From the NCBI RefSeq assembly GCF_003671765.1, contig NZ_QPIB01000043.1, positions 1 through 64,000 of the forward strand: 64,000 bases of DNA, read 5' to 3'. A program made the translations under genes and the position numbers. The notes beneath the pieces are model-generated. The model saw only the letters and a list, made by a program, of their open reading frames with translations. It was not told where the DNA came from and searched no databases. The stretch is from Xenophilus sp. E41 (GTDB lineage: Bacteria > Pseudomonadota > Gammaproteobacteria > Burkholderiales > Burkholderiaceae_C). Below, in pieces: positions 1 through 64,000 of the stretch (the first letter of the stretch is position 1; the number at the start of each line of letters is the position of its first letter).

Positions 1-116
1 AGGCCAGGCTGGACATCGTCGATTGGATCGAAGGCTGGTACAACCGCCAGCGCTTGCACTCGGCCAACGGCTTCCTGCCCCCAGTGATCTGGGAGAGCAC
101 CCGCTTGGCTGCATGA
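1..116 (+). CDS. IS3-family transposase OrfB, C-terminal fragment (partial)
   Basis: This is the extreme C-terminus (37 codons visible, in frame from base 3) of the DDE integrase-core transposase of an IS3-family element. It acts in the cytoplasm to cut and join element ends. The recognisable segment is WIEGWYNRQRLHS followed by NGFLPP, the conserved post-catalytic region of IS3 OrfB proteins. The DDE residues and OrfA are upstream of the window. The product runs opposite to the glycosyltransferase it interrupts. Completeness of the element cannot be judged. Confidence 0.85.
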   Translation, partial: ARLDIVDWIEGWYNRQRLHSANGFLPPVIWESTRLAA

Positions 117-146
117 CTTGATGTACGTGGAAACGAGGCAGGGTCA
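1..146 (+). mobile_element. right end of an IS3-family insertion sequence (left part outside window)
   Basis: The segment holds the last codons of an IS3-type transposase (stop at 114-116) and a short non-coding tail. The tail has a CA dinucleotide at 145-146, the usual 3' end of IS3-family elements. Beyond this point the minus-strand glycosyltransferase frame resumes recognisable family sequence, so the junction is placed near 146/147. The exact boundary and the target duplication cannot be fixed, because the left end lies outside the window. Confidence 0.7.
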
Positions 147-1501
147 GGGTCCTTGAGCAACCTGATTTCCCGGCTTTCGGCCAATCGGTCGAGGTAGTCG
201 AGCAGATCGGACTCGGTGGATCCGTTGTCGACCACCACGATCTCATAGCGGGGCCGTGGATAGTCGGTCTTTTCAAGAATGCTGGAAATGCAGGGCTCAA
301 TCAACTCGAATCGATCCCGCGTAGGAATGATGATGCTGATGAATGGAACCTCTGCCTTTCCTCCCGCCAGGATTGCGTGGTCCTCGGCGCCCTCTAGCCG
401 GGGCGATCGCGCTGCATGGAATGCGACGAAGGCGACGTGAGCTGGTACGCCATCCTCTTGCAAGGCTCTAGCATGGACCGTAGCCCGGAGGCCATGTCGG
501 AACGCATCAATAGGGGGGTGAGAGGCGCTGCTCAACCGGGGGCTGAACAGCGCGAGGCTGCCCGTTGTGGGCAGTTCCGGCGAATACTTGCCCACCATTC
601 GAGGACGCTGATATTTGCCCCCTGCGTCGACTTCGTCCTCGTCGGCCAGCACGACGGATGTGCCGACGAGGCGGCGTTCAGCCTCTAGGAGCAGATAGAG
701 ACTGTGCGGCGCGAGTCGCCCTGGACGATCGATTACGACGACTGCAACGTCTTCCGGTACGCGGCGGAACTCAGCTACATCCTGTACAAAGCGCACGCGG
801 TGGTCTAGGGGGATCTGTGCCCATTCGTCGCTGGATGTCGTGGCGTCGGCCGATAGCAAAAGGTCCGCTGTCCAGGTGGGCAGCAACTGAGCACGAAGGC
901 TGTCGACCGCCGCGCGTACTGCAACAGCATTGGCTGCCGGCAAGGCCCACATCACGTGCACCAGCCTGAAGGCTTGCTGATTCACATGTGCCTGAATCAG
1001 TGCAATGTCCTCCGAGGATAGCGTTTGGTAGTTCGAATACCAATCAGCGTACTCCGTGGCGATGCTAGAGCCAGAGTCGGGCCCAGAAGCCTGCCGCCCC
1101 AGCAGTCGGCGCAAGATGGCCGCCCGCTCTACAGAGCCGCCCGGACGCACCGCCTTGAGCAGCTTTTGGGCTTTCGGGCGGGTTTGGATGAGCCAGGTGG
1201 TGAGAGCACGCACCGGACGCGTGATGCGCCACGAGTTCGAGCTTTCCAAAGCCGTGATCTTGTGCTCGTGAATCTCGAGCAGGCGCTCCAGTTGCCTTGC
1301 CCTTCCTTCGAGTCTGATTTCCAAGCGCCATCGCGAGGTGCGCGACTCTTCCAATTGGGCCCGCAACTGTCGTTCCCTCTCGTGGGCAGCCTGGAGCTCA
1401 AGGCGCAGTTCATGTATGACGCTTCGCTCGTCTTCCAATTGGCGACTCGGCCCCTGGCCCACGGGCGAAAGGGGGCTGGATGATGTGTTGTTATCGGTCA
1501 A
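147..1501 (-). pseudogene. two-domain GT2 glycosyltransferase, 3' truncated by IS insertion
   Basis: An uninterrupted minus-strand frame runs from a TTG codon at 1501 (AAGGGA nine bases upstream, in-frame stop TGA just before) to the IS junction, about 451 codons. It has no ATG near its start, so ATG-only gene calling misses it. The first ~100 residues form a Glu/Arg-rich coiled coil ending in SSNSWRITRPVRAL, a linker common in polysaccharide-cluster glycosyltransferases. A degenerate first GT domain follows, with ADEDEVD. A second GT2 domain then starts at FISIIIPTRDRFELI and contains VVVDNGS before being cut off. It lies 63 bp downstream of the Wzt gene in the same direction, so it was probably part of the export operon. 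Loss of most of the second domain should inactivate that domain. Confidence 0.8.
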
Positions 1502-1564
1502 GCGCAATGATCCCTTGGTTCAGTCCGCCGTACGGCTCTTGTGGCCGCTTTCGGCGCTTGTGCG

Positions 1565-2281
1565 TCAGGCTTCGACGATCGATCCATGACTGAGCCTGAT
1601 GACCCGATTGCACTCCTTCGCAATCAATTCCGGTGAATGGGAGGCCAGTACGAGGATGCCGGACTTGGCAACCATGCTGCGCATGCGCTCCTCAGCCTTT
1701 GCACCAAATTCGGCATCGCCAACTGACAGCCATTCATCCATCAGCAGAATGTCCGCATGCATGCTGGTGCAGATCGCGAATGCCAGTCGCATCATCATGC
1801 CGGTGGAGTAGGTGCGAACAGGCATCTGAACGTAGTCGCCCAGCCCGCTGAATTCGCACACCTCAGCTGTGATGCCGTCGATTTCCCGCCGGCTCATCCC
1901 CATCGTCAGGCCGCGCAGCATGATGTTCTCTATGCCTGTGGCGTCTCGCTCGATGCCCATGGACGGATCGATCAGGCTCGCCACGGTACCGGAGCGCTCG
2001 TATTCGCCGGACGTGGGATCGTAAACGCCAGCTAGCAGGCGCAGTAACGTGGACTTTCCGGCGCCGTTATGGCCCAGGATGCCCAGCCGATCACCTGCCT
2101 TCAACTCCAAGTTGATGTCCGACAACGCCTGGACGACGGTAACACCGGTGTCCCGCCCGACGCGGCCGCCCGTAACGGAGGCTGCCAGAGTCTTCTTGAA
2201 CGAGGTCGCGCTGGCGCCATAAATGGGGAAGCCCAAGCTGACGTGCTTCAACGATATAGATGCCATGGCAGCTGCCTTCAA
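1565..2281 (-). CDS. Polysaccharide ABC exporter, ATP-binding protein (Wzt/KpsT/TagH type)
   Basis: This 238-residue ATPase energises export of an undecaprenyl-linked or lipid-linked polysaccharide across the inner membrane, paired with the Wzm permease encoded just upstream. Visible motifs are Walker A GHNGAGKST (residues 70-78), the signature region YSTGMMMRLAFAI, Walker B DILLMDEW and a switch histidine in ASHS. It lacks the C-terminal carbohydrate-binding extension of long Wzt proteins and so resembles the short KpsT/TagH class. Its start ATG overlaps the permease stop by 4 bp, indicating translational coupling. A second possible start is MASIS at 2266. Confidence 0.9.
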   Translation of the reverse strand: MKAAAMASISLKHVSLGFPIYGASATSFKKTLAASVTGGRVGRDTGVTVVQALSDINLELKAGDRLGILGHNGAGKSTLLRLLAGVYDPTSGEYERSGTVASLIDPSMGIERDATGIENIMLRGLTMGMSRREIDGITAEVCEFSGLGDYVQMPVRTYSTGMMMRLAFAICTSMHADILLMDEWLSVGDAEFGAKAEERMRSMVAKSGILVLASHSPELIAKECNRVIRLSHGSIVEA

Positions 2282-3081
2282 AGCCAGAACGTTACGCGGC
2301 GCCGATAGCGCCTGAACAGGAAGGCGGCTACCACGATGTTGGCGGCGGTCCAGCCCAGCATCCCGAACCAGCTGTGCTCATGCGCTATGCCGCCCATCAG
2401 CGGCGTGCGCAAAAGATCCAGCAACTGCGCGAAAGGGTTCCACAGCATGTACTTCGCTCGATCCGGCAGGCTCTCCGGCAGCCAGAAAACGGGCGTCAGG
2501 AACATGAGCATCTGCATGACGCTGGTCACGATCTGCGCAATGTCGCGGAAGCGGGTGCAAAGGATGCCGAGCGCAATCCCGACGCAGTGCGCATTGATGA
2601 TGAACAGCGCGAAGGCCGGGATGATGAGAAGGGATTGCCACCCGAGCGACACGCCTGCCCAGATCGCCACCGGCACATAGATGATGATGTGATGCGCGAA
2701 CTGCATCAGGCTCCGCGCGATGGTCCGCCAGACGAAAAGGCTGATGGGAAAGTACCCCTGCTTGAGGTAGTTGGAAGCGTTGTTGAACGCCTCGTTCGAG
2801 TCGGTCACGGTCACCGAGAACAGCGTCCAAAAGATGATTCCCAGCGCCAAATGAGGGAAAAACTTCGAGAGCTCGGTGCCGAACAGCGATGAATACAGCG
2901 GCCCCATGCCGCCAATCATGGCGCCCATGCTAAGCGTCAGCCACAGCGGGCCCAGTGCCGACCGTCGATAGCGCAACACGATGTCGAACCACGCGAGCGT
3001 CCACCAGATGTCGACCCGGCGGGTTCCCTCCCACCAGTCGCCCCAGGCGCTGCGGTGGAGGTTGGATTGGATTTGCTTCAT
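2278..3081 (-). CDS. Polysaccharide ABC exporter, permease (Wzm/KpsM, ABC-2 type)
   Basis: This 267-residue integral membrane protein has the ABC-2 transporter layout of six predicted membrane segments. The N-terminal cytoplasmic stretch contains LRYRRSALGPLW, typical of Wzm/TagG proteins. A hydrophobic run near residues 200-215 ends in LTPVFWLPESLP, the conserved periplasmic helix-turn region of O-antigen exporters. It is the first gene of a minus-strand operon continuing into the ATPase and the truncated glycosyltransferase. The length fits the family. The exported polymer cannot be named from this window. Confidence 0.9.
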   Translation of the reverse strand: MKQIQSNLHRSAWGDWWEGTRRVDIWWTLAWFDIVLRYRRSALGPLWLTLSMGAMIGGMGPLYSSLFGTELSKFFPHLALGIIFWTLFSVTVTDSNEAFNNASNYLKQGYFPISLFVWRTIARSLMQFAHHIIIYVPVAIWAGVSLGWQSLLIIPAFALFIINAHCVGIALGILCTRFRDIAQIVTSVMQMLMFLTPVFWLPESLPDRAKYMLWNPFAQLLDLLRTPLMGGIAHEHSWFGMLGWTAANIVVAAFLFRRYRRRVTFWL

Positions 3082-3207
3082 GCAGTGTCTGGTTCGAACA
3101 AGCCCTCCATTTTAGCGAGCGCCTGCTTCACCAGAGGCTGACCCGGGGCCGGAGGTGTGGCAGCGGATAATCGGCCGCCGTTTCGCCCGGCCCCGCTCGC
3201 AGCGCGC

Positions 3208-5235
3208 ATGTCGTCTCCCTCCGAACAGAATCACCTCGCCCACCTCAAGTACCGCCCCGACATCGATGGCCTGCGCGCCATCGCGGTGCTGGCCGTGGTG
3301 CTGTACCACGCATCGCCCAAGTGGCTGCGTGGCGGTTTCGTCGGCGTCGACATCTTCTTCGTCATCTCGGGCTACCTGATCTCGACGATCATCTTCGGCA
3401 GCCTGGGGGGGCGGGGCTTCAGCTACGCAGAGTTCTATGCGCGCCGCATCCGGCGGATCTTCCCGTCGCTGGTGCTGGTGTTGGCGGCCACGCTCGGCTT
3501 CGGCTGGTATGTGCTGCTTTCGGACGAGTTCCGTCAATTGGGGCGCCACATCCTGGGCAGCGCCGGCTTCGTGCAGAACCTGGTGCTGCTGCGCGAGGCC
3601 GGGTATTTCGACACGGCGGCCGAGAGCAAGCCGCTGCTGCACCTGTGGTCGCTGGCGGTCGAGGAGCAGTTCTACATCTTCTGGCCCATGCTGCTGGGGC
3701 TGGCCTGGGCGCGCAGCGGCCGCAGCGTGCTCACCTGGATGGTGGTGGCGGTCGGCCTCTCTTTCGCGCTGAACATCGGCCTGGTCTATCGCTATCCCGA
3801 CGCGGCCTTCTACCTCCCGTTCACGCGGGTGTGGGAACTGGCGGCCGGAGCCATCCTGGCCTACCTGGGCCTGCGCCGGCAGCCGCACCATTCGGGCCGC
3901 AGCCGCGAATGGCAGAGTGTCGCGGGCCTGGTGCTGATCGTGCTTGGCCTATTGGTGATCCACCGTGGCAAGGCCTTCCCCGGCTTCTGGGCTGTGCTCC
4001 CTGTACTCGGCGCGTGCCTGTGCATCGCCGCCGGCCCCGGGGCCTGGCTCAACAGGCATGTGCTCGGCTCGCGGCCGTTCGTCTGGTTCGGGCTCATCAG
4101 TTACCCGCTGTATCTCTGGCACTGGCCCTTGCTGGCCTACGCGCGCGTGCTGGAGGGCGGTGGCGACCCACCGCGTGCGATTCGCTTCGGGGCCATCGGG
4201 GCGGCGGTGCTCCTCGCATGGTTGAGCTACCGTTTCGTCGAGCGGCCATTGCGTCGGCGCGAGGGTGCAGGCGTGGTGGTCGGCCTGAGCATCGCCATGG
4301 GCGTGCTGGCGCTCATAGGCGGTGCTGCGGCCTCGCGCCATCTGGCACCGCGCAATGATGCAGCGGGCCTCCAGGGCATCGTGTCCGCAGGCAGCGACTG
4401 GGCATATCCCGATGGCATGCAGCCGTTCCAGGTGGATGGCCAGACCCTCTACCGTATCGGCGATGGCCCGGGCAAGGCGCTGCTGGTGGGCGACAGCCAC
4501 GTGGAGCAGTACGGCCCGCGGGCTGTGGAGTTGAGCAAGGAGCGGGGCGGCGACGTTCGACCGTTGATCTTCGCCACGCGTGGCGCCTGCCCGCCGATCT
4601 CGAATGTGCTCGAAGACCGCGACCCGATCTGCGGCGAGCGCTTCGACGTCGTGCGCCGCTATGCGATGGCGACGCCCGAGATCACCGCGGTCGTCGTTGG
4701 CGGCTGCTGGACATGCTACTTCGACATCGGAGATGCGCGGGCGCAGCCGCAGGCCAGTGCGCCGCCGCCGCCGGATCGCTATTACTACCTCGATCGCCAG
4801 AGCGGCACACGCCACTACCTGCGTGGCGGCGATGGCGTCGACCGCGCCTTCGATGCGCTCGCGGCCGAGTTGCGTTCCTTCAAGGCCGCGGGAAAGACGA
4901 CCTATCTGTTGCTGCCCATCCCCGTCGGGCCGGATTTCGAGCCCCGCACGCGACTCACGGGTGATCGGCTCGGCGCCATGCAAGCCTCGGCCGTGACACC
5001 GATGGCGCCACTGACTGCCTCACAGGCCGCGCTGCGGGAGCGCCTGCGGCGCGTCGCAGTCGACAGCGGCGCGATCCCGATCGATCCTCAGCCGACGCTG
5101 TGCCAGCCGGACGGGCAGTGCCGCCGTACCGATGCGCAGGGCGACCCCATCTACAAGGATGGGGTGCACCTGCGTGCGGGTTTCGTCCGTGGCGCCGCCA
5201 CTTACCTCGACCCGGCCCTGCTCAAGCCTCGTTGA
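3208..5235 (+). CDS. OafA/YrhL-type acyltransferase with C-terminal SGNH domain
   Basis: This membrane O-acyltransferase probably decorates a surface polysaccharide with acetyl or similar groups. The N-terminal half is an acyltransferase_3 domain: YRPDIDGLRAIAVL, then the YHA histidine (residue 34) and GVDIFFVISGYLIS, followed by about ten membrane helices to residue ~370. The C-terminal half is a periplasmic SGNH hydrolase-like domain with GDSH (residues 428-431) and a DGVH tail motif (Asp651, His654). I chose the ATG at 3208; a GTG at 3157 is also in frame but sits directly against its GGAGG. It is divergent from the Wzm gene and begins the plus-strand run of glycosyltransferases. Confidence 0.88.
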   Translation: MSSPSEQNHLAHLKYRPDIDGLRAIAVLAVVLYHASPKWLRGGFVGVDIFFVISGYLISTIIFGSLGGRGFSYAEFYARRIRRIFPSLVLVLAATLGFGWYVLLSDEFRQLGRHILGSAGFVQNLVLLREAGYFDTAAESKPLLHLWSLAVEEQFYIFWPMLLGLAWARSGRSVLTWMVVAVGLSFALNIGLVYRYPDAAFYLPFTRVWELAAGAILAYLGLRRQPHHSGRSREWQSVAGLVLIVLGLLVIHRGKAFPGFWAVLPVLGACLCIAAGPGAWLNRHVLGSRPFVWFGLISYPLYLWHWPLLAYARVLEGGGDPPRAIRFGAIGAAVLLAWLSYRFVERPLRRREGAGVVVGLSIAMGVLALIGGAAASRHLAPRNDAAGLQGIVSAGSDWAYPDGMQPFQVDGQTLYRIGDGPGKALLVGDSHVEQYGPRAVELSKERGGDVRPLIFATRGACPPISNVLEDRDPICGERFDVVRRYAMATPEITAVVVGGCWTCYFDIGDARAQPQASAPPPPDRYYYLDRQSGTRHYLRGGDGVDRAFDALAAELRSFKAAGKTTYLLLPIPVGPDFEPRTRLTGDRLGAMQASAVTPMAPLTASQAALRERLRRVAVDSGAIPIDPQPTLCQPDGQCRRTDAQGDPIYKDGVHLRAGFVRGAATYLDPALLKPR

Positions 5236-5279
5236 AGGCTGCCGGGTTGGGGAATTCACTCAAGCATGAGGAGCGCACG

Positions 5280-7139
5280 TTGACCCACCGACTGATCCGC
5301 CTGGCGGGCATGGCCTTGCGGCACGGCCCGCGCCTCGTGGGCCGGCTGCCGCAGGCCTGGCGCGTCTTCCGAAAGGCCGGCTGGCGCGGCGTCGACTGGG
5401 AATTGCGGCGCCGTGTGCGGCCATCGGCCGACTACGGGCGCTGGGTGCAGATGCACGACACCTTGACGCCGCAGGCGCGACGCGAACTGGCCGCGCGCGC
5501 CGCGGCCATGGCGTCGCCGCCGCGCATCGCGGTGCTGATGCCGACCTACAACCCCGACCCGCGCTGGTTTCAGGCCGCGATCGACTCGGTGCGGGCCCAG
5601 ATCTACCCGCACTGGGAACTGTGCATCGCCGACGACGCGTCGACGGCGCCGCACGTGCGCGAACTGCTCGAGCGTTGCGCTGCGTCCGACAGCAGGATTC
5701 GGGTGGTGTTCCGTCCCGAGAACGGGCACATCTCGGCCGCGTCCAACAGTGCGCTGGAACTCGTCAGCGCGCCTTGGATCGCGCTGATGGACCATGACGA
5801 CCTGCTGTCGGAAGATGCGCTGCTGCGCGTGGCCGAATGCGTACAGGCCCATCCGGATGCGCGCCTCGTCTACTCGGACGAGGACAAGGTCGACGCCGCG
5901 GGCACGCGCTCCGACCCGTACTTCAAGCCCGACTGGAACCTCGACCTGTTCCGGTCGCAGAACATGTTCAGCCATCTGGGTGTGCTGGCGACCGATCTGG
6001 TGCGAGAGGTCGGCGGTTTCCGCCAGGGCCTGGAGGGATCGCAGGATTGGGACCTGGTGCTGCGTTGCGTGGAGCGCATCAAGCCCGACCAGGTGCGGCA
6101 CATTCCGCGTGTGCTCTACCACTGGCGTGTGCACGAGGAGAGCACGGCCCGCTCGATGAACGCCAAGCCCTACGCCGCCGTCGCCGGCGAGCGCGCGCTG
6201 AACGAACACTACGCGCGTCTGGGTGTTGCGGCGCAGGCCGAGTACATCGGCTACGGCTACCGCACCCGCTTCACGCTCCCCGACCCGCCCCCGTTGGTCT
6301 CCATCGTCATCCCCACGCGCAACGCGCTGGCGCTGGTGCGGCAGTGCATCGAGTCGATCCGCCGGAAGACCCGTTACCCGAACTACGAGATCCTCCTCGT
6401 GGACAACGGCTCCGACGACCCGGCGGCGCTGGCCTACTTCGCGCAGCTCGGCCAGCAGCCTGGCGTGCGGGTGTTGCGCGATGAGCGCGAGTTCAACTAC
6501 TCGGCGCTCAACAACGCCGCGGTGGCCGTCGCGCGTGGCGAGCTCGTGGCGCTGGTCAACAACGACATCGAGGTCATGTCGCCCGACTGGCTCGACGAGA
6601 TGGTCGGCATCGCGCTGCAGCCGGACGTCGGCGCGGTCGGGGCGCGGCTGTGGTACCCGAACATGACCCTCCAGCACGGCGGCGTCGTCCTCGGCCCCGG
6701 CGGGCTGGCGGTGCACGCTCACAAGGGCCTGCCGCGGGGGCTGAACGGTTACGCGGGCCGGGGTGCACTCATGCAGTCTTTCTCGGCAGTGACGGCGGCC
6801 TGCCTGGTCGTGCGCAAGGTGCTGTACGAACAGGTGGGTGGGCTGGACGAGGCTCACCTGGCCGTGGCATTCAACGACGTGGATTTCTGCCTCCGCTTGC
6901 GCGAGGCTGGGTTTCGCAACGTCTGGACACCCTATGCCGAGTTGTTGCATCACGAGTCGGCCACGCGTGGCGAGGACATCGCCCCTGCCAAGCGTGAGCG
7001 TTTCGAGCGTGAGCAGGCCTACATGCAGCAGCGCTGGCGCGCGCTCATCGAGCACGACCCGGCCTACAGCCCGAACCTCACCGCCGGCAGCGAGGACTTC
7101 GGCCTCGCCTGGCCGCCGCGACACGTTCCCGCTCCGTGA
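5280..7139 (+). CDS. Two-domain GT2 family glycosyltransferase
   Basis: The 619-residue protein carries two GT-A domains in tandem and should transfer sugars from nucleotide donors to a growing polysaccharide at the cytoplasmic face. The first domain begins near residue 85 (AVLMPTYNPDP) with DHDD as its DXD-like site and a YSDEDK motif. The second begins near residue 340 (SIVIPTRNALAL) with LVDNGS and NNDIEVM. The start is set at TTG 5280 because GAGGAG lies seven bases upstream and the conserved N-terminus begins there; upstream in-frame codons overlap the preceding gene. It overlaps the next gene by 4 bp. It shares its architecture with the IS-truncated gene at 147-1501. Confidence 0.88.
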   Translation: MTHRLIRLAGMALRHGPRLVGRLPQAWRVFRKAGWRGVDWELRRRVRPSADYGRWVQMHDTLTPQARRELAARAAAMASPPRIAVLMPTYNPDPRWFQAAIDSVRAQIYPHWELCIADDASTAPHVRELLERCAASDSRIRVVFRPENGHISAASNSALELVSAPWIALMDHDDLLSEDALLRVAECVQAHPDARLVYSDEDKVDAAGTRSDPYFKPDWNLDLFRSQNMFSHLGVLATDLVREVGGFRQGLEGSQDWDLVLRCVERIKPDQVRHIPRVLYHWRVHEESTARSMNAKPYAAVAGERALNEHYARLGVAAQAEYIGYGYRTRFTLPDPPPLVSIVIPTRNALALVRQCIESIRRKTRYPNYEILLVDNGSDDPAALAYFAQLGQQPGVRVLRDEREFNYSALNNAAVAVARGELVALVNNDIEVMSPDWLDEMVGIALQPDVGAVGARLWYPNMTLQHGGVVLGPGGLAVHAHKGLPRGLNGYAGRGALMQSFSAVTAACLVVRKVLYEQVGGLDEAHLAVAFNDVDFCLRLREAGFRNVWTPYAELLHHESATRGEDIAPAKRERFEREQAYMQQRWRALIEHDPAYSPNLTAGSEDFGLAWPPRHVPAP

Positions 7140-8143
7140 GCTCTCAGCCCCAGGCGGCCGCTGGCCCGGCCACGATCTCCGTCGCCCTGTGCACCCGCAA
7201 CGGCGCCGCCTATCTGCCGGTCCAGGTGCGCAGCATCTGCATGCAGGACCGCCTGCCGACCGAGATCGTGCTGTCCGACGACGGTTCGCGCGACGACAGC
7301 GTCGAGGTGGTCCGGGCGACGATGGCCGAATGTGGCGTCGCCGGGCGCATCGGGCTCACGGTCTTCCGCAACGATCCGGCGCTGGGAGTCACGCGCAATT
7401 TCCAGCAGGCGGTGTCGGCCTGCCGTGGCGCGCTGATCGCGCTGTGCGACCAGGACGACGTCTGGCGCGCCGATCGACTGTCGATCATGGCGGCCGTGTT
7501 CGAGCGCCGGCCCGGTCTCCTGCTGCTGCACACCGACGCGCGCCTGGTCGATGGCGACCTGAAACCCCTGGGCCAGACGCTGTTCCAGGGCCTGGAAGTC
7601 CGTCCCGACGAACTGGCCGGCATCCATGCGGGGCGCGCCTTCGGCGTGCTGATGCACCGCAACCTCGTCACCGGCGCCACGACGGTGTTCCGCCGCCGGC
7701 TGCTCGACCTGGCGCTGCCCTTTCCCCCGGAGTGGGTGCACGACGAATGGCTGGCGGCACTGGCCGCCGCCACGGGCGAGATGGACGTGCTCGAGGACGG
7801 TCTCATCGACTACCGCCAGCACGCCAGCAACCAGATCGGGGTGCGCCGGCTGGGCCTGAAGGCCAAGGTCGCCAAGGCCTTCGCGCCGCGCGGCGACAAG
7901 CATGCAAAGCGGCTCGTTCGCGCCCAGGTGCTGCTGAATCGCCTGCAGTCGCTGGGTGAACAGGTGCCACCCCAGGTCCTGGCGGCGGCGCGGGAAAAGG
8001 TGGCCCACCAGCGCATGCGCGCCGAACTGCCGGCTCCGCGTTGGCAGCGGCCTGTTCAGATCGCGGTCGAGGCGCTGAGGGGCCGCTATGCGCGCTTCGA
8101 TCGGGGCTGGCAGGCCATCGTCCAGGACCTGCTCGAGCGCTGA
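7136..8143 (+). CDS. GT2 family glycosyltransferase, rhamnosyltransferase-like
   Basis: This 335-residue single-domain GT-A glycosyltransferase starts with ISVALCTRNGAAYL and has the donor-binding DQDDVW motif of the RfbF/RfbG-like group, then a catalytic-base region near WVHDEWLA. The GTG start overlaps the TGA stop of the preceding glycosyltransferase (GTGA), so the two are translationally coupled. The ~75 C-terminal residues are basic and predicted helical. Donor and acceptor cannot be told from sequence; rhamnose is the commonest donor in this subgroup. Confidence 0.85.
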   Translation: MSSQPQAAAGPATISVALCTRNGAAYLPVQVRSICMQDRLPTEIVLSDDGSRDDSVEVVRATMAECGVAGRIGLTVFRNDPALGVTRNFQQAVSACRGALIALCDQDDVWRADRLSIMAAVFERRPGLLLLHTDARLVDGDLKPLGQTLFQGLEVRPDELAGIHAGRAFGVLMHRNLVTGATTVFRRRLLDLALPFPPEWVHDEWLAALAAATGEMDVLEDGLIDYRQHASNQIGVRRLGLKAKVAKAFAPRGDKHAKRLVRAQVLLNRLQSLGEQVPPQVLAAAREKVAHQRMRAELPAPRWQRPVQIAVEALRGRYARFDRGWQAIVQDLLER

Positions 8144-8154
8144 ACGCTGATCGC

Positions 8155-8898
8155 TCAGGCGCGGCGCCAGTAGCGCCAGAAGGCCGCCGAGGTCCACACC
8201 TTCAGCAGGCTCGTGACGTGCCAGTACAGGTGGCGGCGGCTGGTGCGGCTGGCACGCTGGGCCTCGTGGCGCGCCAGCAGGTCCTCGCCCACCTGGAGCC
8301 GCCAGCCCGCAAGCGTGAGGCGGGCGCAGATGTCGAAGTCCTCCCCATACATGAAGAAGCGCTCATCGAAGCCGTGTACGGCCGCATAGGCTTCCGCACG
8401 GAACAGCATGAACAGGCCGGGCACCCAGGCAGGCACCGCGGGGATGGCGTAGCCGGGCCGACGCCGCCGCAGGATCTCCAGCGGCGTGAGCACTCGGCGG
8501 TGCTGTTCGGGTGCGGCCTTGCCCGGCTCGAGGATGCGCGGCGTGAGCAGGCCGGCATCGGGCCGCGCCTGCGCCATCAGGGGCGCCAGGACGTCGCGAT
8601 CGAAACGGATATCGGGGTTGAGCACCAGGAACCAGGGCGTGGCGCAGCGGCGGAAGGCCTGGTTGTTGTTGGCGCCGAAACCCATCGGCTGGGCGTTGTC
8701 GATGCGCTCGACAGGGAAGGACCACCGCCGTCCGGAGAGCAGGTCCGCCTCGGGGATGTTGACCGTGAGCACGACCTTGTCGATCAGCTCCGCGCTGAAG
8801 GCGTCGAGCTGGTCGAGCAGCGGCAGGATCAGCGCCAGCTGCCCATGGCTCACGATCGACACGGTGATGGGCGGGCGCTCGGTCGTCGTCACAGGCAT
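8155..8898 (-). CDS. GT2 family glycosyltransferase, WbbL-like
   Basis: The 247-residue protein resembles WbbL-type rhamnosyltransferases. It opens with ITVSIVSHGQ and has a GFGANNNQAFR motif, the nucleotide-binding LVLNPDIRFD segment and the acceptor-side FDERFFMYGEDFDICAR motif. These transferases usually add the second sugar of an O-antigen or capsule unit at the cytoplasmic membrane. It converges with the preceding glycosyltransferase (11 bp apart) and is divergent from the WecA-like gene, with a MITE-like palindrome filling most of the divergent gap. The C-terminus is strongly basic (RYWRRA). Confidence 0.87.
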   Translation of the reverse strand: MPVTTTERPPITVSIVSHGQLALILPLLDQLDAFSAELIDKVVLTVNIPEADLLSGRRWSFPVERIDNAQPMGFGANNNQAFRRCATPWFLVLNPDIRFDRDVLAPLMAQARPDAGLLTPRILEPGKAAPEQHRRVLTPLEILRRRRPGYAIPAVPAWVPGLFMLFRAEAYAAVHGFDERFFMYGEDFDICARLTLAGWRLQVGEDLLARHEAQRASRTSRRHLYWHVTSLLKVWTSAAFWRYWRRA

Positions 8899-8920
8899 GG
8901 TCTAATTTCGAGCGGGAATT

Positions 8921-9088
8921 CTAGGGCGACGCTGAACAAGTCCCGCGAGTGCGCGGGCCCTGGATCGGGATGAGAGGCGAGGCGCAAACCGCAGCGATAG
9001 CCCAAGCTATCGCGAGGATTTGCAACGACGCAGATCGCCCGAGTCCAGGGAGGCGCGCGCCGCGAGGACTTGTTCAGCGTCGCCCTAG
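8921..9088. mobile_element. 168-bp MITE-like near-palindrome with 23-bp terminal inverted repeats
   Basis: Perfect 23-bp inverted repeats lie at 8921-8943 and 9066-9088. The outermost 4 bp at each end are CTAG, and the inner core starts GGGCGACGCTGAACAAGTCC. The interior is an imperfect palindrome centred near 9003 (GCGATAGC and GCTATCGC arms around CCAA). CTAG at both ends could be a 4-bp target duplication of the kind made by IS5-group elements. No open frame fits inside. It separates two divergent glycosyl-transfer genes and could affect their promoters. Confidence 0.7.
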
Positions 9089-9106
9089 GGTTCCCCATCC
9101 CTACCC

Positions 9107-12225
<3,119 letters not shown>

Positions 12226-12377
12226 GGATCGAGGTTAGTTCTTCACGCGCGCGTTGTTGCGCACCTGCTCCCTATTGTCCATTTCGCCGCGCTGCGGCTG
12301 GGGTTGGTTTTTAGGTTGGCGTGCACTCACCTATTTGCGTATGGCAGAATCATTTATTTACAAAATTGGTTGCGTTC

Positions 12378-13040
12378 ATGCAAAACGACGACATCCACTT
12401 GCCGAGCACCGACGCTGACGACAGCAAGGCCGTCGCGGCCGAGCCGGCGGCAGCGCCCGTGCGCAAGCGCCCCAAGCCGGGTGAGCGTCGGGTGCAGATC
12501 CTTCAGGCACTGGCTGCGATGCTGGAACAGCCGGGCGCGGAACGTGTGACGACTGCGGCGCTGGCCGCCCGGCTCGACGTCAGCGAGGCGGCCCTGTATC
12601 GCCACTTCGCGAGCAAGGCCCAGATGTTCGAGGGCCTCATCGACTTCATCGAGCAGAGCGTCTTCAGCCTCATCAACCAGATCACCGAGCGCGACGAACC
12701 CGGGCGCGAGCAGGCGTCGCGCATCGTCGCCATGCTGGTGCAGTTTGCCGAGAAGAACCCCGGCATGACCCGCGTGATGGTGGGCGACGCGCTGGTGTTC
12801 GAGAACGAGCGCCTCCAACAGCGCATGAACCTGTTCTTCGACAAGTTCGAGGCGGCGCTGCGCCAGGCCCTGCGCGGCGTGAGCTCGCAGGAAGGTTCGG
12901 CGACGCCGACCGTCGACGCCCAGGTGCGTGCCGCCACGCTCACCGCCTTCGTCGTGGGCCACCTGCAGCGCTTCGCGCGCTCGGGCTTCAAGCGCCTGCC
13001 CTCGGAGCACCTCGAGGCCGGCATCGCGCTGATGCTCTGA
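12378..13040 (+). CDS. slmA: Nucleoid occlusion factor SlmA (TetR family)
   Basis: SlmA binds DNA over the nucleoid and blocks FtsZ ring assembly there. After a ~35-residue acidic and proline-rich leader, the 220-residue protein has the TetR helix-turn-helix with TTAALAARLDVSEAALYRHF and the FASKAQMFEGLIDFIE segment characteristic of SlmA. The rest of the protein is well-formed for the family. The ATG at 12378 is preferred over an in-frame upstream ATG at 12321, because the family N-terminus matches from there. The neighbourhood with argB recurs in betaproteobacteria. Confidence 0.92.
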   Translation: MQNDDIHLPSTDADDSKAVAAEPAAAPVRKRPKPGERRVQILQALAAMLEQPGAERVTTAALAARLDVSEAALYRHFASKAQMFEGLIDFIEQSVFSLINQITERDEPGREQASRIVAMLVQFAEKNPGMTRVMVGDALVFENERLQQRMNLFFDKFEAALRQALRGVSSQEGSATPTVDAQVRAATLTAFVVGHLQRFARSGFKRLPSEHLEAGIALML

Positions 13041-13075
13041 GCCGTCGCCCGGCTCGCACGGCTCTCGATCCTGAA

Positions 13076-14137
13076 TCAGAGGTCGACGACGGCGCCCACC
13101 TTTGCACCGGCGGCGACGATCTCGGCCCAGGTCGCGTCGTCCAGCCAGATACCTTCGCGTTCGCGCATCGCACGAGCCAGACGCTCGGGCTCGCCAGCGA
13201 TCTGCACTCCGTCGGCCTCGCCGCCCGGGGGGCTCTGCTTCAGCCACTCCACGAAAGCCGCAGCCTCGGTCTCAAAGCGGGCCAGCGTGCCGAGCTTGGC
13301 CGGATCGATCAACACCGTGAGCATGCCGTTGTATACGCTGCGCTTCGTATCGGCAGGGCGATGCCAGGTGCCGCTACCCGTCAGTGCGCCGCCCAGCAAC
13401 TCGCAAGCCACGGCCATGCCGTAGCCCTTGTGCTCGCCGAAGGTCATCAACGCACCGAAGAGGCCGTTGGATTGCGGCACCACCACCACGCCAGGGTCGG
13501 TTGTCGGCCTGCCGTGTTCGTCGATCAGGGTGCCTTCGGCCACACGCTCGCCCTTGTTGTGGGCCACACGCATCTTTCCTTGCGCTACGCGGCTGGTGGC
13601 GAAATCGAGCACGAAGGGCTCGGCATCCCGCAGCGGCACGCCGATGCAGCATGGATTCGTGCCGAAGCGCCCGTCGCCGCCTCCCCAGGGTGCGACCACC
13701 GGCCGGGAGAGCACGTTGACGAAGTGCAGCGACACCAGGCCCTGCGCCACCGCCATCTCCGCGAAATGGCCGATGCGCCCCAGATGGTGCGCGTGCGCCA
13801 GCGTGAAGATGCAGCTGCCCGTCTCCCTGGCGCGGGCGATGCCCCGTTCCATCGCCTGCACGCCGACGATCTGGCCGTAGCCCCGCTGCCCATCCATTGC
13901 CATCAGCGAGCCGGCGTCGAGATTCACCTTCACGGCCGCGTTAGGCACCAGCCCGCCTTCGGCCACCGCATCGACGTAGCGCGGCACCATGCCCACGCCG
14001 TGCGAATCGTGCCCGCTCAGGTTGGCCAGCACGAGGTTGTCGGCCACCTGTTCGGCTTCGGCCGGCGTGCTGCCGGCTGCTATCAAAATGTGAGCTACTT
14101 GTGTACGGAGGACGGGCGCTGCGAGGGTCTTTGGCAT
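13076..14137 (-). CDS. Ldh_2-family malate/L-lactate/sulfolactate-type dehydrogenase
   Basis: This 353-residue NAD(P)-dependent 2-hydroxyacid dehydrogenase belongs to the YlbC/ComC family, which is not related to classical Ldh. Visible signatures are SGHDSHGVGMVPRY with the catalytic His region, the HAHHLGRIGHF segment, and NPCCIGVPL followed by GEHKGYGMA. It is the last gene of the minus-strand run GntR-TRAP-UxaA-Ldh. Its substrate is unknown. If the cluster degrades L-fuconate, it might oxidise the L-lactate formed. Part of its N-terminal coding sequence (14076-14098) coincides with a dispersed short repeat. Confidence 0.88.
   Translation of the reverse strand: MPKTLAAPVLRTQVAHILIAAGSTPAEAEQVADNLVLANLSGHDSHGVGMVPRYVDAVAEGGLVPNAAVKVNLDAGSLMAMDGQRGYGQIVGVQAMERGIARARETGSCIFTLAHAHHLGRIGHFAEMAVAQGLVSLHFVNVLSRPVVAPWGGGDGRFGTNPCCIGVPLRDAEPFVLDFATSRVAQGKMRVAHNKGERVAEGTLIDEHGRPTTDPGVVVVPQSNGLFGALMTFGEHKGYGMAVACELLGGALTGSGTWHRPADTKRSVYNGMLTVLIDPAKLGTLARFETEAAAFVEWLKQSPPGGEADGVQIAGEPERLARAMREREGIWLDDATWAEIVAAGAKVGAVVDL
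14076..14098. repeat. dispersed GCTGCTATC...GAGCTAC short repeat, copy 1 (inside coding sequence)
   Basis: This copy reads GCTGCTATC, eight variable bases, then GAGCTAC. It lies within the coding region for the N-terminus of the Ldh_2-family protein. Similar motifs recur at 25945, 37002 and 50938 with the same arms and spacing. Confidence 0.45.
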
Positions 14138-14159
14138 AGGTCGTTGTCGGTCTTGAATA

Positions 14160-14179
14160 CGGACATCGGAACGCGAAGG
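14160..14179. repeat. half copy of the GGACATCCGTACGCGAAGG repeat
   Basis: Eighteen of 20 bases match one arm of the 24-bp inverted repeat at 48285-48408. Here the arm stands alone between the Ldh_2 gene and the dehydratase gene. It looks like a decayed or solo unit. Confidence 0.45.
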
Positions 14180-14192
14180 TCCGGCTTCGATT

Positions 14193-15719
14193 TCACATCA
14201 CCGCGCCCACCTGCCACGGCACGAACTCGTTCTGCCCGTAGCCGTGCTGCTCGCTCTTGCTGCGCTGGCCCGACGCCGTGGCCAGGACGAGGTCGAAGAT
14301 GCGCTGGCCCATCTGCTCGATCGAGGCCGTGCCGTCGACGATCTCGCCGCAGTTGATGTCCATGTCTTCTTCCTGCCGCTTCCACAGCGCCGTGTTGGTC
14401 GCCAGCTTGAGCGAGGGCGAGGGCGCACAGCCGTATGCCGAGCCGCGGCCGGTGGTGAAGCAGATCATGTTGGCGCCGCCGGCGACCTGCCCCGTGGCAC
14501 TGACGGGGTCGTAGCCCGGTGTGTCCATGTAGACGAAGCCGTGCGCGGTCACCGGCTCGGCGTACTCGTACACCGCCTCCAGGTTGCTCGTGCCGCCCTT
14601 GGCAACCGCGCCCAGGGACTTCTCGAGGATGGTGGTCAGCCCGCCCGCCTTGTTGCCCGGCGAGGGGTTGTTGTTCATCTCGCCCTGGTTGACGGCGGTG
14701 TAGTTCTCCCACCAGTGGATGCGCTCGACCAGCTTCTCGCCCACCTCGCGCCGCACCGCGCGGCGCGTGAGCAGATGCTCGGCGCCGTACACCTCGGGCG
14801 TCTCGCTCAGGATGGCCGTGCCGCCGTGCGCCACCAGCAGATCGACCGCCGCGCCCAGCGCCGGGTTGGCACTGATGCCCGAATACCCGTCGGAGCCGCC
14901 GCACTGCAGGCCGATCGTGATGTGTGCCGCGCTGCAGGGCTCGCGCACCGCCGCGTTGGCGCGGGGCAGCATTTCCTCGATCAAGGCGATGCCTTTCTCC
15001 ACCGTCTTGCGCGTGCCGCCGGTGTCCTGGATGTTGAAGGTGCGGAAGTTCTCGCCCTCGGCCAGGTGCCCGCTCGCGAGCCAGGCGTTGATCTGGTTGG
15101 CTTCGCAGCCGAGGCCCACCACCAGCACGCCGGCAAAGTTGGCATGCGTGGCGTAGCCGGTGAGCGTGCGCTCCAGGATCTGCATGCCCACGCCCTGCGC
15201 GTCCATGCCGCAGCCCGTGCCGTGCGTGAGCGCGACCACGCCGTCGACGTTGGGGTAGGCGGCCAGGGCGGCCGGGTTCGTCTGGCGCGAGAAGTGGTCG
15301 GCGATGGCCCGCGCGGCCGTGGCCGAGCAGTTCACGCTGGTCAGCACGCCGATGTAGTTGCGCGTGGCCACGCGGCCGTCGGCGCGCTTGATGCCCATGA
15401 AGCTGGCTTCGCGCCTGGGCGGCGCCGGCTTCACGTCGGCGCCGAAGGCGTAGTCGCGGGCAAAGTCCCCCTTGTGCGGGCCCATGTCGAGGTTGTGCGT
15501 GTGCACGTGCTCGCCGGGCGCGATCGGGCGGCTGGCGAAGCCGATGATCTGGTTGTAGCGGCGCACCGGCTCGCCGGCGGCGATGGCGCGCACGGCGACC
15601 TTGTGGCCCGCGGGGATCAGGCCGCGCACGGCAATCTCCTCGACGGTGGTGCCGCCGACGAGCTGGCTGCGGGCGACCAGCACGTCGTCGGCGGGATGGA
15701 GGCGGATGAAGGGGGTCAT
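14193..15719 (-). CDS. UxaA/GarD-family sugar-acid dehydratase (altronate dehydratase type)
   Basis: This 508-residue Fe-dependent dehydratase converts an aldonic or uronic-derived acid to a 2-keto-3-deoxy acid. Residues 1-~75 form a SAF domain (IRGLIPAGHKVA-like; here VRGLIPAGHKVA). The UxaA C-terminal region follows, with YIGVLTSVNCSATAAR, VVALTHGTGCGM, GLQCGGSDGYSGISANPA and NPSPGNKAGGLTTI. The family includes altronate and galactarate dehydratases and enzymes shown to be promiscuous for L-fuconate, L-galactonate and D-arabinonate. It follows the TRAP large subunit by 32 bp. The start ATG at 15719 begins the SAF domain; longer upstream in-frame sequence belongs to antisense of the transporter. 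Confidence 0.9.
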   Translation of the reverse strand: MTPFIRLHPADDVLVARSQLVGGTTVEEIAVRGLIPAGHKVAVRAIAAGEPVRRYNQIIGFASRPIAPGEHVHTHNLDMGPHKGDFARDYAFGADVKPAPPRREASFMGIKRADGRVATRNYIGVLTSVNCSATAARAIADHFSRQTNPAALAAYPNVDGVVALTHGTGCGMDAQGVGMQILERTLTGYATHANFAGVLVVGLGCEANQINAWLASGHLAEGENFRTFNIQDTGGTRKTVEKGIALIEEMLPRANAAVREPCSAAHITIGLQCGGSDGYSGISANPALGAAVDLLVAHGGTAILSETPEVYGAEHLLTRRAVRREVGEKLVERIHWWENYTAVNQGEMNNNPSPGNKAGGLTTILEKSLGAVAKGGTSNLEAVYEYAEPVTAHGFVYMDTPGYDPVSATGQVAGGANMICFTTGRGSAYGCAPSPSLKLATNTALWKRQEEDMDINCGEIVDGTASIEQMGQRIFDLVLATASGQRSKSEQHGYGQNEFVPWQVGAVM

Positions 15720-15751
15720 CGTGGCGGTCTTTTCTGGTGGCGGGGGCCTGG

Positions 15752-17146
15752 CTAGAAGAACATTTTCGGCAGCCAGAGAACCATCTTCGGCAGGTAGGTG
15801 ATCGCGACCAGCGCCAGCAGCAGCGGCACCAGCCAGGGCAGGATGGCCATCGTCGTGCGCTCGAAGCTCAGGCCGGCCACGCGCGCCAGCACGAAGAGCA
15901 CCATGCCCATCGGCGGATGCAGCAGGCCGATCATGAGGTTGAGCACCATCACCAGCCCGAAGTGGATCGGGTCGATGCCCAGCTGCGTGGCGATGGGCAG
16001 CAGGATGGGCACCAGGATCGTGATCGCGGCCGTGGGCTCCAGGAAGCAGCCGACGAAGAGCATCAGCAGGTTGGCCAGCAGCAGGAACACCCAGGCCTCC
16101 TTGGTGAAGCCGAGCACCCAGCTCGCGATGTCGGTCGTGACGCCCGTGGCCGTCAGCATCCAGCCGAAGATGGACGCGGCGGCGACGATGAACAGCACCG
16201 TGCTGGTGGTCTCGATGGTGTCCAGGCACACCTTCACGAACATCTTCCAGCTCAGGGTGCGGTACCAGGCGAAGCCCAGGATCATCGCCCACACGCAGGC
16301 CGCGATCGCGCCCTCGGTGGGCGTGAACAGGCCCGTGGTCATGCCGCCGATGAGCAGCACCGGCGTCATGATGGGCAGCAGGGCCTCGAAGTGGAAGATC
16401 TTGTCGAGCACGAAGAGCGAGGCCAGGCCGACGAAGACCGAGAGCTGCGCCGGCGCGCCGAACTTGTCGACCACCACCCACAGCAGCAGCGGCCAGCCCA
16501 CCACCACGGCGAGTTCCATCAGGGCCTTGAAGAGGCGCGTGCGCGAGAACTTGATGTCCGCGCCCCACTTGTTCCGGTGGGCGTAGTAGGCCACCGTCAG
16601 CATCATCAGGATCGCCAGCAGCGCGCCGGGCAGGATGCCGGCCAGGAACAGCGCACCGACCGACACGTTGGCCATCATCCCGTAGATCACGAAGGGCAGG
16701 CTCGGCGGGATGATCGGCCCCAGCGTGGCCGAGGCGGCCGTCACGCCGACGGCGAACTCGGTGCTGTAGCCGTGCTCCTTCATCGCCTTGATCTCGATGG
16801 TGCCGAGGCCGGCCGCGTCGGCGATGGCGGTGCCGCTCATGCCCGCGAAGATGACCGAGCCCAGCACGTTCACGTGGCCCAGCCCGCCCTTGAGCCAGCC
16901 CACCAGCGCCAGCGCGAAGTTGTAGATGCGCGTGGTGATGCCGGCGTTGTTCATCAGGTTGCCGGCCAGGATGAAGAAAGGCACGGCCAGCAGCGGAAAG
17001 CTGTCGATGCCGCTCACCATGCGGTGGATGACGACGAAGGGCGGCAGGTTGCCGCTGATCAGGATGTAGACCAGCGAGGCGCCGGCCATGGCGATGGCCA
17101 CGGGCACGCCCGCGCCCATGAAAACGAGGAAGATGATCTTCAGCAT
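15752..17146 (-). CDS. TRAP transporter large permease (DctM type)
   Basis: The 464-residue protein is the ion-coupled large membrane subunit of a TRAP uptake system, with about twelve hydrophobic segments. It has the family motifs VPFFILAGNLMNNAGI, GMSGTAIADAAGLGTIEIKAM and PSLPFVIYG. It works with the small permease 19 bp upstream and the periplasmic binding protein, delivering an acidic organic solute, here probably a sugar acid because the dehydratase gene follows directly. Length and motif order are normal. Confidence 0.93.
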   Translation of the reverse strand: MLKIIFLVFMGAGVPVAIAMAGASLVYILISGNLPPFVVIHRMVSGIDSFPLLAVPFFILAGNLMNNAGITTRIYNFALALVGWLKGGLGHVNVLGSVIFAGMSGTAIADAAGLGTIEIKAMKEHGYSTEFAVGVTAASATLGPIIPPSLPFVIYGMMANVSVGALFLAGILPGALLAILMMLTVAYYAHRNKWGADIKFSRTRLFKALMELAVVVGWPLLLWVVVDKFGAPAQLSVFVGLASLFVLDKIFHFEALLPIMTPVLLIGGMTTGLFTPTEGAIAACVWAMILGFAWYRTLSWKMFVKVCLDTIETTSTVLFIVAAASIFGWMLTATGVTTDIASWVLGFTKEAWVFLLLANLLMLFVGCFLEPTAAITILVPILLPIATQLGIDPIHFGLVMVLNLMIGLLHPPMGMVLFVLARVAGLSFERTTMAILPWLVPLLLALVAITYLPKMVLWLPKMFF

Positions 17147-17165
17147 GGGGTGTTCGATAGGGGGA

Positions 17166-17723
17166 TCAACGGTCGTCGAGCGTCGACTCGGGCTTCTCGA
17201 GCACGCTGTAGCCGCGCCGCCAGTGGATGCGCGCCACCTGGATCGAGCGCCAGCACATGGCCGCGAAGCCGAACAGGCACAGCGCGTAGACGATGTTCAT
17301 CGGCGCATCGACGATGGTCATGCGCGTCTGGTTGCCGATCTTCAGCATCATCTGCACCGTCATGACCACCGCGGCCGCGAAGAAGGCGATGCGCAGCACG
17401 TCCACGATGCGCGACATCCAGCGCCCCATTGCTGCCGGCATGTAGCGGTAGAAGAAGTCGACCTGGATCGCGAGGTTCTTCGACACACCGATCGCCGCGC
17501 CGATGAACACCACGCCGATCAGCATGTAGCGCGCCACCTCCTCGGTCCAGGCGGCCGAGTCGTTCATCACGTAGCGCGTAACGAACTGGTAGAACACCGT
17601 CAGCCCGAGCAGCCAGAACAGCGCCAGCGCGATCCAGCCCTCGGCGATCGTGCCCGACAGGTCGACCACCTCGTCCTGCGCATGGAAGTTGCCTTCGTCG
17701 TCGATGATCTTTTCATCGCTCAT
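17166..17723 (-). CDS. TRAP transporter small permease (DctQ type)
   Basis: The 185-residue protein has four hydrophobic segments after a ~30-residue acidic N-terminus, matching DctQ. AAWTEEVARYMLIGVVF is the conserved second-helix signature. It forms the membrane complex with the DctM subunit. The ATG at 17723 follows AAGGAGA by ten bases, which favours it over an upstream in-frame ATG at 17855. A three-hairpin repeat lies between this gene and the binding-protein gene upstream. Confidence 0.9.
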   Translation of the reverse strand: MSDEKIIDDEGNFHAQDEVVDLSGTIAEGWIALALFWLLGLTVFYQFVTRYVMNDSAAWTEEVARYMLIGVVFIGAAIGVSKNLAIQVDFFYRYMPAAMGRWMSRIVDVLRIAFFAAAVVMTVQMMLKIGNQTRMTIVDAPMNIVYALCLFGFAAMCWRSIQVARIHWRRGYSVLEKPESTLDDR

Positions 17724-17780
17724 GGGTCCGAGTCTCCTTGCTTGGCGGAATGCCCCGGTCATTGATGACGGCGGGACTTG

Positions 17781-17880
17781 TTCGCGTGCACCCGCGGAAC
17801 CGGCTTTGCCGGGCCGCTGGGTGCGCCCCCTGGAGGGGGTATCGGACGGCCACACGAAGTGAGGCCGTCCAAACGGGGGG
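17781..17880 (-). repeat. three-hairpin intergenic repeat, copy A
   Basis: Read on the minus strand, this starts with CCCCCCGTTTGG. It then forms hairpin 1 (GGACGGCC with GGCCGTCC), hairpin 2 (CCCCCTCCAGGGGG) and hairpin 3 (outer GCACCC with GGGTGC, inner CCGGCAAAGCCGG). It begins 4 bases after the dctP stop codon and precedes the small permease gene, so it is transcribed in the operon. Copy B lies at 26381-26476 with different bases but the same pairing in the outer stems. Confidence 0.8.
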
Positions 17881-17883
17881 GAG

Positions 17884-18879
17884 CTATTTGATCGCGATGA
17901 TCCGGTCGTAGTCCTGCTGCCGGTAGCCGTGGTCGGTGGGCTTGGTGGCCTTCAGCACCGCCTCGCGGAAGGCGTTCTTGTCGACCGTGATGACGTTGTT
18001 GCCCTTCTTCTTGAACTCCTCGACCAGGCGGGCCTCGGAGGCGATGATTTCGCGGCCCGTCTTCTCGGCGGCTTCTTCCATCACCTCGCCGAAGATCTTC
18101 TTCTCGTCCGCCGACAGCTTGCCCCACAGCTGCCCCGACACCACCGTGAGCAGCGAGTCGACGATGTGGCCGGTGAGCGAGATGTTCTTCTGCACCTCGA
18201 AGAATTTCTTCGCCTCGATGGTCGGCAGCGGGTTCTCCTGTGCATCCACGGTGCCGTTCTGCAGCGCCAGGTACACCTCGGCGAAGGCGATCGGCGTGGC
18301 GTTGGCGCCCAGCGCCTTCGGGAAGGCCAGGTAGGCCGGCGCATCGGGCACGCGGATCTTCAGGCCCTTCATGTCCTCGGGCTTGTTGACCGGCTTGGCC
18401 GCGCTCGAGGTGACGTGGCGCGCCCCGTAGTAGTTCAGCGCCGTGATGTGGTTGCCGGTCTTGTCGTCGTAGCCCTTGGCAAGCTCCTTGAACACGTCGC
18501 TCTTGGCGTACTTCAGCTGGTGCTCGGCGTCGCGGAAGATGAAGGGGAAGTACGACACGGCCAGCGGCGGGTAGCTGCGCCCCGCGAAGCTCGCGCCGGT
18601 GAGCACGATGTCCACCGTGCCCAGCGTCAGGCCCTGGTTGATGTCGGCCTCCTTGCCCAGGCTCGAGGCTGGGAAGACCTGGATGTCGTACTTGCCGTTG
18701 GTGCGCTTCTTGATCTCTTCGGCCGCCCACACCGAGTACTTGTGGAAGGGCTCGGAGGTCTCGTAGACGTGCGCCCACTTGAGCTTGGTCTGCGCATTTG
18801 CAATGCCGAAAGTGCCCAGAGCGCCCGCCATCAGGGCGCAGGCAGCTATGGTCTTGATAGAGTTCCGCTTGTTCATCAT
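17884..18879 (-). CDS. TRAP transporter solute-binding protein (DctP type)
   Basis: This 331-residue periplasmic protein captures the solute for the TRAP permease. A signal peptide is evident (MMNKRNSIKTIAACALMAG, cleavage after NAQ). The mature part has LKWAHVYETSEPFHKYSVWAA, the AEVYLALQNGTVDAQENP segment that includes the family-conserved substrate region, and KIRVPDAP with the carboxylate-binding arginine. It lies 35 bp downstream of the GntR gene in the same direction. Sugar-acid binding is inferred from the adjacent dehydratase. Confidence 0.92.
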   Translation of the reverse strand: MMNKRNSIKTIAACALMAGALGTFGIANAQTKLKWAHVYETSEPFHKYSVWAAEEIKKRTNGKYDIQVFPASSLGKEADINQGLTLGTVDIVLTGASFAGRSYPPLAVSYFPFIFRDAEHQLKYAKSDVFKELAKGYDDKTGNHITALNYYGARHVTSSAAKPVNKPEDMKGLKIRVPDAPAYLAFPKALGANATPIAFAEVYLALQNGTVDAQENPLPTIEAKKFFEVQKNISLTGHIVDSLLTVVSGQLWGKLSADEKKIFGEVMEEAAEKTGREIIASEARLVEEFKKKGNNVITVDKNAFREAVLKATKPTDHGYRQQDYDRIIAIK

Positions 18880-18914
18880 GTCCGTCGTCTCCTCGTGGTG
18901 GTGGGTGCTGGCGC

Positions 18915-19622
18915 TCAGGAAGCCTTCGCGCGGCGCCAGCTCGCGCTGAATCGTTGGTGCGACTTGTCCATGTGCTCGTGCATCGCGGCGCGGGCGGCCG
19001 CGGCGTCGCGTGCCGCGATGGCGTCGCGGATCGCCTCGTGCTCGGCGATGGCCGAGCGCCAGGACTTCACGGTCTCGAAGTAGCCGCCCAGGCGCGTGAA
19101 GATCGGGCCCTTGCGCGAGTCCCAGAAGCCCTGCACCGTCTCGGCCAGCACGACGTTGTCGCAGGCCTCGACGATGGCGACGTGGAAGGCGCGGTCGCCC
19201 TCCAGCGGCATGGTGTTGCGGTCGGCCAGCTCGCGCATGCTGGCAATGGCGCGGTCGATGGCGTCCAGATGCGTGCGCTTGCGCTGCAGCGCGGCGATGG
19301 CGGCGGTCTCGCCTTCCACCACGCGTCGCGCGCGAATGAGTTCCAGCGGGCCCCATTCGGTTTCGGCCACGGGGGCGCTGGCGCGGTGGCTGCGGTCCAG
19401 CACGTACACGCCCGAACCCGTGCGCACCTCGACCCAGCCTTCGACCTCGAGCGCGATCAGCGCCTCGCGCACCGAGGGCCGACTCACGCCCAACTGCTTC
19501 GACAGGTCGCGCTCCGCGGGCAGGCGGTCGCCCACGGCAAACTCGCCCTTCGCGATGAGGGCCCGCAGCTGGTCCGCGATCTGGCGGTACAGGCGCTGGG
19601 GTTCGACGGTCTGCAGGGGCAC
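18915..19622 (-). CDS. GntR-family regulator, FadR subfamily
   Basis: This 235-residue repressor-like protein has an N-terminal winged helix (LYRQIADQLRALIAKGEF, then RLPAERDLSKQLGVSRPSVREAL) and an all-helical FCD effector domain with the metal-ligand type residues in DRAFHVAIVEAC and HEAIRDAI. It heads the minus-strand TRAP-dehydratase operon and is divergent from the SDR-FAH pair. A 7+4+7 palindrome 32 bp upstream of its start is the probable operator controlling both directions. The effector is likely a pathway acid or keto-acid. Confidence 0.92.
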   Translation of the reverse strand: MPLQTVEPQRLYRQIADQLRALIAKGEFAVGDRLPAERDLSKQLGVSRPSVREALIALEVEGWVEVRTGSGVYVLDRSHRASAPVAETEWGPLELIRARRVVEGETAAIAALQRKRTHLDAIDRAIASMRELADRNTMPLEGDRAFHVAIVEACDNVVLAETVQGFWDSRKGPIFTRLGGYFETVKSWRSAIAEHEAIRDAIAARDAAAARAAMHEHMDKSHQRFSASWRRAKAS

Positions 19623-19653
19623 GGCAGGCAGGATTGCGGAAGGGGATTGCGGG

Positions 19654-19671
19654 TTGTCCAGAATTGGACAA
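19654..19671. promoter_or_regulatory. probable GntR/FadR-family operator
   Basis: The site reads TTGTCCAGAATTGGACAA: perfect 7-bp arms (TTGTCCA/TGGACAA) around a 4-bp centre. It is located between the divergent GntR and SDR genes. Spacing and symmetry fit a dimeric GntR-family repressor, but no experimental site for this protein is known to me. Confidence 0.6.
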
Positions 19672-19778
19672 GTGGTCAGGCCAATTCAGAATACGATGCG
19701 TTGCCGCGCCGCCCCATCGGGCCTAACCCCAAGCGCGGCCTCTTCCTCACTTCAGCGACTTCGACGGAGACACACCCC

Positions 19779-20513
19779 ATGCGACTCAAGGGCAAGACCG
19801 CGCTGGTCACGGCGGCGGGCCAGGGCATCGGCCATGCGAGCGTGCTGGCCATGGCGGCCGAAGGGGCCGAGGTCTGGGCCACCGACGTCAACGAGGCGCT
19901 GCTCGCGCGCTACGCCGGCGTCGCCAACGTGCGCACCGCGCGCCTGGACGTGCTCGACAAGGCCGCCATCGACGCGCTCGTCGGCGGCCTGCCCAAGCTC
20001 GACGTGCTCTTCAACTGCGCCGGCGTCGTGCACAACGGCACGGTGCAGCAGGCCAGCGATGCCGACCTGGACTTCGCCTTCCGCCTGAACGTGCGCGCGC
20101 AGATGTGGACCATCCAGGCCGCGCTGCCCCTGATGCTTGCGGCCGGGCGCGGCAGCATCATCAACATGGCGAGCGTGTGCTCCAGCATGAAGGGGTTGCC
20201 CAACCGCTTCGTCTACGGCACCACCAAGGCGGCGGTGCTGGGCCTGACCAAGAGCGTGGCCGCCGACTACGTGGCGCAGGGCATCCGCTGCAATGCCGTG
20301 TGCCCCGGCACGGTGGACACGCCTTCCCTGGGCGAACGCATCAATGCGAACGCCGACCCGGAGGCCGCGCGCAAGGCCTTCATCGCGCGCCAACCGATGG
20401 GCCGCCTCGCGCAGGCCGAAGAGATCGCCCCGGTGGTGGTGTTTCTCGCCAGCGACGAGTCGATCTTCGCCACCGGCCAGGCCTTCACCGTCGACGGCGG
20501 CATCACCATCTGA
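19779..20513 (+). CDS. SDR dehydrogenase, 2-keto-3-deoxy-L-fuconate dehydrogenase-like
   Basis: This 244-residue classical SDR has TAAGQGIGHA (residues 11-20) for cofactor binding, Asp36 at the end of the second strand (NAD preference), NCAG, Ser132 and YGTTK with Tyr146 and Lys150. The sequence resembles the BDH2/2-keto-3-deoxy-L-fuconate dehydrogenase group. It is followed 73 bp later by an FAH-family hydrolase, the pairing known from L-fucose and D-arabinose oxidative pathways. It is divergent from the GntR regulator, with the palindromic operator in between. Confidence 0.88.
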   Translation: MRLKGKTALVTAAGQGIGHASVLAMAAEGAEVWATDVNEALLARYAGVANVRTARLDVLDKAAIDALVGGLPKLDVLFNCAGVVHNGTVQQASDADLDFAFRLNVRAQMWTIQAALPLMLAAGRGSIINMASVCSSMKGLPNRFVYGTTKAAVLGLTKSVAADYVAQGIRCNAVCPGTVDTPSLGERINANADPEAARKAFIARQPMGRLAQAEEIAPVVVFLASDESIFATGQAFTVDGGITI

Positions 20514-20586
20514 AGTCAGCCGAGATGCCTTGGCGCGAGGCGACACTCGGCACCGTCCCATTCACTCTCACAGGAACCCAAGACCC

Positions 20587-21435
20587 ATGAAACTCGTCCG
20601 CTACGGCAACCCCGGCAAGGAGAAGCCCGGCCTCATCGACGCCGAAGGCAAGCTGCGCGATCTCAGCGGCGTGGTGGCCGACATCGGTGGCGCGCAGCTC
20701 GGCGACGCGGCGCTGGCGAAGCTGCGCAAGCTCAAGACCGACAAGCTGCCGCTGGTGCGCGGCAAGCCGCGCTTCGGTTGCCCGGTCGCGGGCGTGGGCA
20801 AGTTCATCGCCATCGGCCTGAACTTCGCCGACCACGCCGCCGAGTCCGGTGCGCCCATCCCGAAGGAGCCCATCGTCTTCATGAAGGCGACCACCTGCAT
20901 CCAGGGCGCGAACGACCCCGTGATGCTGCCCAAGGGATCGACCAAGACCGACTGGGAGGTCGAACTGGGCGTGGTGATCGGCACCCGCGCCCGTTACGTC
21001 TCGCAGAAGGACGCGCTGAACTTCGTGGCCGGCTACGCGGTGGTCAATGACGTGAGCGAGCGCGAGTTCCAGCTCGAGCGCGGCCCGCAGTGGGACAAGG
21101 GCAAGGGCTGCGACACCTTCGGCCCGATCGGCCCCTGGCTGGTCACGCGCGACGAGGTGCCCAACCCGCAGAAGCTGGGCATGTGGCTCGACCTCAACGG
21201 CAAGCGCGTGCAGACCGGCAACACGAAGACCATGATCTTCGGCGTGGCCAAGCTGGTGAGCTACGTGAGCCAGTTCATGACACTGGAGCCGGGCGACGTG
21301 ATCACCACCGGCACGCCGCCGGGCGTCGGGCTGGGCATGAAGCCGCCGCTGTACCTGAAGAAGGGCGACGTGATGACCCTGGGCATCGACGGCCTGGGCG
21401 AGCAGCACCAGGACGTGGTCGCGTTCAAGCTCTGA
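20587..21435 (+). CDS. FAH-family hydrolase, 2,4-diketo-3-deoxy-L-fuconate hydrolase-like
   Basis: This 282-residue fumarylacetoacetate hydrolase-fold enzyme has an N-terminal ~70-residue domain (VRYGNPGKEKPGLID) and a C-terminal catalytic barrel. Visible motifs are GLNFADHAAE, the metal site in DWEVELGVVIG, VVNDVSEREFQ, and TTGTPPGVG near the end. Such proteins are often labelled ureidoglycolate lyase. The neighbouring SDR and UxaA-type dehydratase instead favour hydrolysis of a 2,4-diketo-3-deoxy acid to pyruvate and a hydroxyacid. It closes the plus-strand part of the sugar-acid regulon. Confidence 0.88.
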   Translation: MKLVRYGNPGKEKPGLIDAEGKLRDLSGVVADIGGAQLGDAALAKLRKLKTDKLPLVRGKPRFGCPVAGVGKFIAIGLNFADHAAESGAPIPKEPIVFMKATTCIQGANDPVMLPKGSTKTDWEVELGVVIGTRARYVSQKDALNFVAGYAVVNDVSEREFQLERGPQWDKGKGCDTFGPIGPWLVTRDEVPNPQKLGMWLDLNGKRVQTGNTKTMIFGVAKLVSYVSQFMTLEPGDVITTGTPPGVGLGMKPPLYLKKGDVMTLGIDGLGEQHQDVVAFKL

Positions 21436-21460
21436 CCGGTTGCAGGGTGCCGCTGCGGCC

Positions 21461-22348
21461 TCAGCGCAGCAGCTGCACCAGCGCGTCGTACACCAGTCGC
21501 ACGCGCGCCGGCACCGGCGCGCGCTGGGCGCGGTAGACGTGGATCGGCCAGGGCGGCGGCGCCGCGCTCTCCAGTGCCGGCACGAGCGCGCCGCTGGCGA
21601 TGAGCGGCTCGGCCAGCGCGCCGATGAGCTGGCCGAAGCCCACGCCCGCGCACACGGCGGCGCACTCGGCGTCGAAATCGTCGGTCACGAAAGCCGGGCG
21701 CGCCGGGACGATCTGCCGCCCCTGGCTGAACAGCAGCGGCCAGGGGCGGTTCGACTTGCGGTCGATCAGCGCCGTGAGCGGGAGCTCGGCCAGCGCCTCC
21801 ACGCTGCGCGGCAGGCCGGTGCGGGCCACCAGCGACGGCGCTGCAACCACATGCAGCGCCATCCGGCCCACGGGGCGTGCCACGAAGCGGGCGTCGCGCA
21901 AGGCGCCCACCCGGACGCCGATGTCGATCTGCTCGTCGACCACGTCGGCATGCGTCTCCGAAACCCGCAGGTCGAGCACCAGCCCAGGGTGTTGCGCGAG
22001 CAGCGGCGCCAGGGCCTCGGGGATCAGCCGCCGGCCGAAGATGCCCGGCGCGGTGACGCGCACGGTGCCCGCGTGCTGCGAGGCCGCGCGGCGGTCGGCA
22101 CGTTGGAAGAGCGCATCCACGCCTTGCACGGCCGCACGCGCGCGTTCGGCCAGCGCGCGGCCGTATTCCGTCAACTGAACGCCGCGCGTACTGCGATGGA
22201 ACAGCGGCTCGCCCAGTTCGTCCTCCAGTTCGCGCACGGCACGCGTCACCACCTGCGGCGATACCGAAAGGCGCAGGGCGGCCTCGCGGAAGTTGACCGC
22301 GTCGGCGGCAATGCAGAACACGCGCAGGGCATCGAGGCGCTGGGTCAT
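21461..22348 (-). CDS. LysR-family transcriptional regulator
   Basis: The 295-residue protein has an N-terminal winged helix ([23 protein letters not shown], then [21 protein letters not shown]) and a C-terminal substrate-binding domain beginning [16 protein letters not shown]. It is divergent from an SDR gene with 112 bp between starts, the classic LysR arrangement, so it probably controls that gene. A short inverted repeat lies just upstream of its own ATG. The inducer is unknown. Confidence 0.9.
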
Positions 22349-22354
22349 GGCAGG

Positions 22355-22371
22355 CTATTCCGTGAAGTGGA
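22355..22371. promoter_or_regulatory. possible LysR binding site
   Basis: The site reads ATTCCGTGAAGTGGAAT: 5-bp arms with a 7-bp centre, containing the T-N11-A pattern common to LysR sites. It sits 7 bp upstream of the LysR start codon in the divergent gap, where autorepression sites are usual. Short arms make a chance match possible. Confidence 0.4.
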
Positions 22372-22460
22372 ATTCTGAAGTCGCAAGAGTTTCATTGTCG
22401 GGAACGGCTGGATTTTCCACACTGCAGTCACTCCCTCCACAACCACTGAAAGGAAATGCC

Positions 22461-23219
22461 ATGACTTCTCTCCAAGACAACATCGCCGGCAAGGTCGCCA
22501 TCGTCACCGGCGCCAGCAGCGGGCTCGGCGAATCGACTGCCCGCCACCTGGCGGCGCGGGGCGCCAAGGTGGTGCTCGCGGCCCGACGCACCGACCGGCT
22601 CGACGCGGTCGTCGCCGATATCCGCGAGGCGGGCGGCGAGGCCATCGCGGTGGCCACCGACGTCGCGAAGCGCGCCGACCTCGAGCGTCTGGTGGCGAAG
22701 ACGGTCGAGGCCTTCGGCCGCGTCGACGTGCTGGTCAACAACGCCGGCGTGATGCCGCTCTCGCGCCTGGACAAGCTCAAGGTCGACGAATGGGACCGCA
22801 CCATCGACGTCAACATCAAGGGCGTGCTCTACGGCATCGCCGCTGTGCTGCCGCGCATGCAGGCGCAGGGCAGCGGCCACATCGTCAACATCGCCTCGAT
22901 CGCCGGGCACAAGGTGTTCACGCCCATCGGCACGGTGTACAGCGCCACCAAGCATTCGGTGCGGGCCATCTCCGAAGGGCTGCGCGTCGAGGTCGGCGGC
23001 AGCGGCGTGCGTGTGACGGTGGTGTCGCCCGGCGCGGTCGAATCCGAGCTCAAGTTCGGCAGCACCGACGCCGAGAGCGCTGCGGGCGTGAAGGCCTTCT
23101 ACGACGCCAACCAGATCCCGGCCGACTCGGTGGCCCGCGCCGTGGTGTACGCCGTCGAGCAGCCGGCCCAGGTCGACATCAACGAGGTGGTGCTGCGGCC
23201 GGTCACGCAGGAGTTCTGA
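22461..23219 (+). CDS. SDR family oxidoreductase (clavaldehyde/serine dehydrogenase-like)
   Basis: This 252-residue classical SDR shows TGASSGLG (residues 16-23), the basic pair Arg42-Arg43 after strand 2 (NADP preference), [10 protein letters not shown], Ser146 and YSATK with Tyr160 and Lys164. Related proteins (YdfG-like) reduce short carbonyl or hydroxy compounds. It is transcribed away from the LysR gene and is probably its target. AAAGGAAATGCC precedes the ATG as a good ribosome-binding site. The substrate cannot be assigned. Confidence 0.87.
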
Positions 23220-23286
23220 TCGCTGCGGACGCGCGCCATACCCCGTGGCGCGCAGGGGGCTTGTGCGGTCGGGCGAAAGTCCTGCA

Positions 23287-23312
23287 AAATAGAACGACCG
23301 TTCGTTTTATTT
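23287..23312. promoter_or_regulatory. TetR operator upstream of the acyl-CoA degradation operon
   Basis: A 26-bp palindrome has 11-bp arms with one mismatch: AAATAGAACGA at 23287 and TCGTTTTATTT at 23302, around CCGT. It ends 14 bp before the TetR ATG, so it overlaps or abuts the promoter. The AACGA...TCGTT core is typical of TetR regulators of acyl-CoA genes in proteobacteria. Autoregulation of the gene and its downstream operon is the likely role. Confidence 0.75.
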
Positions 23313-23326
23313 GGACTTCGCCCCCG

Positions 23327-24013
23327 ATGACCGCATCCCTCGCTTCCGCCAAGGCCGGACGCCCAGCCCCCAAGGGCCAGCAGACCAAGGCCGTCATCGT
23401 CGATGCGGCGCTGGCGCTGGCCGCGCAGATCGGGCTCGAGGGCCTGTCGATCGGCGCCGTGGCCGAGATCACCAAGATGAGCAAGTCGGGCGTGTTCGCC
23501 CACTTCGGTTCGCGCGAGGAACTGCAGATCTCGGTGGTGCGCGAGTACCACGCGCGCTTCGAACAAGAGGTCTTCTTCCCTGCACTCAAGTCGCCGCGCG
23601 GCCTGCCGCGCCTGCGCGCGATGTTCGCCAACTGGATGAAGCGCACCTCGACCGAGATCGATTCGGGCTGCATCTACATCAGCGGCGCTTCGGAGTTCGA
23701 CGACCGGCCCGGCCCGGTGCGCGACGCGCTGGTCGAGTCGGTCAGCATCTGGCAGGCGGCGGTGCTGCGCGCCATCCAGCAATCGCAGTCCGAAGGCCAC
23801 CTCCAGGCCGATGCCGATGCGCGCCAGATCGCCTTCGAGGTGCACGGCCTGATCCTGGCGCTGCACTACGAGGCGCGCTTCCTGCGCGTGCCCGGCTCCA
23901 TCGACCGCGCGAACACCGGCTTCGACAACATCCTCGCGCGCATCGCCACCGCCGATGCGCCGCCGGCCGCGGTCGCGCCGAAGGCCGCGCGCCGGCTCAA
24001 GACAGTGCGCTGA
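23327..24013 (+). CDS. TetR-family transcriptional regulator of acyl-CoA genes
   Basis: This 228-residue repressor has an N-terminal helix-turn-helix (GLEGLSIGAVAEITKMSKSG, then VFAHFGSREEL) and a C-terminal ligand domain with YISGASEFDDRPGPVRD, a segment seen in TetR proteins next to acyl-CoA dehydrogenases. A lysine/proline-rich N-terminal tail precedes the DNA-binding domain. It starts the run leading to acyl-CoA dehydrogenase and thiolase genes. An acyl-CoA ligand is a reasonable inference. The ATG at 23327 immediately follows the palindromic operator. Confidence 0.9.
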   Translation: MTASLASAKAGRPAPKGQQTKAVIVDAALALAAQIGLEGLSIGAVAEITKMSKSGVFAHFGSREELQISVVREYHARFEQEVFFPALKSPRGLPRLRAMFANWMKRTSTEIDSGCIYISGASEFDDRPGPVRDALVESVSIWQAAVLRAIQQSQSEGHLQADADARQIAFEVHGLILALHYEARFLRVPGSIDRANTGFDNILARIATADAPPAAVAPKAARRLKTVR

Positions 24014-24081
24014 GCACCGTCATCGCCCCCTTTTTTTCTTTCTTCCTTTCATTTTTTCGTTTTCGACCAGGAGAGTCCCGG

Positions 24082-25878
24082 ATGCCCACCTACACCCCGC
24101 CGCTGCGCGATATGCAATTCGTGCTGCACGAAGTCTTCCAGGTCGCCGACGAGCTCAAGGCCCTGCCCGCGCACGCCGAGACCGACGCCGACACGATCAA
24201 CGCGGTGCTCGAGGAGGCCGGCAAGTTCGCGGCCGAGGTGACCTTCCCGCTCAACATCAGCGGCGACACCGAGGGCTGCACGCTGAACAAGGAAACGCAC
24301 GAAGTCACGGCGCCCAAGGGCTTCAAGCAGGCCTACGCGCAGTTCGTCGAAGGCGGCTGGCCGGCGCTGTCGTGCGACCCTCAGTACGGCGGCCAGGGCC
24401 TGCCCTTCGTGGTCAACCAGTGCCTGTACGAGATGCTCAACAGCGCCAACCAGGCCTGGACCATGTACCCGGGGCTGTCGCACGGCGCGTACGAGGCGCT
24501 GGTCGCCCACGGCACCGACGAGCAGAAGAAGACCTACCTGCCCAAGCTCACCAGCGGCGAATGGACCGGCACCATGTGCCTGACCGAGCCGCATTGCGGC
24601 ACCGACCTGGGCCTGCTGCGCACCAAGGCCGAACCGCAGGCCGACGGCACTTACCGCATCACCGGCAGCAAGATCTTCATCTCGGCCGGCGAGCACGACC
24701 TGGCCGACAACATCATCCACCTGGTGCTCGCCCGCCTGCCCGACGCGCCCAAGGGCAGCAAGGGCATCAGCCTGTTCGTGGTGCCCAAGTTCCACGTCAA
24801 GGCCGATGGCTCGCTGGGTGAGCGCAACCCGATCTACTGCGCCGGCCTGGAGCACAAGATGGGCATCCACGGCAACGCCACCGCACAGATCGTGATCGAG
24901 GGCGCCACCGGTACGCTGGTGGGCGAGCCCAACAAGGGCCTGGCCGCCATGTTCGTGATGATGAACGCCGCCCGCCTGGGCGTGGGCAACCAGTCGCTGG
25001 GCCTGACCGAGGTCGCTTTCCAGAACGCGCTGGCCTATGCCAAGGACCGCCTGCAGATGCGCTCGCTCTCGGGCGTGAAGGCCAAGGACAAGGAGGCCGA
25101 CCCGATCATCGTGCACCCCGACGTGCGCAAGATGCTGCTCACGGCCAAGGCGTATGCCGAAGGTGCCCGCGCGCTGCAGATCTTCTGCACGTTGCTGCTG
25201 GACAAAGAGCACCACCACCCCGACGAAAAGGTGCGCAAGGACGCGGGCGAGCTGGTCGCGCTGCTCACGCCGATCGTCAAGGCCTTCATCACCGACAACG
25301 GGCACATCAGCACCAACGCGTGCATGCAGGTCTTCGGCGGCCACGGCTTCATCAAGGAATGGGGCATGGAGCAGTTCGTGCGCGACAACCGCATCAACAT
25401 GATCTACGAGGGCACGAACACCGTGCAGTCGCTGGATCTACTGGGCCGCAAGGTGCTGGGCAACAACGGCGCCAGCCTCAAGAAGTTCGGCAAGCTGGTG
25501 GGCCGGCTGGTGGAAGAAGAGGGCGTGAACGAGAAGATGGCCGAGTTCATCAACCCGATCGCGGGCCTGGGCGACCAGCTCACCAAGTTCACGACCGAGA
25601 TCGGCTTCAAGGGCTTCCAGAATCCCGACGAGGTGGGTGCGGCGGCCGTCGACTACCTGCGCGTGGCGGGCCATTTCGTGTTCGGCTACCTCTTCGCCCG
25701 CATGGCACAGGTGGCGCTGCGCGAGATTGCGGCCGGCAACACCGACCCCTTCTACGTCGCCAAGCTGCAGACCGCGCGCTTCTACTTCGCCAAGCTCTTC
25801 CCCGAGACGGCGACGCTGATGCGCACCGCGCGCGCCGGCAGCAAGGTGCTGATGGACACCGACGCGGCGCTGGCCTGA
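24082..25878 (+). CDS. Acyl-CoA dehydrogenase (600-residue DmdC-like class)
   Basis: This flavoenzyme oxidises acyl-CoA to 2-enoyl-CoA. At 598 residues it belongs to the longer class with an extra N-terminal segment (PPLRDMQFVLHEV) and a C-terminal extension, as in DmdC and related beta-oxidation enzymes. Motifs: GTMCLTEPHCGTDLG (FAD/substrate loop), KIFISAGEHDL, GGHGFIKEWGMEQFVRD and IYEGTNTVQ with the probable catalytic Glu443. It is preceded by a 68-bp gap with a long pyrimidine tract and an AGGAGAG ribosome-binding site. Later genes supply hydratase, dehydrogenase and thiolase steps, so a complete spiral is encoded. Confidence 0.93.
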   Translation: MPTYTPPLRDMQFVLHEVFQVADELKALPAHAETDADTINAVLEEAGKFAAEVTFPLNISGDTEGCTLNKETHEVTAPKGFKQAYAQFVEGGWPALSCDPQYGGQGLPFVVNQCLYEMLNSANQAWTMYPGLSHGAYEALVAHGTDEQKKTYLPKLTSGEWTGTMCLTEPHCGTDLGLLRTKAEPQADGTYRITGSKIFISAGEHDLADNIIHLVLARLPDAPKGSKGISLFVVPKFHVKADGSLGERNPIYCAGLEHKMGIHGNATAQIVIEGATGTLVGEPNKGLAAMFVMMNAARLGVGNQSLGLTEVAFQNALAYAKDRLQMRSLSGVKAKDKEADPIIVHPDVRKMLLTAKAYAEGARALQIFCTLLLDKEHHHPDEKVRKDAGELVALLTPIVKAFITDNGHISTNACMQVFGGHGFIKEWGMEQFVRDNRINMIYEGTNTVQSLDLLGRKVLGNNGASLKKFGKLVGRLVEEEGVNEKMAEFINPIAGLGDQLTKFTTEIGFKGFQNPDEVGAAAVDYLRVAGHFVFGYLFARMAQVALREIAAGNTDPFYVAKLQTARFYFAKLFPETATLMRTARAGSKVLMDTDAALA

Positions 25879-25929
25879 TTTCCCTCGCGGCCGCGCTCAT
25901 CGATTCTAAAAAAACCAGTGGAGACGCCC

Positions 25930-26373
25930 ATGAAAACTGCGGCAGCAGCTATCGTTTTCGTAGCAATCGCCGGCCCGGCGCTGGCGCAGATGAGCCCGGT
26001 GGGGCTGTGGCGCAGCGCCGACGACAAGACCGGCGAGGTCAAGGCCGAGATCCGCATCGACGACATCGGCAGCGGCCGCCAGGCGCTGTCCGGCCGCATC
26101 GTGAAGACGCTCAAGAAGGATGCCAAGCCCGACGCCACCTGCGACGAGTGCGACGGCGACCGCAAGGGCAAGCCCATCAACGGCCTCGAGATCATCCGCG
26201 GCGGCACGAAGGCCGAGGGCAAGGAGGTCTGGGAAGGCGGCCGCATCCTCGACCCCGAGAACGGCAAGGAATACCGCGCCAGCTTCACGCCCATCGACGG
26301 CGGCAGGAAGCTGGAGGTGCGCGGCTACCTCGGGCCCTTCTGGCGCACGCAGACCTGGACGCGCGTGCAGTGA
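25930..26373 (+). CDS. DUF2147 secreted protein
   Basis: This 147-residue exported protein has a clear signal peptide (MKTAAAAIVFVAIAG, cleavage after LAQ). Its DUF2147 domain starts at SPVGLWRSADDKTGEVKAEI. Two cysteines in the CDEC segment may bind each other or a metal. The function is unknown. In many proteobacteria the family sits beside beta-oxidation genes, as here between acyl-CoA dehydrogenase and the bifunctional enzyme. The ATG at 25930 is preceded by GGAGA. The DNA encoding the signal peptide matches a dispersed short repeat. Confidence 0.88.
   Translation: MKTAAAAIVFVAIAGPALAQMSPVGLWRSADDKTGEVKAEIRIDDIGSGRQALSGRIVKTLKKDAKPDATCDECDGDRKGKPINGLEIIRGGTKAEGKEVWEGGRILDPENGKEYRASFTPIDGGRKLEVRGYLGPFWRTQTWTRVQ
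25945..25965. repeat. dispersed GC(T/A)GCTATC short repeat, copy 2 (inside signal-peptide codons)
   Basis: The copy reads GCAGCTATCG, then TTTTCGTAGCA. It forms part of the coding sequence for the DUF2147 signal peptide, showing that the motif can be absorbed into hydrophobic coding sequence. Confidence 0.45.
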
Positions 26374-26380
26374 TGACCCA

Positions 26381-26476
26381 CCCCCGTTTGGTTTTCTCAC
26401 TGCGTGTAGAAAACCCATACCCCCTCAAGGGGGCAACACCAGCGGCCCGGCAAAGCCGGTTCCGTGGTGTTCCCCC
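26381..26476 (+). repeat. three-hairpin intergenic repeat, copy B
   Basis: The copy starts CCCCCGTTTGG. It then has hairpin 1 (GGTTTTCT with AGAAAACC), hairpin 2 (CCCCCTCAAGGGGG) and hairpin 3 (outer AACACC with GGTGTT, inner CCGGCAAAGCCGG). It lies 7 bp after the DUF2147 stop and before the bifunctional beta-oxidation gene. Relative to copy A at 17781, the outer stems differ on both sides while pairing is kept. Confidence 0.8.
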
Positions 26477-26506
26477 GAATGAACCCATAGCAACATCAGC
26501 GCAGCC

Positions 26507-29002
26507 ATGACTCAGTTCAATGTGAAGAAGGTCGCCGTGCTCGGCGCCGGCGTGATGGGCGCGCAGATCGCCGCCCACCTCGTGAACGTGCGCGTGCCGG
26601 TCGTCCTGTTCGATCTCCCCGATGGCAAGACCCCCACGCTCCCCGCTTCGCGTGGTTCGCTGCCCCCCGAGGGGGCTGGTGCCGCCTTGGGGCGGCCCGG
26701 CGTCGGCACCGAAGGCCCGAAGAACGGCATCGTCCTCAAGGCCATCGACAACCTGAAGAAGCTCAAGCCCGCGCCGCTGGGCGTGCCGGAAGACGCGGCG
26801 CTGATCCAGGCCGCGAACTACGAGGAGCACCTCGCGCTGCTGGGCGAGTGCGACCTCGTGATCGAGGCCATCGCCGAGCGCATGGACTGGAAGCTCGACC
26901 TCTACAGGAAGATCGCGCCGCACGTCGCGCCGCATGCCATCCTGGCGTCGAACACCTCGGGCCTGTCGATCACGAAGCTGGCCGAGGCGGTGCCGGAGTC
27001 GATCCGCCCGCGCTTTTGCGGCATCCACTTCTTCAACCCGCCGCGCTACATGACGCTGGTGGAGCTGATCCCCACGCCGACCACCGGGCCACAGGTGCTC
27101 GACGACCTCGAGACCTTCGCCATCCGCGCGCTGGGCAAGGGCGTGGTGCGCGCCAAGGACACGCCCAACTTCATCGCCAACCGCATCGGCATCGCCGGCA
27201 TGCTGGCCACGCTCAAGGAAGTCGACAAGTTCGGCCTTTCCTTCGACGTGGTCGACGACCTCACGGGCAAGCGCCTGGGCCGCGCGAGTTCGGGCACCTT
27301 CCGCACCGCCGACGTGGTGGGCCTGGACACGCTGGCCCACGTCGTCAAGACGCTGCAGGACAACCTGAGCGAGGCGACCGATCCGTTCTACCCGAACTTC
27401 GCCACGCCGCCGGTGCTGGCGAAGCTGCTGGAACTGGGCCAGCTGGGCAACAAGACCAAGGCCGGCTTCTACAAGAAGGCGGGCCGCGACATCCTGCGCT
27501 TCGACCTGGAGACGGGCGACTACGTGCCGGCAGGTGCCAAGGCCGACGAGGTCTACGGCCGCATGCTCAAGAAGCCGGCCGCCGAGCGCCTGAAGCTGTT
27601 GCGCAACGCCGAAGGGCCGCAGGGCCAGTTCCTCTGGGCCATCCTGCGCGACGGCTTCCACTACGCGGCCGTGCACCTGGCCGACATCGCCGAGAGCGCC
27701 CGCGACATCGACCTGGCCATGCGCTGGGGCTTCGGCATGCAGCAGGGCCCCTTCGAGCTCTGGCAGGAGGCGGGCTGGAAGCAGGTGGCGCAATGGATCC
27801 AGGAGGACATCGATGCCGGCAAGGCGCTGTCGAAGGCGCCGCTGCCGAAATGGGTGTTCGAAGGCCCGGTCGCCGAGGCCGGCGGCGTGCACACGCCCGA
27901 GGGGTCGTGGAGCGCGGCCGAGCAGCGCTTCGTGCCGCCGCGGCGCCTGCCGGTGCATGCGCGCCAGCTCTTCCCCGAGACGGTGCTCGGCAGCGGCGAG
28001 AAGACGGCTACCGAGGCGGGTACCACGATCAGCGACGAGGGCGACGTGCGCGTCTGGACGCTGGACAAGGATGGATTCGAAGGGGTGCTCATCGCCAGCA
28101 TCCATTCCAAGATGAACGCCATCAGCCCCGACGTGGCCGAGGCGCTGGCCGAGGCGGTGGCCCTGGCCGAGCGCGAGTACCAGGGGCTGGTGATCTGGTC
28201 GCCGGACGACAAGTTCTCGGTCGGCGCCGACCTGCAGGCCATGCTGCCGGCCTTCGTGGTCGCAGGCATCGGCGCCGTCGAGGGCGCTGAAAAGGCCTTG
28301 CAGGACGTGATGCTGCGCATGCGCTACGCCAACGTGCCGGTGGTGGCCGCGGTGCGCGGCCTCGCGCTGGGCGGCGGCTGCGAGCTGGCGGTGTACAGCG
28401 CGCGCCGCGTGGCCGCGATGGAAAGCTACATCGGCCTGGTGGAAGTGGGCGTGGGCCTGGTGCCCGGCGCCGGCGGCCTGACCTACATCGCGCGCCGCGC
28501 CGCCGAGAACGCGGCCGCATCGACCGGTGCCGATCTGCTGCCCTTCCTCACCGAAGGCTTCACCGCCGCGGCCATGGCCAAGGTCGGCACCAGCGCGCTC
28601 GAATCGAGGAAGCTGGGCTACCTCGTCGAGGGCGACGTGATCGTGCCGAACAAGGACGAGCTGCTCTACGTGGCCATCCAGCAGGCCAAGGCGATGGCAG
28701 ATGCCGGCTGGCGCCCGCCGATGAAGCGCAGCTTCCGCGTCGCCGGCCGCAGTGGCGCCGCGACGATCAAGGGCCAGCTGGTCAACATGCGCGATGGCGG
28801 CTTCATCAGCCAGCACGACTTCCACATCGCGAGCCTGATCGCCCACGTGGTCACGGGCGGCGACGTCGATGCCGGCACCCTCGTCACCGAGGAGTACCTG
28901 ATGGGCCTGGAGCGCGAAGCCTTCTGCGCCCTGGTGCAGCACCCCAAGACCCAGGAACGGATCATGGGCATGCTCTCGACCGGCAAGCCGGTCCGCAACT
29001 GA
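26507..29002 (+). CDS. 3-hydroxyacyl-CoA dehydrogenase/enoyl-CoA hydratase fusion (FadN-like domain order)
   Basis: This 831-residue bifunctional enzyme hydrates enoyl-CoA and oxidises the 3-hydroxyacyl-CoA. The order is dehydrogenase first: NAD site LGAGVMGAQIA (residues 12-22), SNTSGLSI, HFFNPPRYM with the catalytic His, and the C-terminal dehydrogenase domain to ~470. The hydratase domain follows from ~520 (GADLQAM oxyanion loop, LALGGGCELAV, GVGLVPGAGG). This matches Bacillus FadN rather than E. coli FadB. Residues ~39-68 are an extra segment encoded by a hairpin-forming repeat, absent from the usual FDLP-to-KNGI spacing. Thiolase follows after 20 bp. Confidence 0.92.
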   Translation: MTQFNVKKVAVLGAGVMGAQIAAHLVNVRVPVVLFDLPDGKTPTLPASRGSLPPEGAGAALGRPGVGTEGPKNGIVLKAIDNLKKLKPAPLGVPEDAALIQAANYEEHLALLGECDLVIEAIAERMDWKLDLYRKIAPHVAPHAILASNTSGLSITKLAEAVPESIRPRFCGIHFFNPPRYMTLVELIPTPTTGPQVLDDLETFAIRALGKGVVRAKDTPNFIANRIGIAGMLATLKEVDKFGLSFDVVDDLTGKRLGRASSGTFRTADVVGLDTLAHVVKTLQDNLSEATDPFYPNFATPPVLAKLLELGQLGNKTKAGFYKKAGRDILRFDLETGDYVPAGAKADEVYGRMLKKPAAERLKLLRNAEGPQGQFLWAILRDGFHYAAVHLADIAESARDIDLAMRWGFGMQQGPFELWQEAGWKQVAQWIQEDIDAGKALSKAPLPKWVFEGPVAEAGGVHTPEGSWSAAEQRFVPPRRLPVHARQLFPETVLGSGEKTATEAGTTISDEGDVRVWTLDKDGFEGVLIASIHSKMNAISPDVAEALAEAVALAEREYQGLVIWSPDDKFSVGADLQAMLPAFVVAGIGAVEGAEKALQDVMLRMRYANVPVVAAVRGLALGGGCELAVYSARRVAAMESYIGLVEVGVGLVPGAGGLTYIARRAAENAAASTGADLLPFLTEGFTAAAMAKVGTSALESRKLGYLVEGDVIVPNKDELLYVAIQQAKAMADAGWRPPMKRSFRVAGRSGAATIKGQLVNMRDGGFISQHDFHIASLIAHVVTGGDVDAGTLVTEEYLMGLEREAFCALVQHPKTQERIMGMLSTGKPVRN
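26621..26710 (+). repeat. in-frame hairpin repeat inserted in the beta-oxidation gene
   Basis: Ninety bases form three hairpins: CCACGC (26634) with GCGTGG (26650); CCCCC with GGGGG around 26669; and an outer GGTGCC (26678) with GGCACC (26705) enclosing GCCGCC and GGCGGC. The length is exactly 30 codons and adds a Pro/Gly/Ala/Arg-rich loop just after the second strand of the NAD-binding fold. The plan of three stems with a poly-C/poly-G middle stem resembles the intergenic copies at 17781 and 26381. Confidence 0.7.
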
Positions 29003-29022
29003 ACGACGACGAGGAATTCACC

Positions 29023-30222
29023 ATGAGCAAGCAAGTGCAGGACGCCTACATCGTCGCCGCCACGCGCACCCCCATCGGCAAGTCGCACCGCGGCTTCTTC
29101 CGCAACACCCGGCCCGACGACCTGCTGGCCACCACGCTGAAGGCGGCGCTGGCGCAGGTGCCGCGGCTCGATCCGCAGACCATCGAGGACATCGTGTGCG
29201 GCTGCGCCATTCCCGAGGCGCAGCAAGGCCTCAACGTCGCGCGCATCGGCGCCGTGCTGGCCGGCCTGCCCACCAGCGTGGGCGGCATCACCGTCAACCG
29301 CTTCTGCGCCTCGGGCCTGTCGGCCGTGCAGATGGCGGCCGACCGCATCCGCGTGGGTGAAGCCGACGTGATGATCGCCGCTGGTGTCGAGAGCATGAGC
29401 ATGGTGCCGATGATGGGCAACGCGCCCTCGCTGTCGCCTTCGATCTTCGAGCGCGACGGAGACGTCGGCATCGCCTACGGCATGGGCCTCACGGCCGAGA
29501 AGGTGGCGCAGCAGTGGAAGGTCAGCCGCGAGGCGCAGGACGCTTTCGCACTGCAGTCGAACCAGCGCGCCGTCGCGGCCCAGCAGGCCGGCGAGTTCGC
29601 CGACGAGATCACGCCCATCGAGGTGACCGACCGCGGCTTCGACCCCGTTACCGGCGAGGCCACCTCCAGGACGCGCACCGTGCGCCTCGACGAGGGCCCG
29701 CGCCCCGACACCAGCCTGGAAGGGCTGGCGAAGCTGCGCACCGTGTTCGCCGCCCGCGGCACGGTCACGGCGGGCAACAGCTCGCAGACTTCCGACGGCG
29801 CCGGCGCGCTCATCCTGGCGAGCGAGGCGGCGTGCCAGAAGTACGACCTCACGCCGCTGGCGCGCTTCGTCAGCTTCGCCAGCAAGGGCGTGCCGCCCGC
29901 CATCATGGGCATCGGCCCGATCGAGGCCATCCCGGCCGCGCTGCGCTACGCGGGCCTGAAGCAGGACGACCTGGACTGGATCGAGCTGAACGAGGCCTTC
30001 GCGGCCCAGTCGCTGGCGGTGCTGAACACGCTGGGGCTCGACCCGGCCAAGGTCAACCCGATGGGTGGCGCGATCGCGCTGGGCCATCCGCTGGGCGCCA
30101 CGGGTGCCATCCGCGCGGCCACCGTCGTGCATGCGCTGCGCCGCAAGCAGCTCAAGTACGGCATGGTCACGATGTGCGTGGGCATGGGGCAGGGCGCGGC
30201 GGGAATCTTCGAACGGGTGTAG
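29023..30222 (+). CDS. Acetyl-CoA C-acyltransferase (thiolase)
   Basis: This 399-residue thiolase cleaves 3-ketoacyl-CoA with CoA, the last beta-oxidation step. Catalytic residues are visible: Cys95 in NRFCASGLS, His355 in LGHPLGATGA and Cys385 in TMCVGMGQG. It sits 20 bp behind the hydratase/dehydrogenase gene with a GAGGA ribosome-binding site, giving the order dehydrogenase, bifunctional enzyme, thiolase. It is FadA-like; length and motifs are normal. Confidence 0.94.
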   Translation: MSKQVQDAYIVAATRTPIGKSHRGFFRNTRPDDLLATTLKAALAQVPRLDPQTIEDIVCGCAIPEAQQGLNVARIGAVLAGLPTSVGGITVNRFCASGLSAVQMAADRIRVGEADVMIAAGVESMSMVPMMGNAPSLSPSIFERDGDVGIAYGMGLTAEKVAQQWKVSREAQDAFALQSNQRAVAAQQAGEFADEITPIEVTDRGFDPVTGEATSRTRTVRLDEGPRPDTSLEGLAKLRTVFAARGTVTAGNSSQTSDGAGALILASEAACQKYDLTPLARFVSFASKGVPPAIMGIGPIEAIPAALRYAGLKQDDLDWIELNEAFAAQSLAVLNTLGLDPAKVNPMGGAIALGHPLGATGAIRAATVVHALRRKQLKYGMVTMCVGMGQGAAGIFERV

Positions 30223-30229
30223 CGGCTAC

Positions 30230-30335
30230 TGCGCGGGCGATCTGCGGCGTTGCGGGGCCCGTCGGGACATCCTCACGACCGTCAAGGTCGCTCCGGTGTC
30301 CCGCCACCCGCGCCTTGCATCTCATCCCGCTCGCG
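30230..30335. repeat. imperfect palindromic intergenic element
   Basis: This gap between the thiolase and hydrolase genes starts CTACTGCGCGG and forms an imperfect palindrome around GACCGTCAAGGTC. GGGACA on the left pairs with TGTCCC on the right. A similar start, CTACTGCGCGG, opens the palindromic element at 47036. No promoter is obvious. Confidence 0.4.
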
Positions 30336-30376
30336 ACGCCGGAAGCGCTGCAGAAACATCCACAGGAGACCACGAG

Positions 30377-31264
30377 ATGCACAGTCGCCAACTTCCAGTC
30401 GACGGTTCCCACCGCATTGCGGTACGCCACTACCCCGCCACCGGCACCGCCCGCGCGAGCGTCGTCATCGGCGGCGCGATGGGCGTGCGGCAGGCCTTCT
30501 ACGCGCCCTTCGCGCAGTGGCTGGCCGCGCAGGGGCTCGCCGTGTGGACCTTCGACTACCGCGGCAGCGGCGATTCGCGCGGCGATGCGCCGCTGCGCAA
30601 CTTCGACGCCGACCTGTTCGACTGGGCGCGCGACTACGAGGCGGTGATCGATGCCGCCCGGGCCGCGCAGCCGGAGGGGCCGCTCTACCTCTTCGGCCAC
30701 AGCCTCGGCGCACAGTTGCCGGGCCTGCTTGCGCGGCCCGAGCAGGTCGACGGCCTGCTGAGCATCGCGGCCGGCAGCGGCTACTGGCGCGAGAACGCGC
30801 CGCGGCTCAAACGTTCGATCCTCTACTTCTGGTTCGTGCTGGTGCCGCTGGCCGTGCGCCTGTGGGGCTACTTTCCCGGCCGCCGGTTGCGCAAGGTGGG
30901 CGACCTGCCGCGCGGCGTGATCCTGCAGTGGCGGCGCTGGTGCCTGAACCCGCGCTACAGCGTGGGCGCCGAAGGGCCGCTGGCCGAACGCAGCTACGCG
31001 CGGGTGCGCTTTCCGGTGCTGGCGCTGTCGATCACCGACGACGAGCTGATGACGCTGCGCGGCACCGAGAGCCTCGTCGGCTTCTACTCGGCCGCGCCCA
31101 CGGCCGTGCAGCGCATCGCGCCGGCCGACGTGCAGGCGCGCCGCATCGGGCACTTCGGCTTCTTCCGCGAGCAGTTCGACCGGAGCCTGTGGCCGCGCGC
31201 CGTGGACAGCCTGCAGCGGCTTGCGGCCCTGGGGAACACCCGCGTCCCGCAGACGACTGCGTGA
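30377..31264 (+). CDS. Alpha/beta-hydrolase family protein
   Basis: This 295-residue serine hydrolase-like protein has an early strand-turn GGAMGVRQAFYAPFA, then FDYRGSGDSRG and the nucleophile elbow FGHSLGAQL (Ser in GHSLG). A late aspartate in ITDDELM and the histidine in RIGHFGFF complete a likely triad. Proteins of this type (YheT/COG4757-like) are usually uncharacterised. It lies in the acyl-CoA island, so an ester or thioester substrate is plausible but unproven. A GGAGACCACGAG ribosome-binding region precedes the ATG at 30377. Confidence 0.85.
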   Translation: MHSRQLPVDGSHRIAVRHYPATGTARASVVIGGAMGVRQAFYAPFAQWLAAQGLAVWTFDYRGSGDSRGDAPLRNFDADLFDWARDYEAVIDAARAAQPEGPLYLFGHSLGAQLPGLLARPEQVDGLLSIAAGSGYWRENAPRLKRSILYFWFVLVPLAVRLWGYFPGRRLRKVGDLPRGVILQWRRWCLNPRYSVGAEGPLAERSYARVRFPVLALSITDDELMTLRGTESLVGFYSAAPTAVQRIAPADVQARRIGHFGFFREQFDRSLWPRAVDSLQRLAALGNTRVPQTTA

Positions 31265-31292
31265 CGCCGCCACCCCCATGCACACTGCCGCC

Positions 31293-32123
31293 ATGACGAC
31301 CCATCCCTTCGACCGGGCGCTGGCGCTCGAACACAGCGACATCCAGGCCGGCCTGTTCACCGGCGCCACCAGTCCCGACTACTGGAACATGGTGGGCCCC
31401 TTCGGTGGCACCACCGCCGCACTGGCGCTGCAGGCGGTGCTGCGCCACCCGGACCTGCTGGGCGAGCCGATCGCGATCACCGTCAACTACGCGGCGGCCG
31501 TCGTCGCCGGGCCCTTCGAGATCCGGGCCACGCCGGTGAAGACCAACCGCTCGACCCAGCACTGGACGGTCGAGATCCGCCAGAACGACGCCGAGGGCCG
31601 GCCACAGCTCAACACCACGGCCACGGTGGTCACGGCGGTGCGCCGCGAGACCTGGAGCGCCACCGATCTGCCCATGCCCGCCGTGCCCGCGCCCGGCGAC
31701 GTCGAGCGCCTGACCATCGGCCCCAAGGCCGTGGCCTGGGTCGGCCAGTACGAGATGCGGCCGGTGAGGGGCAGCATGCCCACGCAGTGGGACGGCCGCG
31801 GCGACCACAGCGAGACGCTGCTGTGGCTGCGCGACGCCCAGCCGCGCGTGCTGGATTTCGCCGCGCTCACGGCGATGAGCGACATCTTCTTTCCGCGCGT
31901 GTGGCTGCGCCGTGCCACGGTGGTGCCGGTCGGCACGGTGTCGATCACCACCTACTTCCACTGCACCGCGGCGCAGCTAGCCCAGGTGGGCACGGCGCAC
32001 CTGCTGGGGCGTGCCACGGGCCAGCAGTTCGCTCAGGGCTTTTTCGACCAGAGCGCGCAGCTGTGGAACCAGGCGGGGCACCTGCTCGCCACCAGCAACC
32101 AGATCGTCTACTACAAGGAATAG
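31293..32123 (+). CDS. Acyl-CoA thioesterase, double-hotdog (TesB-like) family
   Basis: The 276-residue protein has the tandem hotdog layout of TesB-like thioesterases. The first half contains WNMVGPFGGTTAALAL; the second contains LRDAQPRVLDFAALTAMSDIFFPRV with an active-site-type Asp. It should hydrolyse acyl-CoA to free acid and CoA, relieving CoA sequestration during degradation. The start at 31293 (MTTHPF) is preferred; an in-frame ATG at 31278 is the alternative. It follows the hydrolase gene closely and probably shares its transcript. Confidence 0.82.
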   Translation: MTTHPFDRALALEHSDIQAGLFTGATSPDYWNMVGPFGGTTAALALQAVLRHPDLLGEPIAITVNYAAAVVAGPFEIRATPVKTNRSTQHWTVEIRQNDAEGRPQLNTTATVVTAVRRETWSATDLPMPAVPAPGDVERLTIGPKAVAWVGQYEMRPVRGSMPTQWDGRGDHSETLLWLRDAQPRVLDFAALTAMSDIFFPRVWLRRATVVPVGTVSITTYFHCTAAQLAQVGTAHLLGRATGQQFAQGFFDQSAQLWNQAGHLLATSNQIVYYKE

Positions 32124-32171
32124 CGCCGCGGCCGCGAGCGTGAGCCCCCCGGCGACACCAAGGAGCACCCC

Positions 32172-32918
32172 ATGAGCCAGAAGCCTGTAGCCCTCGTCAT
32201 CGGCGCCGGCGACGCCACGGGCGGCGCCATCGCGCGCGCCTTCGCCAAGGAAGGCTACGCCACCTGCGTGGTGCGCCGCAGTGCCGACAAGCTGCAGCCC
32301 CTGGTGGCGCAGATCGAGGCCGAGGGCGGCACCGCCCACGCCTTCGGCACCGACGCGCGCAAGGAGGAAGAGGTCGTGGCGCTGGTCGAGCAGATCGAAT
32401 CGACCATCGGCCCGATCGAGGTGATGGTGTTCAACATCGGCGCCAACGTGCCCGAGAGCATCCTCGCCGAAACCGCGCGCAAGTACTTCAAGGTCTGGGA
32501 GATGGCCTGCTTCTCGGGCTTCCTCACCGGCCGCGAGGTGGCGCGGCGCATGGTCGCGCGCGACATGCCGGCCGGCGGCCACCGCGGCACCATCATCTTC
32601 ACCGGCGCCACCGCCTCGCTGCGCGGCGGCGCGAACTTCGGCGCCTTCTCGGGCGCCAAGATGGCGCTGCGTGCGCTGGCCCAGGCCATGGCGCGGGAGC
32701 TGGGGCCGCAGGGCGTGCACGTGGCCCACACCATCATCGACGGCGCCATCGACACCGAGTTCATCCGCAGCAACTTCCCCGAGCGCTACGCGCTGAAGGC
32801 GCAGGACGGCATCCTCAACCCCGAGCACATCGCCCAGAGCTATGTCATGCTCCACCGCCAGCCGCGCGACGCCTGGACGCACGAGCTGGACCTTCGGCCG
32901 TGGATGGAAAAATTCTGA
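32172..32918 (+). CDS. Atypical SDR lacking the catalytic tyrosine (SDR_c10-like)
   Basis: The 248-residue SDR-fold protein begins with a modified cofactor motif, VIGAGDATGGAIA, instead of TGxxxGIG. The YxxxK motif reads FSGAK: Phe159 replaces the catalytic tyrosine while Lys163 is kept. FTGATAS replaces the usual serine strand. This combination is known for one classical SDR subgroup, so it is not a sequencing error. Redox activity may be absent or use another mechanism. It has AAGGAG before the ATG and lies between thioesterase and DsbA-fold genes in the acyl-CoA island. Confidence 0.85.
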   Translation: MSQKPVALVIGAGDATGGAIARAFAKEGYATCVVRRSADKLQPLVAQIEAEGGTAHAFGTDARKEEEVVALVEQIESTIGPIEVMVFNIGANVPESILAETARKYFKVWEMACFSGFLTGREVARRMVARDMPAGGHRGTIIFTGATASLRGGANFGAFSGAKMALRALAQAMARELGPQGVHVAHTIIDGAIDTEFIRSNFPERYALKAQDGILNPEHIAQSYVMLHRQPRDAWTHELDLRPWMEKF

Positions 32919-32947
32919 GCGCCCGGCCCACCACACGGAGACACGAC

Positions 32948-33550
32948 ATGCCCGCCACCACCGTCGAATTCTTCTTCGATTTCGGCAGTCCTGCCGCCTA
33001 CCTGGCCTGGACGCAGTTGCCGCACATCTGTGCCGACACCGGCGCCACGCTCGTGCCGCGGCCGATGCTGCTGGGTGGCGTGTTCCAGGCCACGGGCAAC
33101 CATTCGCCGGCCGAGATCAAGCCCAAGGGGCCTTACATGACCGTGGACCTGCAGCGATTCGCGCAGCGCTACGGCGTCCCCTTCACCCACAACCCGCACT
33201 TCCCCATCAACACGCTGCTGCTGATGCGCGGCGCGACCGGCCTGCAGATGCACGAGCCGGCGCGCTTCGAGGCCTACTGCCGCGCCGTCTTCCAGGCCAT
33301 GTGGGTCGATGCGCAGAACATGAACGATCCGGCTGTCGTGCAGGCGGTGCTGCAGGCCGCCGGCTTCGACGCCGCCTCGGTCCTGGCGCTGGCCGGACAG
33401 CCGGACGTCAAGGAGCGCCTGAAGGCCGTGACCGGCGAGGCCGTGGCCCGCGGCGTGTTCGGTGCGCCCACCATGTTCGTGGGCGACCAGATGTTCTGGG
33501 GCCAGGACCGCCTCGACTTCGTGCGCGAAGCGGTGCTGGCCGCGCGCTGA
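32948..33550 (+). CDS. 2-hydroxychromene-2-carboxylate isomerase-like protein (DsbA fold)
   Basis: This 200-residue member of the kappa-GST/HCCA isomerase family has EFFFDFGSPAAYLAW at the start, with the conserved serine (residue 14) where glutathione sulfur is activated. RPMLLGGVFQATGN and GVFGAPTMFVGDQMFWGQDRL near the end are also typical. NahD-type enzymes use glutathione to isomerise aromatic degradation intermediates. No naphthalene pathway is present here, so the real substrate is probably different. It is 29 bp downstream of the atypical SDR gene. Confidence 0.88.
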   Translation: MPATTVEFFFDFGSPAAYLAWTQLPHICADTGATLVPRPMLLGGVFQATGNHSPAEIKPKGPYMTVDLQRFAQRYGVPFTHNPHFPINTLLLMRGATGLQMHEPARFEAYCRAVFQAMWVDAQNMNDPAVVQAVLQAAGFDAASVLALAGQPDVKERLKAVTGEAVARGVFGAPTMFVGDQMFWGQDRLDFVREAVLAAR

Positions 33551-33590
33551 CTCCTCCCTCCGATTCGATCCAGACCTTCAAGGCCCACCC

Positions 33591-34355
33591 ATGAGCGACA
33601 TCCTCGTCCACACCGAAGCCGGTGTGAGCACCCTGACCTTCAACCGCCTCGACAAGAAGAACTCGATCACCAGCGCGATGTACGCCGCGATGGCCGACGC
33701 GCTGGAGGCCGCGCAGGCCGACGCCGCGGTGCGCTGCCTGCTGATCCAGGGCGACGCGACCATCTTCTCGGCCGGCAACGACATCGGCGACTTCCTCAAC
33801 GCGCCGCCCTCGACGCAGGACTCGCCGGTGTTCCGCTTCCTGCGCAACATCGCGCAGTTCCCCAAGCCCATCGTGGCGGCGGTGTGCGGGCCGGCCGTGG
33901 GCATCGGCACCACGCTGCTGTTCCACTGCGACCTGGTCTACGCGGGCGACAACGCGGCCTTCTCGATGCCCTTCGTCAACCTCGGGCTGTGTCCCGAGGC
34001 GGCGTCGAGCCTGCTGGTGCCGCAGATGTTCGGCTACCACCGCGCCGCCGAGGCCCTGCTGCTGGGCGAGCCCTTCATGGCCGAGGCGGCGCTCGAGGTC
34101 GGCCTGGTCAACCGCGTGGTGCCGCCCACGGAGTGCAATGCCATCGCCCAGCAGCAGGCGCGCAAGCTGGCGGCCAAGCCGCTGTCGGCCCTCATCGAGA
34201 CCAAGCGCCTCATGAAGAAGGCGCAGGGCCCGGCCGTGGTCGAACGCATGGGCGAGGAGGGCGCGAGCTTCGGCCGCATGCTGCGCGAGCCGGCCGCGCG
34301 TGAGGCGTTCACGGCGTTCATGGAGAAGAGGAAGCCCGACTTCAGCAAGGTCTGA
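33591..34355 (+). CDS. Enoyl-CoA hydratase/isomerase family protein
   Basis: This 254-residue crotonase-fold protein has FSAGNDIGDFLN (first oxyanion loop) and CGPAVGIGTTLLFHCDLVYA (second). One glutamate of the usual hydratase pair is not obvious: the second position region reads LGLCPEAASSLLVPQ, with Glu in PEAASS. Isomerase activity on 3-enoyl-CoA is therefore as likely as hydration. It ends the plus-strand acyl-CoA run and converges on the YciA-like gene. Confidence 0.88.
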   Translation: MSDILVHTEAGVSTLTFNRLDKKNSITSAMYAAMADALEAAQADAAVRCLLIQGDATIFSAGNDIGDFLNAPPSTQDSPVFRFLRNIAQFPKPIVAAVCGPAVGIGTTLLFHCDLVYAGDNAAFSMPFVNLGLCPEAASSLLVPQMFGYHRAAEALLLGEPFMAEAALEVGLVNRVVPPTECNAIAQQQARKLAAKPLSALIETKRLMKKAQGPAVVERMGEEGASFGRMLREPAAREAFTAFMEKRKPDFSKV

Positions 34356-34380
34356 AGTCGTTCGCGGCGTCCACTCGCAC

Positions 34381-34443
34381 CACCGTTCGGTGAGCTTGTC
34401 GAAGCCGCGCTCCGGCCTTCGACAAGCTCAGGCTGAACGGGTG
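34381..34443. repeat. REP-like palindrome (GAGCTTGTCGAAG family) in a convergent gap
   Basis: Arms CACCGTTCGG-TGAGCTTGTCGAAG (34381) and CTTCGACAAGCTCA-GGCTGAACGG-GTG (34417) fold into a long hairpin. The motif GAGCTTGTCGAAG with its complement is a very common repetitive extragenic palindrome in proteobacteria. Two more palindromes follow in the same 204-bp gap: GCATCGA/TCGATGC at 34448 and CGTCACG/CGTGACG at 34481. The gap lies between convergent genes, so transcription ending is one possible effect. Confidence 0.75.
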
Positions 34444-34559
34444 GGGTGCATCGACAGCTCGATGCCTCGCGTCTGCAGATCGTCACGTCCGTGACGAATT
34501 CGGCCGCAACGCCCGCTCCGCCTGCGCTGCAGGCCGATTGCACTTTGCAGGCTGAACCC

Positions 34560-34991
34560 TCAGACGGGTTGCGCAGCGTCCGGCACGATGGGCCGCGGGC
34601 GCCCGTTCTCGTCGATCGCCACGTAGGTCAGCGTGGCCTCGGTCACCTTCACGTACTCGCCCTGCCGGCGGATGCGCTCGGCGAAGACCTCGACCTTCAC
34701 CGTGACCGAGGTCCGCCCGACCCGGCTCACGGCAGCGTAGAAGGACAGGATGTCGCCGATGCGCACCGGCTGCTTGAAGATGAACTCGTTGACGGCCACC
34801 GTCGCCATGCGCCCGTTGGCGTAGCGCGCCGGCAGCACCGAGCCCGCCAGGTCGACCTGCGCCATCACCCAGCCGCCGAAGATGTCGCCGTTGGCATTCG
34901 TGTCGGCCGGCATGGGGATCACCTTGAGCACCAGTTCCATGTCGGCCGGCAGGCTCTTGAGGACGGCGGCGGGGCTGGAAGAAGCGGACAT
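34560..34991 (-). CDS. yciA: YciA-like acyl-CoA thioesterase
   Basis: This 143-residue hotdog thioesterase hydrolyses short to medium acyl-CoAs. The diagnostic segment is NANGDIFGGWVMAQVDLAG with the catalytic Asp, followed by ATVAVNEFIFKQPVRIGDIL. The C-terminus ENGRPRPI is typical. It is on the strand opposite the acyl-CoA island and converges with it, so it is separately expressed. The ATG at 34991 fits the family N-terminus. Confidence 0.9.
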   Translation of the reverse strand: MSASSSPAAVLKSLPADMELVLKVIPMPADTNANGDIFGGWVMAQVDLAGSVLPARYANGRMATVAVNEFIFKQPVRIGDILSFYAAVSRVGRTSVTVKVEVFAERIRRQGEYVKVTEATLTYVAIDENGRPRPIVPDAAQPV

Positions 34992-35135
34992 CGGCACAAT
35001 CTCGGAAACACGAAAACCACGATTGTCCCGTATGCGACGCTGCCGCGACGCGCTGCCTGATCCCGCTCTCCTTCGATTCCCTGCGCTTTCATCGCGCCGC
35101 GCGACGCACCGCCGCGCCCGCCCGGGGAGCAGCGC

Positions 35136-36953
35136 GTGAGATCGCTTGCCCATCCTCCCCCGGCCGCCGACGCCCCGGCAGCGACCCCGCGCTCCGACGC
35201 CGCCACCTTGCGGCGCCTCTTTCCCTACCTCTGGCAGTACAAGTGGCGCGTGTTCGCCGCGCTGGCCTTCATGGTCGGGGCCAAGGTGGCGAACGTCGGC
35301 GTGCCGGTGCTGCTGAAGAACCTGGTCGACCGCATGACGCTCAAGCCGGGCGACCCGGCGGTGCTGCTGGTCGTGCCGGTGGCGCTGCTGGTGGCCTACG
35401 GGCTGCTGCGCTTCTCCACCTCGCTCTTCACCGAGCTGCGCGAACTGGTCTTCGCCAAGGCGACCGAGGGCGCCTCGCGCAGCATCTCGCTGGAGGTGTT
35501 CCGCCACCTGCATGCGCTGTCGCTGCGCTTCCACCTCGAGCGGCAGACCGGCGGCATGACGCGCGACATCGAGCGCGGCACGCAGGCGGTGCACTCGCTG
35601 ATCTCGTACTCGCTCTACAGCATCGTGCCCACGCTGATCGAGCTGTCGCTGGTGCTGGGCATCCTGGCCGTGAAGTTCGACGCCTGGTTCGCCGTCATCA
35701 CCGGCATCGCGCTGGTGATCTACATCGGCTTCACGGTCACGGTGACCGAGTGGCGCACGCAGTTCCGCAAGATGATGAACGAGCTGGGCTCGAAGGCGCA
35801 GAGCCGGGCCATCGACTCGCTGCTGAACTACGAGACGGTGAAGTACTTCAACAACGAGGACTTCGAGGCCCGCCGCTACGACGAGAACCTGGAGCGCTAC
35901 CGCCGCGCCGCCGTCAGGAGCCAGACCACGCTGTCGCTGCTCAACACCGGCCAGCAGCTGCTCATCGCGCTGAGCCTGGTGGCGATGCTGTGGCGCGCCA
36001 CGCAGGGCGTGGTCGACGGGCGCATGACGCTGGGCGACCTGGTGATGGTCAACGCCTTCATGATCCAGCTGTACATCCCGCTCAACTTCCTGGGCGTGAT
36101 CTACCGCGAGATCAAGCAGAACCTGGTCGACCTGGACAAGATGTTCGCGCTGCTGGAGCGCGAGCGCGAGGTGGCCGATGCGCCGGGCGCGCAGCCGCTG
36201 GACACGCACGACGCCACGGTGCGCTTCGAGAACGTGCGCTTCGCGTACGAGCCTGCGCGGCCGATCCTGCATGGCGTGAGCTTCGAGATTCCGGCGGGCA
36301 AGACCGTGGCGGTGGTCGGCCCCTCGGGCTCGGGCAAGTCGACGCTCGCGCGCCTGCTCTACCGCTTCTACGACATCCAGGAAGGCCACATCCGCATCGG
36401 CGGCCAGGACATCCGCGCCGTGACCCAGGCCAGCCTGCGCCAGGCCATCGGCATCGTGCCGCAGGACACGGTGCTCTTCAACGACACCATCGCCTACAAC
36501 ATCGCCTACGGACGGCCCGGTGCCACGCACGATGAGGTGGTGGCGGCGGCCAAGGCAGCGCGCATCGACGGCTTCATCGCCAACCTGCCGCTGGGCTACG
36601 AGACGGTGGTCGGCGAGCGCGGGCTCAAGCTGTCGGGCGGCGAGAAGCAGCGCGTGGCCATCGCGCGCACGCTGCTCAAGGACCCGCCGATCCTGATCTT
36701 CGACGAAGCCACGTCGGCGCTGGATTCGGCCAACGAACGCGCCATCCAGGCCGAACTGTCGAGCGCCTCGCGCAACAAGACCACGCTGGTCATCGCGCAC
36801 CGGCTGTCGACGGTGGTGGATGCGCACGAGATCCTCGTGCTCGAAGCCGGCGTGATCGTCGAGCGCGGCACCCACGCGCAGTTGCTGGCACTCGGCGGAC
36901 GCTATGCGCAGATGTGGGCGCTGCAGAAGGTCGACGCCGCGCCGATGCTGTGA
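35136..36953 (+). CDS. Atm1/HMT1-type ABC exporter (fused permease-ATPase)
   Basis: This 605-residue half-transporter works as a homodimer in the inner membrane. The permease half has six helices and the family motif YETVKYFNNEDFE, found in mitochondrial Atm1 and bacterial homologues that export glutathione-linked metals or sulfur species. The ATPase half has [29 protein letters not shown] and a switch His in IAHRLST. The start is GTG 35136 with GGGGAGC upstream. It is divergent from yciA. The exact cargo cannot be told from sequence. Confidence 0.9.
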   Translation: MRSLAHPPPAADAPAATPRSDAATLRRLFPYLWQYKWRVFAALAFMVGAKVANVGVPVLLKNLVDRMTLKPGDPAVLLVVPVALLVAYGLLRFSTSLFTELRELVFAKATEGASRSISLEVFRHLHALSLRFHLERQTGGMTRDIERGTQAVHSLISYSLYSIVPTLIELSLVLGILAVKFDAWFAVITGIALVIYIGFTVTVTEWRTQFRKMMNELGSKAQSRAIDSLLNYETVKYFNNEDFEARRYDENLERYRRAAVRSQTTLSLLNTGQQLLIALSLVAMLWRATQGVVDGRMTLGDLVMVNAFMIQLYIPLNFLGVIYREIKQNLVDLDKMFALLEREREVADAPGAQPLDTHDATVRFENVRFAYEPARPILHGVSFEIPAGKTVAVVGPSGSGKSTLARLLYRFYDIQEGHIRIGGQDIRAVTQASLRQAIGIVPQDTVLFNDTIAYNIAYGRPGATHDEVVAAAKAARIDGFIANLPLGYETVVGERGLKLSGGEKQRVAIARTLLKDPPILIFDEATSALDSANERAIQAELSSASRNKTTLVIAHRLSTVVDAHEILVLEAGVIVERGTHAQLLALGGRYAQMWALQKVDAAPML

Positions 36954-37001
36954 CTGCCATTTCGGATCAAAAGGCCTGCGGCGCGCGCCACGCCTGCGCA
37001 G

Positions 37002-37022
37002 GCTGCTATCGTTTCAGGAGCA
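37002..37022. repeat. dispersed GCTGCTATC short repeat, copy 3 (supplies a ribosome-binding site)
   Basis: GCTGCTATCG then TTTCAGGAGCA. The CAGGAG half is positioned as the Shine-Dalgarno of the hydroxyacid dehydrogenase (GTG at 37029). Confidence 0.45.
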
Positions 37023-37028
37023 TTCCAC

Positions 37029-37967
37029 GTGACCGAGAAGATTCCGCTGCTGGTGCTCACCAGCCTCATCCCCGAACACCAGGCCCAGATCGGCGAGGTG
37101 TACGAGCTGATCTACGCCCCCACCGCGGCCGAGCGCCCCGGTGCCGTGGCGGCCAACGCGCAGCGCATCCGCGCGGTGCTGACCATCGGCGTGGTGGGCA
37201 TCACGCCCGAGGAAGTGGCCGCCATGCCGGCGCTGGAGCTGGTGTGCTGCCTGGGCGCCGGCTTCGAGTGCCTGCCGATGGACGTACTGCGCGCCCGCGG
37301 CATCGCCACGGCCAACGGCTCCGGCACCAACGACGACTGCGTGGCCGACCACGCCTTCGGCCTGCTCATCGGCATCGTGCGCGGCATGCGCATGCTCGAC
37401 CGCCAGTGCCGCGAGGGCATCTGGCGCGAGGTCATTCCGCAGCCGCCGAACGTCTCGGGCAAGAAGCTGGGCATCTTCGGCCTGGGCACCATCGGGCAGA
37501 AGATCGCCAAGCGCGCCGCCGGCTTCGACCTGGAGATCGGCTATCACAACCGCAGCGCGCGGCCCGAGCTGCCGCACCGCTACTTCGGCAGCCTGCTCGA
37601 GCTGGCGCAGTGGTGCGACTTCCTGGTGTGCGCCGCGCCCGGCGGGCCGGCCACGCGCCACGCGGTCGATGCGCAGGTGCTCGATGCCCTCGGACCGCAG
37701 GGCTTTCTGGTCAACATCGGCCGCGGCAGCGTGGTCGACACCGAGGCCCTGGCCGCGGCGCTGCGCGACAAGCGCATCGCCGGCGCCGGCCTCGACGTGT
37801 ACGAGAGCGAGCCGAAGCCGCCCGCGCAGCTCATCGGGCTGGACAACCTCTTCATCACGCCGCACATGGCCGGCTGGTCGCCCGAGGCCACGCAGGCCAG
37901 CGTGAACCGCTTCATGGCCAACGCCGAAGGCCACTTCGCGGGGCGCGGCGTCGTCTCGCCCATCTGA
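37029..37967 (+). CDS. D-2-hydroxyacid dehydrogenase (GhrB/hydroxypyruvate reductase-like)
   Basis: This 312-residue NAD(P)-dependent enzyme reduces 2-keto acids such as glyoxylate or hydroxypyruvate. It has FGLGTIGQKIAKRA (cofactor site), then HNRSAR with a basic pair suggesting NADPH, the catalytic Arg in NIGRGSVVD, the Glu in YESEPKPP and the His in ITPHMAGWS. Start GTG 37029 follows CAGGAG by 8 bases. The next gene, an M81 peptidase family member, begins 19 bp later, so the two are co-transcribed. Confidence 0.9.
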   Translation: MTEKIPLLVLTSLIPEHQAQIGEVYELIYAPTAAERPGAVAANAQRIRAVLTIGVVGITPEEVAAMPALELVCCLGAGFECLPMDVLRARGIATANGSGTNDDCVADHAFGLLIGIVRGMRMLDRQCREGIWREVIPQPPNVSGKKLGIFGLGTIGQKIAKRAAGFDLEIGYHNRSARPELPHRYFGSLLELAQWCDFLVCAAPGGPATRHAVDAQVLDALGPQGFLVNIGRGSVVDTEALAAALRDKRIAGAGLDVYESEPKPPAQLIGLDNLFITPHMAGWSPEATQASVNRFMANAEGHFAGRGVVSPI

Positions 37968-37986
37968 CGCATTTGCAGAGCTCGCC

Positions 37987-39489
37987 ATGCACGTGTTCAT
38001 CGCCGGCTTCCAGCACGAGACCAACACCTTCGCGCCGACCAAGGCCGACTGGGCCGCCTTCGAGGCCGGCGCCGGCTTTCCGCCCTACCGGCGCGGTCCG
38101 GAGGTCGTCGAGGCGTACCGCGGCAAAGGCCTGCCGATCGGCGGGTTCATCGACGCGGCCGAGGCGCAGGGCTGGACGCTGTCGCCGTCGGTCTGGGCCG
38201 GGGCCAATCCGTCGGCACACGTCACGCGTGAGGCCTTCGCGCGGATCGCGGGCGAAATCCTCGAGGACCTGGCGCGGGCGCAGAGCGCGGGCCGGGTGGA
38301 CGCGGTCTATCTCGACCTGCACGGCGCCGCCGTGGCCGAGCACCTGGACGACCCCGAGGGCGAGTTGCTGGCCCGCCTGCGCGCCGCGCTCGGCGCGCAG
38401 GTGCCGATCGTCGCCAGCCTGGACCTGCATGCGAACGTGAGCGCGCGCATGCTCGACGAGGCCGATGCACTGGTGGCCTACCGCACCTACCCGCACGTGG
38501 ACATGGCCGACACCGGGCGTCTGGCGGCCACGCTGCTGGCGCGCCGCGTCGCGCGCGGTCGCCGCGAGGCGATGGCGGTGCGCCGGCTCGACTTCCTCTT
38601 GCCGCTGAACGTGCAGAGCACCATGACCGCGCCGGCCGACGCCGTCTACGACGCGCTGCGCGCGCTGGACGCGGCGCACGGCACCGTGCTGAGCTTCGCC
38701 ACCGGCTTTCCCGCGGCCGACATCGCCGAGTGCGGCCCGGTCGTCTGGGCCTACGGCGACGCGGCCCAGGCGGCGGTGGACGCGCTGTTCGCCCGCATCG
38801 ACCAGCCGCGCGCGCAGTGGCGCCTGGACCTCAAGACGCCGGCCGAGGCCGTGCAGGCCGCGCTGGACGGCGCCGCGCACGGTGCCGGCCCGGTGGTCAT
38901 TGCCGACACGCAGGACAACCCCGGCGCCGGCGGCGACAGCAACACCACCGGGCTGCTGCATGCCTTGCTGGCCGCCGGCGCGGGCACGCGTTTCCCCTGC
39001 CAGGTGGCGCTGGGCCTGCTGGCCGACCCGGAGGCCGCGGCCGCGGCGCACGCCGCCGGCGAGGGCGCGCAGATCGAACTGCGCCTGGGCCGCTCGGTGC
39101 CGACCTGGGGCGGGCAGTTCAGCGACCCGCCGGTGCCGGTGCAGGCCACGGTGCGCCGGCTCTCCGATGGCGAGGTGATGCTCCTCGGCCCGATGGGCAT
39201 GGGCGGCACGTTGTCGCTCGGCCCATGCGCCTGCCTCGAGGTGCAGGGCGTGCTCGTCGGCGTGAGCACGCACAAGACGCAGATGCTCGACCGTGAGCTG
39301 TTCCGTTTCCTGGGCATCGAGCCCGAGCGCATGCGGGTGCTGGTGGTGAAGAGCTCGGTGCATTTCCGCGCCGACTTCGCGCCCATCGCCAGCACCATCC
39401 TGGTCGCGAAGGCGCCAGGGCCGATGGCGGCCGATCCGGGCGACCTGCCGTGGACGCGGCTGCCGTCCACGATGGCGCTGCGCCCCTAG
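37987..39489 (+). CDS. M81 family metallopeptidase (MlrC/microcystinase C-like)
   Basis: The 500-residue protein has the N-terminal DUF1485 zinc domain starting MHVFIAGFQHETNTF (zinc-ligand His) and YLDLHGAAV, and the C-terminal MlrC domain with DNPGAGGDSNTTG and VKSSVHFRADFAPIA. MlrC removes the last residues of linearised microcystin, but most homologues occur in bacteria with no microcystin pathway and act on unknown small peptides or amides. Pairing with a hydroxyacid dehydrogenase suggests a catabolic unit for a substituted hydroxyacid; this is inference. Confidence 0.9.
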   Translation: MHVFIAGFQHETNTFAPTKADWAAFEAGAGFPPYRRGPEVVEAYRGKGLPIGGFIDAAEAQGWTLSPSVWAGANPSAHVTREAFARIAGEILEDLARAQSAGRVDAVYLDLHGAAVAEHLDDPEGELLARLRAALGAQVPIVASLDLHANVSARMLDEADALVAYRTYPHVDMADTGRLAATLLARRVARGRREAMAVRRLDFLLPLNVQSTMTAPADAVYDALRALDAAHGTVLSFATGFPAADIAECGPVVWAYGDAAQAAVDALFARIDQPRAQWRLDLKTPAEAVQAALDGAAHGAGPVVIADTQDNPGAGGDSNTTGLLHALLAAGAGTRFPCQVALGLLADPEAAAAAHAAGEGAQIELRLGRSVPTWGGQFSDPPVPVQATVRRLSDGEVMLLGPMGMGGTLSLGPCACLEVQGVLVGVSTHKTQMLDRELFRFLGIEPERMRVLVVKSSVHFRADFAPIASTILVAKAPGPMAADPGDLPWTRLPSTMALRP

Positions 39490-39499
39490 GCAGGGCGCT

Positions 39500-40954
39500 T
39501 CAGTCGGCGAGCGAGGCCAGCACAGGCGGCCGCAGCGCCGACCATGGGCAGGCTTCGTCGTAGGCCTGGCCCGCACCGAGCACCGCGAGGTCGGCGTTCA
39601 CCGGCCCGGCCAGCTGCAGGCCCATCGGCAGGCCCTGCGGGCCGAAGCCGGCGCGCAGGTTCAGCGTGGGCAGGCCGGCCAGGGTGAAGGGCGTGACGAT
39701 CTCCATCCAGCGGTGGTAGGTGTCGCTCGGCACGTCGGCCACGTGGTCGGGCCAGTGCAGTTCGGCGTCGAAGGGAAAGACCTGCGCCGTCGGCGCGGCG
39801 ACCAGGTCGAAGCGCTCGAACAGCCGCACGAATGCGCGGTAGACGTTCGATCGGTACAGCGAAGCCTGGTACAGCGAGGCCGCGTCCAGGTGGCGGCTCT
39901 GGTCGATCTCCCACAGCGCCTCGGGCTTGACCCGGGGACGGTGCTTCGGGTCGGTCACCAGCGCACCCAGTTTGCCGCCCACCAGCAGTTGCCGCAGGCG
40001 CAGCCAGGCCGTCCAGTTCTGCTCGCGCGGGACGTCGAGCGTGCAGGCCTCGACGTGGGCGCCCAGGTCGGCGAAGGTCTTCAGCGCCGACTCGCACAGC
40101 GGCAGGATGCCGGGCGCGGTGGGCAGGTCCGGCCACAGGCTGCCGAGCCAGCCGATGCGCAGGCCCTGCACCTGCGTGGGCAGGCGCAGCTCGTCGGGCG
40201 TGGGCAATGCCTGGGGCAGGGACAGCGGCAGCCGCGGGTCGAAGCCGGCCTGCACGCACAGCAGCCGGGCCGCGTCCTCGACCGTGCGGCCCATCGGGCC
40301 GTCGGTGCCCAATTGCTGGAAGAACAGTTCGTCGTCGGGGCCGCCCGGCACGCGCCCGCGCGAGGGCCGGAAGCCGACGACGTTGTTGAAGGCCGCGGGG
40401 TTGCGCAGCGAGCCCATCATGTCGCTGCCGTCGGCCACGGGCAGCATCCCGAGCGCCAGTGCCACCGCCGCGCCACCGCTGCTGCCACCTGCGCTCCTCG
40501 ATGGCTCCCAGGCATTGCGGGTGGTGCCGAAGACGGTGTTGTAGGTGTGCGAACCCAGCCCGAATTCGGGCGTGTTGCTCTTGCCGATCATGATCGCGCC
40601 GGCGGCCCGGGCGCGCGCCACGTGGGGGCTGTCCTGCCGCGCCGGGCTTTTCGGCGTGAGCGGCGAGCCCATCGAGGTCGGCAGGCCGGCGCAGTGGCTG
40701 AGGTCCTTGGGCGCGAAAGGAAAGCCGTGCATCCAGCCGGCGCGTTCACCGCGTGCCAGGCGGGCGTCGCAGGCGTCGGCCTCGGCCCGCAGTTCTTCGG
40801 GCGGGCGCAGTGCGACCAGCGCGTTGAAGCGTGGGTTGAGCGCTTCGATGCGCGCCAGGGTCGCGTCCATGAGTTCGCGGGCGCTGCAGTCGCGCCGGGC
40901 GATGCGGCGCGACAGTTCGGTGGCGCTGAGGTCGAGCAGTTCGGTGGCGGGCAT
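39500..40954 (-). CDS. Amidase-signature family amidase
   Basis: This 484-residue Ser-Ser-Lys hydrolase cleaves C-N amide bonds. The triad is visible: Lys83 in FAPKDLSH, the cis-serine in SAGGSSGGAA (158/159) and Ser184 in MMGSLRNPAAF. The usual glycines before the nucleophile read DMMGS instead of DxGGS. The family spans GatA, nicotinamidase-like and aryl-amide enzymes, so the substrate is not assignable. It is divergent from a LysR gene (73 bp), which is the probable regulator. It converges with the M81 gene, 10 bp apart. Confidence 0.9.
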   Translation of the reverse strand: MPATELLDLSATELSRRIARRDCSARELMDATLARIEALNPRFNALVALRPPEELRAEADACDARLARGERAGWMHGFPFAPKDLSHCAGLPTSMGSPLTPKSPARQDSPHVARARAAGAIMIGKSNTPEFGLGSHTYNTVFGTTRNAWEPSRSAGGSSGGAAVALALGMLPVADGSDMMGSLRNPAAFNNVVGFRPSRGRVPGGPDDELFFQQLGTDGPMGRTVEDAARLLCVQAGFDPRLPLSLPQALPTPDELRLPTQVQGLRIGWLGSLWPDLPTAPGILPLCESALKTFADLGAHVEACTLDVPREQNWTAWLRLRQLLVGGKLGALVTDPKHRPRVKPEALWEIDQSRHLDAASLYQASLYRSNVYRAFVRLFERFDLVAAPTAQVFPFDAELHWPDHVADVPSDTYHRWMEIVTPFTLAGLPTLNLRAGFGPQGLPMGLQLAGPVNADLAVLGAGQAYDEACPWSALRPPVLASLAD

Positions 40955-41027
40955 GGCGTCGGGGCGGGCAGGGGAGGGCGGATGCCGCGCAGTATGAGCG
41001 CTGGCGCCGCAGCCATAATCCCGCCCC

Positions 41028-42011
41028 ATGGAAACCAAGTGGCTCGAGGACTTCGTGAGCCTCGCCGAGACCCGCAGCTTCAGTCGCTCGGCGCAGTTGC
41101 GGCACGTCACCCAGCCCGCGTTTTCGCGGCGCATCCAGGCGCTGGAGGGCTGGGCCGGCACCGACCTGGTGGACCGCAGTTCCTACCCCACGCGGCTCAC
41201 GCCCGCCGGCCAGACCCTGTACGGACAGGCGCTGGAGATGCTGCAGGCCCTGCAGAGCACCCGGGCCATGCTGCGCGGCCATTCGGCGGTGGCGCAGGAC
41301 GTGATCGAGTTCGCCGTGCCGCACACGCTGGCCTTTACCTTCTTCCCGGCCTGGGTCACCAGCCTGCGCGAGCAGTTCGGGCCGCTCAAGAGCCGGCTCA
41401 TCGCGCTGAACGTGCACGACGCGGTCCTGCGCCTGGTCGAAGGCAACTGCGATCTGCTCATCGCCTACCACCACCCCTCCCAGCCGCTGCAGCTGGACGC
41501 CAACCGCTACGAGATGGTCCACCTCGGCGAGGAGGTGGTCGCGCCCTGGGTGCGTCCCGATGCGGGCGGCGCCCCGCGCTACCGGCTGCCGGGGCAGCCA
41601 GGGCGCCCCCTGCCTTACCTCGGCTACGCGCCGGGCGCGTACCTGGGCCGCGTGGTGGACCAGTTGCTCAAGGCCTCGGGCACGCCGATCCATCTCGACC
41701 GCGTCTACGAAACCGACATGGCCGAAGGCCTCAAGGTCATGGCGCTGGAGGGGCACGGCATTGCCTTCCTGCCCGAGAGCGCGGTGCGCAAGGAAGTGCG
41801 CGCCCGCAAGCTCGTGAGCGCGCTGCCGCCCGAGATGGGGCCTCTCGAAGCCACGATGGAGATCCGCGCCTACCGCGAACGCCCGAGTGCCCCGGCTGCC
41901 ACGAAAGGGGTGGGCAAGGCGACGCGCCACGAGGACAGCGGCAGCCTGCAGCCCAAGCGTGCGGCAGACGCGCTCTGGGGCTACCTCGCCAGCACGCAGA
42001 AGGCCAGTTGA
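41028..42011 (+). CDS. LysR-family regulator, HypT/YjiE-like
   Basis: This 327-residue regulator begins METKWLEDFVSLAETRSFSRSAQLRHV, a near-signature of the HypT/YjiE subgroup, followed by TQPAFSRRIQALE. The effector domain runs from ~90 with IEFAVPHTLAFTF. E. coli HypT responds to hypochlorite through methionines, but many subgroup members are local regulators of catabolic genes. Here the divergent amidase gene is the obvious candidate target. The ~45 C-terminal residues are basic and low-complexity. Confidence 0.88.
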   Translation: METKWLEDFVSLAETRSFSRSAQLRHVTQPAFSRRIQALEGWAGTDLVDRSSYPTRLTPAGQTLYGQALEMLQALQSTRAMLRGHSAVAQDVIEFAVPHTLAFTFFPAWVTSLREQFGPLKSRLIALNVHDAVLRLVEGNCDLLIAYHHPSQPLQLDANRYEMVHLGEEVVAPWVRPDAGGAPRYRLPGQPGRPLPYLGYAPGAYLGRVVDQLLKASGTPIHLDRVYETDMAEGLKVMALEGHGIAFLPESAVRKEVRARKLVSALPPEMGPLEATMEIRAYRERPSAPAATKGVGKATRHEDSGSLQPKRAADALWGYLASTQKAS

Positions 42012-42167
42012 TCAGGGTTTACCAGTGCCATCTCGGGCCCGTGGCGATGGGTGACGGGCATTTTTCGCGGGCCATAAGTTTTTTGCATGACCCCGTCCGG
42101 ATACAGCATTGGTGTGAACGGAATGTGACCCCTACAGTCGCCCGCTGTCTGCTGTCACGCAACCGCA

Positions 42168-42194
42168 CGCACGTCCGCCGGACGTGCGTTTTTT
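42168..42194 (+). terminator. intrinsic terminator in the aspA leader (possible attenuator)
   Basis: A 9-bp perfect stem (CGCACGTCC at 42168 with GGACGTGCG at 42180) with a 3-base loop is followed by six T residues. It ends only 24 bp before the aspA ATG. A sigma-70-like candidate lies upstream: TTGGTG near 42110 and TACAGT near 42134, 18 bp apart. If that promoter serves aspA, the hairpin would act as an attenuator; otherwise it ends the LysR transcript. Confidence 0.7.
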
Positions 42195-42218
42195 CAACCT
42201 GAAGGGTGCCGCGCTGCG

Positions 42219-43688
42219 ATGGAATCCAACTTCCGTATCGAACATGATTTCCTCGGCGAGAAGCAGATTCCGGCCGTGGCCTACTGGGGCGTGCACACCG
42301 CACGCGCGGTCGAGAACTTCCCCATCTCGGGCACCCGCGTCTCGGCCATGCCCGACCTGGTGCGCGCGCTGGCCCACGTCAAGAAGGCAGCGGCGCGCGC
42401 CAACGCCGACCTGGGCGCGCTGGGCCGTGAACGGGCGGGCGCGATCATCCTGGCCTGCGAGGACCTGATCGAGGGCAAGTTGCTCGACGAGTTCGTGGTC
42501 GACGTCATCCAGGGCGGGGCGGGCACCTCCACCAACATGAACGCCAACGAGGTGATCTGCAACCTCGCGCTGGAGAAGCTGGGCCACGAGAAGGCGCGCT
42601 ACGACGTGCTGCATCCCAACGACCACGTCAACGCCTCGCAGAGCACCAACGACGTCTACCCCACGGCCGTGCGCCTCGCGCTGTGGTTCGCGCTCGGCCG
42701 GCTGCTGGAGGCGATGGCCGACCTGCGCGCGGGTTTCGAGGCCAAGGCGCTGGAGTTCCGCGACATCCTGAAGATCGGCCGCACCCAGCTGCAGGACGCG
42801 GTGCCGATGACCCTGGGCCAGGAATTCCTCACCTACGCGGTGATGATCGAGGAGGACGAGGCCCGCGTGCGCGAGGCCCGCGCGCTCATCGAGGAGATCA
42901 ACCTCGGCGCCACGGCCATCGGCACCGGCATCAACGCGCCGCACGGCTACGCCAACCTGGCCTGCCAGTACCTGGCCGAGCAGACCGGCGTGCCGCTCAA
43001 GCAGGCGGCCAACCTCATCGAGGCCACGCAGGACACCGGCGCCTTCGTGCAGCTGTCGGGCGTGCTCAAGCGCGTGGCGACCAAGCTGTCGAAGACCTGC
43101 AACGACCTGCGGCTGCTGTCCAGCGGGCCGCAGGCCGGATTCGGCGAGATCCGCCTGCCCGCGCGCCAGGCCGGCTCGTCGATCATGCCGGGCAAGGTCA
43201 ACCCCGTGATCCCGGAGGTGATGAACCAGGTGGCCTTCGAAGTCATCGGCAACGACATCACCGTGACGCTGGCGTCCGAGGCGGGGCAGCTGCAGCTCAA
43301 CGCTTTCGAGCCGATCATGGGCTGGAGCCTGTTCAAGAGCATCCAGCACCTGGGCAACGCCTGCGGCACGCTGCGCCGCAACTGTGTGGACGGCATCGAG
43401 GCCAACCGCGAGTTCCTGGCCAGGCGCGTGCGCGAGTCGGTGACGCTGGTCACCGCGCTCAATCCCATCATCGGCTACGAGAAGGCCGCGCTGATCGCCA
43501 AGACGGCGCTGGCCACCGGCGGCCCGATCGACCTCGTGGCCGAGTCGCTGGGCATCCTCACCCGCGAGCAGATGGACGCGCTGCTCGTCCCCGAACATCT
43601 GACGCAACCCGTGAGATTGTCCACACCCGTCCCTGCGGCGGCGGTGCCGACGGGCACGGAGGCTGCTAATCCATTGCCTTCGACGTGA
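42219..43688 (+). CDS. aspA: Aspartate ammonia-lyase (aspartase)
   Basis: AspA reversibly converts L-aspartate to fumarate and ammonia. The 489-residue protein has the fumarase/aspartase signature GSSIMPGKVNP at 319-329 with the catalytic Ser, plus GGAGTSTNMNANEV at 99-112 and THxNASQSTND-like HVNASQSTND. It is larger than the E. coli enzyme by ~11 C-terminal residues, rich in Pro/Ala/Thr. Binding-protein-dependent glutamate/aspartate uptake genes follow on the same strand, forming an import-and-use unit. A terminator hairpin lies 24 bp before its start. Confidence 0.95.
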   Translation: MESNFRIEHDFLGEKQIPAVAYWGVHTARAVENFPISGTRVSAMPDLVRALAHVKKAAARANADLGALGRERAGAIILACEDLIEGKLLDEFVVDVIQGGAGTSTNMNANEVICNLALEKLGHEKARYDVLHPNDHVNASQSTNDVYPTAVRLALWFALGRLLEAMADLRAGFEAKALEFRDILKIGRTQLQDAVPMTLGQEFLTYAVMIEEDEARVREARALIEEINLGATAIGTGINAPHGYANLACQYLAEQTGVPLKQAANLIEATQDTGAFVQLSGVLKRVATKLSKTCNDLRLLSSGPQAGFGEIRLPARQAGSSIMPGKVNPVIPEVMNQVAFEVIGNDITVTLASEAGQLQLNAFEPIMGWSLFKSIQHLGNACGTLRRNCVDGIEANREFLARRVRESVTLVTALNPIIGYEKAALIAKTALATGGPIDLVAESLGILTREQMDALLVPEHLTQPVRLSTPVPAAAVPTGTEAANPLPST

Positions 43689-43843
43689 TGACGGAACCCA
43701 CGCACCAGACGGGCGCTCGACCCCGCCACGGCCCACCCCATTCAGTGCGCCGTGCACCGGGGTGGGTACCGATGCGCCCAACAAAAGTGTGTGTCTAGAA
43801 TTTCACCTTGTTTCTTCCTATCCATTTCCCAAGGAGTCTCTTC

Positions 43844-44740
43844 ATGAAAAAGCAATTGCTCGCGCTCGCAGTGACCGCGTTCGTGGCCACCGGCGCGTTC
43901 GCGCAGGCCACCGACACGCTGGCCAAGATCAAGGAGCGCGGCGCGGTCAACCTCGGCGTGCGTGATTCGTCGGGCCTGGCCTTTACGCTGGGCGGTGGCA
44001 AGTACGTCGGCTTCCACACCGAAATGGCCGAGAACATCATCAAGGACCTGGGCAAGGAGCTCGGCAAGCCGCTGACCATCAACTACCAGGTGATCACCTC
44101 GCAGAACCGCGTGCCCCTGGTGCAGAACGGCACCATCGACTTCGAGTGCGGCTCCACCACCAACAACACGGCCCGCCAGAAGGACGTCGACTTCGCCTAC
44201 ACCACCTACGTGGAAGAAGTGCGCATCCTCACCAAGGCCAACTCCGGCATCAACGGCATCGCCGACCTGAAGGGCAAGACGGTCGCCACCACCACCGGCA
44301 CCACCTCGGTCCAGACCCTGCGCAAGAACAAGCGCGCCGAGAACGTCGACTTCAAGGAAGTCATGGGCAAGGACCACGCCGACAGCTTCCTGCTGCTCGA
44401 GTCGGGCCGCGCCGATGCCTTCGTGATGGACGGCTCCATCCTGGCCGCCAACGCCGCCAAGTCGAAGAACCCCAAGGACTTCAAGATCGTCGGCGAAGTG
44501 CTGTCGGTCGAGCCCATCGCCTGCATGCTGCCCAAGGGCGACGCCAAGCTGAAGAAGGCCATCGACGACAGCATCGTGCGCCAGATCAAGGACGGCTCGC
44601 TGGCCAAGCTGTACGACAAGTGGTTCACGCAACCCATCCCGCCGAACAACGTTAACCTGAACATGCCGGCATCGGAAGGCACCAAGGCCGCCTGGGCCAA
44701 CCCGAACGACAAGCCCATGGAAGCCTACGCCCCCAAGTAA
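43844..44740 (+). CDS. gltI: Glutamate/aspartate ABC transporter, periplasmic binding protein
   Basis: The 298-residue protein binds acidic amino acids in the periplasm for GltJKL. The signal peptide (MKKQLLALAVTAFVATGAFA) is cleaved before QATDTLAKIKERG. The family 3 solute-binding core shows LGVRDSSGLAF, ECGSTTNNTARQKDVDFAYT and VATTTGTTSVQTL, close to E. coli GltI. AAGGAG precedes the ATG. A terminator-like hairpin separates it from the permease genes, which would give more binding protein than membrane complex. Confidence 0.94.
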   Translation: MKKQLLALAVTAFVATGAFAQATDTLAKIKERGAVNLGVRDSSGLAFTLGGGKYVGFHTEMAENIIKDLGKELGKPLTINYQVITSQNRVPLVQNGTIDFECGSTTNNTARQKDVDFAYTTYVEEVRILTKANSGINGIADLKGKTVATTTGTTSVQTLRKNKRAENVDFKEVMGKDHADSFLLLESGRADAFVMDGSILAANAAKSKNPKDFKIVGEVLSVEPIACMLPKGDAKLKKAIDDSIVRQIKDGSLAKLYDKWFTQPIPPNNVNLNMPASEGTKAAWANPNDKPMEAYAPK

Positions 44741-44763
44741 GAAGGCGTCAGACCTGAAAAGCC

Positions 44764-44798
44764 AAGCCCGCGCGGCGCTCCTGCCGACGCGGGCTTTT
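44764..44798 (+). terminator. intercistronic terminator-like hairpin between gltI and gltJ
   Basis: Stem AAGCCCGCG (44764) and CGCGGGCTT (44788) with a 15-base loop and only a short TTTT tract. The weak tail suggests partial termination or mRNA 3'-end protection after the binding-protein gene. Confidence 0.65.
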
Positions 44799-44838
44799 CG
44801 ATGAACGGGCGCGGGCCCCGACCCGCGAAGGAGGATGG

Positions 44839-45597
44839 ATGCTGAACCTGGACATGTCGGTCTTCTGCCAGGACACGCTCACCAATGAAGTGGTCGCCAG
44901 CTGCTTCGCACGCGGGTCCGACCAGACCTATCTGCAATGGATGTTCCACGCCTGGGGCTGGACCGTGAGCGTGGCGCTCACGGCGCTGTTCGTGGCGCTG
45001 GTGGTCGGCTCGATCATCGGCACGCTGCGCACGCTGCCGAACAGCCCGTGGCTGGTGCGTTTCGGCAATGCCTGGGTGGAGCTGTTCCGCAACATCCCCC
45101 TGCTGGTCCAGGTGTTCATCTGGTACTTCGTGCTGCCCAAGATGATTCCGCCGATGCGCGACCTGCCGCCTTTCGTGCTGGTGGTGTGCGCGCTGGGCTT
45201 CTTCACCTCCGCGCGGATCGCCGAGCAGTTGCGCTCGGGCATCCAGGCGCTGCCGCGCGGCCAGCGCTACGCGGGCATGGCCGTGGGCTTCACGACGCCG
45301 CAGTACTACCGTTATGTGCTGCTGCCCATGGCCTACCGCATCATCATGCCGCCGCTGACCAGCGAGTCGATGAACATCTTCAAGAACTCGTCGGTGGCCT
45401 TCGCGGTGTCGATCCCCGAACTCACGCAGTTCTACCTGCAGGCCGGCGAGGAAACCTCGGCGCAGATCCCGATCTATGTCGGCGTCGTCGTCCTCTACGT
45501 CATCAGCGCCATGCTGGTCAACCGCATCATGACCTTCATCGAGCGAAAGCTCCGCGTGCCGGGCTTCGTCGCGGCCGGCGGGACGGGAGGCCACTGA
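44839..45597 (+). CDS. gltJ: Glutamate/aspartate ABC transporter permease GltJ
   Basis: This 252-residue inner-membrane permease has the polar amino-acid HEQRo pattern: EFFRNIPLLVQ-type ELFRNIPLLVQVF and the ATPase-contacting EAA loop AEQLRSGIQALPRGQRYAGMAVG. About five membrane helices are visible. It pairs with GltK. GAAGGAGGATGG precedes the ATG. Gene order IJKL is the same as in E. coli. Confidence 0.94.
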   Translation: MLNLDMSVFCQDTLTNEVVASCFARGSDQTYLQWMFHAWGWTVSVALTALFVALVVGSIIGTLRTLPNSPWLVRFGNAWVELFRNIPLLVQVFIWYFVLPKMIPPMRDLPPFVLVVCALGFFTSARIAEQLRSGIQALPRGQRYAGMAVGFTTPQYYRYVLLPMAYRIIMPPLTSESMNIFKNSSVAFAVSIPELTQFYLQAGEETSAQIPIYVGVVVLYVISAMLVNRIMTFIERKLRVPGFVAAGGTGGH

Positions 45598-45598
45598 C

Positions 45599-46267
45599 AT
45601 GATGAATCTCGACTTCTCCTTCTACAGCTGGAGCCTGATCAGCACCTATGTGCTGAAAGGCTTCTACTTCAGCGTGTTCCTGACCGTGGTGGCCACCCTG
45701 GGCGGCATCTTCTTCGGCACCCTGCTGGCGCTGATGCGCCTGTCGGGCAAGAAGTGGCTGGACTTCCCGGCCGCCGCGTACGTCAACGGCATGCGTTCGG
45801 TGCCGCTGGTCATGGTGATCCTGGGCTTCTTCCTGCTGGTGCCCTTCGTGATCGGCCGGCCCATCGGCGCCGAGACCTCGGCGGTGATCACCTTCATCTG
45901 CTTCGAGGCGGCGTACTTCTCGGAGATCATGCGCGCCGGCATCCAGTCGATCCCGCGCGGGCAGGTCTTCGCCGGGATGGCGGTGGGCATGACCTACAAG
46001 CAGAACATGACGCTGGTCATCCTGCCGCAGGCCTTCCGCAACATGCTGCCGGTGCTGCTGACGCAGACCATCATCCTGTTCCAGGACACCTCCCTGGTCT
46101 ACGCCATCGGCGCCTACGACCTGCTCAAGGGCTTCGAGACCGCAGGCAAGAACTTCGGCCGCCCCGAGGAGGCCTACCTGCTGGCCGCCGTCGTCTACTT
46201 CGTCCTGTGCTATTCGCTCTCCTACCTCGTGAAGGGCCTGCACAAGAAGATCGCCATCATCCGCTGA
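45599..46267 (+). CDS. gltK: Glutamate/aspartate ABC transporter permease GltK
   Basis: This 222-residue permease starts one base after the gltJ stop codon (two adjacent ATG codons at 45599 and 45602). It shows [14 protein letters not shown] and the EAA loop [24 protein letters not shown], with five hydrophobic segments. It forms the heterodimeric channel with GltJ and docks on GltL. Length is normal. Confidence 0.94.
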
Positions 46268-46280
46268 AGGAGAACAAGCC

Positions 46281-47030
46281 ATGGCTGAAAAAATGATCGA
46301 AATCAAGAACGTCTCGAAGTGGTACGGCCCCGTGCAGGTGCTCAACGACTGCAACGTCAGCATCGACAAGGGCGACGTGGTCGTGGTCTGTGGCCCCTCT
46401 GGTTCGGGCAAGTCCACCCTCATCAAGACCGTGAACGCGCTGGAGCCGATCCAGAAGGGCGACATCACCGTCAACGGCGTGCACGTCAACAACCCCAAGA
46501 CCGACCTGCCCAAGCTTCGCTCCAAGGTCGGCATGGTGTTCCAGCACTTCGAGCTGTTCCCGCACCTGTCGGTGACCGAGAACCTCACGATCGCGCAGGT
46601 CAAGGTGCTCGGCCGCAGCCTCGACGAGGCCAAGACCCGCGGCCTGAAGATGCTCGACCGCGTGGGCCTGATGGCGCACAAGGACAAGTTCCCCGGCCAG
46701 CTGTCGGGTGGACAGCAGCAGCGCGTGGCCATCGCCCGCGCGCTGTCGATGGACCCGATCGTGATGCTCTTCGACGAACCCACCTCGGCGCTCGACCCCG
46801 AGATGGTCGGCGAGGTGCTCGACGTGATGGTGAGCCTGGCCAAGGAAGGCATGACCATGATGTGCGTGACCCACGAGATGGGTTTTGCGCGCAAGGTCGC
46901 CAGCCGCGTGATCTTCATCGACGTCGGCGGCCGCATCCTGGAAGACTGCTCGAAGGACGAGTTCTTCGGGCATCCGGAGAACCGGCAGCCGCGCACCAAG
47001 GACTTCCTCAACAAGATCCTCCAACACTGA
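46281..47030 (+). CDS. gltL: Glutamate/aspartate ABC transporter ATPase GltL
   Basis: This 249-residue ATPase drives uptake. Motifs are [10 protein letters not shown] (Walker A), [14 protein letters not shown] (Q-loop), [15 protein letters not shown] (signature), [14 protein letters not shown] (Walker B) and the switch His in VTHEMGFA. It ends the glt operon. A bidirectional terminator follows at 47171. Confidence 0.95.
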
Positions 47031-47035
47031 GAAAT

Positions 47036-47150
47036 GCACGCATAAGGCTACTGCGCGGACCGATCTCGGGCCTGCGCTCCTCGCCGTACGAGAGTACGGC
47101 TGCGGTGCTCGACCCGACCTCGGACCGCTCGCTACGCCTTCTGCGCGCAT
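47036..47150. repeat. ~115-bp imperfect palindrome downstream of gltL
   Basis: The two halves are related inverted copies meeting at GTACGAGAGTAC. Left-half pieces CGCATAAGGCTA, GCGCGGACCGA, CTCGGG and CGCCGTAC match the right-half complement with mismatches. It contains no coding frame of note and sits before the terminator. It shares the start GGCTACTGCGCGG with the element at 30230. Confidence 0.55.
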
Positions 47151-47170
47151 TTCGAGCGCGCGAACTTCAA

Positions 47171-47206
47171 AAAGACAAAGCCCCGCGATGCGGGGCTTTT
47201 GTCTTT
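47171..47206. terminator. bidirectional intrinsic terminator between gltL and a TRAP gene
   Basis: Stem AAAGACAAAGCCCCGC (47171) pairs with GCGGGGCTTTTGTCTTT (47190) apart from one bulged T, with a 3-base loop. A/T-rich flanks on both sides give U tracts in both directions, fitting the convergent genes. Confidence 0.85.
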
Positions 47207-47218
47207 GGCGCCTGGACG

Positions 47219-48253
47219 CTACTGCTTCCGTCCAGCGATCGCCTTCTCGGCCTTGGTCACCAGGTCGTTGCCCACGGTGCCCTTCCACTTGGCGTAGACG
47301 GGGCGGGTGACCTTCACGAAGGCCTCGCGCTCGGCGGGGGTGAGCTGCGTCACCGTGACGCCCATGCCGGCGATCTCCTTGAGCAGCGGCTTGTCGGCCT
47401 CGGTCAGGCCCTTGCGCGCGAGGGCGATCTCCTGCTTGCCGGCATCGATGGCGGCCTGGCGAACGATCGCCTGGTCGGCCGGCGTCCAGCTGGCCCAGAT
47501 CTCCTTGTTGACTACGAAGATCAGCGGGTCGGCCACGTAGCCCCAGGTGGTCACGAACTTCTGGCCCACGGTGTGCATCTTCAGCACCGTGAAGAGGAAG
47601 AGCGGGTTCTCCTGGCCGTCCACGGCACCGCTGGCGAGCGCCGGCTGCGCGTCGGCCCAGCTCATCTGCGTCGGGTTGGCGCCCATGGCGCTGAACATGT
47701 CGGAGAAGATGGGCGAGCCCACCACGCGCAGCTTCATGCCCTTGAGGTCTTCGGGCGACTTGATGGGGCGCTTGGAGTTGGTCACCTCGCGGTAGCCGTT
47801 CTCGCCCCAGGCCAGCGGCACCACGCCGGCCTTGTCCAGGCGCGCGAAGATGTCCTTGCCGACCTCGCCCTGCGTCAGCGCGTCGATGGCTGCGTAGTCG
47901 GGCATCAGGAAGGGCATGGAGAACAGATTCAGTTCCTTGACCTGGGGCGACCAGTTGATGGTCGAGCCGACGGCCATGTCGATCACGCCCTGCCGCAGCG
48001 CCGAGAACTCGCGCGTCTGGTCGCCCTGGATCAGCGACACGCCCGGGTACAGCTTGATGTTGATGCGGCCCTGGGTGCGCTCCTTCACCAGGTCGGCCCA
48101 GATCTTCCCGGCCATGCCCCAGGGCGTGGGCGGGCCCAGCACCAGCGACATCTTGTACTCGCTCTTGTAGGCGGCCTGCGCCATGGCGCCTGTCGTGAAG
48201 CCCAGGGCCGTGGCGGCGAGCGCGAGGCCGAGCAGGGTGCGGCGGAATTTCAT
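47219..48253 (-). CDS. TRAP transporter solute-binding protein (second system)
   Basis: This 344-residue periplasmic protein has a signal peptide (MKFRRTLLGLALAATALGF, cleavage after AMAQ) and the DctP core: SLVLGPPTPWGMAGKIWADLV, KLRVVGSPIFSDMFSAMGA with the substrate arginine, and SGAVDGQENPLFLF. Its permease genes lie upstream on the same strand (48413-50268), separated by a 24-bp inverted-repeat element. No metabolic gene sits beside it, so the solute is unknown. Confidence 0.92.
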   Translation of the reverse strand: MKFRRTLLGLALAATALGFTTGAMAQAAYKSEYKMSLVLGPPTPWGMAGKIWADLVKERTQGRINIKLYPGVSLIQGDQTREFSALRQGVIDMAVGSTINWSPQVKELNLFSMPFLMPDYAAIDALTQGEVGKDIFARLDKAGVVPLAWGENGYREVTNSKRPIKSPEDLKGMKLRVVGSPIFSDMFSAMGANPTQMSWADAQPALASGAVDGQENPLFLFTVLKMHTVGQKFVTTWGYVADPLIFVVNKEIWASWTPADQAIVRQAAIDAGKQEIALARKGLTEADKPLLKEIAGMGVTVTQLTPAEREAFVKVTRPVYAKWKGTVGNDLVTKAEKAIAGRKQ

Positions 48254-48284
48254 GTCTCTGTCTCCTTGTAAAAGCCTTTGAATT

Positions 48285-48408
48285 CGGACATCCGTACGCG
48301 AAGGGCGCGAAGGTCACGCGAAGGGCGCGAAAGGAAAACCAAAAATTGATGGAATGTCTTTTTCGCGTCCTTCGCGAAGTCTTTGCGCCCTTCGCGTACG
48401 GATGTCCG
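48285..48408. repeat. 124-bp element with perfect 24-bp inverted repeats
   Basis: The outer arms at 48285-48308 and 48385-48408 are perfect inverted copies beginning CGGACATCCGTACGCGAAGG. Inside, the theme GCGAAGG(G/A)CGCGAA recurs in both directions. It lies between the TRAP large permease and its binding-protein gene, inside the presumed operon, and could fold into a very stable mRNA hairpin. A solo arm is at 14160. Confidence 0.8.
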
Positions 48409-48412
48409 CCTT

Positions 48413-49711
48413 TCAGTACCCCAGCCTGTTAGGCAGCCACAGCGCGAGCTGCGGCCAGATGATCACGGCGACCATCACCAGGAACATCGCGAACAGCATC
48501 CAGCCGACCCAGCGCACGGTCTCTTCCATGCGCACGTTGGCGATGCGACACGACACCATGAGGTTCACGGCCAGCGGTGGGGTGAACTGGCCCAGCGCGA
48601 CCTTGAGCGTGAGGATCACGCCGAACCACACCGGGTCCCACTTGTAGTGTTGGACGATGGGCCACAGCAGCGGCACGAAGATCAGGAAGATCGACACGCC
48701 GTCCAGGAACATGCCCACGGTGATGAGCAGCACGATCAGCAGGGCCAGCACGCCGTATTCGCCCAGGCCCGAATTCACGATCGCCTTGGCCACCGGGTCG
48801 ATCACGCCCAGCGTCGACAGCGAGTAAGCGAAGATGCCTGCCAGCGACACCACCAGCAGAATGACTGCCGACAGCTCGCCCGACTCGCGCAGGATGACGA
48901 ACAGGTCGCGCACCTTGATCGTGCGGTAGACCACCATGCCCACGAAGAGGCCGTAGAACACCGCCACCACCGCGGCCTCGGTGGGCGTGAACCAGCCGGC
49001 GCGCATGCCGCCGAGGATCAGCACCGGCGCCGCCAGGCCCCAGGTCGCTTCGCGAAAGCTCTTCCAGAAGGCGGGCCGTGGCAGTGTGGCCTCGAGCGCG
49101 CCCATCTTGTGCGAGCGCGCCATCCACACCGCCGGAATGATCAGCGCCAGGCCGGCCAGGATGCCCGGCACCATGCCGGCCGCGAACAGCGCCGGTACCG
49201 AGGCGCCCGGCACCAGCACCGAGTACACGATGAAGGCCACCGACGGCGGTATCAGGATGTCGGTGGCCGCCGCCGCGCCCACCACGCTGGCGGAGTAGGC
49301 CGCCGGGTAGCCGGCGCGCGACATGGCCGCGATCATCACCGCGCCCACCGCGGCGGCGTTGGCAGGCCCTGAACCCGAGATGCCGCCGAGGAACATCGCC
49401 ACCACGATCGCCACCAGCGGCAGCATGCCCGGGCCGCGGCCGACGATGGAGATCGCGAAGTTCACCAGCCGCAGCGCCACGCCCGAGCGGTCGAAGATCG
49501 AGCCCACCAGCACGAACATCGGGATCGCCAGCAGCGGGTACTTGCCCAGGCCGGCGTAGAAGTTCTGCGGCACGGCCAGCAGGCCGAACCATTGCGCATC
49601 AGCGTTGGCCAGCGCGATGCAGGCCGCGCCGGCCAGGCCCAGCGCGGCGCCGATCGGCACGCCGATCAGCATCATCACCACGAAGGCGACGAACAGAAGC
49701 GTTGCGATCAT
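48413..49711 (-). CDS. TRAP transporter large permease (second system)
   Basis: The 432-residue DctM protein has about twelve helices and the motifs IPMFVLVGSIFDRSGVA, GGISGSGPANAAAVGAVMI and PPSVAFIVYS. It starts inside the stop codon of the small permease gene (ATGA overlap), so the two subunits are made in a coupled way. The frame extends upstream without stops, but the family N-terminus begins at MIATLLFVAFVVMML. Confidence 0.92.
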   Translation of the reverse strand: MIATLLFVAFVVMMLIGVPIGAALGLAGAACIALANADAQWFGLLAVPQNFYAGLGKYPLLAIPMFVLVGSIFDRSGVALRLVNFAISIVGRGPGMLPLVAIVVAMFLGGISGSGPANAAAVGAVMIAAMSRAGYPAAYSASVVGAAAATDILIPPSVAFIVYSVLVPGASVPALFAAGMVPGILAGLALIIPAVWMARSHKMGALEATLPRPAFWKSFREATWGLAAPVLILGGMRAGWFTPTEAAVVAVFYGLFVGMVVYRTIKVRDLFVILRESGELSAVILLVVSLAGIFAYSLSTLGVIDPVAKAIVNSGLGEYGVLALLIVLLITVGMFLDGVSIFLIFVPLLWPIVQHYKWDPVWFGVILTLKVALGQFTPPLAVNLMVSCRIANVRMEETVRWVGWMLFAMFLVMVAVIIWPQLALWLPNRLGY

Positions 49712-50268
49712 GCCGATCGGTCCTCTTCGGCCGCCCTGCGCCCGCGGCGGATGAACAGCCCCACGGCCCGCAGCCCGATCGCCGTCGACACGATCGGCAG
49801 CCAGATCGAGTACCACCACTGCGGCACGCCGATGCCCGGCGAGGTCTCCTCGAAGCGGTAGTCGTCCCACACCACGCGGATGCTCAGGCCCGCGATGAGG
49901 AAGAAGAGGGCCGCCACCATCGCCGCGCCGAACTGTGCCAGGCGCCGGCGCCGTGCCATCGAGCCGGCCTCCGAGAAATACTCGATGCGGATGTTGCGGT
50001 CGCGCGCGACGGCCGCCGAGCCCGCCACCATCGCCAGCAGGATCATCAGGAAGACCGAGAACTCCTCGGTCCACGCGAAGGACGAATCGGTGAAGTAGCG
50101 CACCAGCACGTTCGCGAAGGTGATGCAGGCCAGCAGCGCCATGATGACCACCGTGGCCCAGTCCTCGATCGCGAGCGGCACCTTCACGGGCTCGTCGGCG
50201 GCTTCGATGTCGGGGGGCAGGGGGCTGGCGGCGTCCAGCTGGGCGCCGGGCTCGGGAGCGGAAGACAT
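49708..50268 (-). CDS. TRAP transporter small permease (second system)
   Basis: The 186-residue DctQ protein has a ~40-residue acidic, proline-rich N-terminus and four helices, with the conserved SSFAWTEEFSVFLMI segment. ATG 50268 is chosen because the region upstream reads as promoter/leader rather than family sequence; an in-frame ATG at 50358 exists. It heads the second TRAP operon and is divergent from the phosphoesterase gene. Confidence 0.9.
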   Translation of the reverse strand: MSSAPEPGAQLDAASPLPPDIEAADEPVKVPLAIEDWATVVIMALLACITFANVLVRYFTDSSFAWTEEFSVFLMILLAMVAGSAAVARDRNIRIEYFSEAGSMARRRRLAQFGAAMVAALFFLIAGLSIRVVWDDYRFEETSPGIGVPQWWYSIWLPIVSTAIGLRAVGLFIRRGRRAAEEDRSA

Positions 50269-50459
50269 GGGAGGCGAGGGCGGCAGCAAGCAGGTCCAAC
50301 CGCCCGGTTGAGAAAAAATCGACGCGCGATCGTAAGGGCCGGCACCCCTGCGCCGCATGGGGGCTTTCCTTAGCCGCTGCGCCTTCGCGACAGCGCTGCC
50401 GATGCGCGCCGGCGGCGGCGCCGATTGCCAGCCTGCGTCCCCCGCGATAGGGTCGATGC

Positions 50460-50927
50460 ATGCCCGCGATCCGCATCGGCCTCATCGCCGACACCCACAA
50501 CCTCCTGCGCCCCGAGGCCATGGCCTGGCTCGACGGCTGCGCGCACATCCTGCATGCGGGCGACATCTGCGCACCCCAGGTGCTGCAGTCGCTGAGCCGC
50601 ATCGCACCGGTCACGGCCGTGCGCGGCAACAACGACCAGGGGGCCTGGGCCGAGGGCCTGCCCGAGCAGCACACGCTCGCCATCGAGGGCGTGCGCATCC
50701 ACCTGCTGCACGACCTTGCGCAACTGGCCATCGACCCCGCGGCCGAAAGCGTGCAGGTCGTGCTCACCGGCCATTCGCACAGGCCGCTGGTGCAGACGCG
50801 CGGCGGCGTGCTGTTCGTCAACCCCGGCAGCGCCGGGCCGCGGCGCTTCACGCTGCCGATCTCGGTCGGCGAACTGTGGATCGAAGGCGGGCAGGTGCGC
50901 GCGGCGCTGCACACGCTCGTGCCCTGA
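50460..50927 (+). CDS. YfcE-like metallophosphoesterase
   Basis: This 155-residue phosphodiesterase of the calcineurin-like superfamily has the metal motifs IADTHN, HAGDIC, VRGNND and GHSHRP in order. The family hydrolyses model phosphodiesters with manganese; physiological substrates are mostly unknown. It is a small, complete protein in the range of YfcE/MJ0936. It is divergent from the TRAP operon and is followed by pyrC. Confidence 0.9.
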   Translation: MPAIRIGLIADTHNLLRPEAMAWLDGCAHILHAGDICAPQVLQSLSRIAPVTAVRGNNDQGAWAEGLPEQHTLAIEGVRIHLLHDLAQLAIDPAAESVQVVLTGHSHRPLVQTRGGVLFVNPGSAGPRRFTLPISVGELWIEGGQVRAALHTLVP

Positions 50928-50937
50928 ACTGCGCCGG

Positions 50938-50958
50938 TTGCTACTGAATCGATAGCAG
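50938..50958. repeat. dispersed GCTATC short repeat, copy 4 (upstream of pyrC)
   Basis: On the minus strand it reads CTGCTATCGATTC, then AGTAGCAA, matching the arms and spacing of the copies at 25945 and 37002. It lies in the 122-bp gap before pyrC. Confidence 0.45.
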
Positions 50959-51049
50959 TGGGCGCCCGTCCCACGGGCGATGCGGCCACTTTGGGCTTGA
51001 AAGTTCGTCGCCAGGGCAGCCCGGCAGCCCGATGGGACAATGCCGCCCC

Positions 51050-52084
51050 ATGACCGACACCCTCACCATCACCCGCCCCGACGACTGGCACCTGCATGTG
51101 CGCGATGGCGCCGCCATGGGCGACGTGGTGCCCCACACGGCCCGCCAGATGGGCCGCGCGCTCATCATGCCGAACCTGCGCCCGCCCGTGACCACCGCGC
51201 AGCTCGCCGCCGAGTACCGCGAGCGCATCCTCGCCGCGATGCCGCGCGACGCCCGCTTCGAGCCGGTGATGTCGCTCTACCTCACCGACAAACTGCCTGC
51301 CGAGGAGATCGCGCGGGCCGCCGATGCCGGCGTGAAGGCGCTCAAGCTCTACCCGGCCGGCGCCACCACCAACAGCGACGCCGGCGTGACCGACATCCGC
51401 AAGACCTACGCCACGCTGGAGGCCATGCAGAAGCACGGCCTGCTGCTGCTGGTGCACGGCGAGGTGACCGACCCCAGCGTCGACCTGTTCGACCGCGAGG
51501 CCGTCTTCATCGACCGCGTGCTGATCCCGCTGCGCCGCGACTTCCCCGAGCTGAAGATCGTCTTCGAGCACCTGACGACGAAGGAGGGCGCGAACTACGT
51601 GCGCGACGCCGGCGGCGACTTCACCGCGGCGACCATCACCGCGCACCACCTGCTCTACAACCGCAACGCCATCTTCACCGGCGGCATCCGCCCGCACTAC
51701 TACTGCCTGCCGGTGCTCAAGCGCGAAACGCACCGCGTCGCACTGGTCGAGGCCGCCACCAGCGGGAGCGGCCGCTTCTTCCTCGGCACCGACAGCGCCC
51801 CGCACCCGGCTGTGCTCAAGGAGAACGCCCTGGGCTGCGCGGGCTGCTACACCGCCCTCACCGCCATCGAGCTGTACGCCGAAGCCTTCGACAACGCCGG
51901 CGCGCTCGACAAGCTGGAGGGCTTCGCCAGCCTCCACGGCCCCGACTTCTACGGCCTGCCGCGCAACACCGACACCATCACCCTCAGGCGCGAGACCTGG
52001 ACCGTGCCCGAGACCGTGCCTTTCGGCGAAGCCACGCTCAAGCCGCTGCGCGGCGGCGAGACGCTGAACTGGAAGTTGGCATGA
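51050..52084 (+). CDS. pyrC: Dihydroorotase
   Basis: PyrC cyclises carbamoyl-aspartate to dihydroorotate in pyrimidine synthesis. The 344-residue class II enzyme shows the zinc motif [10 protein letters not shown], the carbamylated-lysine region [23 protein letters not shown], the FEHLTTKEG segment and the catalytic Asp in GTDSAPH. ATG 51050 fits the family N-terminus. The stop overlaps the start of the NYN gene (ATGA). Confidence 0.96.
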
Positions 52085-52968
52085 ACGCCGGCAGCAACGG
52101 GCACAAGGTCATGCTCCTGGTCGACGCCGACAACGTCTCGGCCGACGTGATGGAGCAGGCCGTGCGCGGCGTGATCGCCGAGCACGGTCACCTGCACGTG
52201 CGGCGCGCCTACTGCACGGCCGAGGTCGCGCTGAAGCACCAGCAGCTGTTCAAGCGCCTGTCGATGCGGCCGATGGTCAACCTCGCGGCAGGCAAGAACA
52301 GCACCGACATCGCACTGGCCGTCGATGCGATGGACCTGGTCATGGCCGAGCGGCCGCAGCTGGTCTACCTGGTGTCGTCCGACTCCGATTTCGCGCCGCT
52401 GGTGCACCGCCTGCGCGAGAAGGGCTGCCGCGTCTGCGGCATCGGCCAGCAGGGCAAGACCGGCGACGAGACCCGGGCCGCCTACGACCACTTCGTCGAC
52501 CTGAAGCACAAGGGCGCCGGCAGCTCGGCACCGCCGGCCGAAGCGCCGCCGGCCCGGCCGGCGCGCAAGGCGGCAGCCAGGAAGGCGCCTGCCCGACGCA
52601 GCGACGTCTCCGCGTCCGCCCGCGAGGCGGACCCGGTCGAGCCCACCGAGCTGCCCGCGGCAGCACCCGCCGCCCGCGCTCCGGCCCGCAAGGCCGCCGC
52701 GCGAAAGACTGCCAGGACCCGCGGGGCGCGCACGGCGGAGCCCGAGGCGCCAGCCCCGAGCGCCGCCGCGCAGGCCGTGCTCGATGCCGCCCCCGCGCTG
52801 CGCGGCGGGGCCGAACTCGCGCTCAACGACGTTGTGCAGGCGCTGCGCGCGGCCAAGCTGCTGGGCAAGCATGCCAGTTCGCTCAAGTTCTTCGAACGCC
52901 TGCAGGCTGAGTTCGTGCTGCTGCAGCACCCGGACCGAATCCGCTGGTCGGGCGCCGGGCCGGCCTGA
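52081..52968 (+). CDS. NYN-domain protein with C-terminal OST-HTH/LOTUS domain
   Basis: This 295-residue predicted RNA-acting protein has an N-terminal PIN-like NYN domain (residues ~8-140) with acidic residues in [23 protein letters not shown] and [16 protein letters not shown] ~90-residue Ala/Pro/Arg/Lys linker follows, with repeated RKAAARK-like units. It ends with an OST-HTH domain ([25 protein letters not shown]). Such proteins are thought to be RNases or RNA-binding factors. The basic linker may bind nucleic acid. Translation is coupled to pyrC by a 4-bp overlap. Confidence 0.85.
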
Positions 52969-52979
52969 GCCCTTCCGCG

Positions 52980-53729
52980 GTGACGCTGCCGCCCATCGAC
53001 TGGACCCCGCCCGGCCTCCTGCCCTGGCGCGCGGTCGGCGAGCCGGCATGGCAGGCGGCGCAGGGCAGGTCGGTCGCGCAGGCACTGGATGCACTCGCGC
53101 CCGCCGACGGCCCGCGCTTCGTGCCGCAGGCCGGGCTGCCTGCCGGCGAGGCCTACGAAGCGTTCATCTTCCGCACCGGCCGCGTGCCCACGCGCGACAA
53201 CGTCCACGACTTCTTCAACGGGCTCGTGTGGCTGGTCTTCCCGCAGGCCAAGCGGCAGCTCAACCGCCTGCAGGCCGCCGAGATCGCCCGCCTGGGCATC
53301 GGCGGCACGCGCGGCCCGCTGCGCGATGCGCTGACCCTGTTCGACGAGAACGGGGCCGTGCTCGACGCACCGCCCGCCCTGTGGGACGCACTGCTGGCGC
53401 GCGACTGGCGGCGGCTCTTCGTCGAGCAGCGCGCGCTCTGGACGCAGGCGCGGCTGCACGTCTTCGGCCACGCGCTGATGGAACAGCTCGCCACCGCGCC
53501 GCGCAAGGGCCTCACCGCGCACGTGCTGTGCGGTCCGCAGCAGGCAGGGGCCATCGCGCCGGACGACGACGCCATCGTCGGGGCGCTGCAGCCCGCTCGC
53601 CTCGCGGGCAAGCCCTTCGCCCCGCTGCCAGTGTTCGGCGTGCCGGGCTGGTGTGCCGCCAACGAGCTCCCAGCCTTCTACGACGATGCTGCGGTGTTCA
53701 GGGTGCGTGGGCGTCCGCCGGGCCGTTGA
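52980..53729 (+). CDS. DUF3025 family protein
   Basis: This 249-residue protein belongs to DUF3025, common in beta- and gammaproteobacteria. Recognisable segments are YEAFIFRTGRVPTRDNVHDFFNGL and WLVFPQAKRQLNRLQAAEI near the N-terminal third, and [22 protein letters not shown] at the end. No signal peptide or membrane segment is seen. The function is unknown. The start is GTG 52980. It follows the NYN gene by 11 bp, and its last 32 bp overlap the convergent tphA1 3' end. Confidence 0.85.
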   Translation: MTLPPIDWTPPGLLPWRAVGEPAWQAAQGRSVAQALDALAPADGPRFVPQAGLPAGEAYEAFIFRTGRVPTRDNVHDFFNGLVWLVFPQAKRQLNRLQAAEIARLGIGGTRGPLRDALTLFDENGAVLDAPPALWDALLARDWRRLFVEQRALWTQARLHVFGHALMEQLATAPRKGLTAHVLCGPQQAGAIAPDDDAIVGALQPARLAGKPFAPLPVFGVPGWCAANELPAFYDDAAVFRVRGRPPGR

Positions 53730-54708
53730 CGAACACGTCCGCGTGAAAGCGTGACGGCGCCAGCCCCGAAGCGTGCGCTGCGTCGCGCACGGCCTGGACC
53801 ATCGCCGGGGATCCGCAGCAGTACAGCGCGTGGGCGCTGAGGTCGGGGCAGTGCGCGCGCAGCGCCGCACCGGTTCGGCCGTGGAAGGCGCCTTCGCGCC
53901 GTTCCCCGCTCAGCGCCTCGATGAAGCGGAAGGACTGCGGCCACTGGCGCTGCCACTTCGCGATCGCCGGCCGCAGGTAGATGCCCTGCGCATGGCGGGC
54001 GCCCCAGATCAGCGTGATCGGGCGATCGACGCGCCGGCGGGCCATGTCATCGAGGATCGACTTGGCCGGCGCGAAGCCGGTGCCGCCCACCACCAGGACG
54101 AACGGCCGGTCCGCGTCTGCCTCCAGCGTGACGGCGCCGAAAGGCAGCTCGACCTCGAGCGTGTCGCCGGACGTCAGCTGCGCCACGCGCGCGCTGAAGG
54201 CGCCGCCGGGCACGTGCCGCACGTGCAGCGTCAGCGCGTCGCTCTCGTGCGGCGGGTTGGCCATGGAATAGCAGCGGGTGCTGCCGTCGGGCAATGCCAG
54301 CTGCAGGTACTGGCCGGCCTGGAAGCGGGCGCGCTGCCCGGCCGGCAGACGCAGTTGCAGCACCGAGACGTCGGGCGCGGCGAGCTGGTTGCGGAAGACC
54401 TTCGCCGTGAACCGCTTGCGCGCGTCCGGGTCGATGCGGTGCCAGGAGGCAGGGCGCAGGCGCAGGTCGGTCTGCGGCGCGCACATGCACAGGAGCACCT
54501 GCCCGGGCGCGCAGCTGTCGTTGCGGATCGGGCCGCCAAGGCCGGCCACCTCGCCTTCGGATACCGTGCCGGCGCAATTGCCGCACACGCCCTTGCGGCA
54601 CGAGTAGGGCAGCTCGATGCCCGCGCGCAATGCTGCGTCGAGCACACTCTGCTGCGGGCCGCAGTCGAAGGCGACGTCGCTGTCGTCGATGGTGATGCGA
54701 TGGTTCAT
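53698..54708 (-). CDS. tphA1: Terephthalate 1,2-dioxygenase reductase component
   Basis: The reductase passes electrons from NADPH to the oxygenase TphA2A3. The 336-residue protein has an N-terminal plant-type [2Fe-2S] ferredoxin (Cys37, Cys42, Cys45 and Cys74), an FAD domain with RCYS at 145-148, and a nicotinamide domain with GGTGFAP at 208-214. It is the last gene of the minus-strand tph operon. It starts with a 4-bp overlap onto the tphB stop. Its 3' end overlaps the DUF3025 gene on the other strand. Confidence 0.92.
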
Positions 54709-55685
54709 GCGGCCCCTTCCTGCGCGGCCGTGCCCGAGAGCAGCGAGATGGTGCGCAGCACGGCGCCCGGGTCGGCGACGCCGCGGCCCGCGATGTCCAT
54801 CGCGCTGCCGTGGCCGACGCTGGACAGCAGGACCTGCGCACCGATGGACAGCGCGCTGGCCGAATTCGGCGCCAGCAGCTTGACGGGGATGTGGCCCTGA
54901 TCGTGCAGCATCGCCACGTACAGGTCGTGCCGCCGCTGCGCGAGCAGCAGGTCGGCGCCCAGCGGCCCGTCCACGCGCAGGCCCTCGGCCCGCAGCGCCT
55001 GCACCGCAGGCTCGACGTGCAGCGCATCCTCGGCGCCGAACAGCCCGCCCTCCGAGGCGTGCGGGTTGATGCCGAAGACGCCGACGCGGGGATCGGCGAT
55101 GCCCAGCCGCGCGCAGGCCTGCACCCCTGCACGCGCCGCCGCGGCCACCAGCGCAGGCCGCAGGCGCCCCAGCGCGTGCGCCACGCTCTCGTGCAGCGTG
55201 GCGTGCACGATGCGCAGGCCGCCGCCGACGAGCATGAGGAACACGCTGTCTTCCGGCTGGCCGCAGACCCGCGCGACCAGCGAGGGATAGCCGCTGAAGG
55301 CCATGCCCGCCTGGTGGATGGCCGTCTCGTGGTGCGGGCAGGCGATCACGGCCTCCGCGTCCCCGCGCCGGCAGGCCTCGATGGCGGCGCTGGCCGAGGC
55401 GACGGCCGATGCGCCTGCCTCCGGGGCGACGCGGCCAGGCTGGGCTGCCTGCGCGGACAGGGCGCCGGCGTCCACCATGCGCTGCGCCCGCAGCAGCGCG
55501 GAGAGCCCCAGCTGCGAGGCCGTGCGCTCCAGCACCGCGGCAGGGCCGTAGAGCGTGACGCGCTGGCGCGCCGGCGCCGTCAGCGCCGCCAGCGCCTTCA
55601 GGGCGATCTCGGGCCCGATGCCGTTGGGGTCGCCGACCGCCAGCGCCAGCCGCAGCGGCGCTCCGGGCAGGGGTGTCGGGGTCAC
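54705..55685 (-). CDS. tphB: 1,2-dihydroxy-3,5-cyclohexadiene-1,4-dicarboxylate dehydrogenase
   Basis: TphB oxidises and decarboxylates the cis-dihydrodiol of terephthalate to protocatechuate. The 326-residue protein is a PdxA-type dehydrogenase with [13 protein letters not shown], metal-ligand histidines in HETAIHQAG and [11 protein letters not shown], and [11 protein letters not shown] near the end. The start is GTG 55685, overlapping the tphA3 stop (GTGA). PdxA itself is an alternative name for the fold, but position between tphA3 and tphA1 settles the call. Confidence 0.92.
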
Positions 55686-56146
55686 AGCGGCAGCGCCAGC
55701 AGCGTGTCCGTCACCGTGCTGTCGCACACCGCGACGCGCGAGCGCAGGCGCAGCCGGCCGTCCTGCCGCACCACGCGGTCGCGGTAGACGCCGCTGGCGA
55801 ACAGGTGGGTCTCTCCGGTCGCCATGATGCGCGCCACCATGAAGGGCGTGCGAGCCTCGGCGCCTGTGTCGTCCTGCGCGCCCAGCACCGGGATGCCCAG
55901 CAGATGGCGGTAGCGCTGGCGCTCGTAGATGTTGGCCTCGCGCAGCGCGGCGATGCGGTCCTCCAGCATCGCGCGCGAATCGGCGTAGACGATGCCGGCC
56001 GGCAGGTCCTCGCGCTCGTTCTCCGTGTGCGTGATGCGGTAGTGGCAGTCGTCGGTGAAGAAATCGGCCCACCGTTCCAGCGCGTCGCTGTCGATGGTTT
56101 CGGCATAGGCCGCGTTGAAGGCGCACAGCGCCAGTAGATCGATCAT
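55682..56146 (-). CDS. tphA3: Terephthalate 1,2-dioxygenase small subunit
   Basis: This 154-residue beta subunit stabilises the oxygenase heteromer. It has the cystatin-like fold sequence [19 protein letters not shown]-like start (visible as [18 protein letters not shown]), [16 protein letters not shown] and a C-terminus [16 protein letters not shown], which from memory closely matches Comamonas TphA3. It follows tphA2 by 44 bp and overlaps tphB. Confidence 0.93.
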
Positions 56147-56190
56147 GGTGGGTTGCTCTCTCGGTCGGGCGAGCGGAGGTGGCGCGGCGT

Positions 56191-57435
56191 TCACGCGCCC
56201 ATGTGATGGCGATAGGCTTTCCAGAACCCACGCACCGAGGCCTCGGTCGCACGGCCCTCGCTGGACGACGTGCCCTCGCCGCCCATCTCCACCACCGCCT
56301 CCATGGCGTGCGCGCCGGCGATGCCGCGCTGCACGAAGCCGCCGACGGCGCCGTCTTCCATCGAGATGAAGCCGGCCGGACCGATCAGGTTGGACTGCTT
56401 GAGCCGCACGCGCCGCTGTTCCGGCGTGTCGTCGGCATAGCCCAGGTAGGTCCAGTTCAGTTCGGTGCGTTCCACGCCCTTGGGCAGCACCTGGCGCACC
56501 GCCAGGCAGTTCTGGATCTGCTGCAGCACGAAGCCCGGGAACACCGACAGGATCTGCAGCGTCACGCCGTCGTCGTATTCGCGAAAGCCGGCCAGCAGGC
56601 TCGGGTCCTTCAGGCGGTAGTTCGCATCGTCCGACCGCAGGCCCTGGTCGCGGTACGAGGCGTCCTTCTCCGCCTGCGCGTCGATCATGGAGTAGCTCAC
56701 ATGGTTGCCGCCGCTCTCGTCGACGATGACGCCGCCCTTTTGCGACAGGCGATTGAGCTCGAAGGTCGTGAAGAACAGGTGCAGCAGGCTCGCGTGGTAG
56801 CTGTCGCGCACGTTTTCCACGTAGAGCTTCCAGTTGTTGGGCAGTGCCTGCGTGAATCGGCCGATCACCTCCACCGGCTTGTGCAGCACGCGTTCGATGC
56901 GTTCGCAGATATCCTCGCCCAGGTACTCCTCGATGCCGGGCACCTCGTCGCTGAAGCTGCCGAAGACCAGGCCGCAGAAGCTCGCCACGCGCAGCTTGCG
57001 CGGGCCGTGGGCCTCCTTGCAGAAGCCCGGCGGCATGCCCCCCTGGCCCTTGACGCCCCTCTCGAAGGCCACGCCGGTGAGGTCGCCCTGGCGGTTGTAG
57101 CTCCAGGCGTGGTAGACGCACTGGAAGTTGTCGGCGCGGCCCGACTTCTCCAGCGCGATCAGCGCACCGCGGTGGGCGCAGCGGTTCTCGAAGGCGTAGA
57201 CCTCGCCGTCCGTGTCGCGAACCACCACCACCGGTGTCTCGCCGACGAAGGTGGTTCTGTAGCTGCCGGCCTCGGTCAGTTCGGCCTCCAGGCACAGGTA
57301 GTTCCAGGTCTCGCCCTGGAAGATGCGCGCCTGCTCCTCGGCGGCGACATGTGCGTCGGCATAGACGGCGTAGGGAATGCGCGTGAGGCCGGGGCCCGAC
57401 CAGTGCACGGGGCGGGAGGTGGAAGTGTCTTGCAT
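56191..57435 (-). CDS. tphA2: Terephthalate 1,2-dioxygenase large subunit (Rieske oxygenase)
   Basis: This catalytic alpha subunit dihydroxylates terephthalate at carbons 1 and 2. The 414-residue protein has the Rieske motif Cys86-Ala-His88 and Cys106-X2-His109, and the mononuclear iron site in DSYHASLLH (His214, His219) with the bridging Asp211. Segments such as [20 protein letters not shown] and [11 protein letters not shown] agree with Comamonas TphA2 as I recall it. It lies 7 bp after tphC. Confidence 0.95.
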
Positions 57436-57442
57436 GGCGTGT

Positions 57443-58411
57443 TCAGTCGAGGCTGACGTTGGCGCTGCGGATGACCCGGGCCCACTTGGCGGACTCGGCA
57501 CGAATGAACTGGCCCGTGCGCGCCGGGTCCCAGCCGCGCGGCTCGGCGCCCTGTTCGGCGAACTTCTGCCGGACTTCGGGCTGCGTCAGCGCACCGGCGA
57601 AGCTTTTCTGCAGCGTGGCCACCTTGGCGGGCGGGGTGGCGGGCGGCGCGACCACCGCGAACCAGGTCACCGCGTTCATCGCCGGCAGGCCCTGTTCGGC
57701 GAAGGTGGGCACGTCGGGCAGCGCGGCCGAGCGCTGGTCGTCGGCCACCCCGAGGATGCGCAGCTTGCCCGCCTGATGGAAGGGGAGGGACGAGCTGATG
57801 TTGTCGAAGAAGACGTCGATCTGCCCGCCCACCAGGTCCACCAGCGCCGGCGCCGTACCCTTGTACGGGACATGGACCATCTCGGTGCCGGTCAGTTGCA
57901 TGAACAGGCTGGCTGTCAGGTGCGAGGTGGTGCCGTTGCCCTGCGAGCCGTAGGTCACCTTGCCCGGGTTCGCCTTGGCATAGGCGATGAACTCCTGGAC
58001 GGTCTTCACGGGCAGCCTGGGGTTGACCACCAGCACGTTGGGCACCGTCGCCAGCACCGTGACCGGCTCCCACTTCGACGGATCGAAGGCCATTTTCTTG
58101 TACAGGTGCTGGTTGATGGCGATCGGCCCCGGCGGCGAGGCCAGCAGGGTGTTGCCATCCGGCTCGGCGCGAAACACGGATTCGGCGCCGATGTTGCCGC
58201 CGGCGCCGGTGCGGTTGTCGATCAGGACGCCGGCGGGAACCTGCGGGCGCAGCTTCTCGGCCACCACGCGCGGCAGGATGTCGGCCGTGCCGCCCGCGGG
58301 GTAGGGCACGATGATCCTGAGGGCTTGGGTCGTCTGTGCCGCGGCGCTGCCGAGCAGGCAGGTGGCGGCCAGGCATGCGGCGCCAAGGCGCCGCGCGAGG
58401 GCGGGTGTCAT
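57443..58411 (-). CDS. tphC: Terephthalate-binding protein, tripartite tricarboxylate (Bug) family
   Basis: This 322-residue periplasmic receptor for terephthalate uptake has a signal peptide (cleaved after SAAA) and the Bug-family pattern [44 protein letters not shown] and [18 protein letters not shown]. In Comamonas, TphC works with the TpiA-TpiB membrane pair encoded elsewhere; no such genes are in this window. It is the first gene of the tph operon, divergent from tphR. Confidence 0.92.
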
Positions 58412-58487
58412 CGTGTGCTGTCTCCGTACTGTTCGTTTGCGGGAAAGCCCAGTGTCTGGTCGCCGGCCGTACGCGGGCAAGGCCGTT

Positions 58488-58525
58488 TTGCGGCATGCGC
58501 AAGAATGGGTCCTTCGACATGCGCA
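58488..58525. promoter_or_regulatory. candidate TphR-binding region between tphC and tphR
   Basis: The 127-bp divergent gap has a palindrome TTGCGGCATGCGCAA at 58488-58502 (5-bp arms). It also holds a direct repeat CATGCGCA at 58494 and 58518, 24 bp apart. IclR-family activators often bind such paired sites. The second copy ends 13 bp before the tphR ATG, so autorepression is also possible. Confidence 0.5.
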
Positions 58526-58538
58526 GGATCAAGACGCG

Positions 58539-59300
58539 ATGGCAGACAGGAACTTCGTGGCTTCGCTCGACAAGGGCCTGCAGGTGCTCGGCTGCTTCGG
58601 CCGGCAGCACACGCGGCTCACGGTGTCGGAGGCGGCGCGGCTGACCAGCGTCACGCCGGCGTCGGCACGCCGCTCGCTGCTCACCCTGCAGACGCTGGGC
58701 TACCTCGACAGCGACGGCAAGCACTTCTGGATGCTGCCGCGGGCGCTGTTGATCGCCCATTCGTACCTGGCATCGCGTGGCGCGCCGGCCCTGGCGCAGC
58801 CGTTGCTGGATGCGCTCTCGGAGCGAACGCGCGAATCCGCCTCGCTCGGCAAGCTGCTGGACGACGACGCGATCATCATCGCCCGCTCCACCGCACGGCG
58901 CAGCCTGAGCATCGGCCTGGGTATCGGCTCCCGTTTGCCCGCCTACTGTTCGGCCATCGGCCGCGTGCTGCTCGCCAGCCTGCCTCCGGCCGAGGCCGAG
59001 CGCCGCGTGCGCGCCATGCCGCGCCAGCCGCTGACGGCGCGTTCGGTGTACGAGCTGCGCCCGGTGCTGGCACGGGTGGCACGGTGCAGGGAACAAGGCT
59101 TTGCCGGCAGCGACGGCGAACTGGAGCTGGGGGTGCGCTCCATGGCCGTGCCGGTCCACGACCGCAGCGGGGGGCTGGTGGGCGCGATGAGCATCGCGGT
59201 GCGCGCCGAGCGCATGGATTTCGCCGAGTTCCAGGAGGCTTTCCTGCCCGCCCTGCGTAAGGCCGCATCGTCGCTGGGGGCGCGGCTTTACCCCGAGTGA
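58539..59300 (+). CDS. tphR: IclR-family regulator of the terephthalate operon
   Basis: This 253-residue regulator has an N-terminal winged helix (SLDKGLQVLGCFGRQH, LTVSEAARLTSVTPASARRSLLTL) and the IclR effector domain with YCSAIGRVLLASL and GFAGSDGELELGVRSMAVPV. In Comamonas, TphR activates the tph operon when terephthalate is present. The divergent position next to tphC supports the same role. The ATG at 58539 starts at the conserved N-terminus. Confidence 0.92.
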   Translation: MADRNFVASLDKGLQVLGCFGRQHTRLTVSEAARLTSVTPASARRSLLTLQTLGYLDSDGKHFWMLPRALLIAHSYLASRGAPALAQPLLDALSERTRESASLGKLLDDDAIIIARSTARRSLSIGLGIGSRLPAYCSAIGRVLLASLPPAEAERRVRAMPRQPLTARSVYELRPVLARVARCREQGFAGSDGELELGVRSMAVPVHDRSGGLVGAMSIAVRAERMDFAEFQEAFLPALRKAASSLGARLYPE

Positions 59301-59414
59301 ACAGGGTGGATCGGCCGGCGGCGGTGGCCTTTGCTCCTATCATCGACATCGCAGCCGTCCGGTGTGGTGGGGGCCAGAAGCCAGAACAACGATGCCCCTG
59401 CGGACCGGGCCGCT

Positions 59415-59443
59415 CTTGAAGCGCCGTCGTGGCGGCCCCAACT
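59415..59443 (+). promoter_or_regulatory. sigma-32-like heat-shock promoter for htpX
   Basis: CTTGAAG at 59415 and CCCCAACT at 59436, 14 bp apart, match the sigma-32 pattern (CTTGAAA, 12-15 bp, CCCCATNT) with few differences. It lies 47 bp before the htpX start codon. htpX is a heat-shock gene in E. coli. Confidence 0.55.
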
Positions 59444-59489
59444 GCCCGCCATGGCGGGCGGCCACGCCCATCTCCCGGAGAAACCCACT

Positions 59490-60368
59490 GTGAAACGCAT
59501 TTTTCTGTTCGTCCTGACCAACGTGCTGGTGGTCGCCGTGCTGGGCGTGGTCGCCAGCCTGCTCGGCGTGAACCGCTACCTCACGGCCAACGGGCTCAAC
59601 CTCGGCGCGCTGCTGGGCTTCGCGCTGGTGATGGGCTTCGGCGGCGCCATCATCTCGCTGCTCATCTCCAAGCCCATGGCCAAGATGAGCGCGGGCGTGC
59701 GCATCATCAACGAGCCGCAGTCGCCCGACGAGGCGTGGATCGTGCAGACGGTGCGCAAGTTCGCCGACCAGGCCGGCATCGGCATGCCCGAGGTCGGCAT
59801 CTTCGAGGGCGAGCCCAACGCCTTTGCCACCGGCGCGTTCAAGAACTCGTCGCTGGTGGCCGTGTCCACCGGCCTGCTGCAGAACATGACGCGCGAGGAG
59901 GTCGAGGCCGTGATCGGCCACGAGGTCGCGCACGTGGCCAACGGCGACATGGTGACGATGACGCTGATCCAGGGCGTGATGAACACCTTCGTCGTGTTCC
60001 TCTCGCGCGTGATCGGCTACGCGGTCGACTCCTTCCTGCGCCGCGGCGACGACCGTGAGAACAGCGGCCCCGGCATCGGTTACATGGTCACCACCATCGT
60101 GCTGGACATCGTGCTGGGCTTCGCCGCCGCCATCGTGGTGGCCTGGTTCTCGCGCCAGCGCGAGTTCCGTGCCGACGCGGGTGCCGCGCAGCTCATGGGT
60201 CGCAAGCAGCCGATGATCAACGCACTGGCCCGCCTGGGTGGCCTGCCCGCCGGCGAACTGCCCAAGGCCGTGGAAGCCATGGGCATCACCGGCAGCATCG
60301 GCAAGCTGTTCGCCACGCACCCGCCGATCGAAGAGCGCATCGCTGCGCTGCAGAACGCGCAACGCTGA
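59490..60368 (+). CDS. htpX: Membrane zinc metalloprotease HtpX
   Basis: HtpX degrades misfolded inner-membrane proteins from the cytoplasmic face. The 292-residue protein has two N-terminal helices ([19 protein letters not shown] and [18 protein letters not shown]), the zinc motif HEVAH at 144-148, further helices and the third zinc ligand Glu in [18 protein letters not shown] 59490 with GGAGAAA upstream is the start; longer in-frame sequence is leader. A strong hairpin terminator follows. Confidence 0.95.
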
Positions 60369-60404
60369 AGAGGGGCGACCCGCCGCGCGCGCGGCGCTTG
60401 CCCG

Positions 60405-60440
60405 ACGACAAGGCCTCGCTTCGGCGAGGCCTTGTCGTTT
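60405..60440 (+). terminator. intrinsic terminator downstream of htpX
   Basis: Perfect 15-bp stem ACGACAAGGCCTCGC (60405) with its complement (60424-60438), a stable TTCG tetraloop and a short T run. It ends htpX transcription before the next operon. Confidence 0.85.
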
Positions 60441-60562
60441 GCGTTCTCTGTACGCACCAAAGCGAGGTGGTGCGCTCGTCCCTGGCGGGGTGCGCTGCCG
60501 GAATGCGCCCGGAATACGGCCCGAACGCCCCACCACGGGGCGCCGGAACCCTTTTCGAATGC

Positions 60563-60583
60563 GCGAATAATTCGACGATTCGC
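60563..60583. promoter_or_regulatory. possible operator/promoter region of the purine-type ABC operon
   Basis: GCGAAT at 60563 and ATTCGC at 60578 form an inverted repeat around nine bases. It sits in a locally AT-rich patch (60550-60620) in the 290-bp gap before the solute-binding gene. A -10-like TATTGAT follows. No local regulator gene is visible. Confidence 0.35.
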
Positions 60584-60658
60584 TGCTGAATATTGATCTA
60601 GGACATTGCATTCAACGGACTTAACCTGCCGTGGCCATCGATCCTTTCCAGGACCTTC

Positions 60659-61771
60659 ATGACCCGCACCACCGTTGAAACATTCGCCCGCAGCGCCTCG
60701 CTGCAACTCGCCACCCTGATGTTCGCCGTCACGGGCGCCGGGGCCCAGCCCGCCGCACCGGCGCTCAAGCCCGTGACCATTGCACTGGGCACCCAGGTGG
60801 TCAACGTCACCTATCCCTGGCTCACCCTTCCCATTGCGCTGGGCTACTGGAAGGCCGAGGGCTACGATGTGAAGATCGTGACGACCGGGGGGTCGCTCCA
60901 GGGCATCCAGCAGATGGTGGCCGGGGGCGTGGATTTCGCCCAGGTCAACTCCACGGGCCTGATCCAGGCCAACACCGAGAACAACGTGGCCGTGCGCGGC
61001 TTGATGGGTACGGGGGTGATCGACTGGGGGCTCGGCGTGCCCGAAGCCAGCACGATCAAGACCGTGGCCGACCTCAAGGGCAAGAAGATCGGCATCTTCA
61101 GCCTCGGCACCGGCGGCATGCCTTTGCTCAAGGGCTACCTGCGCAGCCATGGCGTCGACCCCGACAAGGACGTGCAGATCATCGCGACGGGCGCGGGCGC
61201 GCCGGCGCTGGAAGCCCTGAAGACCGATCGCGTGCAGGCGCTGATGTTCTGGGGCTCCGCACTGACCGGCTTCGAGAACGCGGGCACCCCGCTGCGGGTG
61301 ATCTTCGACCCGGCGTGGCGCGCGTTGCCGGACTTCACCTTCGCGACCATGCAGAAGACCATCGACGTCGACCCGGCCATGGTCGAGGCCATTTCGCGTG
61401 GCGCAGCGAAGGCGACGCTCTACGCGCAGACCAACCCCGACTGCGCCCGCCGTATCCACTGGAAGTACTTCCCCGGCAGCAAGCCCACGGGCGCCGACGA
61501 AGCGACCCTGGCCAAGTGGGACCTCGCCCTGCTGCAGACGCAGCTGGCCACCATGGCCGCGGCCCACGCCATGAACGGCGGCCGCTGGATCGGGGCGATG
61601 GACCCCGAGGCCTATGGGCGCATGCAGACCCTGATGCTCAAGGACGGCGTCATCAAGCGCACGCTGCCCCCGGCATCGATGCTGCATCTCAAGCCGGGCT
61701 TCGTCGAAGCGATCAACAACTTCGACCGCGGCGCCGTCATCGAGGCCGCCAAGGCGTGCAAGGGCCTCTGA
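60659..61771 (+). CDS. ABC transporter solute-binding protein, NMT1/THI5-like (SsuA/TauA group)
   Basis: This 370-residue periplasmic protein has an N-terminal export region (hydrophobic LATLMFAVTGAGA) and the NMT1-like fold: LPIALGYWKAEGYDVKIVTTGGS, VAGGVDFAQVNSTGLIQ and LKGKKIGIFSLGTGG. Homologues bind sulfonates, nitrates, pyrimidines or aromatic acids. It heads an operon with a deaminase, ATPase and permease. The deaminase one base downstream suggests an aminopurine-like solute. Confidence 0.88.
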   Translation: MTRTTVETFARSASLQLATLMFAVTGAGAQPAAPALKPVTIALGTQVVNVTYPWLTLPIALGYWKAEGYDVKIVTTGGSLQGIQQMVAGGVDFAQVNSTGLIQANTENNVAVRGLMGTGVIDWGLGVPEASTIKTVADLKGKKIGIFSLGTGGMPLLKGYLRSHGVDPDKDVQIIATGAGAPALEALKTDRVQALMFWGSALTGFENAGTPLRVIFDPAWRALPDFTFATMQKTIDVDPAMVEAISRGAAKATLYAQTNPDCARRIHWKYFPGSKPTGADEATLAKWDLALLQTQLATMAAAHAMNGGRWIGAMDPEAYGRMQTLMLKDGVIKRTLPPASMLHLKPGFVEAINNFDRGAVIEAAKACKGL

Positions 61772-61772
61772 G

Positions 61773-62801
61773 ATGCACGTCAGCGACTTCGTGGCGGGCC
61801 TGCCCAAGGCCGAGCTCCACATGCACATCGAGGGCTCGATCGAACCCGAACGCTTCATCGAACTGGCACGCCGCAACGGCGTGGCCATCCGCTGGCAGTC
61901 GGTGGAGGAGTTGCGGGCCGCCTACCACTTCGAGAACCTGCAGGACTTCCTCGACCTGTACTACGACGGTTGCCGCGTGCTGCAGACGGCGCAGGACTTC
62001 CACGACGTGACGCGCGACTACCTGCGCCGCGCGCACGCCGACCGCGTGCTGCACGCGGAGCTCTTCCTCGGCCCCCAGGGCCACACCAGCCGCGGTGTGC
62101 CGATCGCCTCGGTGATGGAAGGCGTGCTCGGCGCCATGGAGGCGGCACGGGATGAAGACGGCATCACCAGCGGGCTGATCCCGGTGGTGCAGCGGCACCG
62201 CAGCGAGGAGGAGAGCCTGGTGATGCTGGACGCGCTCCAGCCCTGGCACGGCCGCCTGCTGGGCTTCGGCCTGGGCGGTGCCGAGGTCGGCAACCCGCCG
62301 GCCAAGTTCGCCGAGTTCTTCCGCCGCTGCCGGGCCCTGGGCTTCAAGGTGGTGGCCCACGCGGGCGAGGAGGGGCCGGCGGCCTATGTGCGCGAGGCGC
62401 TGGACCTGCTTCGGGTCGACCGGCTGGACCACGGCAACGCCTGCGTCGACGACCCGGCGCTCGTGGCCGCGCTGGCCGACAGCCGCATCCCGCTGACGCT
62501 GTGTCCGCTGTCCAACCTCAAGCTTCAGGTGGTCGACTCGCTGGCTGCGCATCCGCTCAAGCGCTTGCTGCAGGCCGGCTTGTGCGTGACCGTGAACTCG
62601 GACGATCCGTCCTATTTCGGCGGTTACGTCAACGACAACTACCGGGCCTGCGACGAGGCGCTGGACCTCGGACGCGAGGGCTTGGCGCAGCTCGCGCGCA
62701 ACAGCTTCGAAGCCGCCTTCATGCCCGACGCACAGCGGCGCGCGGCCCTTGCGGCCGTCGACGATTGGGTGGCCCGCGCCTCGCGCAGGGCCGTCCACTG
62801 A
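61773..62801 (+). CDS. Adenosine/adenine deaminase family protein
   Basis: This 342-residue zinc hydrolase removes an amino group from a purine or related ring. Metal and catalytic residues are visible: ELHMHIEGS (His16, His18), VVAHAGEEG (His, Glu), RLDHGNACVDD and NSDDPSYFGGY (two Asp). The absence of the nucleoside-binding loop typical of adenosine deaminase and the length suggest the adenine deaminase subgroup. Placement inside an ABC transporter operon is unusual and may identify the imported compound. Confidence 0.9.
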   Translation: MHVSDFVAGLPKAELHMHIEGSIEPERFIELARRNGVAIRWQSVEELRAAYHFENLQDFLDLYYDGCRVLQTAQDFHDVTRDYLRRAHADRVLHAELFLGPQGHTSRGVPIASVMEGVLGAMEAARDEDGITSGLIPVVQRHRSEEESLVMLDALQPWHGRLLGFGLGGAEVGNPPAKFAEFFRRCRALGFKVVAHAGEEGPAAYVREALDLLRVDRLDHGNACVDDPALVAALADSRIPLTLCPLSNLKLQVVDSLAAHPLKRLLQAGLCVTVNSDDPSYFGGYVNDNYRACDEALDLGREGLAQLARNSFEAAFMPDAQRRAALAAVDDWVARASRRAVH

Positions 62802-62810
62802 GGCGGCGAC

Positions 62811-63620
62811 ATGCGCTTTCCCACCGAAGACGGTCCTGTCGTGTCCAGCGTCCCGGCCTTTCGCTTCGATCACCTGCACAAGACCTTTCGCTCCAAGGAC
62901 GGCGGCGAGGTGACGGCCCTGCACGACGTCGGCTTCGCCGTGCGGCGCGGCGAGTTCGTCACCGTGGTCGGTCCCAGCGGCTGCGGCAAGAGCACGCTGC
63001 TGCGCATCCTGGCGGGGCTCGATCACGCCAGCCGCGGGCACGTGGAGCTGGGCGGACGCGAGCACGTGGGACCCAGCCGCGACATCGGCGTGGTGTTCCA
63101 GGCGCCCGTGCTGCTGCCCTGGCGGAACATCCTGGACAACGTGCTGGTGCCGGCGCAGATCCAGGGCCGGGACCGTGCCGCAGCGCGCGAGCGCGCCATG
63201 CACTACCTGCAGCTGGTCGGCCTGTCCGGCTTCGAGACCAAATATCCGAGCGAGCTCTCGGGCGGCATGCAGCAGCGCGTGGGCATCGCCCGGGCGCTGG
63301 TCAACGACCCCGTGCTGCTGCTGATGGACGAGCCGTTCGGCGCGCTCGACGCCATGACGCGCGAGACCATGAACCTGGAACTGCTCAAGCTGCGTGAACG
63401 CACCGGGGCCACCATCATGCTGGTCACCCACAGCATTCCCGAGGCGGTGTTCCTCGGCGATCGGGTCGTCGTCATGTCTCCGCGGCCCGGCCGCGTCACG
63501 CAGGTGATCGACGTCGACCTGCCGGCGCGCACGCTGGACGTGATCAACACCGAACGCTTCGGTGCCTACGTGTCGGGCATCCGCCGCAACCTCAACGCAG
63601 CCGGAGGGCTCGACGGATGA
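62811..63620 (+). CDS. ABC transporter ATPase (SsuB/TauB-like)
   Basis: This 269-residue ATPase has VVGPSGCGKSTLLRILAGL (Walker A), the Q-loop VFQAPVLLPWRN, LSGGMQQRVGIARAL and LLLMDEPFGALDAM, with VTHSIPEAVFLGDRV at the switch. It belongs to the nitrate/sulfonate/taurine class, as does the binding protein. The likely start is 62811, though MSSVPAF-like V at ~62841 (GTG) is possible. Its stop overlaps the permease start by 4 bp. Confidence 0.9.
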   Translation: MRFPTEDGPVVSSVPAFRFDHLHKTFRSKDGGEVTALHDVGFAVRRGEFVTVVGPSGCGKSTLLRILAGLDHASRGHVELGGREHVGPSRDIGVVFQAPVLLPWRNILDNVLVPAQIQGRDRAAARERAMHYLQLVGLSGFETKYPSELSGGMQQRVGIARALVNDPVLLLMDEPFGALDAMTRETMNLELLKLRERTGATIMLVTHSIPEAVFLGDRVVVMSPRPGRVTQVIDVDLPARTLDVINTERFGAYVSGIRRNLNAAGGLDG

Positions 63621-64000
63621 GCACTGCCATCGACACCGCGGGTGGCCGCGGCCTCACGCCACTGCGCCGCCGCGTGCTGATCGCCGCCGTGCTGGTGGGT
63701 GTGGTGGGCCTGTGGCACGTCGCCGTCACGGCGCTGCAGGTCTCCCACCTCATCTTTCCCGGCCCGGCGACGGTGGCGCGCGCCGTTTACGAGCTCTTCG
63801 CCGGCGGCGAGCTGTGGCCGCATCTGGGGGTGACCCTGCAGGAGATCCTGCTGGGCTTCGCGATGGGCGCCATCGCCGGCTTCGTGCTGGGGGCGATGAT
63901 CGGCCAGAGCGCGTTGCTCGAAGCCGTGCTGTATCCCTACGTCGTGGCCTTCCAGACCGTCCCGAAGGTGGCCGTCGCGCCGCTGTTCGTCCTGTGGTTC
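63617..64000 (+). CDS. ABC transporter permease (partial, cut by window end)
   Basis: The first 128 residues of an SsuC/TauC-type permease are present: a cytoplasmic start (MSTAIDTAGGRGLTPLRRR), a first helix, LIFPGPATVARAVYELFAGG, TLQEILLGFAMGAIAGFVLGAMIG and YVVAFQTVPKVAVAPLFVLWF, which is the beginning of the ATPase-contacting loop region. It completes the transporter of the preceding three genes. Confidence 0.88.
   Translation, partial: MSTAIDTAGGRGLTPLRRRVLIAAVLVGVVGLWHVAVTALQVSHLIFPGPATVARAVYELFAGGELWPHLGVTLQEILLGFAMGAIAGFVLGAMIGQSALLEAVLYPYVVAFQTVPKVAVAPLFVLWF

Follow-up and report, generated by a model that had tools for sequence, protein, structure and literature searches.

We found that two three-hairpin repeats in the window, that is, the whole 64,000-nt stretch of Xenophilus sp. 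E41 DNA under analysis, belong to a repeat family that we term family A. Its many copies share a fixed anatomy and lie mostly in the sense orientation within about 12 nt of a stop codon, with no preference for the letters of that stop. At orthologous sites, elements were present in some genomes and absent from others, and whole elements as well as a module had been replaced. The reading that we favor, while judging the case for it evenly balanced, is that family A is a dispersed, modular, REP-like 3'-UTR cassette placed directly past stop codons, which is spread and exchanged as DNA and would act in mRNA as a 3' barrier. It is abundant at the gene ends of a large family of environmental bacteria.

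Copy 1 occupies positions 17788–17881 of the minus strand, between a DctP gene and a small permease-like gene. The DctP (TRAP solute receptor) gene is the 3' part of an open frame at 17884–19671 (minus strand; Pfam PF03480) whose true start codon is internal to the frame, and its TAG stop lies at 17886–17884. The gene after the repeat, a putative small DctQ-like TRAP permease judged from its translation and place, has its start codon at 17721–17723 (minus strand). Copy 2 occupies positions 26381–26471 of the plus strand, between a DUF2147 open frame (25918–26373, plus strand; Pfam PF09917; TGA stop at 26371–26373) and a fadB-like gene on its 3' side (26507–29002, plus strand). Both copies, with their hairpins and paired changes, were present as an earlier note on this DNA had first described them, and they lie as close to stops as it had claimed (no more than 8 bp): the C-runs that open the copies begin 2 nt (copy 1) and 7 nt (copy 2) past the stop. 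A search with model R1, which was built from hairpins 2 and 3 of 29 aligned copies with a short hairpin 2, matched positions 17786–17842 (minus) and 26417–26473 (plus), and these were the only two family A copies in the whole window.

The anatomy of family A runs in the order C-run, hairpin 1 (of several sequence types), hairpin 2 (a C-run paired with a G-run) and hairpin 3. In copy 1 (minus strand) these parts are the C-run at 17881–17875, hairpin 1 at 17870–17844 (arms 17870–17863 and 17851–17844), hairpin 2 at 17839–17826 (arms 17839–17835 and 17830–17826) and hairpin 3 at 17824–17788. The corresponding parts of copy 2 (plus strand) are 26381–26385, 26390–26415 (arms 26390–26397 and 26408–26415), 26420–26433 (arms 26420–26424 and 26429–26433) and 26435–26471. 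From its base inward, hairpin 3 has a 6-bp outer stem whose sequence is free, a single bulged base, a second stem of 4 bp, a C/TT internal loop and the tip CYGGC-nnn-GCCRG. We counted nine base pairs in which both partners differ between the two copies (five in hairpin 1, the other four in hairpin 3's outer stem), in agreement with the roughly nine reported before. The three-hairpin fold drawn in the earlier note stood in part: both copies folded better as RNA than their shuffles (z = −4.97 for copy 1 and −3.84 for copy 2), but the predicted minimum of copy 2 omitted hairpin 2, whose G-run paired instead with C's further 3'. Run lengths were correlated among 139 distinct copies (Spearman 0.39 for the first C-run with the G-run, 0.38 for the second C-run with the G-run, and 0.32 for the two C-runs), copies in which either kind of run was unclear being left out. 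The first C-run may pair alternatively with the G-run, yet descent within subfamilies may explain the correlation. In three copies from the window's own genome (L024, L040, L043) a different hairpin (CAAGCCTGCGC..GGCTTGGAGCCG) replaced the usual C-run and hairpin 1 upstream.

Family A is numerous in the genome that holds the window. A 24-base piece of hairpin 3 occurred at 43 places with up to 3 mismatches, and its reversed pattern at none; a short 13-mer, allowing up to 2 mismatches, matched 9 times vs 5.5 expected, a count that is not telling by itself. Model R1 matched 57 places at E ≤ 1, one pair of which is the same sequence on two contigs, and 53 at E < 1e-6. Eight arbitrary 20-kb stretches of the same genome gave no R1 match. 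Contigs C39 and C40 of this genome (G000) carry three identical repeat neighborhoods (L015/L016, L047/L048, L057/L058), reflecting duplication or assembly overlap. Across the window's bacterial family, R1 matched 87 of 120 genomes (E ≤ 0.01, with at most 46 candidates scored per genome). A phylum-wide draw gave matches in 9 of 398 genomes, all 9 from that bacterial family; three further members were among the 20 listed of the 389 genomes without a match. Thus, family A was found only in the window's own bacterial family, which we judge from named relatives to be the Comamonadaceae. The nearest relatives in a FadB search were Comamonadaceae bacterium ALPHA2B and Xenophilus sp. Marseille-Q4582, followed by Variovorax.

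We compiled 160 copies (54 from the window's own genome, 84 from other genomes of the bacterial family, for which the best-scoring copies were taken, and 22 from around fadB orthologues) after leaving out L001 (overlaps L011), L016 (the same as L015 on another contig) and L091 (same species). For 146 of these copies, the end of a co-directional ORF (100 codons or longer) lay no more than 140 nt upstream. The first run of four C's began within 12 nt past the stop of that ORF in 132/160 copies, compared with 2.1% of random points drawn anywhere in the same loci, spacers and genes alike. In two sister genomes, for which weak copies were also included, the first C-run lay within 12 nt of a stop in 55 of 73 copies. 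Random placement with respect to stop codons, which the earlier note had said would speak against its proposal, was thereby ruled out. The stops beside the repeat (TGA 96, TAA 25, TAG 14; n = 135) followed background usage (TGA 230, TAA 44, TAG 49; n = 323), indicating that the stop itself, and not the letters TGA, predicts where the repeat lies. By eye, an ATG or GTG often overlapped the stop beside family A, which raises the possibility of a short ORF within the repeat.

By crude GC3-based gene calls, the upstream gene ran with the repeat in 135 of the 160 copies and against it in 5, the remaining 20 having no assignment. Between two genes of the same direction, 83 copies were sense and 3 antisense, in line with the co-directional setting described earlier. 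Solute or transport receptors made up 8 of the 30 upstream genes that were scanned individually, a possible excess; in a background of 96 proteins, at least 4 were receptors, as counted among the 25 commonest families listed. For a larger set of 114 upstream proteins the listing likewise gives the 25 commonest families, so that no receptor ratio is stated.

Occupancy differed among relatives at both junctions in the window. Family A occupied the DUF2147–fadB junction in the window, in 4 of the 18 Variovorax loci (L127, L129, L137, L138), in Hydrogenophaga (L160) and in Polaromonas (L174 and L198), was reduced to a weak remnant in L192, and was absent from both nearest relatives. On a fadB tree of 29 rows (the window and 28 of the 80 fadB loci, with seven hand-picked outgroups of which three were occupied), the 8 occupied rows required 7 changes, each of which well-supported branches made necessary; the tree counts changes, be they gains or losses. 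Occupied loci L138 and L129 had different hairpin 1 types and similar tails. At the dctP–dctQ junction, the window has a sense copy and Variovorax OV329 (G516) a decayed sense copy past the stop. Genome G510 has an antisense copy there with its C-run 8 nt before the dctQ start, and genome G511 has a 50-nt spacer with another small palindrome in place of family A.

Similar turnover was seen elsewhere in the genome. Nineteen of the 54 own copies matched one of 70 fetched sister loci by their flanks, a figure that is not a count of shared elements because some of the sister elements sit elsewhere (e.g., L004/L299). Of 11 own sites checked in G511, 9 were without the element and 2 aligned through; these 11 are a subset of 30 sites chosen for having no flank match to the fetched sister copies, so that 9/11 is not a general rate. 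At two of the 9 empty sites (L002 and L015) G511 has an unrelated palindromic repeat. At the L028 site, the G511 genes (L356) overlap by ATGA, whereas in the genome of the window they are separated by a stop codon, the repeat and a new leader. Orthologous sites also held near-identical shared copies (e.g., L010/L270 and L027/L296), as well as copies that had been exchanged. That is, in L008/L280 the upstream gene is 97% identical and yet the two genomes differ in repeat subtype and stop codon, and in L038/L305 the tip of hairpin 2 has been swapped inside an otherwise similar element. Because orthologous genes lack the repeat in many relatives, the repeat must be dispensable there. Another palindromic spacer repeat (CCGTTC..CTGAGC..GTCGAAG ... 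CTTCGAC..GCTCAG..GAACGG) was seen before fadB in L120 and in L358, L353, L143, L162, L178, L182 and L193; repeats of this type twice occupy sites that hold family A in the window's own genome.

Family A would spread as DNA through copying or recombination between copies, perhaps aided by a transposase, with both stem arms moving together. In enteric bacteria, the REP between malE and malF is a 3' barrier that favors the upstream cistron. By analogy, the hairpins of family A in mRNA may protect the upstream cistron at its 3' end, slowing 3'-to-5' decay and raising the yield of that cistron over the downstream one. The single orientation, short offset from the stop, co-directional sites and frequent upstream solute receptors (8/30) all fit such a barrier. 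An effect on terminating ribosomes is also possible, as has been reported for the E. coli REPs near stops. Against the barrier, three of the 86 copies between co-directional genes were antisense by the crude gene calls, and the antisense copy in G510 lies beside the dctQ start. The many orthologous genes that lack the repeat and the predicted fold of copy 2, from which hairpin 2 is missing, also speak against it. If the barrier reading is true, family A would set the ratio of receptor to permease in transport operons; if it is false, the stop-codon rule calls for a novel insertion mechanism.

A serious rival to the 3' barrier is a selfish, REP- or MITE-like repeat with no host role, whose survivors are seen only at the least harmful places just past stops. 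The scattered occupancy at fadB (7 changes for 8 occupied rows) and the many empty orthologous sites are in its favor, and we regard it as possible though clearly short of probable. However, a harmless insert could sit at any point of a spacer and face either way, whereas the observed copies have a short offset and are mostly sense. We consider it rather unlikely that gene ends in this bacterial family have an acceptor slot past the stop that is recognized through translation termination or mRNA instead of DNA letters, with some dedicated machinery placing and swapping hairpin cassettes in one orientation.

The paired changes had been taken in the earlier note as a sign of selection on RNA structure, maintained pair by pair through compensatory mutation. 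The changes themselves were well above the shuffled and slid controls in the alignment of 29 copies: 96.4% of cells were paired, compared with 86.3% when shuffled and no more than 48.6% when slid, and 54 cells were doubly changed vs 14.5 after shuffling. Two of five covariation measures (pairs with a double change, and further pair types) fell within the shuffle range in this alignment. In 144 of 148 distinct sequences, hairpin 1 folded better than its own shuffles did on average, with 1002 Watson–Crick and 49 G-U pairs under RNA folding rules that allow G-U, and one double change from G-C to A-T was found between the orthologous copies L035 and L308. Stepwise compensation in RNA is expected to pass through, and to tolerate, G-U pairs.

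We counted pair types in 164 distinct hairpin 3 sequences, which were drawn from 233 copies after removal of repeats and of those with fewer than 10 of 15 Watson–Crick pairs, and which had 70 different outer stems. Of 2460 cells, 2387 were Watson–Crick, 18 G-U, 15 A-C and 40 other, even though the model used to find the copies would, if anything, favor G-U over A-C. In contrast, eight tRNAs in the same loci had 26 G-U and 0 A-C in 198 pairs, a small control in which the tRNA program itself favors pairing. Because G-U was no commoner than A-C, hairpin 3 gave no sign of pair-by-pair selection on RNA, and exchange of whole elements or of a module, which brings both arms at once, would account for the paired changes. 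The inference from paired changes to selected RNA structure was thus unsupported, and we judge that explanation improbable. It looks as if pairing is kept in the manner of DNA, with both arms copied or exchanged jointly or with a DNA hairpin as the unit. Paired changes among dispersed copies alone are no proof of selection on RNA, and the count of G-U against A-C offers a simple discriminator for it.

Family A has the features by which REPs are recognized, being dispersed, extragenic, palindromic and present in many copies (53 at E < 1e-6, and 146/160 behind ORFs). It could accordingly be a REP proper, mobilized by a REP-associated Y1 transposase (RAYT), and the genome does have one Y1_Tnp gene. 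However, the 3.3-kb locus of that gene had no family A match, and no Y1_Tnp match was found in 7 of the 29 genomes that had 20 or more family A matches, compared with 32 of 120 genomes overall. The abundance of family A is therefore independent of the Y1 transposase gene, and we rejected the RAYT link, which we consider very improbable. Copies read by eye had three hairpins and no evident GTAG- or CGTC-type REP tag. A transcription terminator of the upstream gene is scarcely credible: strong hairpins do lie past genes, and 17/160 copies fall between convergent genes by the crude calls, but 83/160 lie between co-directional genes and neither window copy has an intrinsic-terminator-like site (a GC-rich hairpin followed by a T-run) on its sense strand, which led us to reject intrinsic termination for these two copies and leaves the partial termination proposed earlier unsupported. 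Copy 2 has two overlapping weak terminator-like sites on the opposite strand. Membership in a family of Rfam was likewise rejected, since the whole window gave 0 matches at gathering score and copy 1 alone gave 3, all far below their gathering scores; the earlier statement that no named family applies holds for Rfam.

We compared family A with other known elements. Integron attC sites have strictly paired DNA arms of free sequence and conserved unpaired bases, and lie directly behind a gene. Family A resembles them in its paired, sequence-free arms directly past a gene, but no attC boxes were evident by eye, and its copies are single and dispersed with no cassette array. The MIRU of mycobacteria, which targets DTGA, is likewise a mobile intergenic repeat at operon gene junctions. 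MIRUs insert at start codons, and their ORF is coupled to the next gene (accessible text of PMC12548453); unlike them, family A follows a stop whatever its letters and is mostly found at a distance from the next start. A MIRU-like insertion targeted to TGA was rejected for family A, given TGA at 96/135 stops beside the repeat vs 230/323 in the background. ERIC-type repeats and the palindromic repeats of Rickettsia are short and mobile, and can enter genes in frame. These and the RU repeats are likened to family A as short mobile repeats by description, not by sequence. Enterobacterial RU repeats can also enter genes in frame (accessible text of PMC2759123).

The closest likeness is to REP/BIME elements of E. 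coli and other bacteria, which are dispersed extragenic palindromes often found past stop codons. In the accessible part of PMC12306157, 446 of 4,072 E. coli REPs lie within 15 nt of a stop, and work cited there indicates that a REP located less than 16 nt past a stop can reduce translation of the gene before it. ORFs that flank GTAG-REPs often take their TAG stop from the ends of these repeats (accessible part of PMC3733652). Family A is tied far more tightly to the stop (132/160) than the E. coli REPs as counted in that part of PMC12306157. It is also about 90 nt long with three hairpins, whereas a REP is one palindrome of 20–40 bp, and both its free outer stem and its lack of dependence on a Y1 transposase gene are unlike a REP. 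A literature search, with most subscription papers outside its reach, found no description of family A. The accessible parts of PMC3733652 and PMC12306157 contain no mention of the genus and family names asked for, and that of PMC2817692 names Variovorax once, in another connection. We concluded that family A is a REP-like repeat not previously described in the literature searched, and that it is not a REP proper, since the link to the transposase was tested and did not hold.

A second structured repeat, family B (CCCCCCGAGGGGGC-arm-CCTTNGGGCGGCC-arm), was observed inside fadB at window positions 26630–26710, where it makes an in-frame insertion of 27 residues (TPTLPASRGSLPPEGAGAALGRPGVGT). 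Among 80 FadB loci this insertion was common to L121 only, and the close relative L120 is without it. Family B occurs at 15 places in the window's own genome (L045–L059) and, by a slightly wider pattern, in 33 of 60 genomes of the bacterial family, with 0 matches for the reversed control. Several copies are located after a stop and before the following ATG; read by eye, they form a short ORF with TGATG or TGACATG at its end. This short ORF before the next ATG is much like that of MIRU, which family B resembles more than family A does. Two tandem family B copies, L052 and L053, lie 91 bp apart (G000:C4:76850-76980).
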